DNA of 36,817 bases from a virus. The notes under the pieces were generated by a model. It saw only the letters and a list, made by a program, of their open reading frames with translations. It had not been told where the DNA came from and made no database searches. Each line of letters starts with the position of its first letter. Position 1 is the stretch's first letter. This document shows positions 1 to 36,817 of the stretch, piece after piece. The position numbers were made by a program, and so were the translations under genes. Location of the stretch: positions 1 through 36,817 of IMG/VR virus record IMGVR_UViG_3300034121_000176; one strand, 5' to 3'.

Positions 1-20
1 AGACCCCTTAAATGGGGGCT
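1..20 (-). terminator. Hairpin at the end of the late operon, possible terminator
   Basis: CCCC at 4-7 pairs with GGGG at 14-17 around the six-base loop TTAAAT. AG at 1-2 and CT at 19-20 extend the stem past one A-G mismatch. The hairpin overlaps the stop codon of the last minus-strand gene, where a late terminator would be expected. The window ends before any T-run on the minus strand could be seen, so terminator function is inferred from position and structure only. Confidence 0.4.
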
Positions 21-219
21 ACTTAGAGCCGATACCGTACTCTGATTCAGTCTTATCCAATGCTTTTGCAGCAGGGCCAGCCATAGAAGCGATAGCAATA
101 GAGATTGCTGGCTCTAATCCTAGTTCATTACCTGCTAGAAAGGTTAGGAAGGATACAATCACACCACGTAGGTATGACTTTAGGATTGCCTTTTGTTTAT
201 TGTTTAATGTTAGTTTCAT
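19..219 (-). CDS. Small two-helix membrane protein, holin candidate
   Basis: This 66-residue protein has a basic N-terminus (KLTLNNKQKAILKSY) and two hydrophobic stretches, about residues 15-30 and 35-52. A short polar tail follows. Two short membrane helices, small size and an ATGA overlap with the upstream endolysin gene fit a holin, which would form pores in the cytoplasmic membrane and release the endolysin at lysis. A purine-rich AAAGAGAACA precedes the ATG. Holins share almost no sequence, so the call rests on topology and neighbourhood. The membrane protein at 759-962 is a rival candidate. Confidence 0.55.
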   Translation of the reverse strand: MKLTLNNKQKAILKSYLRGVIVSFLTFLAGNELGLEPAISIAIASMAGPAAKALDKTESEYGIGSK

Positions 220-680
220 TTGTTCTCTTTCTTTTTAGGTAGTGGCTTGAGTTTTAATGCTGCTAACCTGGCTTGGTCAGCAGTTTTGTATACTGGTTTG
301 TTTAGCCAGGGGAACCAGGAAGAAACATCGTTCCTATGAGCAGCAACAATAGAAATATGTAGGTGCTTATTGTGAGGGTTACTCCCAGTGTATCGCCTGT
401 TTCCTTGTTCAGCCTTTTCCTCAGACCATATTTTGCCCTTGAAAATAAGATACTTAACACGCTTATCTCCTTTAAGGTTTTCAAAAATGTAATCACAATC
501 AATCCCATTCTCAGGGTCATGCGTTAAATCAACGGCTAACCCTGTGTTGTGGTCAGAGTCAGGACTCTGTTTCATATGCGCTGCTGATGGCAGCAATCCG
601 TCACTTGCTTTCTTGCGCTTAGGGCGCAAGGCTGTTGCTTGTCTCAGTACTGCTATAGCAGCAGGTGTTGCTCTAGTCAT
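216..680 (-). CDS. Endolysin, peptidase M15 (D-Ala-D-Ala carboxypeptidase-like)
   Basis: Numbered from the ATG at 680, the 154-residue protein shows the M15/LAS-type zinc peptidase signature. SDHNTGLAVD (residues 42-51) supplies His44 and Asp51, and HLH (residues 106-108) supplies the last zinc ligand. The family cleaves peptidoglycan stem or bridge peptides, so this is the likely lytic enzyme acting on the host wall. There is no signal peptide, as expected for a holin-released endolysin, and no separate wall-binding domain. The C-terminus is strongly basic (PLPKKKENK). The start is ambiguous: GTG at 695, ATG at 683 and ATG at 680 are all in frame. I prefer 680 because GGGAAG lies just upstream, although this overlaps the preceding small gene by 8 bases. 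Confidence 0.82.
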   Translation of the reverse strand: MTRATPAAIAVLRQATALRPKRKKASDGLLPSAAHMKQSPDSDHNTGLAVDLTHDPENGIDCDYIFENLKGDKRVKYLIFKGKIWSEEKAEQGNRRYTGSNPHNKHLHISIVAAHRNDVSSWFPWLNKPVYKTADQARLAALKLKPLPKKKENK

Positions 681-759
681 CATCTTCCCAATCACTAGGG
701 TCTACATTAGGTGTTACTGGGTCCCACATTGGCTCAGGAAGTATGGTTGTATATCCCAT
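673..759 (-). CDS. 28-residue acidic micro-protein, unknown
   Basis: An ATG at 759 shares bases with the TAA stop of the preceding membrane protein (TAATG), an overlap used throughout this genome. It opens a 28-codon frame ending in TAG at 673-675. The product starts MGYTTILPEPMWDPVTP and ends in the acidic DPSDWEDDD. It fills an otherwise empty gap between the membrane protein and the endolysin. No family is recognised. The evidence is coupling, exact fit to the gap and non-random composition; a chance short frame is possible. Confidence 0.45.
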   Translation of the reverse strand: MGYTTILPEPMWDPVTPNVDPSDWEDDD

Positions 760-962
760 TACTTCTTCACCAATTCAACTACTAAATCCTTTATGATGGA
801 TACTTCATGCTTGAGTCCTGTTAACTCGTCACGCATACTTGACCCAGAATTAGGCTTAAGTTCGTATAGGTAATGCTTAACTAACCAGCGCACTGAACCT
901 GCAAATGCAGATACAATTGCTATTACTGATACGATTAGCCCAGCCCAATTTGTTGCGGTCAT
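759..962 (-). CDS. Small membrane protein with coiled-coil tail, holin or spanin-like candidate
   Basis: This 67-residue protein has one clear transmembrane helix (about residues 6-27). The linker HYLYELKPNSGSS follows, then a heptad-like amphipathic helix (about residues 43-67, ending VVELVKK). Proteins with a YLxELKPNxGSS linker recur in actinophage lysis regions as far as I recall, often without a proven role. It sits just upstream of the endolysin. One membrane span plus a cytoplasmic coiled coil fits a holin accessory or antiholin as well as a holin. ATG at 962 follows the 638-residue tail gene by 17 bases. Confidence 0.6.
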   Translation of the reverse strand: MTATNWAGLIVSVIAIVSAFAGSVRWLVKHYLYELKPNSGSSMRDELTGLKHEVSIIKDLVVELVKK

Positions 963-979
963 GATTGCGCTCCTAAGAG

Positions 980-2896
980 TTAGATGGTTCTGATGGTTAG
1001 TAGAAGTATTCCGCCGAATCCAGAGAATCTTTTATCACTAGGTGTTCGGTTAATGAATTGCATTTGCTCAATGATTCCTAAGTAGGTCTCACCAGTTCTG
1101 AAGTCCTCAATTTGTATTGTGTCTCCATTACTTTCTGTTGCTTCAAGTTTTGTTAGTTTGTCGTATGCTGCATTCTCGTAGCCAATTTGCACACCAAATG
1201 AATCCATCTCTCTGTCATAACAAGCAAGCGGATACTGGAATAACCGCTGCCGTGGAACGGCAGGCAAGGACTTAAGTTGATAGCCATTTAACTCAGGGCC
1301 TAATGCTGTATCAGTGGTTGAGCGTGACAAAGTAAACTTAAAGGACAATGATTCTTGTGAACCACTTGGCTGTGATACGCCCACCTCTGGTACAAAATCA
1401 CCCTGACCTATAGTTCCAATTGTATATTCATTATTAGATAAACCAATTGAGGTAATTACAAGTCCGCCATTAGTGTTGTCTAAGCGTGGCTTAATTGTTT
1501 TAAATATCTTATTCTCAAGAGTTCCATATCTAATCTTACCTGTGGTTACAGACCCAGTTGCTGCTAGTACAGTAGTAGATTGAATGGCTATGCCATTGCT
1601 TCCTGATGTAGTAAAGGCTATCTGGTTAGTGTTGCCTACGAAATCTACGCTAGTTGCATAACCCGTAACACTAGTAAGGTAGGTGTCTTTAGCATATGCA
1701 AATCGTAAGTTTTCAATCTCTGAGCCTAAGTCAATACGGTATAAGCCAGGGCAACCATTGATAGTGCCAGCAGCCCAGACATACTTATCGCGGAAAGCAA
1801 AGTCAAAGATACCATTAGCATCTTCAAACAATAAAGGACCATACTTTAAGTCACCAGTCTCAGGTAAAATCTCAGCCACACGCATACCCTTGTTAGTACC
1901 AATAACTAAGTACCCAAGATACGACTCGATTTTGTTGACTATCTCACCAATTGGCAATTGTGCTGCTACAATCCCTGATGTCAGGGTAGGCATAGAACCA
2001 GAAGCAGACAGAGTAAACTTGTAGATGGCGGAGTTTCCGCCAACATAACCAGCAGCATAGATAGCAGAGCCACCTTCAGATATAGATGACCATATCCAGT
2101 CAGCATTTGGATGTGTGTATATGGGTGTAGGTAGCGCGTGAGTTGAACTTTTGGTACTAGTTAATTCGTAAACACTAGTACCAACACAACCAACAAGACG
2201 TTGTTTAACCCAAGCAAGTATAACCTTTTCACTGCCACCAGTATTGTAGTACGCGCTATATCCAGAAGTAGGTGTAGATATTAAGCCAGTATAAATCTGG
2301 TCATTGTCTGCTATAAAAAGATGTGTACCATCTGTTGCAACTGCCAAGGTTGCTGTATCTAAACCAGCAGTAACTACATGTGAGTATGTAACAGCAGTAC
2401 CGCTAGCAGTATAATTTTTTATAGTTGTATTTGCTGATTCCCAGCCAAGTATCTTATTAGTAGAACCATCAACAATGGAAAGAATCTTGTGAGTACCAGT
2501 AGTGACACCAGACAAGTTTGCTGTTTGCTTAAGAAGAGTAACCTTACCCTTAGTCCAAATGTCTACATTGTTTGAGTCAGTAAAGCGATAGCCAACAGTT
2601 TCACCAGCAGATGGGTCATAGTAATTAATGCCAGCACCATTGTGAAAGGATGACTGTGAGCGTACCCACCAACCAGTAATTGATTGCTCACCTGGTTCAT
2701 TGCTCTGGTCAATCTGTTGTTTACGGTACGGTGCTGTCTCCCTACGATAAGGAGTCTCATCATTTGTCATAAGAAAAAATGGTTGACCATTAACTGCTAT
2801 GTCGTATGATTCAGCGTTCCTAGTGTAACTTGATATAGATGAGGGATTGCTAAGTTCATAAGGAATACCTTCTGTAATATCATCGCCGTATGCCAT
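980..2896 (-). CDS. Large beta-rich tail protein, possible tail nozzle (beta-propeller)
   Basis: This 638-residue protein is almost entirely short beta-prone segments rich in Gly, Thr, Ser and Tyr, with no signal peptide or membrane span. Repeating stretches such as TLAVATDGTHLFIADNDQIY and DFAFRDKYVWAAGTINGCPG look like propeller blades. The C-terminal part (about 545-638; YPLACYDREMDSFG, then TGETYLGIIEQMQF) resembles terminal domains of actinophage minor tail proteins as I remember them. Podovirus tail nozzles (T7 gp12 type) are beta-propellers, and a putative connector gene lies nearby, so a nozzle is a reasonable inference. A host-recognition tail protein is the alternative. GGGAGAGCA precedes the ATG. 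Confidence 0.55.
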   Translation of the reverse strand: MAYGDDITEGIPYELSNPSSISSYTRNAESYDIAVNGQPFFLMTNDETPYRRETAPYRKQQIDQSNEPGEQSITGWWVRSQSSFHNGAGINYYDPSAGETVGYRFTDSNNVDIWTKGKVTLLKQTANLSGVTTGTHKILSIVDGSTNKILGWESANTTIKNYTASGTAVTYSHVVTAGLDTATLAVATDGTHLFIADNDQIYTGLISTPTSGYSAYYNTGGSEKVILAWVKQRLVGCVGTSVYELTSTKSSTHALPTPIYTHPNADWIWSSISEGGSAIYAAGYVGGNSAIYKFTLSASGSMPTLTSGIVAAQLPIGEIVNKIESYLGYLVIGTNKGMRVAEILPETGDLKYGPLLFEDANGIFDFAFRDKYVWAAGTINGCPGLYRIDLGSEIENLRFAYAKDTYLTSVTGYATSVDFVGNTNQIAFTTSGSNGIAIQSTTVLAATGSVTTGKIRYGTLENKIFKTIKPRLDNTNGGLVITSIGLSNNEYTIGTIGQGDFVPEVGVSQPSGSQESLSFKFTLSRSTTDTALGPELNGYQLKSLPAVPRQRLFQYPLACYDREMDSFGVQIGYENAAYDKLTKLEATESNGDTIQIEDFRTGETYLGIIEQMQFINRTPSDKRFSGFGGILLLTIRTI

Positions 2897-2908
2897 TGCT
2901 CTCCCTAA

Positions 2909-3106
2909 TTACCACTTGCCCAACGGGCAAGTTGCTGGTTCTAATTTAGTTTTCATATACATAAAACAACCACATTCTTTGCATGTGGATGTGAGGTCTA
3001 CAAGTTGTGGGCATGCTTTGCAGATATCAAATCTGCGTTCTGCTTCTTCTTTAGTAGCCCTTGGAGTTCCATTGAACATATCCCAAGGCTTTACATCATC
3101 ACTCAT
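2909..3106 (-). CDS. Small zinc-finger-like protein (CxxC...CxxCxC)
   Basis: The 65-residue product carries FDICKACPQ, then STCKECGCFMYMKTKL and a final ATCPLGKW. The paired CxxC motifs plus a later Cys look like a zinc ribbon or knuckle. Small proteins ending in the pattern CGCFMxxKTKLxxAxCPxGKW are common in phage structural clusters, and their role is unknown to me. I chose the ATG at 3106, which overlaps the preceding stop as TAATG, over an in-frame GTG two codons upstream, because this coupling recurs in the operon. No separate Shine-Dalgarno is visible. Confidence 0.6.
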   Translation of the reverse strand: MSDDVKPWDMFNGTPRATKEEAERRFDICKACPQLVDLTSTCKECGCFMYMKTKLEPATCPLGKW

Positions 3107-3516
3107 TAGCACGGAGGGTTAGCAGGATAATCGCTTGTAGAACAAGAAACTGTTTGTTCACAAGTTCCAGTATAAGATACATCAGTACTAGAAGTGTAGC
3201 GATTACCATATGCTGTTGTGCAGTACCAAGTAGTTACTGGAACGCAGTTTATTGTTTCAGTTTCTGTAGTACTGCTATTTTCAGTATAAGAAGAACAATC
3301 GCTTGCTGTACATGTTCTTGTTCCAGTAACTGTACGTGTACGTGATTGCGTTCCACCAACACAAGGTGAGTATCCCGACCATGCACCATATGTATAACTC
3401 CATGCACCACATGTAGGAGTACAAGTTGGAGGAGGTGGGGGAGGGGGTGGAGGAGGAGGAGGTTCTACTGGTGGAACAATGCTACCTGAAATAATTCCGT
3501 ATAAAAGATTTAACAT
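3106..3516 (-). CDS. Polyproline and Cys-rich protein with a thrombospondin type 1-like repeat
   Basis: The 136 residues divide into a short hydrophobic N-terminus, twelve consecutive prolines (19-30), and a domain rich in Cys, Thr and Ser. There are ten Cys, at 32, 36, 52, 69, 74, 91, 99, 119, 125 and 136. The core GAWSGYSPCVGGTQSRTRTV (residues 44-63) has the W-S-x-x-S-x-C...R-x-R layout of thrombospondin type 1 repeats, which bind glycans or proteins outside cells. It sits among fibre genes, so a disulfide-stabilised receptor-binding or decoration role is inferred. The start is ATG at 3516, coupled as TAATG to the fibre gene upstream. Disulfides would form only outside the reducing cytoplasm. 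Confidence 0.55.
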   Translation of the reverse strand: MLNLLYGIISGSIVPPVEPPPPPPPPPPPPTCTPTCGAWSYTYGAWSGYSPCVGGTQSRTRTVTGTRTCTASDCSSYTENSSTTETETINCVPVTTWYCTTAYGNRYTSSTDVSYTGTCEQTVSCSTSDYPANPPC

Positions 3517-4355
3517 TAGGCTGACAAATCTCCAGTAGCAATAAAGGTATTGCTACCAGTACAAATGATTGCTACTGTTGAGTTCTGTGCACGGAAGTTA
3601 AGACCAGGGGTTGCAGAGACTGTTACTCCTGAACCTGCTACCAACGCACTAGCACCAGTACCTAGTCTTGCAATGTAAACAACATCTCCCTGCGAAAATA
3701 CGCTAGGCGGTACTGTAACATTTGCAGTGCTAGATGATGTTACTACAACCATCTTACTCTTGTCTGTTGCCGTAAGAGTATATCCAGAAGACTGTGCGTT
3801 AATTGCAACACTTGATACTGGAAATGTAATTACTGGTGTGTTGATAGTCGGAGATGTTAGTGTCTTATCAGTAAGAGTCTGGCTACCAGTTAATGTAACA
3901 AAGTCATCATCAGTCATCGCCGTTTGAAATTGTGCTTTAGTACCAGTAATAGTATTGCTACCCAAAGCAATTGTTTTATTGCTTAGGGTCACAGAAGAAG
4001 TTGTAGTTAATGCTGAGTCTACACCAGTAGCAAAGTAAGACAAGTCATCACTTGTAAGTACATGCTTGATAATTGCTCCGCTATCATGTGCTACTGCTGC
4101 TGTTCCAGCACGGTTACGAACCACAGTTAAAGCATCAACTGATACTGGATTTGTAGATGTAGAGTAAACAAAAACAATTTCTTCTTTTGCTGTGTCAGGG
4201 TCAATAGCAAGAGTAAACTGGTCTCCAGGGTCAAGAGTAAATGGAATTAAATCATCTGCGGTTCCAGTTAAAACGTTAAGTGTTGTGGCACTTGATGAGA
4301 CACCTCCGCCAGACAACTGCGTTTCCTTACTAATACTTGAATATTTACGTGGCAT
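3516..4355 (-). CDS. Tail fibre or tail appendage protein
   Basis: This 279-residue Thr/Ser/Val-rich protein has phage-fibre character. An N-terminal part (about 1-100) contains TLDPGDQFTLAIDPDTAKEE and VVRNRAGT. A middle linker TLTGSQTLTDKTLTSPTIN (about 154-172) is a recurrent phage fibre motif. The C-terminal beta domain includes GDVVYIARLGTGASALV. No enzyme motif is seen. It probably forms part of the adsorption apparatus and follows the putative connector gene. GGAAAACAA precedes the ATG at 4355. Which appendage it belongs to cannot be told from the sequence. Confidence 0.6.
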   Translation of the reverse strand: MPRKYSSISKETQLSGGGVSSSATTLNVLTGTADDLIPFTLDPGDQFTLAIDPDTAKEEIVFVYSTSTNPVSVDALTVVRNRAGTAAVAHDSGAIIKHVLTSDDLSYFATGVDSALTTTSSVTLSNKTIALGSNTITGTKAQFQTAMTDDDFVTLTGSQTLTDKTLTSPTINTPVITFPVSSVAINAQSSGYTLTATDKSKMVVVTSSSTANVTVPPSVFSQGDVVYIARLGTGASALVAGSGVTVSATPGLNFRAQNSTVAIICTGSNTFIATGDLSA

Positions 4356-4364
4356 TTGTTTTCC

Positions 4365-5267
4365 TTAGCGTGAGTAGTGGATTCTAACTGGGTACTGTCC
4401 TTGCAAACGACTTGCTTCTTCATTAAGTCTTTGTTGATACAAGGCGTAAACATACTTAGATGCAGATGCACTAGCATTAGAAGGAATCTTCATATCTGCT
4501 GTATCTGATTCAGCAGATGTTAGGTTAAGTCTTCCAGCATCTACGAAAGAGAGCAGCCTTGCGGCTGCTCCTAGAGTAATAACATCCCGTGCTGTATCTG
4601 GCAAACCAGTAACATCTTTAAACTCATCTGTGCTTGAGTCAAGTGTGTTAGGGGCTGCTGTGTACCATACTTGAACAGTACGACCAGGACTAATAGCATC
4701 ATATATTGAAATAGAATTGTTTGAATTAAAAGATGTAGCGTTTGCCATTGGGTCTACACGCCAACGAGTAACTGGTATCCACTCTTTACTAGGACCAATT
4801 GATTCCCAACTAACTGCAATAATATCTTCAGCATCATCTGGAAGCGAGTAAGTTGAAACTGCTGAATTAAATGTAAATGTTGTAGACTGAATAGACCACA
4901 ACTTTGGAAAGACTGAGTTGATTGTATCGTTAATTGCCTGCTTGATGTTTACTCTAGGAAATGTTGGAGCCAAAGTAACCTGAGCATAACGAGCATGTGG
5001 GGCTGGAGTTGTATTAGAATACCCACGCCCAAATCCTGGAATTACTTTAAGCGTGCTTGTTGTTTTATCAAACGAGTCAATCCATAACAACTCATCATCA
5101 ATCTCAATAATTCCTTTAGCAAGATTACTAGATGAACCAATTGTAATATCACTGTCAGTAGTTGTTAGTCCAGCAGAATTGGCAAGATAGGTAATGCGGT
5201 CTTGACGCATAGTATATCCAGCAAGGTTAGAGCGTACCTCATCAACCATATCTTTTAGTGTTGCCAT
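4365..5267 (-). CDS. Putative head-tail connector / tail adaptor
   Basis: The 300-residue protein begins MATLKDMVDEVRSNLAG, a beginning common among phage connector-like proteins. It then shows a beta-rich middle (STYSLPDDAEDIIAVSWE, about 160-177) and a helical C-terminus with DTARDVITLGAAARLL and YALYQQRLNEEASRLQ. A helix-beta-helix layout of about 200-300 residues fits gatekeeper proteins such as T7 gp11, but I see no decisive motif. The start is the ATG at 5267 with GGAGGA upstream, sharing TAATG with the preceding stop. A 23-residue extension to 5336 is rejected because it would overlap the preceding gene deeply. Most likely structural, joining portal to tail. Confidence 0.5.
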   Translation of the reverse strand: MATLKDMVDEVRSNLAGYTMRQDRITYLANSAGLTTTDSDITIGSSSNLAKGIIEIDDELLWIDSFDKTTSTLKVIPGFGRGYSNTTPAPHARYAQVTLAPTFPRVNIKQAINDTINSVFPKLWSIQSTTFTFNSAVSTYSLPDDAEDIIAVSWESIGPSKEWIPVTRWRVDPMANATSFNSNNSISIYDAISPGRTVQVWYTAAPNTLDSSTDEFKDVTGLPDTARDVITLGAAARLLSFVDAGRLNLTSAESDTADMKIPSNASASASKYVYALYQQRLNEEASRLQGQYPVRIHYSR

Positions 5268-5467
5268 TATTCCTCCGTTAGGGTTTCTTGAACTTCTGGT
5301 TCTGTAAACTTGCCAGTCTCTGGGTCGTATGTCCACCCAGTACCCGCAGGGTTTTCATCTGTGAACTCAATTAAAACACAGCGCAATGCCGCCTCTGTCG
5401 CTTCTTTATCGTCAGCAGCAATAATATTTGCTACACTATTACCGCTTAACACTGCATATTTAGGCAT
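5267..5467 (-). CDS. Small acidic protein of unknown function in the fibre cluster
   Basis: The 66-residue product starts MPKYAVLSGNSVANIIAAD, continues with NPAGTGWTYDPETGKF and ends with an acidic tail. Small phage proteins with a KYAVxxGNxVxNIIxAD start and a GxGWTYD motif recur next to fibre genes as I recall, without assigned roles. It begins 9 bases after the 530-residue fibre gene, behind AAGGAGAATAA, and is coupled by TAATG to the connector-like gene. A chaperone or minor virion component is possible but unproven. Confidence 0.6.
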   Translation of the reverse strand: MPKYAVLSGNSVANIIAADDKEATEAALRCVLIEFTDENPAGTGWTYDPETGKFTEPEVQETLTEE

Positions 5468-5476
5468 TTATTCTCC

Positions 5477-7069
5477 TTAGTAAAATATTAAAATAGCGCC
5501 GTCTCCTCCAGCACCACCAATTGTATCTTTGTCACCAGCAGAGGCACCTCCGCCTCCACCACCAAGACCACCAGCACCGCCTTGTTTGCCAGAACCGTTG
5601 TTGCCTGCGCCAAGGTAGCCTCCGCCACCACCGCCTGCACCAAAATCTATGCCTGTGCCAGTAGAACCAGTACCGCCAGCATACCTGTCACCAGCACCAC
5701 CAGCCCCGCCTGTCGCAGTTCTATAATTAAGAGTAGAACTACCGCCACCACCAATTAAACCTGCTCCACCCGCAAAACCAGTATTAGTAGCGTTATTGAC
5801 AGAAGAAGAACTCATACCTGCGCCGCCACCATTATAGCCAGCATTGCCAGCAGCCGAACTACCGCCTTGTCCTGTAGCGCCAAATGCGCCGCTATTATAT
5901 AAAGGTCCACCTATTTGACCGTTTTGAACTGAGGTACTCCCACCACCACCAGCAGCACTAATTCCGCCTAACAAAAAACGGTCACCAGTAGTTGACCTTC
6001 CGTAGCCAGCACCACCACCGCCTGCTATTACTGCCCCAAAACTAGTTACTCCACCAGGTCTACCACTATTACCCAAATAATTCAATGGAGCCTGACTAAC
6101 AGCAGAAGCATAAGTTTCAAAGCCTAAAGACCAGTCCTGACCAACACCTCCCGCGCCAACAACGCAAGTAGTTGGTATGTAAGTCCAGCCAGCAGAATAG
6201 CCACCAGCACCACCGCCTGAACCTGCGCACCAAGTTTGGTTATGTGCTGCAGTACCAGCAACAGTTAAAGCAGTTCCAGTGCCAACATTTGTGTTACCCA
6301 TTATAGTAAAAGAAGTCGCATCAGCACTAACTACCATTGCGTTAGAAAAATTAAAGGAAGTAGGGGTATTTCCAGTTGTAGTAATTGAATCACCAACAGC
6401 AAAATTATTGACAGCGGTAAATGTTACATTACCAAAGTATGTAATAGTTCCGCTTGCTGCGCCAGTAGTATTGTTTACGACAGAAAAACTTGTACCAGGA
6501 GTGCTGTCTGTTATGTTAAATGTTCCGTTATACCCACTTGGGGTAGCCCCTTGGATTTGAATAACACTTCCAACTGGCACTATTCCCGTAGTGCTATATG
6601 TTACTTTTCCAGTAGAAGGAGAAGAGGCAGTAACTGCCGTAATTGTTCCACCTGGTGTAGCGGCAGTAATTACCACCCTGACTGTAGCATATGCGTGAGC
6701 AGCGGTGTGAGTACCAGTAGTAGCATTTGTTACTGTAAAGTTGGTTGTTGAAGCACTAGCAATAGTGGCAAGGGATACGTTGTAACCACTAATGTTAGAA
6801 CCAGAAACAGATACCTGCATACCAGCAACAAAGTTATTGTCACAGGTATAGGTAATAGTTGTACCGTTACCTGATATAGCAGTAATATATCTTTGCGTTG
6901 ATAACTTGGCGCTACCCCCGCCACCACCTCCACCTATGCAAACTGCATAGACGCGTTTAACACTGTCTGGAATACCAGTAACAGTACCGCTTGAAGTAAT
7001 AGTTTGCCGTAGTTTTAATCCTAAAGGAATATCAGCAAATGATGAATTATCGTATATGTTAACAGACAT
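5477..7069 (-). CDS. Gly-rich tail fibre / adhesin with inserted beta modules
   Basis: This 530-residue protein starts with a domain shared with its neighbour at 7078-8079: LKLRQTITSSGTVTGIPDSV, then YAVCIGGGGGGG. From about residue 280 to the end it is dominated by GG-rich repeats (GGGGAGYG, GGAGGAGDRYAGG), ending GGAGGDGAILIFY. Between about 54 and 275 lies an insertion of roughly three related beta modules (for example SGYNVSLATI, SGYNGTFNIT, then TTNFTVTNATTGT). Polyglycine-rich distal domains are known in phage adhesins such as T-even-like gp38, where they form polyglycine-II sandwiches. A receptor-binding role is inferred. GGAGAAACT precedes the ATG. Confidence 0.65.
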   Translation of the reverse strand: MSVNIYDNSSFADIPLGLKLRQTITSSGTVTGIPDSVKRVYAVCIGGGGGGGSAKLSTQRYITAISGNGTTITYTCDNNFVAGMQVSVSGSNISGYNVSLATIASASTTNFTVTNATTGTHTAAHAYATVRVVITAATPGGTITAVTASSPSTGKVTYSTTGIVPVGSVIQIQGATPSGYNGTFNITDSTPGTSFSVVNNTTGAASGTITYFGNVTFTAVNNFAVGDSITTTGNTPTSFNFSNAMVVSADATSFTIMGNTNVGTGTALTVAGTAAHNQTWCAGSGGGAGGYSAGWTYIPTTCVVGAGGVGQDWSLGFETYASAVSQAPLNYLGNSGRPGGVTSFGAVIAGGGGAGYGRSTTGDRFLLGGISAAGGGGSTSVQNGQIGGPLYNSGAFGATGQGGSSAAGNAGYNGGGAGMSSSSVNNATNTGFAGGAGLIGGGGSSTLNYRTATGGAGGAGDRYAGGTGSTGTGIDFGAGGGGGGYLGAGNNGSGKQGGAGGLGGGGGGASAGDKDTIGGAGGDGAILIFY

Positions 7070-7077
7070 AGTTTCTC

Positions 7078-8079
7078 CTAATAGTAAATATAAATAATTC
7101 CATTGCCACCATGACCGCGGCTACCGCTAGTACCAGCCCCACCACCGCCACCGCCACCAAGTCCACCATTACCACCATTTACTCCAGAAGCATTAGCGCC
7201 ATTTCCATTAGTAGTGGGATTTGCAGCAAATGGATTTCCCATACCTGCCCCACCACCACCAGCACCATTGGTTGCTGTTCCTGTAGTTCCAGTTCCACCT
7301 GTATAATTAATACCAGTTGGTCCTATACCGTTACCGCCATTGCCTCCAGTGCGCGTTCCCGTTGTATTAATTACACCACCACCGCCACCGCCAACGTAAC
7401 CACTGCCACCGTTACCGCCAGAATTATTTCCATCAGGACCTGCTGCCCCACCGCCTCCGCCTCCAGCAACGCCGTTTCCGCCATTTCCACCACTACCGCC
7501 ATGAGCGCGAGATGCACCACCACCTTGACCAGCCGCCCCGCCAGGTGAACCATCTTTACCACTTTGTGAAACGCTACTCTCGCCGCGGGCAGGAGACGAA
7601 CCCGTTAAACCATTGTAATTTGTTAGACCTACAGAACCAGTTTGGGCATTGGAAGCATCTGCAGGGCCACCGCCACCGCCTGCACCAATTGTTACAGTAG
7701 GTTGAGTAGAACCTGCATATCGGCCACCAGCAGAAATGATGGCACCATAACGAGAATAACCACCATTGCCAACGCCAGTACTACCAGCACCTACAATGCA
7801 ACTATTTTCAACAAGTGTAAAACCCCAACCAACTCCACCTGCGCCGCCTCCTGCAGTAGCACTGGTACCACCCGCTGCACCGCCACCAACAACTACTGCA
7901 TACACAATTTCAATTCCTGCTGGAATAGTTACTGCACCAGATGATGTAATAACTTGACGCAATGTCAGCCCGTAAGGGTTAACAACTGATGTTTGATTTA
8001 ATGGTGTGTATTTATTTTCAGATGGCATCCACGAAGATACCTGAGAACCTGATTGTCCTCTATCCATTCTTGCTGACAT
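7078..8079 (-). CDS. Gly-rich tail fibre / adhesin, paralogue of the 530-residue protein
   Basis: The 333-residue protein opens with a short unique stretch (MSARMDRGQSGSQVSSWMP). The shared domain LTLRQVITSSGAVTIPAGIE then leads into YAVVVGGGAAGG, and GG-x repeats run to the end (GGGGGGAGTSGSRGHGGNGI). It lacks the roughly 220-residue insertion of its paralogue. Both end in a hydrophobic IIYIYY or ILIFY-type strand, which suggests a common closing strand. A role as a distal adhesin or fibre tip is inferred. The ATG at 8079 is coupled (TAATG) to the preceding gene. Confidence 0.65.
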   Translation of the reverse strand: MSARMDRGQSGSQVSSWMPSENKYTPLNQTSVVNPYGLTLRQVITSSGAVTIPAGIEIVYAVVVGGGAAGGTSATAGGGAGGVGWGFTLVENSCIVGAGSTGVGNGGYSRYGAIISAGGRYAGSTQPTVTIGAGGGGGPADASNAQTGSVGLTNYNGLTGSSPARGESSVSQSGKDGSPGGAAGQGGGASRAHGGSGGNGGNGVAGGGGGGAAGPDGNNSGGNGGSGYVGGGGGGVINTTGTRTGGNGGNGIGPTGINYTGGTGTTGTATNGAGGGGAGMGNPFAANPTTNGNGANASGVNGGNGGLGGGGGGGAGTSGSRGHGGNGIIYIYY

Positions 8080-8441
8080 TAAGAAATCCTATTGACGTAA
8101 CCTGAAAGTGTAATAACGTCTGCAGTCCCAGCAAAAGCAGCAACCGTGTTAGCAGCAGCACCTGTACCTGTAAGAATAAGTCCAGGCACAACAAGAGTTA
8201 AACCTGATGTTGGTGGAATGTCAATCTTAATATCATTATCTACTGCAGTAGTTCCGCCGAATTGAATAGTTAGAGATACTGGACCAGTAGATGAGTTGTA
8301 GGCATATAGCCATACCTCATCAATGATTGTAGATGATGTGCCAGTTGCGTGAATAGTTGTACCAGTTGAAGCGGTAGCAGCAACCTTAATTGCTTTACCT
8401 TGCGTTGAACCCGAAAGGGCTACCTTTGTAAACGTTGCCAT
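8079..8441 (-). CDS. Small beta-rich virion protein, unknown
   Basis: This 120-residue Thr/Ala-rich protein begins MATFTKVALSGSTQGKAIKV and contains DEVWLYAYNSSTGPVSLTIQ and a hydrophobic LVVPGLILTGTG. The pattern of alternating beta strands without charged clusters resembles a small capsid-decoration or fibre-base domain. It lies between the collagen-like fibre and the Gly-rich adhesin. GGAGCAATA precedes the ATG at 8441. No family is recognised; structural is the best inference. Confidence 0.6.
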   Translation of the reverse strand: MATFTKVALSGSTQGKAIKVAATASTGTTIHATGTSSTIIDEVWLYAYNSSTGPVSLTIQFGGTTAVDNDIKIDIPPTSGLTLVVPGLILTGTGAAANTVAAFAGTADVITLSGYVNRIS

Positions 8442-8450
8442 TATTGCTCC

Positions 8451-9517
<1,067 letters not shown>

Positions 9518-9521
<4 letters not shown>

Positions 9522-9859
9522 ACTGTCACCGCAGGTGTAACTACAAACTTCCCTTCAAGAAGACGGGTCACTACCGCGCCTGAATCTAAAATAAAATCAT
9601 ATACATAGCGACTAGCAGCAAGTGCTGCAGTCTCTTCATCTGTTAATGTAACCACAACCGTTCCCGCTACTCCACCAAGGACAATCTTTCCATTGGCGTT
9701 AGTTGCTAGAACAGATGTTACTGGAGAGCCAACAAACGGACGTACTGTCATGGTTGCTGTGTAGTTGGTTAGGTTCCAAGGAATATCCCCACTCTTAACC
9801 GTAAATGAAAGAGTGTATGTTGCACCCTGCTCACATACCAGATTATGCTTTGCACTCAT
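9518..9859 (-). CDS. Upper-baseplate-like / fibre-attachment protein (BppU-N-like)
   Basis: The 113-residue protein matches the general layout of small beta-sandwich N-terminal domains of phage baseplate or receptor-binding proteins. An opening [20 protein letters not shown] is followed by TATMTVRPF, then [20 protein letters not shown] and a final [11 protein letters not shown]. Such domains attach fibres to the tail. It is encoded just before the collagen-like fibre, with 4-base ATGA overlaps on both sides, which suggests coupled production of anchor and fibre. The family call is from remembered pattern only. Confidence 0.55.
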
Positions 9860-10110
9860 GCGTTGATGCTCCTTAACGCAGCAGGTGCTGCAAGACCAGT
9901 AGTTCCAGCAAGTTCATTACAGATACCATCAATGTCTTTGAACTTGTCACGCGTGCGTGACGAAGATGCTTTAATGTTAAGCGCACCAACTGTTGCTAGA
10001 CCAGTCGTTGCAGCCCAAGCATTAGCGGCTCCTTGTTCGTCAAGACCAGTAGTTCCAGCCAGTCTATTCAACTCTGCTGTTAAACTGCTTCCTGCTTTGC
10101 CTAGTGCCAT
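9856..10110 (-). CDS. Small protein with repeated LAGTTGL motif, unknown
   Basis: This 84-residue protein contains two copies of an N-x-LAGTTGL motif: NRLAGTTGL at about 15-23 and NELAGTTGL at about 66-74. Between them lie AANAWAATTGLATVGALNIK and a basic SSSRTRDKFKD. Proteins with the same LAGTTGLD...GAANAWA pattern recur in phages of aquatic bacteria as I recall, next to structural genes and with no known role. It follows the glycosyltransferase gene by 2 bases and overlaps the next gene by ATGA. Probably a minor virion component. Confidence 0.6.
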   Translation of the reverse strand: MALGKAGSSLTAELNRLAGTTGLDEQGAANAWAATTGLATVGALNIKASSSRTRDKFKDIDGICNELAGTTGLAAPAALRSINA

Positions 10111-10112
10111 TT

Positions 10113-10856
10113 TTAGCCCTTCTTAGGTGTGATTAATCCTTGCTTAGGTACAATCAAATTAGATTTCTTTTCTTCTTTGACTCCACCAAAAAATGCTTTA
10201 TAGTAATGCTCATCAAACGAGAAGCGTTTCATGTGAGGTGCAGTTGCTCCTGTGTGACAGAACAATGGGACCTCAGCCTTCTCGCACAAAGCAAAGAAGT
10301 AGATATCTTCTCCGATAAACTTTGTTCCTCGACCCATCTCCATAAAGAGTTGAGCATCAGGAAGAACTGCACGAATGCGTTCTACAACGCTACGATGCAT
10401 AAGAATAAATCCCATGCCTGCTGCGCCAATCTGAATCAACTTGTTCTCAGGTAGTGGGTGTACTCGCTTGAGTCCAAACCCACCATCGTTATCATCAACA
10501 AAGTCAAACACTGTTGGCATTGGAATCATTAAAGGTTCCTCTGGTGTATCGGTTGTAAAGTACACACCAGTTACCATTGGACGCTCTTTAGCGTCCTTGT
10601 TATCCCATAATAGTTTAAACTTATCTGGACTGATAACTACATCTGAGTCTACCCAGAGTAGCCACTCTGTATCAGTCTTGTCATACCAGTAAGTAATGAC
10701 TGTCTCGCGCTGACGCGCAATTTGATTGCCTTGACTTCTTAGCGTTGAAGTAAAGTTGATTCCAGATTTAAGCATAACGTCTGTAACGCCTTGCATAAAC
10801 CTGCCATCAACCATGCCATTGTCACACCATGCAATTGATATTGTCTCTTGTTCCAT
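10113..10856 (-). CDS. GT-A fold glycosyltransferase
   Basis: The 247-residue protein has features of family-2-like GT-A glycosyltransferases: LLWVDSDVV with the metal-binding DxD at Asp70 and Asp72, and a hydrophobic IGAAGMGFILMHRSV (143-157). A GEDIYFF acid motif (182-188) and later His201 and His208 (CHTGATAPHMK) could supply base and metal ligands. Such enzymes move a sugar from a nucleotide-sugar donor to an acceptor. Encoded among virion genes, it may glycosylate capsid or fibre proteins. Modification of host surface glycans is an alternative. There is no membrane span or signal peptide. Confidence 0.75.
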   Translation of the reverse strand: MEQETISIAWCDNGMVDGRFMQGVTDVMLKSGINFTSTLRSQGNQIARQRETVITYWYDKTDTEWLLWVDSDVVISPDKFKLLWDNKDAKERPMVTGVYFTTDTPEEPLMIPMPTVFDFVDDNDGGFGLKRVHPLPENKLIQIGAAGMGFILMHRSVVERIRAVLPDAQLFMEMGRGTKFIGEDIYFFALCEKAEVPLFCHTGATAPHMKRFSFDEHYYKAFFGGVKEEKKSNLIVPKQGLITPKKG

Positions 10857-10870
10857 TGTCCCCTACTTTC

Positions 10871-11128
10871 TTACCACTTAACTTTATCTGCCCAATATGC
10901 TGCGGACATTTTGCCCTTAGCAATGTTCTTAGCGTGACGTGCTTTAAATGAAGCCTGTCGTGCTGTTGGCTTTCTATCGCCAGTGACACCCTGCTGACCA
11001 AAGCGAATAGTCTTGACCGTACTACCTTCTTTAGCCACAACAACGTGGCTCTTCTTAGGGTGGTTTGGTGTGCGCTTGGGCTTGTTAAAGCCCGACACTC
11101 CTGCTCGCTTTAGTCTAGGGTCTGTCAT
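10871..11128 (-). CDS. Small basic conserved phage protein, unknown
   Basis: This 85-residue Lys/Arg-rich protein contains TDPRLKRAGVSGFNKPKRTP, a central KTIRFGQQGVTG and a C-terminal FKARHAKNIAKGKMSAAYWA. I recall near-identical small proteins in many unrelated tailed phages, listed under a DUF number (possibly DUF6321), with no function assigned. The charge suggests nucleic-acid or capsid-interior binding. It starts 11 bases after the preceding gene, behind AGAAGGATAACG. Confidence 0.65.
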   Translation of the reverse strand: MTDPRLKRAGVSGFNKPKRTPNHPKKSHVVVAKEGSTVKTIRFGQQGVTGDRKPTARQASFKARHAKNIAKGKMSAAYWADKVKW

Positions 11129-11139
11129 CGTTATCCTTC

Positions 11140-11295
11140 TTACTTGTCGTAACTTTTATAAACTTTTGCGCCGTACTTTTTCTTTAACATTGCAAGGCTT
11201 TGTGCATCTTGCTTAGTCATCTGAGGTATTAACTTATTAATATCAAACGTCTTTGCTACTGAACCTTTTGCAACAGCCTTCTTTGCGGTAGCCAT
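11140..11295 (-). CDS. 51-residue basic protein, unknown
   Basis: Read directly from the sequence: ATG at 11295 overlaps the preceding TAA (TAATG) and the frame ends in TAA at 11140-11142. The product opens MATAKKAVAKGSVAKTFDIN and continues with MTKQDAQSLAMLKKKYGAKV. A Lys/Ala-rich N-terminus is followed by a short helix. Tight packing with neighbours on both sides supports a real gene. It has no recognised family; a small internal or nucleic-acid-binding virion component is possible. Confidence 0.65.
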   Translation of the reverse strand: MATAKKAVAKGSVAKTFDINKLIPQMTKQDAQSLAMLKKKYGAKVYKSYDK

Positions 11296-11432
11296 TACTT
11301 CTTTACCATCTTCTTTGCTGTCTTCTTGGCAACCTTCTTCTTCATTGGCTTGCCTGCCATCATTGCTTCTGCCTTAGCATCTGCCTTGCCTTTTGCTGTA
11401 TATGGGAACTTCTTTTTTCCGACCATTGGCAT
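11295..11432 (-). CDS. 45-residue highly basic protein, unknown
   Basis: Read directly from the sequence: ATG at 11432 is coupled as TAATG to the stop of the preceding gene, and the TAA at 11295-11297 is coupled to the next. The product begins MPMVGKKKFPYTAKGKADAK and ends with runs of Lys (PMKKKVAKKTAKKMVKK). About 18 of the 45 residues are Lys. Short Lys-rich phage proteins of the GKKKFPYTxKGKxxAKA type are often packaged with DNA or bind the capsid interior; that role is inferred here. Confidence 0.65.
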   Translation of the reverse strand: MPMVGKKKFPYTAKGKADAKAEAMMAGKPMKKKVAKKTAKKMVKK

Positions 11433-11746
11433 TATACTTGTCCTATCTCTTTCATAACTTCGGCGGTTTTTTTATTTATTTGATGCGCTTTAGGCATAGT
11501 CTCTGAGTTGTAGGCTGTACCTAAAGTTACTGATGCAGCGTATGCTGCTTCAACATGGGCGCGTGATGTACCGCCTGGTTGAATCCCTTGTGCCTTAGCA
11601 TCTCGATACGCTTGCAATTCCGAAGTCCACTTCTTATCAGAAATGTCTCTTGTTGCATCTCCCGTACCAAGTTCTAGTGTGGATGCCTTGCATCCAAAAC
11701 AACCCTCAACATATTCAGCGTGTGTCTGTATTTGATGTAGTCCCAT
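11432..11746 (-). CDS. Conserved small phage protein with GCFGCK motif, unknown
   Basis: The 104-residue protein starts MGLHQIQTHAEYVEGCFGCK, with CxxC at about 16-19. It continues with helical segments (ELQAYRDAKAQGIQPGGTSR) and a conserved-looking HVEAAYAASVTLGTAY. I recall this THxEYVxGCFGCK pattern in many actinophage genomes near the capsid gene, always of unknown function. The CxxC may bind zinc, though only one pair is present. AGGAGATGAA precedes the ATG at 11746. Confidence 0.65.
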   Translation of the reverse strand: MGLHQIQTHAEYVEGCFGCKASTLELGTGDATRDISDKKWTSELQAYRDAKAQGIQPGGTSRAHVEAAYAASVTLGTAYNSETMPKAHQINKKTAEVMKEIGQV

Positions 11747-11754
11747 TTCATCTC

Positions 11755-12024
11755 CTACTGTGCTGTAAAGTTATCTTCTGTGATGCCAACTCCACCAGCA
11801 ATAAGTGCTGCCTTAGTTGCATCATTAACAGTATGCTTGTATCCACCACGGTAATACTCTTCATACTCAAACAAGTCTTCATCTACTGGATAACGTATCT
11901 GTTGATAAACACCACCACTTTTAACAATGGTAATTCCTTTGCGCAGTTTGGCGAAGTAAAACAATCTGTGTCTACCAGATGGACCTTCTAATACATATGG
12001 AGTTGTAAACGTCCAGTTAGCCAT
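11755..12024 (-). CDS. Small protein after the capsid gene, unknown
   Basis: The 89-residue protein begins MANWTFTTPYVLEGPSGRHR and has a beta-rich middle (LFYFAKLRKGITIVKSGGVY) and an acidic YPVDEDLFEYEEYYRGGYKH. AGAAGGAGAATC precedes the ATG at 12024, a strong ribosome site. It is the first gene after the major capsid gene, separated from it by a hairpin. Position suggests a head-completion or decoration role, but no motif proves this. Confidence 0.6.
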   Translation of the reverse strand: MANWTFTTPYVLEGPSGRHRLFYFAKLRKGITIVKSGGVYQQIRYPVDEDLFEYEEYYRGGYKHTVNDATKAALIAGGVGITEDNFTAQ

Positions 12025-12052
12025 GATTCTCCTTCTAATGGATTTACTGCTA

Positions 12053-12076
12053 AGCAGGGAGATTGCTCCCCCTGCT
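12053..12076 (-). terminator. Hairpin after the major capsid gene
   Basis: AGCAGGG at 12053-12059 pairs perfectly with CCCTGCT at 12070-12076 around a ten-base loop. It lies 15 bases beyond the capsid stop codon and upstream of the next ribosome site. No T-run follows on the minus strand, so it is more likely a partial terminator or an mRNA 3'-end stabiliser that raises capsid expression over downstream genes. Confidence 0.45.
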
Positions 12077-12090
12077 CAACCGTCAATCAA

Positions 12091-13038
12091 CTATGCGATT
12101 GATGAACCTGATTCGATTCGGTATAGTGCTTCTTCGCGGTAGCGAGCAAAGCCTAGTACGCCGTACCAACCCATTGGGCGGTGACGCATCAAGCGGTCAA
12201 CTACTGGTCCGATTACTACGTGTGGCTCTTCGGCAACGGCTTCTGCCATTGCTTGCTGTCCTGCGATGATTGTGCGGTAGACACGTGCAGATGATGCACC
12301 GTCTGTTGCGTTGTAAAGACGTGGTGACTCTACGAAGTATGCACCTTCGTATGTACCAATCTCTCCAGCCCAGATGCGGTCCTGTGATGAACCGTACTGG
12401 TTTGGTAGCAACCAACCTGCTGAGCCTGTCTCGGCGCGTAGGTCGTGTGAAACTTCTGGGTGAAGTCCAGCCCAGTATAGTGAACCCTTACGGGCTACTG
12501 CCTTACCTGCACGCAACTTCGCAACAGCCTTGCGGATGTTTGCAGAAGATAGTGTTGCAGCAGCAGTTACTGTTGCTGTTGATGTTGCTGTTGAACCTGA
12601 GTAGAGTACGTTTGTACCGCCGCGCAATGTTGTCATTGCAACTGCGTCAATTGAATCTGCTAGGTTGAATGCAATGATGTTAGCGATTGCTGGGTCTACA
12701 TCTGCTAGAGAGAAGAGTTCCAACGCACGTGTTACCAACACTGAGTTACCGTACTCGTTAAGAGTAATTGTAACTGATGTTGGTGTTGACATTGCTACTG
12801 CATCTGGGTCAGTTGTTTCTGTGAGTGCAGTTGTTGTTGCTGCTAGGTCTACATAACGCTGTAGAACTACTGTTGAACCTGGGATTGCTTGCTTAGCAGG
12901 ACGCTTGTCTGCGACTGAACGAATTAGTGGCTCTGAACGTAGAGCAAATTCAAGAAGTCGGTCATAAGCCTTCTGTACTAAACCAGCACCACCAGCGGTT
13001 CCTCCGAGGTTATCGGAGGCTGTTGATACATATGCCAT
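12091..13038 (-). CDS. Major capsid protein (N4-gp56-like, HK97 fold)
   Basis: The 315-residue protein has the layout of the N4 gp56 family of HK97-fold major capsid proteins. An N-terminal helix YDRLLEFALRSEPLIRSVAD (about 25-44) is followed by PGSTVVLQRYVDLA. Next come a beta-rich segment with VTITLNEYGNSVLVTRALEL, the spine-helix region NIRKAVAKLRAGKA, and a C-terminal YGVLGFARYREEALYRIES (about 293-311). It follows the scaffold gene, as usual. No N-terminal protease target or protease gene is seen, so scaffold-directed assembly without the HK97-type fused delta domain is likely. It should be the most abundant virion protein. Confidence 0.88.
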   Translation of the reverse strand: MAYVSTASDNLGGTAGGAGLVQKAYDRLLEFALRSEPLIRSVADKRPAKQAIPGSTVVLQRYVDLAATTTALTETTDPDAVAMSTPTSVTITLNEYGNSVLVTRALELFSLADVDPAIANIIAFNLADSIDAVAMTTLRGGTNVLYSGSTATSTATVTAAATLSSANIRKAVAKLRAGKAVARKGSLYWAGLHPEVSHDLRAETGSAGWLLPNQYGSSQDRIWAGEIGTYEGAYFVESPRLYNATDGASSARVYRTIIAGQQAMAEAVAEEPHVVIGPVVDRLMRHRPMGWYGVLGFARYREEALYRIESGSSIA

Positions 13039-13075
13039 TTAGGTTATTTCCTTTTTAAGTAGTTAGAAACTATGA

Positions 13076-13558
13076 TTAGTTTTGTGAACCGTAAATCATG
13101 TTTATGATATCTTCGGCAGAATCTGCATTAGCAATTCTTGCTTCCATATCTTCGGCTCGGTCAGGTGTTATTGCACCCTGAGTAACCATATCTTGCTGGC
13201 GTAATGCCGCACGATTTTGGCTGCTTACTTCGGGTGCTTCCTGTCGCGCTTCTAGTCCAAACAAGTCTGCGTTATCATCGAGCCAGTTATTCACTGACTC
13301 TTCGTTAACATCATCCAAGTCCTTTAGGACTAAGCGAATTGCTTTAGGATTGACACCTTTCTTTTCTAGGGCTTCTTTGACGACTCGCTCTCGCTGTCCC
13401 TTAGACAAAGTTTCGAGTTGCTCTGTAAGGTCTTTGATACGCTTTTCATCTGCACGCTTGGCTTTACGCAACTTCTTTAAGAGGTCGCTTCCATCCATAG
13501 GTGCATCCGTTTCTGTATCTAGTTCATCGTCTTCGTCATCCCAGTAGTTGTTGCTCAT
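13076..13558 (-). CDS. Scaffolding protein
   Basis: The 160-residue protein is strongly acidic at its N-terminus (SNNYWDDEDDELDTETDAP). A charged coiled-coil (about 25-55; LLKKLRKAKRADEKRIKDL) and a segment typical of phage scaffolds (EKKGVNPKAIRLVLKDLDDV, then NNWLDDNADLFG) follow. Scaffolds guide capsid protein into procapsids and then leave the shell. It lies immediately upstream of the capsid gene, as expected. I chose ATG at 13558, with AGAAGGG upstream, over GTG at 13567, which would give 163 residues. Confidence 0.75.
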   Translation of the reverse strand: MSNNYWDDEDDELDTETDAPMDGSDLLKKLRKAKRADEKRIKDLTEQLETLSKGQRERVVKEALEKKGVNPKAIRLVLKDLDDVNEESVNNWLDDNADLFGLEARQEAPEVSSQNRAALRQQDMVTQGAITPDRAEDMEARIANADSAEDIINMIYGSQN

Positions 13559-13682
13559 AGCAACCACCCTTCTATTCGTTGTAGTCGCAAGCCTCAGTGG
13601 CTAGTCGGGGAACTAGGCTGGCTCTTGCTATCGGTCTAATACGCTGACGGGGCCGATGGGTCCGTTCAGGATTCTTTTGTTG
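13559..13682 (-). promoter_or_regulatory. Leader upstream of the scaffold-capsid genes
   Basis: This 124-base gap stands out in an operon where most genes touch or overlap. It carries small inverted repeats: CTAGT/ACTAG flanking CGGGGA, and ATCGG/CCGAT farther out. I could not find a convincing -35/-10 pair. It may hold an internal promoter, processing site or translation enhancer serving the scaffold and capsid genes. Only the gap and repeats are observed; function is inferred. Confidence 0.3.
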
Positions 13683-14951
13683 TTAGATAAGTCCCGCTGT
13701 TGCAGATGACTTAGTGTTACCGCTAGACAAAGCACCCTTGCTTAACCCTGATGAGCCAGCAAAAGCGGCACGTTCAAGTGAGGCTAATCGCTTACGCTTA
13801 GTTGCTGCATCTTGGTTGCCCTTAAATACTTCGGCTTCACCTTCAGCCTGTCCGTATCTAACGCCAGTCTCATTATAAATATCACCAAGTTTTGTAGCAG
13901 TTGGTAGCACATCAGCAATTACTGAATAGCCTTGACGGGCTGTTGCTTGGTCTACGCCATATCGAGCAAGGTCAGTTGCTGTGCCTACATTTGTAGTAAG
14001 CCCAGAACCTGCACCTACTGCTGCAGCACCAATCTCAGATGCTGTTACCTTTTCCTTTAATTTTAATATGTTATCTTTTGGATTCAGGAAGTAACCAACT
14101 AAATCGCTATCTGAAATTTCAGGATAGAAAGCCCTAAGCGTTTCCTTGATTGCTGGGTCTGCATTATTTACACGAGTAACAACCGTATCTATTCTGTCCT
14201 TAAACTCAACAGGAGATACATCTCCCGCAATGTATTCAGCAAACTTTTTATAGTTGTCTTCACGATTAAGGCTAACCATGTTTCCTAGACCATATGCCTT
14301 TAATGTCTCAGCGTATGAGTTCTCATTACTAATGTACTCTGCTTCTGATATAGCATTAAGACCATTCTTTACACGAGTAAAGTTGCCTGCAAAGCGCTTA
14401 GCATAAGCGCCAGTAGGATTAGTCTTTAACTTAATAAGGGCTTCTGATGCAGTAAATCCTGATGTCATGTACCCAGAAATCTCACCTGACAATCCTTCAA
14501 GACCATACGACCTAAACAAATCTTCAAGCATTGCGAATGCATCACGAGTGCTATCACTAATTTCTTTTGGCTTACCCTTATCAGGTATTCCATCACCATC
14601 TGCATCTACTCCTGAAGCCATCCCAGGCTTAACAACATAACCAGTCTTAGGGTCTATTGTTCCACCAATTGATTTGGCTACATCGGCAGCACCTGCTGCT
14701 GCATCTAATTGTCCTTGTGTCTTACCAGTAGTACCTACTTTATTTCTAAAGTATCTATCTTCACTGTTAAGTCCAGACTGTGAAGCAGCATTAATACCTT
14801 CTAGTGTATTTGTGTTAACACGTGTAGATGTTGGGTCTAGTATCTCTAGGTCAGATTCTAGGTTAGCCAAAGATTTCTTTTGCTTAGCAAGTAGTGCTTG
14901 TGCTTGTTTTAAGGCTGTTGCTGCCGCCTTCTGCGCTGCTGTCTGTGCCAT
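13683..14951 (-). CDS. Ala/Lys-rich virion-associated protein with Ca-binding-like loop
   Basis: The 422-residue protein opens with an Ala/Lys-rich helix (about 1-35; AAATALKQAQALLAKQKKSL). It carries DADGDGIPD at 116-124, the Asp-rich loop seen in EF-hands and thrombospondin type 3 repeats, which suggests one calcium site. Mostly helical segments follow (ALIKLKTNPTGAYAKRFAG), then a Ser/Gly-rich tail (SSGLSKGALSSGNTKSSATA). It is third in a set of long proteins between portal and scaffold, coupled by TAATG to the 533-residue gene. I infer an internal or ejected virion protein; no enzymatic motif is visible. Confidence 0.5.
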   Translation of the reverse strand: MAQTAAQKAAATALKQAQALLAKQKKSLANLESDLEILDPTSTRVNTNTLEGINAASQSGLNSEDRYFRNKVGTTGKTQGQLDAAAGAADVAKSIGGTIDPKTGYVVKPGMASGVDADGDGIPDKGKPKEISDSTRDAFAMLEDLFRSYGLEGLSGEISGYMTSGFTASEALIKLKTNPTGAYAKRFAGNFTRVKNGLNAISEAEYISNENSYAETLKAYGLGNMVSLNREDNYKKFAEYIAGDVSPVEFKDRIDTVVTRVNNADPAIKETLRAFYPEISDSDLVGYFLNPKDNILKLKEKVTASEIGAAAVGAGSGLTTNVGTATDLARYGVDQATARQGYSVIADVLPTATKLGDIYNETGVRYGQAEGEAEVFKGNQDAATKRKRLASLERAAFAGSSGLSKGALSSGNTKSSATAGLI

Positions 14952-16552
14952 TAGCCCATGAATCCAAACGACTTAAGTATGGTGTTAGCAAAGTCAGAAG
15001 CAGTTTCACGTGCTTCATCTGTCTGACGCCATAGTGGGTTTGCTTGCATCTGTCTTGCGAACTCTGCGGTGCTCATAAGACCACCGTCTTTAGTTAATGC
15101 TGCCTTAACATCCTTATCGTTAAACGCATCTGTTACAGGTATACCCAGTTTCTTAGCCTTAATCAAGGCATACTGGTCTGCAATATCTTTAACACTTCCA
15201 CCATCTCTGATGTGGTCTTTAAGATTTCCATACATAGTCATAGCGTTTAGACGCATGCGTTCTGTTTGCTTAGCAATAGCATCTTTTTCTGTGCCGCCTT
15301 CAATAACATACTTTAATGCTTCACCAGCAGATATTGGCTGTCCATAACTAGCAGCAGCCTTTTGCAACTGACCAATTTGAATAGCAACTTGGCTGCCCTT
15401 AGCAGACTTAAGTAGTTCACCTGCATCTGTACCTTCTAATGCTTTAACAACAATAGCGTTTCTAGCATTAAGGCGCTCTTCTGCTGTAACAAAGTCACCA
15501 GTACGTGTAGCCTCGGTAATCCTTCCAGTTGCATCGCGAGTACTAACAGTCTTAACTGCTGATGCTTTTTCACGCTTGTTAATGTCTGCGTAGTAAGCCG
15601 CTTTTTCTTCTTGAGTTGCTGGTCTACCTAGAGCATCAATCATGTAATCATTGATTTCTCTGTATGCATCACCAACAGTAGTTAAGTCAAGGTCTGTATC
15701 TTTCCAAGTACCAGCCTTGCTTTCCTCACCTGTACCTGAACCACTGCTTGCTTTAGCAAACCATGAATCAATTAGTGGTGCTTCTTTAGCGCCACCATAC
15801 TTGACAACACTAACGGCATCTCGGGTGTAATCACCGAGCATGTCGTCAAGACCGCCAACCCAGTCATTGTTTTTTAACTCTGATGCTGAGATGTAATTTC
15901 TAGAACGCAACTGTTGCTTTAATTTATCTAAAGCGCCTGGTGCTGAATAGTTCTTAAGGAATGCATCACGAGCAGTAGCAACGCTTTTGTACTCTTCTAA
16001 TGTAGATGAACCGTCTGCGTTTTTTACGCTAACAAAATAAGAGCGAGTTCCGCCTCCAACAACTGTACCATCACTATTAATTGTGTAGTCTTTAAACTTA
16101 TTGTTGGCTACTTCTTCTGGACCGCTTTCTTGAAGAACAGTTCCTTCACCCTGTACTTTTGGCTTAACGCCTTTAATTGTATCCTGCGCTGCCTTAAGCG
16201 CTGCTTCAGCAGACTTAATCTTATCAGCATCGCCTTCGTTTATAGCAGCCTGTACCTGATATTGCAATTGTGGAATGTCAGTCTTAGCAGATTCTTTTGC
16301 TTTAGCAGCAGCCTTAATTCCTGGTTCTTTTCTTGCAGCATCATCAATTTCTTGCTTGCGCTTAATGCGCTCATTTTCTGCTGTAGTAAAAGCATCCTTA
16401 GCAGCATCATACTTAGCCTTAATAGATGCATGCTGTGGCGTGCCAGCCTTAGCCTTATTAAGTTCTGCCAGTAATAACTTAGCCTGGTTAGACGCTTTCA
16501 AACCACGGTTATAGGCGCTAACGTACTTAGCATCATCTGAATACCTAGCCAT
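14951..16552 (-). CDS. Long helical virion-associated protein, unknown
   Basis: The 533-residue protein is mostly charged helix: NQAKLLLAELNKAKAGTP and AAKDAFTTAENERIKRKQEI at the N-terminus, with likely coiled coil to about residue 130. A more globular middle includes GTRSYFVSVKNADGSSTLEE. Helical segments such as AIDQ-like ALIKAKKLGIPVTDAF and the terminal FANTILKSFGFMG complete it. No signal peptide or catalytic motif is seen. It is coupled by TAATG to the giant protein upstream and to the 422-residue gene downstream, which suggests the three are made in fixed ratio and may form one assembly, perhaps a core in the head. Confidence 0.5.
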   Translation of the reverse strand: MARYSDDAKYVSAYNRGLKASNQAKLLLAELNKAKAGTPQHASIKAKYDAAKDAFTTAENERIKRKQEIDDAARKEPGIKAAAKAKESAKTDIPQLQYQVQAAINEGDADKIKSAEAALKAAQDTIKGVKPKVQGEGTVLQESGPEEVANNKFKDYTINSDGTVVGGGTRSYFVSVKNADGSSTLEEYKSVATARDAFLKNYSAPGALDKLKQQLRSRNYISASELKNNDWVGGLDDMLGDYTRDAVSVVKYGGAKEAPLIDSWFAKASSGSGTGEESKAGTWKDTDLDLTTVGDAYREINDYMIDALGRPATQEEKAAYYADINKREKASAVKTVSTRDATGRITEATRTGDFVTAEERLNARNAIVVKALEGTDAGELLKSAKGSQVAIQIGQLQKAAASYGQPISAGEALKYVIEGGTEKDAIAKQTERMRLNAMTMYGNLKDHIRDGGSVKDIADQYALIKAKKLGIPVTDAFNDKDVKAALTKDGGLMSTAEFARQMQANPLWRQTDEARETASDFANTILKSFGFMG

Positions 16553-19500
16553 TACTTTAACTCCTTATAAGCATAGTATGAATCACGTGAATAAAAATTA
16601 AGAATTGACTTAAAGATTGCTCGGTTTGCTTCTGTTACATAAAGGTCACCTAGCATTAGTTCATTCAAGTTAGCCTCAATCTGTGCCTTACGTGCAGCCT
16701 TTAACTGTGCCGCATTAGTTACATTCTTTAGTTCTGGGTCAGTAGAGAAAGCAATAAACTCACGCATCATCTTGATGGCTAGTGCCATACGCTGACGTGT
16801 GGCTGGGTTGATGCTAACATCAGGGTTGCTAATCATCTGCTCTACGCTGTTCATTAGCACTTGCTCGTTACCAATGGTATTACCTTCACCAATAAGTGCT
16901 GAATTAAGCAGTGGGTTGTTAGCCTTAAGTGCAGCACGCTGCTGCGTTGCTGCCTTAATAACATTAGCACGCAGTTGTGGGTCTGACATTTCTGCTAGGA
17001 TTTCTTTTTCCTGACGTGCGATGTCGTAGTACTTCTGCTTATCTTCTGCTGTTTGTAAATCCTTGTAGTACTTCTCAAGGCTCTTGCTACTAACAAGCCC
17101 TGCTGATTGAATCCAGTTGTATGTAGCAGCATTAAAGTCACCAATTTGCGGTGCAAAGATGTAGGCTGCTTCGCCATACTGCTCTACCAACTTGGCATTT
17201 CTAATGCCCCAGTTCTTCAACTTATCTGTGTTCTTGATAAGAACTCTAGTCTGCTTGTCCTCACGGGACACTGTGTAGATAAGTTTGCCTGGGTTACTAC
17301 CAATGTATGTAGCCAATGCAGCCTCATATGGGTCTGCAATATCACCTTGATTAGCAGCAGTAATTCCGTTAAGAATATCAAAGAACTCTGAGCGTAGGCT
17401 AGTGATACCTGTGTCTTTGATGTAGTCAGGAACACCTACAGACTCCATAGTTGTAGGAGCAACTGGTGAGAATAGTCCTAGGAAGTGGCGCATAAACAAC
17501 ACGTTATGTGCTGAGATACGAATGTTATCTAGATACTTAGCCTTCTCTATATCACTAGCGTTAGGGTCAATACCTACACCATTTGCTGCATTATAAGCAA
17601 TTGCTTGCATAGCAGCAGTTGTCTGTTGACGAGACTTTTCGTCAATACCAAGTCCTGCCCATACACGCTGCAATGAAGCAGGTACTACAGCACGGAAAAC
17701 ATCTACGTTATCGCCGATGCTACCTAGTGCAAATGTATCAATGCTCTCACCTAACTGCTGAGCATATGGTTGTATCTGACCACCAACAAATGGAATCTTG
17801 CCTGGTACTGTGCCTAGTAGGTTCTTAACAGCAATAACACCTAGTCCTGCAATAGGACCAGATAGCGTAGGAAGACCTGCATCTTGTGAGAATGATGGGT
17901 TAACCATGCGAAGTTTAAATGTAAACTCATTAAACAATGGCTGGCTGTATCCAGTGTTACCAGTTAATGCGCGGAACGCACCATCAGTTGCTTTAAAGAT
18001 TACATTATCCATAGGCATTACTACATATGGCTCGCCATTCTGGTCTTCATGAACAGCACCACTAGCCTCAAGACCTACGTTAGTTAAACGTAAACGGTAT
18101 AGCGTACGTGGTGCAACATCCTTCAAACGGTAAAGACGGCGATAGAAGTCCTCAGTTGCACGGTAATAACGACCTACAGTACGTAGGCTAAACGAGAAGT
18201 TAGAACGAATCTTGGGGTTATCAGCAAACTTAAGGATAGTATCTGCTGCTTCACGCACTGCTAATTCAGTAAATCGCTTCTCTGCAATCTTTTTATACTT
18301 GTCTTCAACAGCATCAATTTGTTTTTGCGTAGCCCCAGCAAAAGGACCCATTTCATTCTTTACTTGTTGGCGTACAAACTCACGTTCAATGCCTGCATAC
18401 TTCTTGCGAAGTTGAGCATATGTAACCATAATTGCTGGCTGACGGAAAATACCAGTTACCTGCTTATCCATCATGTCCATCATAGTATTACCGTAACGTC
18501 TGAATACAGACTCAATATCAAAGTCACCAAATGCTAGTTCAGTATTAATAGGTCCGCTAATGCGGAACCCCTTGCTTGCATCTTGGAACTCATCTAGCGG
18601 AATACGAGCAACCGCTTCATTCCATGAAGGAACACGACCACTATCAGTAGCCATCTTCTGTAGTTGACGGTAACTGCTTTGTACTACACCAAGTAGTGTT
18701 TCATTAAACTTGTTTGCATCGCCATGGAAGGTCTCATACATATCAGTAAACATACGGAACAACTGTCCACGTACAATTTGCTCATCATCTAAGCCCTTAG
18801 CACGGGCTTGTACTGTGTACATAGAGCGTTCAAGAAACGCTTTAACAGCCTTCTGGTCTTTAATAACCCAAGTCTTAGTCAAGTCGCTAAACTCAAAACC
18901 AACCTTAGTCATACCAGCATCTAATGCTAGTTCTATCATTTCTTTACCAGTACGAGGGTCAATCTCGCCTGGCTTAAGTGCGTTAAATCTAAAAAATATA
19001 TCCGCTGGGTTAAGAGTACGTTCATCTGTTAACTTAGCCTTGTTACCAGCCAGCATCTTAAACCATTTTTCAAAATGCGCTAGCGCTGCTTCTTGTTCTG
19101 ATAGCATACCAGTGTCAATAGTACGTGTACCCTTGCCCATCTTAATACCAAGTTGCTCAAAAGCCATATCAAGCATAGATGGTGTAATAACTGATGCAGC
19201 AACTTCATCGCCATAGCGACCAGAGATACCGCTAGCAGCAACTAGTGAAGAAGCCATAGAGTTTAGTGCATCAGGTGAATGGACAAATGCCTGCATTAAA
19301 TAACCAGCAGTTACTTTGTCAACATAAGGGCCGTACATTTGAGATACATGCTCAGAAATAGCCTGACGTTTTTCTAAACTAGACAACATTACTGGGTCAA
19401 CACCCAACTCAAGAGCCTTAGCCTCAAGAATGTTCTGACGGTCTAACAATGTTAATGCTTCTTCGTGTGAATAACGTGGCTGCTTGCCAATACGCATTGG

Positions 19501-21660
19501 CTTGTCAGACTTAGGTATAAAACTTAAAGCCTTTTGAATACCTTCACGTATTGGACCTGTAGCAGACTTAGAACCTGTAGAGGCACGAGACATATTTCCT
19601 AGGCGTAAGCCTTCAAGAGATGCAAAGTGACGCAAATCTTTGTTAGGTGCAGACAACAAGTACATTGTTGCTTCATCAATTGCAGAACGCACACCTAAAC
19701 GTGGGAACAAAGTTAAGATAGACCATGAATCAACTAATTTCTTTGAGAAAGAACCCTGTGTTGCACCACCAAGTGCATTAACAATGTTTTTCTTAGACTT
19801 AATTTCCCATACAGTTGAACCAATTACGTCATAAGGTAGTGGACCAACAGCCCAAGTTGACTGGTATGGCTGGATTGGACCTTCTGTGTTAACAAAAAAT
19901 CCAGTTTCAGACTCGCGCACAGAGTTTGCTGGTGCAAACTTAGCATGGTCTGGGTTAATTGCTAGGTCTCTTTTAGTTGCAAAGCCTGCTTTATCGCCAT
20001 ACTTGTCTTGGAGTGTCTTAACAATTAAGTCTTCACCTTTAACACTACCACCAAGACCCATTGAGTACATAGTTGCAGCATCTAGGTTACGCAAAATAAC
20101 AATCTGCTCATCTGCTGTTGACTCAAGAAAACGCACAGTTAATGCTTGCGCCATTTCTTTAGGAAGAATCTGACGGGCACGTGCTGTAAAGTTAGCAGCA
20201 GTGTCAATTGCATTAACACCAATACGTACTTCTAGTCCTTGTGGAGAACGGGCAGCCATCTGCCCAATTCTCTTCCAGCCTTTAATTTCTTCATTAGCCT
20301 TTAATACAACAGACATATCAGCATTAGGATTAATCAAACGCTGCAAAGCATCTTCAGTATTAAGCAATGCTGCCGTAATAGGTGTTAACGCTTCATTGCG
20401 TTCTGCACCCGTACGGCTCATGTTATTAAATACACTGTCAAGTGAGCGTGTAATAGCATCAGACATTAAACGACTTTGGCGAGCAACTGCTACGCCATTG
20501 CGCATGTAGGTTACACCATCAACACGACCAGCAAGCAATAGATTTAAATTACCAGCATCTTCAAAAAACTTTTGCGCTCTGCCAGCATCAAATACTTTGG
20601 CTTCACTAAGCGTCTTAATAGCATTAGGGTCATTGTATCCTGGAAAATTTTTAGCAATGTTATCAATTGCTAGTGACTTGTCACCTGGGTTCTTAGCATC
20701 TGCAACTCTTTTAATTGCAGGACCAATACCCTTTTCCCATAGTTCAAATACTAGAGGTTCCTTAAAGGTTGTCTCAACAGCCTTTTCAATTGGAACGCCT
20801 TTGTTAATTGCTTCAGTAAGTGAGTTAGCAATACGCTCACCCTTAGTAACACCCTTGCTTAATCCACCTGTCATCCAAGTAAGTGGGTCTACTGCAATCT
20901 GATAAATAAAGTCAATGACACCAGAAACATTTTTAGTAGTACCGCTAACGCCACTTGCAGGTGGCTTGCGGTCAAGCATACGAGCAATATCTCGACCAGG
21001 TGAAACCTGTGCATACTTAACGCCATCTATAACCTGCTTAAAAGCATCAGGGTCATCATAGGCTTTTTTAATTGAGTTAAGTAGGCTAGGGTCTACTCTA
21101 CCGTAATCTTGAATAATTTCACCAGGAGTTTTACCCGCAAGTAATCCCTTTGCTACTTCAACATCAAACTTACCAAAGTAGTTTGTTGCTTCTGTTAGTG
21201 CGCCTTGGTCGTACTGGTTCTTGCCATCCCATGCATCAGTCCAAGTTTTAGCAGCAAACAAATCTGCGCCTTGTGAAACTTGACGAGCAACCTTGTAGGG
21301 AGCATTAATTAAACGGTTGTACTGTCCACCAATTTTAAATAAACCAATAAGCGGTGAAGCCGCAATCTTAGCAGCGCCTTTAACTACACCTACAAAGCGG
21401 TCAGCAGCATCAGGTGCTTCCTGCATATACTCTGCATCTTTGTACATAAATCTTAACTGGTCTTGAATACCTGGGTCTAAACGGTCAAACTCTTTGCGTG
21501 CACCTTCAGTGCCAAGTTTAGCAAGTTCACGATGCTTCTTAATCGTGTAACTCATTTGTTCTACTTGGTTTTTTTCTACGCCAGATAAACCTGCAGATTT
21601 AGCAGCAGCATAAAGGTTAGGTGAAACTTCAGCAACAACAGGTTTGATATACTGAGGCAT
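16552..21660 (-). CDS. 1702-residue giant virion protein, possible ejection protein
   Basis: This is the largest gene in the window. The product is mainly helical, with hydrophobic or amphipathic stretches such as FVGVVKGAAKIAASPLIGLF (about 89-108) and IDFIYQIAVDPLTWMTGGL, and long charged helices toward the C-terminus (ending NFYSRDSYYAYKELK). No protease, lysozyme or polymerase motif is evident. Very long helical proteins made with the head genes are often internal virion proteins that enter the host with the DNA (T7 gp15/gp16, N4 virion proteins). A tape measure would normally follow tail-tube genes, and none exist here. TAATG couples it to neighbours on both sides. The function is inferred. 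Confidence 0.5.
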   Translation of the reverse strand: MPQYIKPVVAEVSPNLYAAAKSAGLSGVEKNQVEQMSYTIKKHRELAKLGTEGARKEFDRLDPGIQDQLRFMYKDAEYMQEAPDAADRFVGVVKGAAKIAASPLIGLFKIGGQYNRLINAPYKVARQVSQGADLFAAKTWTDAWDGKNQYDQGALTEATNYFGKFDVEVAKGLLAGKTPGEIIQDYGRVDPSLLNSIKKAYDDPDAFKQVIDGVKYAQVSPGRDIARMLDRKPPASGVSGTTKNVSGVIDFIYQIAVDPLTWMTGGLSKGVTKGERIANSLTEAINKGVPIEKAVETTFKEPLVFELWEKGIGPAIKRVADAKNPGDKSLAIDNIAKNFPGYNDPNAIKTLSEAKVFDAGRAQKFFEDAGNLNLLLAGRVDGVTYMRNGVAVARQSRLMSDAITRSLDSVFNNMSRTGAERNEALTPITAALLNTEDALQRLINPNADMSVVLKANEEIKGWKRIGQMAARSPQGLEVRIGVNAIDTAANFTARARQILPKEMAQALTVRFLESTADEQIVILRNLDAATMYSMGLGGSVKGEDLIVKTLQDKYGDKAGFATKRDLAINPDHAKFAPANSVRESETGFFVNTEGPIQPYQSTWAVGPLPYDVIGSTVWEIKSKKNIVNALGGATQGSFSKKLVDSWSILTLFPRLGVRSAIDEATMYLLSAPNKDLRHFASLEGLRLGNMSRASTGSKSATGPIREGIQKALSFIPKSDKPMRIGKQPRYSHEEALTLLDRQNILEAKALELGVDPVMLSSLEKRQAISEHVSQMYGPYVDKVTAGYLMQAFVHSPDALNSMASSLVAASGISGRYGDEVAASVITPSMLDMAFEQLGIKMGKGTRTIDTGMLSEQEAALAHFEKWFKMLAGNKAKLTDERTLNPADIFFRFNALKPGEIDPRTGKEMIELALDAGMTKVGFEFSDLTKTWVIKDQKAVKAFLERSMYTVQARAKGLDDEQIVRGQLFRMFTDMYETFHGDANKFNETLLGVVQSSYRQLQKMATDSGRVPSWNEAVARIPLDEFQDASKGFRISGPINTELAFGDFDIESVFRRYGNTMMDMMDKQVTGIFRQPAIMVTYAQLRKKYAGIEREFVRQQVKNEMGPFAGATQKQIDAVEDKYKKIAEKRFTELAVREAADTILKFADNPKIRSNFSFSLRTVGRYYRATEDFYRRLYRLKDVAPRTLYRLRLTNVGLEASGAVHEDQNGEPYVVMPMDNVIFKATDGAFRALTGNTGYSQPLFNEFTFKLRMVNPSFSQDAGLPTLSGPIAGLGVIAVKNLLGTVPGKIPFVGGQIQPYAQQLGESIDTFALGSIGDNVDVFRAVVPASLQRVWAGLGIDEKSRQQTTAAMQAIAYNAANGVGIDPNASDIEKAKYLDNIRISAHNVLFMRHFLGLFSPVAPTTMESVGVPDYIKDTGITSLRSEFFDILNGITAANQGDIADPYEAALATYIGSNPGKLIYTVSREDKQTRVLIKNTDKLKNWGIRNAKLVEQYGEAAYIFAPQIGDFNAATYNWIQSAGLVSSKSLEKYYKDLQTAEDKQKYYDIARQEKEILAEMSDPQLRANVIKAATQQRAALKANNPLLNSALIGEGNTIGNEQVLMNSVEQMISNPDVSINPATRQRMALAIKMMREFIAFSTDPELKNVTNAAQLKAARKAQIEANLNELMLGDLYVTEANRAIFKSILNFYSRDSYYAYKELK

Positions 21661-22073
21661 TAGTAACCGTTATCAAGTAGTTGTCTATAAATTAATTCTG
21701 CATCTCCTGATGGGTCATACTGTGCAAGATACTTAATTGTGTCAACTAGTGTTGGTTGCCGATTAGGCATACCACGCATTAGTTCTGTCCCTCCACCATC
21801 ACCCATATTGATACCAGAAGTAACTGGTTCATTAGGACGCTCTGTAGGAGCGTCTAGTGGTGTAAAGTTAAATCCTGGAATGTTGTTTCCAGCAAGTTTT
21901 GCTCCGCTTTGTTGCTCAGCAATTGCTCCGTTTTCACCGTAGGCAAAGCCCGTATAATCCTGTTGCGGTTGAGTCATGCCATCAATAGCACCACCATCTG
22001 TGCGCTTTGATAGCGAACCAGGACCTGATACAGGTGCTGGGTTATTAGGTTGACGATAACCTCCACGTGCCAT
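21660..22073 (-). CDS. Gly/Pro-rich protein upstream of the giant protein, unknown
   Basis: The 137-residue protein begins MARGGYRQPNNPAPVSGPGS. It is low in complexity and probably disordered for about 100 residues (rich in Gly, Pro, Asn and Gln). A short helical end follows (TLVDTIKYLAQYDPSGDAEL, then IYRQLLDNGY). A disordered region with a C-terminal helix suits a linker or an internal head protein. It is coupled on both sides by TAATG. Nothing more specific can be said. Confidence 0.55.
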   Translation of the reverse strand: MARGGYRQPNNPAPVSGPGSLSKRTDGGAIDGMTQPQQDYTGFAYGENGAIAEQQSGAKLAGNNIPGFNFTPLDAPTERPNEPVTSGINMGDGGGTELMRGMPNRQPTLVDTIKYLAQYDPSGDAELIYRQLLDNGY

Positions 22074-22306
22074 TAATCATCCTCCCCATCTTCAATGTGT
22101 TTTCTAATATCTTCTGGTGATAAATCTTTCATCCATTCAGGACGCATTTCTTTTGCAGACAATATCCATAGTGCATTATCAACTGTAAAGCCTGCTCTGC
22201 GCAATGATTTAAAAAACTCATGCAGTTCAATTGCGTACTGGTCTAACTTTGAGTAATTCTCATCAGCAACCGTCTTAACTTTTATAGTTTTTTTGCGAGG
22301 TGCCAT
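22073..22306 (-). CDS. Small charged protein after the portal gene, unknown
   Basis: The 77-residue protein has a basic N-terminus (MAPRKKTIKVKTVADENYSK), a helical middle (DQYAIELHEFFKSLRRAGFT) and an acidic end (PEDIRKHIEDGEDD). It begins 10 bases after the portal stop, with AAGGAGTAAGTC before the ATG. Small proteins of this LHEFYxxLRxAGF type occur next to portals in actinophages as I recall, with no role assigned. Confidence 0.6.
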   Translation of the reverse strand: MAPRKKTIKVKTVADENYSKLDQYAIELHEFFKSLRRAGFTVDNALWILSAKEMRPEWMKDLSPEDIRKHIEDGEDD

Positions 22307-22316
22307 GACTTACTCC

Positions 22317-24089
22317 TTAAATTGCTTGCTCTCTAGTTGTTCTTACTGCGCTTCTTGCTTGTCCGTCACCCGTCATGCTGCTAAGAATTGTTTGTAAATC
22401 TGGTCTTCCTTGTGGCATAGGCATAGGAGAACCTCCTGCTGGCGGACCAGCGGGAGCAGGGGACATTTGCTCAACCGCATCAGTAGGTGCACCAGCAGGA
22501 GGAACCTGTTGCTGCGGAGCAAAGGTTGCTTCTATTGCGTCCTCTAATGCTTGTCCTTTTTGACGAGCCTTTATTACCGCAGCAATCTTACGAACTACTT
22601 CTGAAGCATCCTGACCTTGAGTAGCCATCTGTGGAATTGCTTGTGTGTATGCCGTAAGTGAACCAAGTAGCGCAGAGCGCATATCTTCAATTTCAATCTT
22701 TTCTAATTCTTGCGTTACGTTCACAGTAAATGGTAGTTCTCTCATAGCCATATCTCGGCTGATGAGTTTTCCTCCAAGTGCCTGAAGCATAAAGATAAGA
22801 CCTTGCGCTGGGTTAAGACCAGCAAGCATGCCATAACGAACATCAGCAGAGTAGTCACCCTTGATGTCTTTAGTAGGCTTGTATGTAATTTCATAAGGTG
22901 AACCTGAATCTACTCCGCGAATTGTCTTTTCTTCTGGATAGATAACTTCATCTACATTAAAGCAAAGACTAATAATGTCTCTTAGTGCTGCAGCAAAGAT
23001 TGCTTGTGCAGACTTAACCTGCGTATCAAAGGCTCCCATAAGAGCCTGTACTCCTTGACCAGTAACAATAGACGCATCTATGTTTCCAGTACGAGATTCA
23101 GGGTATCGTGTACCAACACGTAATTCTTGGTTTAGCAAGTTCTGTTCTGTAAACGCACCTGCTGGAATAGTTAATTCGACACGGCGTACGCCTGCTGGGT
23201 TGGCTGTACGAATAACAGCATCTCCACCGAGCATAAGTTCTTGAACATCTTGTGGCAAAACAATTGGTGCTTGTACTGACTTTTCTGCTGCTTCCATCGC
23301 AAGTAATGCGAACCTGTTGCGAAGCAACTGAATACCTAGTACATCATCAAACTGCCCACGTAGTTCGCCATCAATAGATGGCTTACGTGCTACTACAACC
23401 ATCATCTTGCCAAGTGGATTAGCAGCCTGAGAAAGAACTAAGTTGTTTCTACGTGGCACATAAATAATTGATTGGTCTTTATCATAGTAACGAATCATTT
23501 CAAGTTGTGCATTAAGGTCTTGCTTATATCCTTCTTGTCCAAGCAACTCTCTATCAAACTCTGGGAACTGGGATACCATTTCACCAAGTGTCATAGAATA
23601 TCGCTTAGCAAATGCCACACAACGTCCATAGCGGTCAAACTCTGGGTAAGCCCCAATAGGATTTTCTATGCGGATACGTGGCAGTTTTGCTTCTTCGTCT
23701 AATTCAATAATGAAAGGGACGAATCCATATGTTAGATACCAGTCAGCACCTGAGTACATCTGCACTGCAAGGTCTGAATGCTGAAAGTAATTAGAGGCAA
23801 TGCGAGTGCGCTTATCGGCAAAGGAACGCGCCCTATCAGATACTTGATTGGCTGCAGAGCAGTTAACCGCTGGAAGCGGAGCCATTACTTCTGATAGGTC
23901 ACGCGCTACAATGTCAATAAAGTTTGCAACTACGTTAGCGTCAACACCTTCTGGAAAGAAGTTAGGATAAACCTGAGCAATATGTCCTTTACGTACGGCA
24001 AGTACATCTAGGTTACGCGCATCACGTTCGTGATTGCGGTAACGCAGGGACTCAACCCGTGCCGTTACCTGCTCTATTGATAATGCCAT
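22317..24089 (-). CDS. Portal protein
   Basis: The 590-residue protein has the size and character of a phage portal, the dodecameric ring at the capsid vertex through which DNA is packaged and released. N-terminal helices (ARVESLRYRNHERDARNLDV) are followed by VVANFIDIVARDLSEVMAPL and a beta wing region with RIENPIGAYPEFDRYGRCVA. The middle holds helices and a loop (QGVQALMGAFDTQVKSAQAI), and the C-terminal tail is Gln/Pro-rich (about 515-570). It lies one gene after the large terminase, the usual order. TTAGGATAACA precedes the ATG. I assign it by overall pattern and position. Confidence 0.82.
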   Translation of the reverse strand: MALSIEQVTARVESLRYRNHERDARNLDVLAVRKGHIAQVYPNFFPEGVDANVVANFIDIVARDLSEVMAPLPAVNCSAANQVSDRARSFADKRTRIASNYFQHSDLAVQMYSGADWYLTYGFVPFIIELDEEAKLPRIRIENPIGAYPEFDRYGRCVAFAKRYSMTLGEMVSQFPEFDRELLGQEGYKQDLNAQLEMIRYYDKDQSIIYVPRRNNLVLSQAANPLGKMMVVVARKPSIDGELRGQFDDVLGIQLLRNRFALLAMEAAEKSVQAPIVLPQDVQELMLGGDAVIRTANPAGVRRVELTIPAGAFTEQNLLNQELRVGTRYPESRTGNIDASIVTGQGVQALMGAFDTQVKSAQAIFAAALRDIISLCFNVDEVIYPEEKTIRGVDSGSPYEITYKPTKDIKGDYSADVRYGMLAGLNPAQGLIFMLQALGGKLISRDMAMRELPFTVNVTQELEKIEIEDMRSALLGSLTAYTQAIPQMATQGQDASEVVRKIAAVIKARQKGQALEDAIEATFAPQQQVPPAGAPTDAVEQMSPAPAGPPAGGSPMPMPQGRPDLQTILSSMTGDGQARSAVRTTREQAI

Positions 24090-24115
24090 TGTTATCCTAA
24101 CGGTTGATTAAAAAA

Positions 24116-24526
24116 TTATTTATTTAAATTACGGCGGCGTGCTGCTTCAGCGGTAGGAGTTTGAGTCTTACCTTTTGCAGAATTTGCTAGTGCTCTATTT
24201 TTTTCTGCACGTAATGCTGCTGCTCTTGCTGTATCTGCTGTTGGATTTTTTGATGTAGCCACACGTGCGTCTTTTGCTTTACCTAGTGGGCCTTTTCCAA
24301 CTCCGCCACGAGCAGCACTTTCAATTTGTCTAGAATTTGCTTTTGCCATGTTAAGTGGATTACCAATTGGTTTAGCAGCAGGCTTTACCTTTACAGAGTT
24401 CTTAGCAATCTGCGCTGTCTTAGCAGCAGCAGTCTTAGCCGCTTTCTTTGCTGCTTCTTGCGCAGCCTTTTTTGCTGCAAGACGTGCAGCAATTGCTGCT
24501 GCTCCCATAATAATTGGTGCTACCAT
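24116..24526 (-). CDS. Ala/Lys-rich basic protein between terminase and portal, unknown
   Basis: The 136-residue protein has a hydrophobic start (MVAPIIMGAAAIAARLAA), a long Ala/Lys helix (KKAAQEAAKKAAKTAAAK) and a Lys/Arg-rich, probably disordered rest that ends EAARRRNLNK. The composition resembles DNA-compacting or scaffold-like phage proteins, and could also interact with membranes at the start. AGGAAAATAAA precedes the ATG. It has no assigned family, and low complexity makes remote similarity unreliable. Confidence 0.6.
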   Translation of the reverse strand: MVAPIIMGAAAIAARLAAKKAAQEAAKKAAKTAAAKTAQIAKNSVKVKPAAKPIGNPLNMAKANSRQIESAARGGVGKGPLGKAKDARVATSKNPTADTARAAALRAEKNRALANSAKGKTQTPTAEAARRRNLNK

Positions 24527-24535
24527 TTTATTTTC

Positions 24536-26449
24536 CTATCCGTAGTTTTCTTGCCATTGCTCTGCAAACATCTCATCGAGGTTTACTGCTGAGCGTTGGT
24601 TCATCTGAGCACGAGTTGCCCATCGGTTATTTGCATATTGCGATGTTCGGCTACCAGATTGCATTAGTTCGCGCAAGCGAATGATTGCAAACCATAAAGC
24701 CATGACGGTATCGGTCTTACCCTTAGTTCCCGCTTTCCACGTAAGTAGTTGCTGGGTTAAGGCTTTGATACCTTCAGAACCTTCAGATGAAGGCAGTTCT
24801 AAGATGTTGTTCTTTTGAAACTTTTCTTCGCGGATAGTGCCAAAGAGGTTAGACATTGATGCAATACCAAACGCAGTGTCCCATTTGTTTTTCCCTGTGA
24901 AGTGCGCATCAAGCCGTACGCCGTATGCAGCAAGCCAGTTTCGTAACTCTTCATCGAGTGAGTAGGCTTTCTGGTGGGCGTTGATTTCAACTCTAAACTC
25001 TTGCGGCTTATACCTGATAACCAGTTCTTCAATTGTCGCCCTAATCTTTTGTGGTGTTGGTTCTTCCATGTTGATACAGTCCAACACATAAATCTTGCTA
25101 TCTGCCCTGTTAAGGGCAACAACTACAAATGCAGCGTTACCCGCCATAGCAGGGTCAAAGCCAATGACAGTGTACAAACCATCAACCTGAGGTGGATGTC
25201 CAGCAGCACCAGCCTTTAGCGGTCCGCGTTTTCGCATTCCATTAGTCGCTCCTTGCACGAGTGCAGGCGGGAATATGGAGTCTTCTTGAATGTCTTCTTG
25301 TTGGTAGACGAGTGCCCATGTCGAAGGTGTAACTTCACTGCGTCTCCTGAATAAGGCTTGTCCGTCCCACTTAGGATAGAAACCATTTTCTTTTGGAGTA
25401 TCCGCATCACCATCCCACGGAACATCCGACTCAGACCATAGGGTTTCCCAGTCTTCGGGTTTTTCAGCATAGTCAAGAACCGCAGGCATACCCATATAAG
25501 TAAACGGTGTCTTACCGCCAGACCAGTGCTTAGGATTACGAAGTTCCTTGTAAAGGTCGTTTGCTGCAATTCGTGTCCCTACTACTAGAAGTTTACCATT
25601 TTTGCCTAGACGGGTAATAACTTCCTTTTGTAGCCAGTTAATCTGCTGTTCCCACTCATGGGCGTTGGCTGTAGTTATACAGTCGTCAAGGATAATCAAG
25701 TCAGCACGTGCGCCGTAAATCTGACCACCCATACCTAGTGCCTGAAGGGTTGGGTCCTTCTCACTAGAATTACGCGCATCGCCGCCAAGATAGACAGTAT
25801 CGGTACGCCAAGTATCTGCGTCCTGTTTCCAGCCGCCTTCTGGACCGTAAGCGGTCTGCAGTTTAAGCCAGCGTGGATGGGACAGTCGTTGCTTTATAGC
25901 GTATACGAACTCGCGTGCCTTATTCAATGTCTTTGATACCACGATGATGCGGATGTTAGGATTGAGGGCGATGCGGTAAGTCGGGTAGTTCACCGTAATC
26001 ACAGTGGACTTAGCGTGCTCAGGGGGCACGTTGATAAGCAGGCGGTTGTTCTCGCCTGGCTCATAAATCATATTAGGGTGTAGCCACGAAGGCTCATTAC
26101 CCTCTAGTAGGTCTACCCAGTCCTGATGATGGGGGAAGACCGTCTGGTCAAAAAACATCTTAGAGAAGTCCGCAAATGGGATGGACTCTTTCTCCACACC
26201 CATAGCATCAAAAGATTGCTTGGAGCCTTGCTCCTTAGCCTCTTCTAGTTTTCGCGCAAAATCTGGGTCACGGTTCATCCATTGACGGATGGTATCTGGT
26301 TTCTTGCCCGCCGCAACCATAGCGGCTTGGACGCTCACCCCTTGGGATACCCGCTGCAAAACATCTGCCTTGGCTTGGGCGACCCCCTTGGCGAGGTGGT
26401 GCTCCCCACCCTTTTTAAAGCCCTTGTGCGCTGGTGTCGCCACGTTCAT
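24536..26449 (-). CDS. terL: Terminase large subunit with N-terminal helix-turn-helix
   Basis: The 637-residue packaging motor shows all expected parts. Walker A variant PPEHAKST lies at 142-149 and Walker B LIILDD at 251-256, followed by a coupling motif VVGTR (289-293). The RNase H-like nuclease has acidic residues Asp432 (GFDPA), Glu488 (RVEIN) and Asp580 (KTDTVMAL). Unusually, residues about 34-75 (VSVQAAMVAAGKKPDTIRQW, then NRDPDFARKLEEA) look like the helix-turn-helix of a small terminase, and no separate small-subunit gene is visible nearby. It probably recognises, cuts and pumps phage DNA. AAAGGAG abuts ATG 26449 with no spacing but lies 6 bases from an in-frame GTG at 26443, so the true start may be 26443. 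Confidence 0.93.
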   Translation of the reverse strand: MNVATPAHKGFKKGGEHHLAKGVAQAKADVLQRVSQGVSVQAAMVAAGKKPDTIRQWMNRDPDFARKLEEAKEQGSKQSFDAMGVEKESIPFADFSKMFFDQTVFPHHQDWVDLLEGNEPSWLHPNMIYEPGENNRLLINVPPEHAKSTVITVNYPTYRIALNPNIRIIVVSKTLNKAREFVYAIKQRLSHPRWLKLQTAYGPEGGWKQDADTWRTDTVYLGGDARNSSEKDPTLQALGMGGQIYGARADLIILDDCITTANAHEWEQQINWLQKEVITRLGKNGKLLVVGTRIAANDLYKELRNPKHWSGGKTPFTYMGMPAVLDYAEKPEDWETLWSESDVPWDGDADTPKENGFYPKWDGQALFRRRSEVTPSTWALVYQQEDIQEDSIFPPALVQGATNGMRKRGPLKAGAAGHPPQVDGLYTVIGFDPAMAGNAAFVVVALNRADSKIYVLDCINMEEPTPQKIRATIEELVIRYKPQEFRVEINAHQKAYSLDEELRNWLAAYGVRLDAHFTGKNKWDTAFGIASMSNLFGTIREEKFQKNNILELPSSEGSEGIKALTQQLLTWKAGTKGKTDTVMALWFAIIRLRELMQSGSRTSQYANNRWATRAQMNQRSAVNLDEMFAEQWQENYG

Positions 26450-26492
26450 CTCCTTTGTGGCAGAGTCCCCCCGCCCTACAGATAGTTGTTTG

Positions 26493-26506
26493 TACAGTAT
26501 ACTGTA
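26493..26506. promoter_or_regulatory. Perfect 14-base palindrome TACAGTATACTGTA, operator candidate
   Basis: TACAGTATACTGTA is identical on both strands and sits about 45 bases upstream of the terminase start. Its centre contains TATACT on each strand, which could serve as a -10 element, so a bound dimeric repressor would block a promoter here. I see no good -35 at the right spacing. A related TACAGTATAC occurs at 26677-26686. Confidence 0.45.
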
Positions 26507-26590
26507 ACAGAGTGAAGAAGGCTCTATAAAGACTTCTGAACTATTTTACTCTCTATATAGTATTAATCCGTTCAAACAGGTAAAACGAAC

Positions 26591-26667
26591 ATATTTCTGT
26601 AAACTATTTATAAAAGTGCTGGTCAGACTGTATATTACCCCCTGTAACTATATACAGAAATATTTCT
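26591..26667. repeat. Inverted repeats ATATTTCTGTA / TACAGAAATAT and AGAAATATTTCT
   Basis: ATATTTCTGTA at 26591-26601 is the exact reverse complement of TACAGAAATAT at 26653-26663. The right copy overlaps a perfect 12-base palindrome, AGAAATATTTCT, at 26656-26667. It is also the right arm of CTGTA-N6-TACAG (26642-26657). Nested symmetry of this kind suits cooperative binding of a dimeric regulator. These features are seen in the sequence; the protein is unknown. Confidence 0.5.
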
Positions 26668-26774
26668 AGATAGAGATACAGTATACAAATAGTCGTGTAG
26701 TTAATATAGTGGGGGTCATAGACTATAGACAGAACTATTATTGTACAGACAGACTACTATACTGAGGGTTGTCT

Positions 26775-26813
26775 GACAGTGTACTGTCTACCTGCAGACT
26801 GGGAGCCAGTCTG
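26775..26813. repeat. Two adjacent hairpins (GACAGT/ACTGTC and CAGACTGG/CCAGTCTG)
   Basis: GACAGT (26775-26780) and ACTGTC (26783-26788) flank GT. Immediately right, CAGACTGG (26795-26802) and CCAGTCTG (26806-26813) flank GAG, giving an 8-base stem with a 3-base loop. They lie at the border between the AT-rich and hairpin-rich halves of the control region. They could be operators or cruciform-forming elements. No T-run follows on either strand, so a terminator is unlikely. Confidence 0.45.
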
Positions 26814-26937
26814 ATACTGACAGTCTAACTAAATGAATATACTCGGACTGTCCGTCTATGAACCAATGCCTTGGCAATGGTTGCCAAACCCTCACCAGTT
26901 CTATCATACTGACTGGTCGGAACGAAGGCTGTCCGTC

Positions 26938-26955
26938 CGCGTGGTAAACCACGCG
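26938..26955. repeat. Palindrome CGCGTGGTAAACCACGCG, copy 1 of a duplicated element
   Basis: CGCGTGGT and ACCACGCG flank AA, making an 18-base near-perfect palindrome. Its 16-base core, GCGTGGTAAACCACGC, recurs exactly at 27214-27229. Exact reuse of a long palindrome in a non-coding region points to a binding site for one phage or host protein. Confidence 0.55.
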
Positions 26956-27170
26956 TTCTCGCCTGTCGCAATCGAAGGCATAGCCTTATGGTCTATTGCC
27001 TTCTCATGCTGACATGCACTCAGCCCTCATCTCTCGCCAGTCTGTCGAGCCTGTCTGCAATCGCATGCTGTGTCTAGACACTAGCAATGCTCATGCTAGC
27101 CATGCTACGACATACTCTGGCTCGTCCTCCTGCGGTGCTCCTATCATACTCCGTCGTCAAATCATTCCCT

Positions 27171-27191
27171 GCTCTGCCTATTCAGCAGAGC
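27171..27191. repeat. Hairpin GCTCTGC / GCAGAGC
   Basis: GCTCTGC at 27171-27177 pairs perfectly with GCAGAGC at 27185-27191 over a 7-base loop. It is one of several stems in this stretch; others are TTGGCAA/TTGCCAA at 26871-26887, AAGGC/GCCTT at 26975-26987 and GCCTGC/GCAGGC at 27262-27275. Function is unknown. Confidence 0.4.
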
Positions 27192-27213
27192 AAAGCGGTC
27201 ATGATTGCTCTCA

Positions 27214-27229
27214 GCGTGGTAAACCACGC
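27214..27229. repeat. Palindrome GCGTGGTAAACCACGC, copy 2
   Basis: This is the second exact copy of the 16-base palindrome found at 26939-26954, starting 275 bases further right. The flanks differ (TCA before, ATC after), so conservation is confined to the symmetric core. That is what a protein-binding site would show. Confidence 0.55.
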
Positions 27230-27300
27230 ATCTGTCGTGTCTGGAGCGCCCATAAATGTGCGCCTGCTCGCAGGCTCGCAGTCCAGCCACGCCCCGCGTC

Positions 27301-27316
27301 TAGCGCAATTGCGCTA
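27301..27316. repeat. Perfect palindrome TAGCGCAATTGCGCTA
   Basis: All 16 bases are self-complementary with no spacer. It lies 70 bases before the first early gene and could be an operator for the early transcript. TTGACT follows at 27322 but no matching -10 stands at normal spacing. Confidence 0.45.
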
Positions 27317-27385
27317 TCCGATTGACTTAGGAGTATTGATATACGCGTTTTCACATCAGGTGGAAACAGACGAAAGGATAAGGAA

Positions 27386-27940
27386 ATGACAGAACAAGGC
27401 ATCAGCATCACCACACACACAGAAACATGCTGTGAGTTCCCTGTGACATCAAACCTCATGCACCTGTACACAGGCGATGAGCAAGTAGACAGTTGCATCA
27501 ACTGCTACGAAACAAAAGAAAGCAAGTCCGACAAGCACGCTTGGGACTTGCATGAAGACGACAGACTAGGGGAAGGCAAAGCACTAACCCTAAACCAAGA
27601 CGACAACCCAACGGCAAGCGATTGGGTGTCGTCAGAAACAGTAGTCGGTAAAGCAAGGAGAAAAGCAGTGTTCACCGAAATATGGAAAGATGAGAGCATG
27701 ACTCTCATAGAACTATCCGTTAAGTTCGTAGACCAAGATGACCCTTGGTTACTACGAAAAGAGTTCACACCACCTATCGCACAATTGATGGACGGTGGTG
27801 AGTATGAAGAACTATGGGAGTTGGACGATGAGCGCCAACGTGCACGTGAAACAGAGTGTAAATGGTGCCACATACTCACACCCAAACTATTCAATGACTG
27901 TCAATCATGTGACAAGCCATTGGAAAACAACGTAAGATAG
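27386..27940 (+). CDS. First early protein, Zn-ribbon, unknown
   Basis: The 184-residue acidic protein has two Cys sets. Near the N-terminus are Cys15/16 and CINC (37-40). At the C-terminus CKWC (158-161) and CQSC (172-175) form a four-Cys zinc ribbon. The middle (SLTIELSVKF-like TLIELSVKFVDQDDPWLL) is mixed alpha/beta. Being the first gene read from the control region, it may act early on host or phage transcription, but nothing proves this. AAGGATAAGGAA precedes the ATG. A strong hairpin follows the gene. Confidence 0.65.
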   Translation: MTEQGISITTHTETCCEFPVTSNLMHLYTGDEQVDSCINCYETKESKSDKHAWDLHEDDRLGEGKALTLNQDDNPTASDWVSSETVVGKARRKAVFTEIWKDESMTLIELSVKFVDQDDPWLLRKEFTPPIAQLMDGGEYEELWELDDERQRARETECKWCHILTPKLFNDCQSCDKPLENNVR

Positions 27941-27951
27941 AAAGAAGGGCA

Positions 27952-27986
27952 GATAGTCCCGCTACACTTCGTGATAGCGGGCTATC
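27952..27986 (+). promoter_or_regulatory. Strong bulged hairpin between first early gene and SSB-like gene
   Basis: GATAG and CCCGCTA (27952-27964, with a bulged T at 27957) pair with TAGCGGG and CTATC (27975-27986). CAC/GTG extends the stem to a TTC loop, past a bulged A at 27974. This gives about 15 paired bases. No T-run follows, so it is not a simple terminator. An mRNA processing or stabilising element, or an attenuator before the SSB-like gene, is inferred. Confidence 0.5.
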
Positions 27987-28025
27987 AGCCTAAAATCAAC
28001 TACCGAAACTAACAAGGAGAAACAG

Positions 28026-28370
28026 ATGAACAACGAAGTAACAATCACAGGTAAGATTAAGAACGTACGTACATTCACAGGTTCAAAGGGAACCATGGTG
28101 ACAGGCTGGTTTGACCAACGCGAAATCTCAGCGTTCTCAAACGGAGAGGCTGACCGTCAAGTGTATGTATGTGGGTTTAATATCGTGGCATTGGATGACT
28201 CAACCGTAGGTGAAATCCTTGGTGTGACTCGTGCTGGTCAGGAACAATCCGACCTGGTAACACTTAAAGGTCGTCTAGTTACACGCTTTGACCGTCGTCA
28301 AAACGTGGAGGAAAGCGCACGTAAAGCACCTCAGTTACAGTTAGAAGTTCACGAGGTCGTAACAAACTAA
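28026..28370 (+). CDS. Single-stranded DNA-binding (SSB-like) OB-fold protein
   Basis: The 114-residue protein follows the strand order of bacterial SSB. The opening NEVTITGKIKNVRTFTGSKG resembles the SSB start VxLxGxLxxxPxxxxxxxG. VYVCGFNIVAL fits the central strand, and LVTLKGRLVTRFDRRQN matches the SSB segment VxVxGRLxxRxxxxx. It is shorter than cellular SSB and has no acidic C-terminal tip. It probably coats single-stranded DNA during phage replication or recombination. AACAAGGAGAAACAG precedes the ATG, and a strong terminator follows directly, so it may end a short early transcript. The assignment is by pattern, not by search. Confidence 0.6.
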   Translation: MNNEVTITGKIKNVRTFTGSKGTMVTGWFDQREISAFSNGEADRQVYVCGFNIVALDDSTVGEILGVTRAGQEQSDLVTLKGRLVTRFDRRQNVEESARKAPQLQLEVHEVVTN

Positions 28371-28376
28371 AAGACA

Positions 28377-28420
28377 GGAGGGTGGGTGGCTAGAGATAGT
28401 CACTCACTCTCCCTTTTTTT
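28377..28420 (+). terminator. Rho-independent terminator after the SSB-like gene
   Basis: A 16-base stem pairs 28377-28392 with 28397-28412 (three G-U pairs) around the loop GAGA. It is followed by CT7 with seven T at 28414-28420. This is a textbook intrinsic terminator, 7 bases after the stop codon. It should end or reduce the first early transcript. Confidence 0.9.
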
Positions 28421-28493
28421 ATGGTGCGGGGCACCGTAGCCTCAGCGGACAACTACAAGTCCATAACTTTTTTATAACTAAAGGGAGAACTAC

Positions 28494-28670
28494 ATGTACA
28501 TTGATACACCAACAGTTATTGCTATAACTATAGCGTTAGGTGCTAGTCTAGTGATGATGTTTATACTAGCATATGCCAACGCAAAACTGATAGAAGAAAA
28601 CAGATATGCAAGACGCAGGCTACGTGCATGGCGCAAGTCATGCGAGAACCATGTAGAGGTACCGTTCTAA
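28494..28670 (+). CDS. 58-residue membrane protein, unknown
   Basis: Read directly from the sequence: ATG at 28494 lies behind AAAGGGAGAACTAC and ends in TAA at 28668. MYIDTPTVIAITIALGASLV begins a transmembrane helix (about 8-27). A basic cytoplasmic-type tail follows (RYARRRLRAWRKS, about 38-49). The positive charge after the helix predicts an N-out, C-in topology. It is encoded in the early region, so it may act on the host membrane or block superinfection. That is speculation; only topology is supported. The stop is coupled by TAATG to the next gene. Confidence 0.7.
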   Translation: MYIDTPTVIAITIALGASLVMMFILAYANAKLIEENRYARRRLRAWRKSCENHVEVPF

Positions 28671-28942
28671 TGGGACGCGGATTTGCTACAGACATAGCCA
28701 ACATGGAGGGTATAAGTATGAAGGCAGGTATAGAAATACACCTGACTAGTAACTTCTATCCACCAGTACCAGTAAGCATGGCACAACCATGCATCGAAGC
28801 AATAGATGCATACTGGGAGAACGACACCGATAGGTTTATACCAATGCCTGATAGTGTATTCTACAAGGGCATGAGTCACGCACCTGCTTATGCCATTATC
28901 GAACAGCATAGACTATACCCGTGGATAGAGGAGTTAAACTAA
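28670..28942 (+). CDS. Small early protein, unknown
   Basis: The product has 90 residues from the coupled ATG at 28670 (TAATG). A second in-frame ATG at 28718 has a stronger ribosome site (GGAGGG, 7 bases upstream) and would give 74 residues starting MKAGIEIHLTSNFYPPVPVS. The remaining sequence includes AIDAYWENDTDRFIPMPDSV and AYAIIEQHRLYPWIEELN. It is small and soluble, with no recognised domain. Both starts may be used, or the longer may be a read-in from coupling. Confidence 0.55.
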   Translation: MGRGFATDIANMEGISMKAGIEIHLTSNFYPPVPVSMAQPCIEAIDAYWENDTDRFIPMPDSVFYKGMSHAPAYAIIEQHRLYPWIEELN

Positions 28943-29298
28943 TGGGACTAGACATGTACCTATATGAGAAGCAAGTACATGAGGTTGCATACTGGCGTAA
29001 GGCTAATGCAATTCATGGCTGGATAATCAACAATGCTGGTGTAGTAGATGACTGCACACCTGTTAGCCTAACCAAACAAGACATCATTCAACTGCGAGAC
29101 GACTGCCAAAAAGTATTAGATGAAGGCACAGAAGAAACAGCAATGGAACTATTGCCACCTACAGAAGGGTTCTTCTTTGGCAGCAATGGTATAGATGAAT
29201 GGTACTGGGATAACATTAAAGACACCATTGAAAAACTTAACACAGCCATTGACCAAAGCGTTGATGACGCTATGTTTGAGTACTTGGCTAGTTGGTAA
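28942..29298 (+). CDS. Conserved phage protein MGLDMYL family, unknown
   Basis: From ATG 28942 the 118-residue protein begins MGLDMYLYEKQVHEVAYWRK and continues with ANAIHGWIINNAGVVDDCTP and LLPPTEGFFFGSNGIDEWYW. This arrangement (MGLDMYL, YWRKANAIHxWF, GFFFGS) is a very common phage and prophage protein family of unknown role. GAGGAG is 8 bases upstream and the start overlaps the previous stop as TAATG, so the extension to 28921 is not used. The helical C-terminus ends DDAMFEYLASW. Confidence 0.7.
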   Translation: MGLDMYLYEKQVHEVAYWRKANAIHGWIINNAGVVDDCTPVSLTKQDIIQLRDDCQKVLDEGTEETAMELLPPTEGFFFGSNGIDEWYWDNIKDTIEKLNTAIDQSVDDAMFEYLASW

Positions 29299-29301
29299 GC
29301 C

Positions 29302-29460
29302 ATGACAATTGCACCTATTATAAATAGAAATAAACATATAGAATATTATGTATTAGATTCTGACTTTAGCGAATACGTAATGGAAATGGGTATACAAACT
29401 AGAGAAGAACTATGGGGTATGCTTGAAGACTATCTAAAGGAGGAATGTCATGAGTTATGA
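29302..29460 (+). CDS. 52-residue early protein, unknown
   Basis: Read directly from the sequence: ATG 29302 to TGA 29458-29460, three bases after the preceding stop. The product begins MTIAPIINRNKHIEYYVLDS and contains a helical, acidic QTREELWGMLEDYLKEECHE. No clear Shine-Dalgarno precedes the ATG, which suggests reinitiation after the previous gene. Its 3' end carries the strong ribosome site of the next gene. The real-gene call rests on tight packing and composition. Confidence 0.5.
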   Translation: MTIAPIINRNKHIEYYVLDSDFSEYVMEMGIQTREELWGMLEDYLKEECHEL

Positions 29461-29578
29461 ACCACAACTTGATGATGACATTGCACTAGGCAATGATGAC
29501 ACATGTACTAACTGCGATGAGCATGCAAGCCAGTGTATATGTGGAGAACCTGAACGTATGTACGGAGATGAAGACTAG
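29450..29578 (+). CDS. 42-residue Cys-containing acidic protein, unknown
   Basis: Read directly from the sequence: ATG 29450 with a near-perfect AAAGGAGGAATGTC upstream, ending in TAG at 29576-29578. The product begins MSYEPQLDDDIALGNDDTCT and carries CTNC followed by CIC (four Cys in about 13 residues), a possible zinc knuckle. The ends are acidic (GDED). The strong ribosome site and Cys motif support a real gene. Confidence 0.65.
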   Translation: MSYEPQLDDDIALGNDDTCTNCDEHASQCICGEPERMYGDED

Positions 29579-29587
29579 GAGATAGTC

Positions 29588-30016
29588 ATGAACGAGATAA
29601 GAAAGTGGTTGGCTATTGGTAGTACTATGATGCTGACCTTTACTACAATGCTAGGTCTGCCTTATAAGTATTACTCACAACATGTCAACGACCTATGTTA
29701 TAACGAACAAAGACTACCTAAAATATGGACACCATACGCAGCCAAGTTGTATGCAGTTTCATACATGAAGATGTGGTTTCCTGAGTGGAACCGCAGCGAA
29801 CACAAAGCACTGATGAAACTATGGGGTAAAGAGTCAGCATGGAAACATGATGCGGATAACCCTGAGTCATCAGCCTATGGCATAGCACAAGTACTAAACA
29901 CTAAGCCTGGTACCCCAGCCCCGCAACAAGTTGCGCGGGGGCTGGAGTACATAGTACATAGGTACGACAAGCCATCAATTGCATGGTCACATTGGAGGAA
30001 ACATGGCTGGTACTAG
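29588..30016 (+). CDS. Lysozyme-fold transglycosylase-like protein with N-terminal signal or anchor
   Basis: The 142-residue protein starts with a hydrophobic segment (about 6-25; WLAIGSTMMLTFTTMLGLP) that could be a signal peptide or membrane anchor. The C-terminal domain matches the goose-lysozyme / soluble lytic transglycosylase pattern: ALMKLWGKESAWKHDADNPE with Glu82 as catalytic candidate, then SSAYGIAQVL, and a final SIAWSHWRKHGWY. Actinobacterial wall-cutting proteins use the same ESxW...AYGIAQ core. AGGAGATAGTC precedes the ATG. Unlike the endolysin it is on the early strand. It could aid wall remodelling, DNA entry or lysis. Confidence 0.7.
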   Translation: MNEIRKWLAIGSTMMLTFTTMLGLPYKYYSQHVNDLCYNEQRLPKIWTPYAAKLYAVSYMKMWFPEWNRSEHKALMKLWGKESAWKHDADNPESSAYGIAQVLNTKPGTPAPQQVARGLEYIVHRYDKPSIAWSHWRKHGWY

Positions 30017-30176
30017 GCAATGGCAAGTAAACATAGCGTTCTTTGTCGAAGCATCTAATGATGATGAGGCATTAAGCAAGGTAACAAGCACGCTACGGTA
30101 TGGTGATTCAGACCTAGTGTGGATATGGCAAGCAACTAAAGGACTAACAAACAAGGGAGAAGAAGATGGTAACTAA
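30003..30176 (+). CDS. 57-residue early protein, unknown
   Basis: ATG 30003 is preceded by GGAGGAAAC and overlaps the previous gene by 14 bases. The product starts MAGTRQWQVNIAFFVEASND and contains DEALSKVTSTLRYGDSDLVW. It has a beta-alpha-beta look (strand, DDEA helix, strand) like small ferredoxin-like phage proteins. An upstream start at 29979 is rejected for lack of a ribosome site. Function is unknown. Confidence 0.6.
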   Translation: MAGTRQWQVNIAFFVEASNDDEALSKVTSTLRYGDSDLVWIWQATKGLTNKGEEDGN

Positions 30177-30693
30177 GGAAGAAGTAACAGCAGAGTTAGA
30201 CCGTATCATTCTAACATCAGCACAAGATGACAATGGACAGTACCCAATGGGTGATGCAGGGCAGGCAAATGCTGCATTGTTTATTGAATCACTTATCACA
30301 CAAGACCCAGAACTAAATGCAACAGTGGCTGCTACTGCACTGCTTGCACTTCAAGACATACAAGTACGTGACTATGCAATGGGATTGCTAACACCTGGAG
30401 ATGAAGTTGTTGCATCACGCTTGCAATGGCTAACAGATGTAGCACCAGATAATTACATTGCACCTTCAGCCACACTGTTGGCTCTTACATACTACGAGAA
30501 GTCAGATACAGATAAGGCTTTTGAATTGCTAAGCAAGGCAGCATCAGACAATCCACGCTACGCACTAACAAACTTATTGCGCCGTGTGTTTGGTTCAGGC
30601 TGGCCTGTTGAAGCATTCCATGCCATGCGCCAAGAACTACACCCTAAGGTAACAGAAGGAATCTTTGGAGAATCAAATGACAACAGCAAGTAA
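30166..30693 (+). CDS. DUF4192-like protein
   Basis: The 175-residue protein resembles the actinobacterial DUF4192 family: NAALFIESLIT near 35-45, ATALLALQDIQVRDYAMGLL (about 56-75), IAPSATLLALTYYEKSDTDK, and a helical end with ALTNLLRRVFGSGWPVEAFH. The family role is unproven. Its presence suggests an actinobacterial host or gene exchange with one. GGGAGAAGAAG precedes the ATG, and it overlaps the previous gene by 11 bases and the next by 17. Confidence 0.65.
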   Translation: MVTKEEVTAELDRIILTSAQDDNGQYPMGDAGQANAALFIESLITQDPELNATVAATALLALQDIQVRDYAMGLLTPGDEVVASRLQWLTDVAPDNYIAPSATLLALTYYEKSDTDKAFELLSKAASDNPRYALTNLLRRVFGSGWPVEAFHAMRQELHPKVTEGIFGESNDNSK

Positions 30694-31672
30694 ACATCGT
30701 TCAGCATGGGTACGTGGTGGCACTGCAGTAGAGGCTAACTCTGCTGCAAGTGCAGCCACACAAGCAGGACTGAACTGGACTGTACGCACGGGTGAACTAC
30801 AAGCAGTGAGTACACCCCTAACTATTGATGAGCATGGTGTAACACCAGCCACATACATAGATGTACCTAGGAAGCAAGCCATTGTACGTGAAGATAACAA
30901 CACAGTCATTGGTATTGTTGGTACTAAGTACAAGGTAGTACAGAACATGGAAGTCTTTAACGCATTAGATACACTGGTAGATGCAGGTGATGCACGCTAT
31001 GCAGCAGCAGGTGAGTTCAATGGTGGCTCTAATATCTGGATGGTACTAGAGTTACCTCGTGGTATCTCAGTAGCCAATGACCCACATGCTGCATTTTTAT
31101 TGGTTAAAACATCACATGATGGTTCATCATCTGTTGTTATCAAGCCAATCATTGAGCGTTTGTTCTGTGCTAATCAGGTCAATGGTCTGATTAGTAACAA
31201 TCAAAAGCGTAAATACAATGAGTACACATACCGTATGTCACACACTACTAACCAAGAGTTATCTATTGCAGACATCCGCAACATCACTAACCTAACATAT
31301 CAGGCTATAGATGACTACGAGTTGACAGCCAATCGTCTACTTGAGATTGACTTCTCACGTGAGCAAGCGATAAACTTCTTTAAGAATGTATGGGCACTAC
31401 CTTCTACAGTAGAAGATAAGCCATACGATTTACTTACACGTGGTGAGCGTAAGCAACAGACGATTGCTAAAGATGCACGTGCTAAAGCATGGGCTATCTA
31501 TAGTGAATCAGAAACACAAGAAAACATTAGAGGCACAGCCTTTGGTGCATGGCACGCAGTGGTAGAATTTGCTGACCACTATGCATCGGGTGGCGCCGAA
31601 CGCCTTGCGGCGGCCACCCTCAGTGGACGCAATGACAGAGTAAAGACTAAGGCTTTATCTCTGTTAGTATAG
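30677..31672 (+). CDS. DUF932 family phage/plasmid-like protein
   Basis: From ATG 30677 (GGAG 6 bases upstream) the 331-residue protein has the DUF932 / TIGR03299 pattern. LNWTVRTGELQA opens it, then AIVREDNNTVIGIVGTKYKV and VQNMEVFNALDTLVDAG. GEFNGGSNIWMVLELPRGIS follows, then VVIKPIIERLFCANQVN and a long helical C-terminus. The family is widespread in phages and plasmids, near replication or recombination genes; its biochemistry is uncertain. A TTG start at 30665 is less likely. An intergenic stretch with inverted repeats follows. Confidence 0.8.
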   Translation: MTTASKHRSAWVRGGTAVEANSAASAATQAGLNWTVRTGELQAVSTPLTIDEHGVTPATYIDVPRKQAIVREDNNTVIGIVGTKYKVVQNMEVFNALDTLVDAGDARYAAAGEFNGGSNIWMVLELPRGISVANDPHAAFLLVKTSHDGSSSVVIKPIIERLFCANQVNGLISNNQKRKYNEYTYRMSHTTNQELSIADIRNITNLTYQAIDDYELTANRLLEIDFSREQAINFFKNVWALPSTVEDKPYDLLTRGERKQQTIAKDARAKAWAIYSESETQENIRGTAFGAWHAVVEFADHYASGGAERLAAATLSGRNDRVKTKALSLLV

Positions 31673-31673
31673 G

Positions 31674-31690
31674 TTTACCTATCAGGTAAA
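31674..31690. repeat. Inverted repeat TTTACCT-ATC-AGGTAAA
   Basis: A 7-base perfect stem (31674-31680 and 31684-31690) with a 3-base loop begins two bases after the DUF932 stop. There is no T-run after it on the plus strand, so it is more like an operator or a weak 3' hairpin than a terminator. Confidence 0.45.
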
Positions 31691-31702
31691 TGCGCAGTAT
31701 GG

Positions 31703-31731
31703 CTGTATAGTTTCTTTCATTTTCTATACAG
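31703..31731. promoter_or_regulatory. Inverted repeat CTGTATAG-N13-CTATACAG
   Basis: CTGTATAG (31703-31710) and CTATACAG (31724-31731) are exact inverted copies. The half-site shares the CTGTA/TACAG core with the control region at 26493-26813, which suggests the same regulator may act at both places. The 13-base AT-rich spacer would place the half-sites two helical turns apart. Confidence 0.45.
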
Positions 31732-31921
31732 TTATTACCCTTCACTGGGTTGTCCCGCCAGTGGCGCACACGGGGCACATTATTGGTATGCATACTGCAA
31801 TAGCAGCGATAGCGCCAAGACATATGAACCAGCGTAAGGGAACCTACGCCCAAGATGCAGGTAGTTATGTCAACACCTGAGCATGTGTGTAAACTGCTCA
31901 TCCAAACAACGAGAGGAACAC

Positions 31922-32320
31922 ATGAACACAATCCAAGTTACAACAACAGATGGCACAGTAAATTATACTGAGTCAGAAATCCTACGTTTCATACAGAAAG
32001 TAGATGAGTTAGATGAGTTCAAGCAAACAGCAATTGACAATCGTCATAAAGTCCGTGACTTCTTCAGTGAAAGTGAATGGTCAGATGGTGAAGCAACAAT
32101 CTCAAAGTCAGATGTCAATGTATTACTTGAATCCATCGGAGCCAACAAACTTACAACAAAGTACCGCGCTACATACACAATCACTGGTACCTTCAGCGTA
32201 GATGTAGATGACGAAGATGATGTTGAGTCTTTGTTTACAGATAATGTTTCAGTTGACTTCTACGATGGCGACATTGATGTTGACCAGATTGAAGTGCTAG
32301 ACATTGAGGCTGATGAGTAA
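31922..32320 (+). CDS. Acidic protein, unknown
   Basis: From ATG 31922 (GAGAGGAACAC upstream) the 132-residue protein is strongly acidic. It begins MNTIQVTTTDGTVNYTESEI and has a helical middle. A C-terminal beta segment TYTITGTFSVDVDDEDDVES leads to DFYDGDIDVDQIEVLDIEAD. Such acidity could mimic DNA or regulate a DNA-binding partner, but this is speculation. It is coupled as TAATG to the winged-helix gene. An extension to 31883 is rejected because the ribosome site fits 31922. Confidence 0.6.
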   Translation: MNTIQVTTTDGTVNYTESEILRFIQKVDELDEFKQTAIDNRHKVRDFFSESEWSDGEATISKSDVNVLLESIGANKLTTKYRATYTITGTFSVDVDDEDDVESLFTDNVSVDFYDGDIDVDQIEVLDIEADE

Positions 32321-32700
32321 TGGCAGAGTACGTACCTTATAGACCATACAAAGGTACGGCTGGATGGTCAGGCACTGATACATCAAAGGCTCGTGCTATA
32401 GATAACATTACATCTGGTAGGGAATTAAACCACCAGCAGTTAGCGTTACGTATATTAAAAAACAGGGGCACTGAAGGTGCCACATGGAAAGAACTAGCAA
32501 TAGATACAGGATGGCACCACGGCACAGCCAGTGGTGTGTTGTCAGTTCTGCATCAGTCTAGTGCTATAGTACGTGGTATTACAGCACGTAATGGGTGCAA
32601 GATTTATGTGCATCAAGATTACAAAGACCAAGTGAAGCATGTAGTATACAAGAAACGCGAGAAGTTTTGTCCGCATTGCGGCAATGACATCAACGCATAG
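32320..32700 (+). CDS. Winged-helix DNA-binding protein, putative early regulator
   Basis: The 126-residue protein has a helix-turn-helix / winged-helix core at about 36-90: LNHQQLALRILKNRGTEGAT, then WKELAIDTGWHHGTASGVLS and a wing (AIVRGITARNGCKIYV). It ends in a short CPHCG knuckle (117-121), which may bind zinc with another ligand. This layout fits a phage transcription regulator, plausibly acting on the inverted repeats at 31703 or 26493. That link is inference. It is coupled by TAATG to the acidic protein upstream and followed by a strong hairpin. Confidence 0.65.
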   Translation: MAEYVPYRPYKGTAGWSGTDTSKARAIDNITSGRELNHQQLALRILKNRGTEGATWKELAIDTGWHHGTASGVLSVLHQSSAIVRGITARNGCKIYVHQDYKDQVKHVVYKKREKFCPHCGNDINA

Positions 32701-32722
32701 TCCGTCACACTATGCTAAGATG

Positions 32723-32794
32723 AATGGGTTAGGAGTGGTGGGGTTTCGGTTCTCTCCTTGTTCCCACCCTCTTAACCCATTTAACAAAGGAGAG
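32723..32794 (+). promoter_or_regulatory. Long hairpin whose loop complements the next Shine-Dalgarno
   Basis: AATGGGTTA, G, GAG and GGTGGG (32723-32742, one bulged T at 32736) pair with CCCACC, CTC, T and TAACCCATT (32763-32781). This gives about 19 pairs including one G-U. The 20-base loop contains CTCTCCTT (32752-32759). That is perfectly complementary over 8 bases to AAGGAGAG (32787-32794), the ribosome site of the nuclease gene starting at 32797. A loop-to-SD pairing would be a pseudoknot that hides the site. No T-run follows, so a terminator is unlikely. Confidence 0.6.
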
Positions 32795-32796
32795 TT

Positions 32797-33573
32797 ATGT
32801 CAGAAGTAGAAGTACCAAGAGACCGTTACGGTAGACCAATGGTAGTGCCACCCAAAGGTGGCAAGGCTGTACCATATACAAGAACAACAACAGTTGCAGG
32901 TTCATTAGATGATGGCACTGCATTAGTAGCATGGAAGTTACGCATGGCTGCAGCAGGATTAACGCTGCGCTCTGACCTATTACTAGCAGCATCAGCCAAT
33001 AGAGATAACAAGTTGGAGATGGACAAGTTAGTTGAAGACGCAATGGAAGCAGCAGGTGCTACTAAGCAGGCTAACATTGGTACTGCATTACATACACTGA
33101 CAGAGAAGTATGACAGAGGTGAAGACCTAGGTGTTATACCTGATGAGTATGTTGCTGATATACAGGCGTATGCAGATGCAACTAAAGACTTTAAGAATGT
33201 ATTCATCGAGCAGTTCTGTGTGCTAGACAAGTACAAGATTGCAGGTACACCTGACCGCGTAGTTGAATACAAGGGCGAGTTGTATATCTCAGACCTAAAG
33301 ACTGGTAGTATTTCCTACCCAAATAAGATTGCCATGCAGTTAGCAGTGTATGCACACGGCTTGCCGTATGACCCCGCCACGGCAACCCGTGGTTCTTGGG
33401 GTGGTGTCAACCAAGATAAGGGAATCATTGTCCACCTACCAGCAGGTAGTGGTAAATGTGAACTGCATTTCGTTGACATCAAACAAGGTTGGAAAGGTAT
33501 AGAATTAGCAATGAAAGTTCGTACCTTTCGAGATACAAAAAAGTCCCTAGTAACACCTATTCAAGGAGAATAA
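32797..33573 (+). CDS. RecB/Cas4-like PD-(D/E)XK exonuclease
   Basis: The 258-residue protein has the motifs of the RecB-type nuclease fold: GTALHTLTE with His99, IAGTPDRVV with Asp153, ISDLKTG with Asp166 and Lys168, and QLAVYAH with Gln181 and Tyr185. This fold digests DNA ends and serves phage recombination or host DNA breakdown. The N-terminal part (about 1-90) is helical and may bind DNA. Next to it are a Zn-binding protein and a RecA-like ATPase, a recombination or replication set. Its Shine-Dalgarno may be masked by the preceding hairpin. Confidence 0.82.
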   Translation: MSEVEVPRDRYGRPMVVPPKGGKAVPYTRTTTVAGSLDDGTALVAWKLRMAAAGLTLRSDLLLAASANRDNKLEMDKLVEDAMEAAGATKQANIGTALHTLTEKYDRGEDLGVIPDEYVADIQAYADATKDFKNVFIEQFCVLDKYKIAGTPDRVVEYKGELYISDLKTGSISYPNKIAMQLAVYAHGLPYDPATATRGSWGGVNQDKGIIVHLPAGSGKCELHFVDIKQGWKGIELAMKVRTFRDTKKSLVTPIQGE

Positions 33574-34038
33574 ATGCCCAGCAATGAAGCACCTATCAGC
33601 ATCAATCTAAAAACTCCAGCAGGTACGCAGATTACTTTGCGTGCTGAAACACCTGATGAGTTCACACAAATCACATCATCTATCTTTCAGATTGTAGAAG
33701 CAGTTGGAGAAGTAGAGACAGCAGTACGTGGTGCTAACGCAGCAGTACCGCCTAACCCACAGGTAGCATCTATTGCTACAGCATTTGGAGCAACAGTTGT
33801 TGATTCATTTGATACACCAGCAGCACCAGCATTTGTTGCACCATCTATGGGTGCAGGTTCACGCAACTGTCCTCACGGTACAATGACACGCATTCATGGA
33901 CTAACAGGTAAGTTTGGTCCATACAAGGGTTACTTCTGCCCTGCTAAGCAAGGCGACCCAAGCAAGTGTACAACTCAGTACATCAAGCAGAACCAAGCAG
34001 AGTGGAACTCATTCGTACCTGACCAGACCAAGGCATAA
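33574..34038 (+). CDS. Zn-binding-like partner of the exonuclease, unknown
   Basis: The 154-residue protein has a beta-rich N-terminus (ISINLKTPAGTQITLRAETP), an Ala/Pro-rich linker (about 45-93) and a C-terminal Cys/His domain. CPHGTMTRIHGLTG, then GPYKGYFCPAKQ and SKCTTQYI give three Cys and two His in about 40 residues. That C-terminal pattern is common beside phage Cas4-like nucleases as I recall and may bind single-stranded DNA through zinc. AAGGAGAATAA precedes the ATG. Coupling to the nuclease upstream (no gap) and the ATPase downstream (TAATG) implies joint function. Confidence 0.6.
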   Translation: MPSNEAPISINLKTPAGTQITLRAETPDEFTQITSSIFQIVEAVGEVETAVRGANAAVPPNPQVASIATAFGATVVDSFDTPAAPAFVAPSMGAGSRNCPHGTMTRIHGLTGKFGPYKGYFCPAKQGDPSKCTTQYIKQNQAEWNSFVPDQTKA

Positions 34039-34853
34039 TGAAAACATTACGCCGTAGTATTGGTAAGCCAGAGGTAGGGGGAGAACCATTACCCCCTCCC
34101 TTTCAGGCTTTTCAACGGGAAGGCATTATCCTACGCCGTGCAGAAGTATCAGTAATTGCTGGTACTCCTGGCGCAGGTAAGTCATCTATTGCATTACATA
34201 TCGCAGCAAGACTAAAACAACCAACCTTATACTTCTCTGCTGATACTAATGCACACACTATGGCTATGCGCTTACTTGCTATGAAAGCAAAGATAAGTCA
34301 GGCGCATGCGGAACATATGCTTAAGACAGAGCCAGCCAAAGCAGAAGAACTCTTACGTGAGTTCTCTAATTTGTACTGGTCGTTTGAACCCAGCCCAACC
34401 CTTAACGATTTAGATGCAGAGGTATCTGCGTTTGAAACTATGTGGGGTAGAAGTCCTACACTTATCGTAGTAGATAACCTTATGGACATTGCTGTTGATG
34501 GTGGCGAAGAGTTTGCTGCTATGCGACAGGTCATGAAAGAACTCAAGTATCTTGCAAGAGATACCAATGCATGTGTACTAGTGTTACACCACACTAAAGA
34601 AGGTGCTCAAGGTTTCCCATGTCAGCCACGCTCAGCGTTGCAGGGCATGGTTAGTCAGGTACCTGCTATGGTATTGACAGTAGGACAAATGATGCAGGGA
34701 CCAGATGCATACTTGTGTGTAGCCCCTGTTAAGAATCGTTATGGTAAAGCAGACTTTACTGGTAACACATACGTATCACTATCATTCGACCCAGCCTCTA
34801 TGTACTTAGAGGATGTAGTCAGAGACTATAGACAAGTAGAGATGACAGTATGA
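34038..34853 (+). CDS. RecA/DnaB-like ATPase, putative replicative helicase
   Basis: The 271-residue protein has a P-loop GTPGAGKS (42-49), Walker B LIVVDN (142-147) and a following VLVLHHTKE (180-188) typical of DnaB/RepA-type hexameric ATPases. It lacks the N-terminal domain of full DnaB, so it matches the short RecA-like helicases or loaders found in phages. It would unwind or translocate on DNA, working with the downstream primase. It is coupled by TAATG upstream and ATGA downstream. A RadA/KaiC-like recombination ATPase is the alternative. Confidence 0.75.
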   Translation: MKTLRRSIGKPEVGGEPLPPPFQAFQREGIILRRAEVSVIAGTPGAGKSSIALHIAARLKQPTLYFSADTNAHTMAMRLLAMKAKISQAHAEHMLKTEPAKAEELLREFSNLYWSFEPSPTLNDLDAEVSAFETMWGRSPTLIVVDNLMDIAVDGGEEFAAMRQVMKELKYLARDTNACVLVLHHTKEGAQGFPCQPRSALQGMVSQVPAMVLTVGQMMQGPDAYLCVAPVKNRYGKADFTGNTYVSLSFDPASMYLEDVVRDYRQVEMTV

Positions 34854-34966
34854 AAACATATAAAGTTACTATAGAAGTAGACCAACAATGGTTTGATATT
34901 CTTGGACAAATTTCACGCAATCAAGATGGTTTTATTTGGATTGAAGTGGACGAACCTAACGAATGA
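34850..34966 (+). CDS. 38-residue early protein, unknown
   Basis: Read directly from the sequence: ATG 34850 overlaps the helicase stop (ATGA) and TGA at 34964-34966 overlaps the next ATG the same way. The product begins MKTYKVTIEVDQQWFDILGQ and continues with ISRNQDGFIWIEVDEPNE. The strand-helix-strand pattern and 4-base overlaps at both ends strongly suggest a real gene. Role unknown. Confidence 0.65.
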   Translation: MKTYKVTIEVDQQWFDILGQISRNQDGFIWIEVDEPNE

Positions 34967-35310
34967 GTAGCGCAGCAAAAGCCAAAGGCTCAGGAGCAGA
35001 GCGAGATGTAGTGAAATACCTCAAGCAATGGTTTCCTTATGTAGATAGACGTTTGGCTGGCGCTACACTAGACAAAGGTGACATCTCTGGTATACCTGGT
35101 GTTACTATAGAGATAAAAAACCACGCCAAGATGGACTTGGCGGGTTGGACAGAAGAGTTGATAGTCGAGATGGCTAACGACAACGCATGGACAGGTGTGG
35201 TGTGGCACAAACGGAAGGGTAGGGGAAGCCCTGAAGATTGGTACTGCACCATGCCTGGCTATGTGTATGTAGATTTATTAAGGAGAGCAATTGGAAAGGG
35301 ACAAGCCTGA
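34963..35310 (+). CDS. Holliday-junction resolvase-like nuclease
   Basis: The 115-residue protein has the PD-(D/E)XK layout of archaeal Hjc/VSR-like resolvases: GAERDVVKYLKQWFPYVDRR with Glu13, DKGDISGIPGVTIEIKNH with Asp40, Glu50 and Lys52, and a helical MDLAGWTEELIVEM. Such enzymes cut branched DNA before packaging. Position next to helicase and primase supports DNA-metabolism function. It overlaps the primase start by 20 bases. Confidence 0.7.
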   Translation: MSSAAKAKGSGAERDVVKYLKQWFPYVDRRLAGATLDKGDISGIPGVTIEIKNHAKMDLAGWTEELIVEMANDNAWTGVVWHKRKGRGSPEDWYCTMPGYVYVDLLRRAIGKGQA

Positions 35311-35674
35311 CATTGGTGAGTACCTCCACTACATAGGCGCCACCGTGCCTGCTATGGGCAGCGGTTGGCGCAAGATGAAGTGTCCGTTTCATATTGACAG
35401 TCATGCATCAGCAGCAGTAAACTTCGACAAGAACGCCTTTATCTGCCACGGTTGTGGAGTTAAGGGCGATACTTATTCTCTTATTATGTACAAAGAAGGT
35501 GGTGATTATCGTGAGGCTGTCAAATTCGCAGCGTCAGTTCTTGCTTCAGGCAACACAGAGATACGCAGCCAAGATAAATCTCGCAGAGGAATATCTGGCA
35601 AGCCGTCAACTCTCGGTAGAAGAGGCAAGCATCTTTCATCTGGGGGTGGTAGACGAACCGCTTCCAGGGCATGA
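35291..35674 (+). CDS. Primase N-terminal part (CHC2 zinc-binding domain), frame 1
   Basis: The 127-codon frame opens with TTG at 35291 behind AGGAGAG. It carries the CHC2 zinc domain of DnaG-type primases: MKCPFHIDSHASAAVNF with Cys31 and His34, and FICHGCGVKGD with Cys52 and Cys55. Up to about residue 85 (YREAVKFAASVLA) it looks like a normal primase. Beyond that the frame runs into a Ser/Arg-rich tail with no primase character and stops at 35674. The catalytic TOPRIM domain continues in the +1 frame (35454-36143). The zinc domain binds template DNA; alone it would not prime. Confidence 0.75.
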   Translation: MERDKPDIGEYLHYIGATVPAMGSGWRKMKCPFHIDSHASAAVNFDKNAFICHGCGVKGDTYSLIMYKEGGDYREAVKFAASVLASGNTEIRSQDKSRRGISGKPSTLGRRGKHLSSGGGRRTASRA

Positions 35675-36143
35675 GCCTTACAAGGGCAGACTTGCTATTC
35701 CATACATCACACCATCAGGTGTGGTTGATATTAGATTCCGTAGTATGCACGGTGAAGACCCTAAGTACATGGGTCTAGTAGGTGCTAAGACAACCATGTT
35801 CAACACGCAAGCGTGCTTTGTTGCAGACAAATACATTTGCGTCACCGAAGGTGAGTTCGATTGCATTATGATGTCAGTTAAAACAAATCACCCAACGGTA
35901 GGTATACCTGGGGCTAACAATTGGAAACCACACTACAGTAAAATCCTTGACGACTTTGATGTTGTCATTGTGTTAGCAGATGGTGATGCAGCAGGGTTAG
36001 AGTTCGGCAAGAAAATCAGTAGAGAGTTAGGTAATGTCAACATCATCAGTATGCCTGATGGTGAAGACGTAAACAGTATGATGATTAAACAAGGAAGTGA
36101 GTGGCTAGATGAACGAATCAGAGAATGCGTTACCCCCGCTTGA
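35454..36143 (+). CDS. Primase TOPRIM part, frame +1 relative to the zinc domain
   Basis: This 229-codon frame overlaps the zinc-domain frame by 221 bases. Clear primase content begins near residue 38 (AAKINLAEEYLASRQLSVEE). It continues through GHEPYKGRLAIPYITPSGVV to the TOPRIM motifs TEGEFD (131-136, Glu132) and VLADGDAAG (173-181, Asp176 and Asp178), with PHYSKILDDFD between. The first 30 residues are not domain-like, so the product is probably made by a +1 frameshift or by internal start, not from GTG 35454. It should catalyse primer synthesis together with the RecA-like helicase. Confidence 0.75.
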   Translation: MELRAILILLLCTKKVVIIVRLSNSQRQFLLQATQRYAAKINLAEEYLASRQLSVEEASIFHLGVVDEPLPGHEPYKGRLAIPYITPSGVVDIRFRSMHGEDPKYMGLVGAKTTMFNTQACFVADKYICVTEGEFDCIMMSVKTNHPTVGIPGANNWKPHYSKILDDFDVVIVLADGDAAGLEFGKKISRELGNVNIISMPDGEDVNSMMIKQGSEWLDERIRECVTPA

Positions 36144-36423
36144 CCATACGTTTTGGGAACACCTAGAACATTTAGACTTTGCTATTGGTATTCAAGTATC
36201 AGAAGATAGATTGCTTGATGTTGTTAGCGCGTTGCAAGACATTTACGATACCCTTGTAAAGGGTGACTTAGAAGATGCCAAGATGTGTACTACAGCATTG
36301 GCTGCTATCCTAGTAGCCAGCAAGTATGGCAAAGCAGAACAAGTATGGGAAGAGTTCTCAGTTAAAGAAGCAATGACCACCCTAGACAGTCACCTAAAGG
36401 AGATACTAGATGAAGAATCTTGA
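36109..36423 (+). CDS. Small acidic helical protein, unknown
   Basis: The 104-residue protein begins MNESENALPPLDHTFWEHLE and is mainly helical (RLLDVVSALQDIYDTLVKGD, then CTTALAAILVASKYGKAEQV). No motif is recognised. It starts 35 bases inside the end of the primase and overlaps the next gene by 14 bases, so it belongs to the replication transcript. Confidence 0.6.
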   Translation: MNESENALPPLDHTFWEHLEHLDFAIGIQVSEDRLLDVVSALQDIYDTLVKGDLEDAKMCTTALAAILVASKYGKAEQVWEEFSVKEAMTTLDSHLKEILDEES

Positions 36424-36697
36424 GGATGCCAAAGCAATTACTATTGAATTGCTTACAATTTTGTACAAAAAACATGAGGATTACGGTCCAATGAACATAG
36501 CAGGTGCACCTGGTGGTGCTATGAATGGACTGCGTGTACGAATGTATGACAAGTTGGCACGGCTATCCCATCTTGGAGATAACGACACGCCCAACTACGA
36601 AAGTATCGAAGATACCCTAGTTGACCTAGCAAACTATGCCATAATTGGGTTGCTCGTCCAGCGTGGACAGTGGGAAGGTATCCCGAATGGAGATTAG
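36410..36697 (+). CDS. DUF1599-like (Nmad1-type) protein
   Basis: The 95-residue protein resembles the DUF1599 / nucleotide-modification-associated domain 1 family: LTILYKKHEDYGPMNIAGAP, GGAMNGLRVRMYDKLARLSH and SIEDTLVDLANYAIIGLLVQ. The family is linked to nucleotide or DNA modification by gene neighbourhood, not firm biochemistry, and its all-helical form recalls MazG-like pyrophosphatases. AAAGGAGATACTAG precedes the ATG. A role in nucleotide pools is inferred. Confidence 0.7.
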   Translation: MKNLEDAKAITIELLTILYKKHEDYGPMNIAGAPGGAMNGLRVRMYDKLARLSHLGDNDTPNYESIEDTLVDLANYAIIGLLVQRGQWEGIPNGD

Positions 36698-36699
36698 AT

Positions 36700-36817
36700 G
36701 TGAAGAGAGTAGTCGTATTAAGCGATTTACAGATACCATATCAAAACAATAAAGCGGTAGATGCAACCATAGAGTTCATTGCTGACTACAAACCTGACGA
36801 ACTCAGGTGTGTAGGTG
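36700..36817 (+). CDS. Calcineurin-like metallophosphoesterase, start only
   Basis: A GTG at 36700, with GGAG 7 bases upstream, opens a frame still running at the window end (39 codons). MKRVVVLSDLQIPYQNNKAV has the first metal motif of the calcineurin-like fold, with Asp9 in SDLQIPY, followed by a helix (DATIEFIADYKPDEL) and a second strand. Phage members are thought to be nucleic-acid phosphatases or nucleases. The rest lies outside the window, so later motifs cannot be checked. Confidence 0.65.
   Translation, partial: MKRVVVLSDLQIPYQNNKAVDATIEFIADYKPDELRCVG

Follow-up and report, generated by a model that had tools for sequence, protein, structure and literature searches.

A covarying leader hairpin with a loop complementary to the ribosome site of a phage exonuclease gene, and the pseudoknot it may form

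The exonuclease gene and its leader

The window (the whole stretch of DNA analysed) is a 36.8-kb virus record with a G+C content of 44.2%. An open reading frame on the + strand at 32797-33573, with its ATG at 32797, matches PHROG 466 (exonuclease, E 1.8e-64) as well as the Pfam profile PF12705 (PD-(D/E)XK). It is followed on its 3' side by genes for a DnaB-like helicase, a RusA-like protein and a primase. That the exonuclease is potentially toxic, as proposed in a first-pass annotation of the window, is a guess. Its matches include actinobacteriophage proteins and the record resembles the isolated Planktophila phages E7 and F5 (39 kb, 44.7-44.8% G+C; PMC10202952), which together suggest an actinobacterial host. 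Bacterial genomes queried with the exonuclease yielded no relative.

Two hairpins, P1 and P2, lie on the + strand ahead of this gene. P2 occupies 32723-32781 and is defined by folding and covariation. Its 5' arm (32723-32743) and 3' arm (32762-32781) form 20 pairs, interrupted only by a bulged U at 32736, and enclose a loop of 18 nt (UUUCGGUUCUCUCCUUGU, 32744-32761). The first-pass annotation had placed this hairpin correctly but had counted 19 pairs. It had also pointed out the complementarity that is central here: the loop segment CUCUCCUU (32752-32759) is the exact 8-base complement of the exonuclease Shine-Dalgarno sequence (SD), AAGGAGAG at 32787-32794, a site recognized from the sequence and its relatives. 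A linker of 5 nt (32782-32786), which would be loop 3 of a pseudoknot and for which the required length was estimated, separates the stem from the SD.

The fold of the 161 nt around P2 has a z of -2.3, only 2.6% of shuffled loops pair equally well with the exonuclease SD, and relatives preserve the arrangement through covarying changes; it therefore exceeds chance. In a covariance-model search of the window the P2 element was the sole strong match (runner-up at E 0.41).

P1 (32695-32715) has the arms GCATAGT (32695-32701) and ACTATGC (32709-32715) and the loop CCGTCAC. Its 5' arm contains the TAG stop of the upstream ORF, and the hairpin adjoins an extended -10-like element, TGC-TAAGAT (32713-32721, + strand), a putative promoter element from which transcription is predicted to start at about 32727-32729, within the lower stem of P2.

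Several other descriptions of the P2 region were rejected. It is not an intrinsic terminator, as the first-pass annotation had also held, when this is defined as a GC-rich hairpin followed by a T-run: the bases after the stem are TAACAAAGGAG and a terminator scan did not list it. A short upstream ORF running through the hairpin was discarded since its frame relative to the exonuclease takes all three values and its stop varies among relatives. An additional helix between the segment following the -10 element and the linker occurs in some close groups only and is lost in divergent members (judged by eye).

Two features elsewhere in the window were also recorded. A non-coding block of about 240 nt (31680-31921) lies ahead of the ORF starting at 31922; it has a fold z of -1.9 and no Rfam match, and may represent a second structured RNA. 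Of the fetched loci, 228 contain similar DNA, many as short stretches only, and in locus L467 such a block stands immediately 5' of the exonuclease gene (84.5% over 168 nt). The ORF at 8451-9521 (- strand) contains nine-base periodic repeats at about 8610-9373, suggestive of a collagen-like product with Gly-X-Y repeats.

Conservation of the hairpins and of the loop-SD complementarity

Relatives were collected from viral contigs by two protein-seeded searches, whose loci are free of loop bias, and two loop-pattern searches, whose loci are biased by the loop. Together these gave 129 distinct leaders of the close clade, and the hairpin precedes the same exonuclease gene in all of them and in about 40 distant ones (exonucleases 62-68% identical where measured). 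An exonuclease start follows 214 of the 216 loop-pattern matches, the remaining two being truncated at contig ends, and each of nine records scanned in their entirety holds a single copy. Two loci, L228 and L239, have a small ORF inserted after the element and ahead of the exonuclease; here the element adjoins the SD of this first ORF. The inserted ORFs lie at 2780-2989 in L239 and from about 1492 in L228; that of L239 encodes 69 aa with a signal-peptide-like beginning and has no Pfam match. The carriers amount to hundreds of phage sequences, mostly freshwater and metagenome-derived, and probably infect actinobacteria. Three cultured relatives (L220-L222) gave no match to the covariance model, their exonuclease start overlapping or abutting the upstream gene, and a third exonuclease clade (L465-L486) is without a P2-type hairpin.

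Stem covariation, which the first-pass annotation had named as a check, was found. In an alignment of 74 distinct rows, model-fitted and therefore leaning towards the structure, each of the 22 pairs modelled for P1 and P2 shows changes on both sides, 91.9% of the cells are paired, and the covariation score is 0.495 as against 0.201 after shuffling and at most 0.114 with slid partners. Independently of that alignment, the stem arms of 55 leaders pair better with their own partner than with a swapped one (-27.4 vs -17.2 kcal/mol). P2 cells include 82 G-U and only 2 A-C combinations; the element therefore acts as + strand RNA. Comparison of the relatives shows P2 to be a real + strand RNA hairpin, in which a stem bulge is usual.

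P1 has changes on both sides at each of its 7 pairs, and 95.7% of its cells are paired. Its arms differ between clades while the loop is often CCGTC or CCGTT in both, and its spacer varies in length. It is missing in L158, L195 and L239, of which L239 and L158 have TATAAT and CATAAT, respectively. A TAnnnT motif ends 6-7 nt ahead of the first stem base of P2 in 79 of the 129 leaders, and in most of the others the folded stem reaches further back. In clade 2 the motif is sharply placed, 29-32 nt ahead of the loop core. This spacing leads us to infer that transcription begins at the base of P2 or just within it.

Across the close clade, loop and SD remain complementary in a constant register: all leaders but L195 (128 of 129) have a loop 7-mer whose 7 bases all pair with the SD. 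The variants observed all preserve pairing (SD A to G opposite U in 39 and 2 leaders; loop C to U opposite G in 4). With both sides conserved, swapping the partners makes no difference to the strength (-11.8 for own and -11.6 for swapped combinations), and the close-clade pairing alone is not compensatory. The distant lineages are more informative. Clade 2 pairs the loop GUCUCCUU with AAGGAGAC, and 33 of its 36 distinct leaders have one G-C pair more; L464 pairs UUUUAGUC with GACUAAGG. The L464 loop reaches -7.7 with its own site and is poor with those of other lineages (-0.5 to -3.5, one -8.0). Since clade 1, clade 2 and L464 pair with different sequences, comparison shows that the complementarity has been conserved through sequence change. 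The persistence of loop-SD pairing among relatives, which the first-pass annotation had proposed to look for, thus extends from the close leaders to distant clades where it is re-established with other sequences.

The strength of this pairing is uneven. L462 and L463 show 7-bp pairing with a G-U or a bulge, while that of L316 and L077 is weak and no better than for shuffled loops. Counted per lineage and uncorrected, the fraction of composition-shuffled loops that equal the native pairing is 0.3-3% for many lineages, 7-15% for L239, L463, L243 and L462, 76% for L077 and more than 99% for L316. Outside the anti-SD segment, conserved loop bases are UUUYGG in clade 1 and UUUUGAUUA in clade 2. Moreover, clade 2 mostly has 10-16 nt between the paired segment and the start codon, and in 31 of the 36 leaders a second SD-like site is nearer to the start, so that a pseudoknot there would lie beside the working SD instead of including it.

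A putative pseudoknot and its competitors

Taken together, we think it probable that the leader of this exonuclease-helicase-primase operon folds into a cis-acting H-type pseudoknot which closes the ribosome site and lowers translation of the exonuclease. Transcription from the -10-like element would begin at the base of P2 or close to it, placing this long hairpin at the head of the message. Its pyrimidine loop could pair with the purine-rich ribosome site just 3' of the stem, giving a pseudoknot in which S1 is the P2 stem and S2 a loop-SD helix of 7-9 bp. Binding of the 30S subunit would be blocked and exonuclease translation would stay low, with possible relief through unfolding by the ribosome or ribosomal protein S1, by a phage protein (for example the exonuclease itself) or by a ligand. 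Promoter, start site, pseudoknot formation and repression are all predicted from the sequence and its relatives, repression being the likeliest effect of the pseudoknot.

Such a structure appears feasible. By an estimate from ideal A-form geometry, in which strand lengths are rough assumptions, a linker of 5-7 nt spans 13-17 bp and the pseudoknot is allowed. Steric impossibility as a general objection was accordingly set aside, the same estimate confining it to short linkers such as that of L258, which at 1-2 nt would require a frayed stem. A simple energy sum, with a generous geometry filter and roughly assumed penalties of 9.6 or 7, puts the pseudoknot ahead by an average of about 4 to 6 kcal/mol. 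The exonuclease SD pairs more strongly with the loop than with the anti-SD (-13.3 vs -9.5). The loop-SD pairing that, according to the first-pass annotation, would hide the exonuclease start is supported by comparison, with two reservations: the segment that pairs in clade 2 is in most cases a site other than the start-proximal SD, and the L258 linker is too short unless the base of the stem opens.

The first-pass annotation had further spoken of an RNA switch. The loop-SD pairing on which this was built is backed by comparison but switching itself was not borne out, as no ligand, protein or condition was found. The more ambitious possibility, that of a widespread phage RNA family in which a transcript-initial hairpin closes the ribosome site of a recombination and replication operon until a phage protein or a host signal opens the structure in the course of infection, is thus offered tentatively, as rather less likely than repression by the pseudoknot.

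Two alternatives are unlikely to the same degree. P2 may be a protein operator, whose loop or pseudoknot is bound by the exonuclease or another phage replication protein that represses translation. This would account for the conserved loop bases beyond the anti-SD segment and for the usual stem bulge, would suit the clade 2 pseudoknot upstream of the true SD, and has precedents in T4 gp32 and gp43, each acting on its own message (PMC3014915). However, no candidate binder was identified, and such an operator is compatible with the pseudoknot rather than exclusive of it. Alternatively, P2 may protect a 5' terminus, the mRNA starting at the base of the hairpin and being shielded from decay at its 5' end, with loop-SD pairing as a secondary matter. 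With 6-7 nt between the end of the -10-like element and the stem in most relatives, little or no unpaired 5' end would be left, and the stem is kept whatever its sequence. Protection nevertheless leaves unexplained why the loop is conserved and why its complementarity to the SD persists when both differ.

Action in trans, with a released P2 pairing through its loop with the SDs of other phage or host messages, is highly improbable. The SDs at 28026 and 30166 (AACAAGGAGAAA and AACAAGGGAGAAG; -15.9 and -15.4) are indeed stronger partners of the loop than its own SD is, but the element always lies directly before an SD, those of the inserted ORFs included, and the loop of L464 fits its own SD and hardly those of other lineages. 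Least credible of all is that P2 works at the DNA level (as an operator, replication origin or cruciform) or as an intrinsic terminator and matches the SD by chance: inverted repeats between operon genes and a P1 adjoining the -10 region might suggest it, but this reading is disfavoured for P2 by the tolerance of G-U and not of A-C, the variable P1 spacer, the missing T-run and the complementarity maintained in other clades.

Comparison with known leader RNAs

Rfam gave no match in the window at gathering thresholds. With the cut-off relaxed to E <= 10, every family retrieved by the segment 32650-32850 was unrelated (for the most part eukaryotic microRNAs and snoRNAs) and far below its cut-off, and the preQ1 covariance models did not match this segment up to E = 10; six relatives matched no family at E <= 0.5. 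Comparison of the leader DNA with 50,697 deposited phage records gave no convincing match, and the RNA family is not described in the open-licence papers searched. Translation-acting leader pseudoknots are seldom reported from phages, one case of viral autoregulation being named in a 2010 review (PMC3014915); the present family is widely sampled, strongly covarying and without an Rfam entry. Its leader offers a compact and testable RNA for the control of a phage recombination operon.

The element is not filed as a member of the preQ1-I or the T4 gene 32 type, which it resembles in part. The preQ1 class I type III riboswitch is an H-type pseudoknot that controls translation by full occlusion of the SD, with a pyrimidine-rich stem-loop pairing with AAGG of that site (PMC11625349), and the plan proposed here is similar. 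Unlike preQ1-I, the gene downstream is a phage exonuclease and not a queuosine gene, and the putative pseudoknot is without an assigned ligand. S1 is short in preQ1-I riboswitches and much longer in the present leader.

The leader of gene 32 in T4, T2 and RB69 likewise precedes a phage replication/recombination gene and contains a pseudoknot acting on translation (PMC3014915). There, however, the pseudoknot is bound by gp32, whereas in clade 1 of the present family it is the SD itself that would pair. The translational operator of gene 43 in T4 and RB69 is also a hairpin with a conserved loop before a replication gene (PMC3014915), but the stem is long and freely varying in our case. Finally, in the tisB leader of E. 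coli the pseudoknot is essential for standby-mediated translation, while the one proposed here would act by occlusion of the SD.
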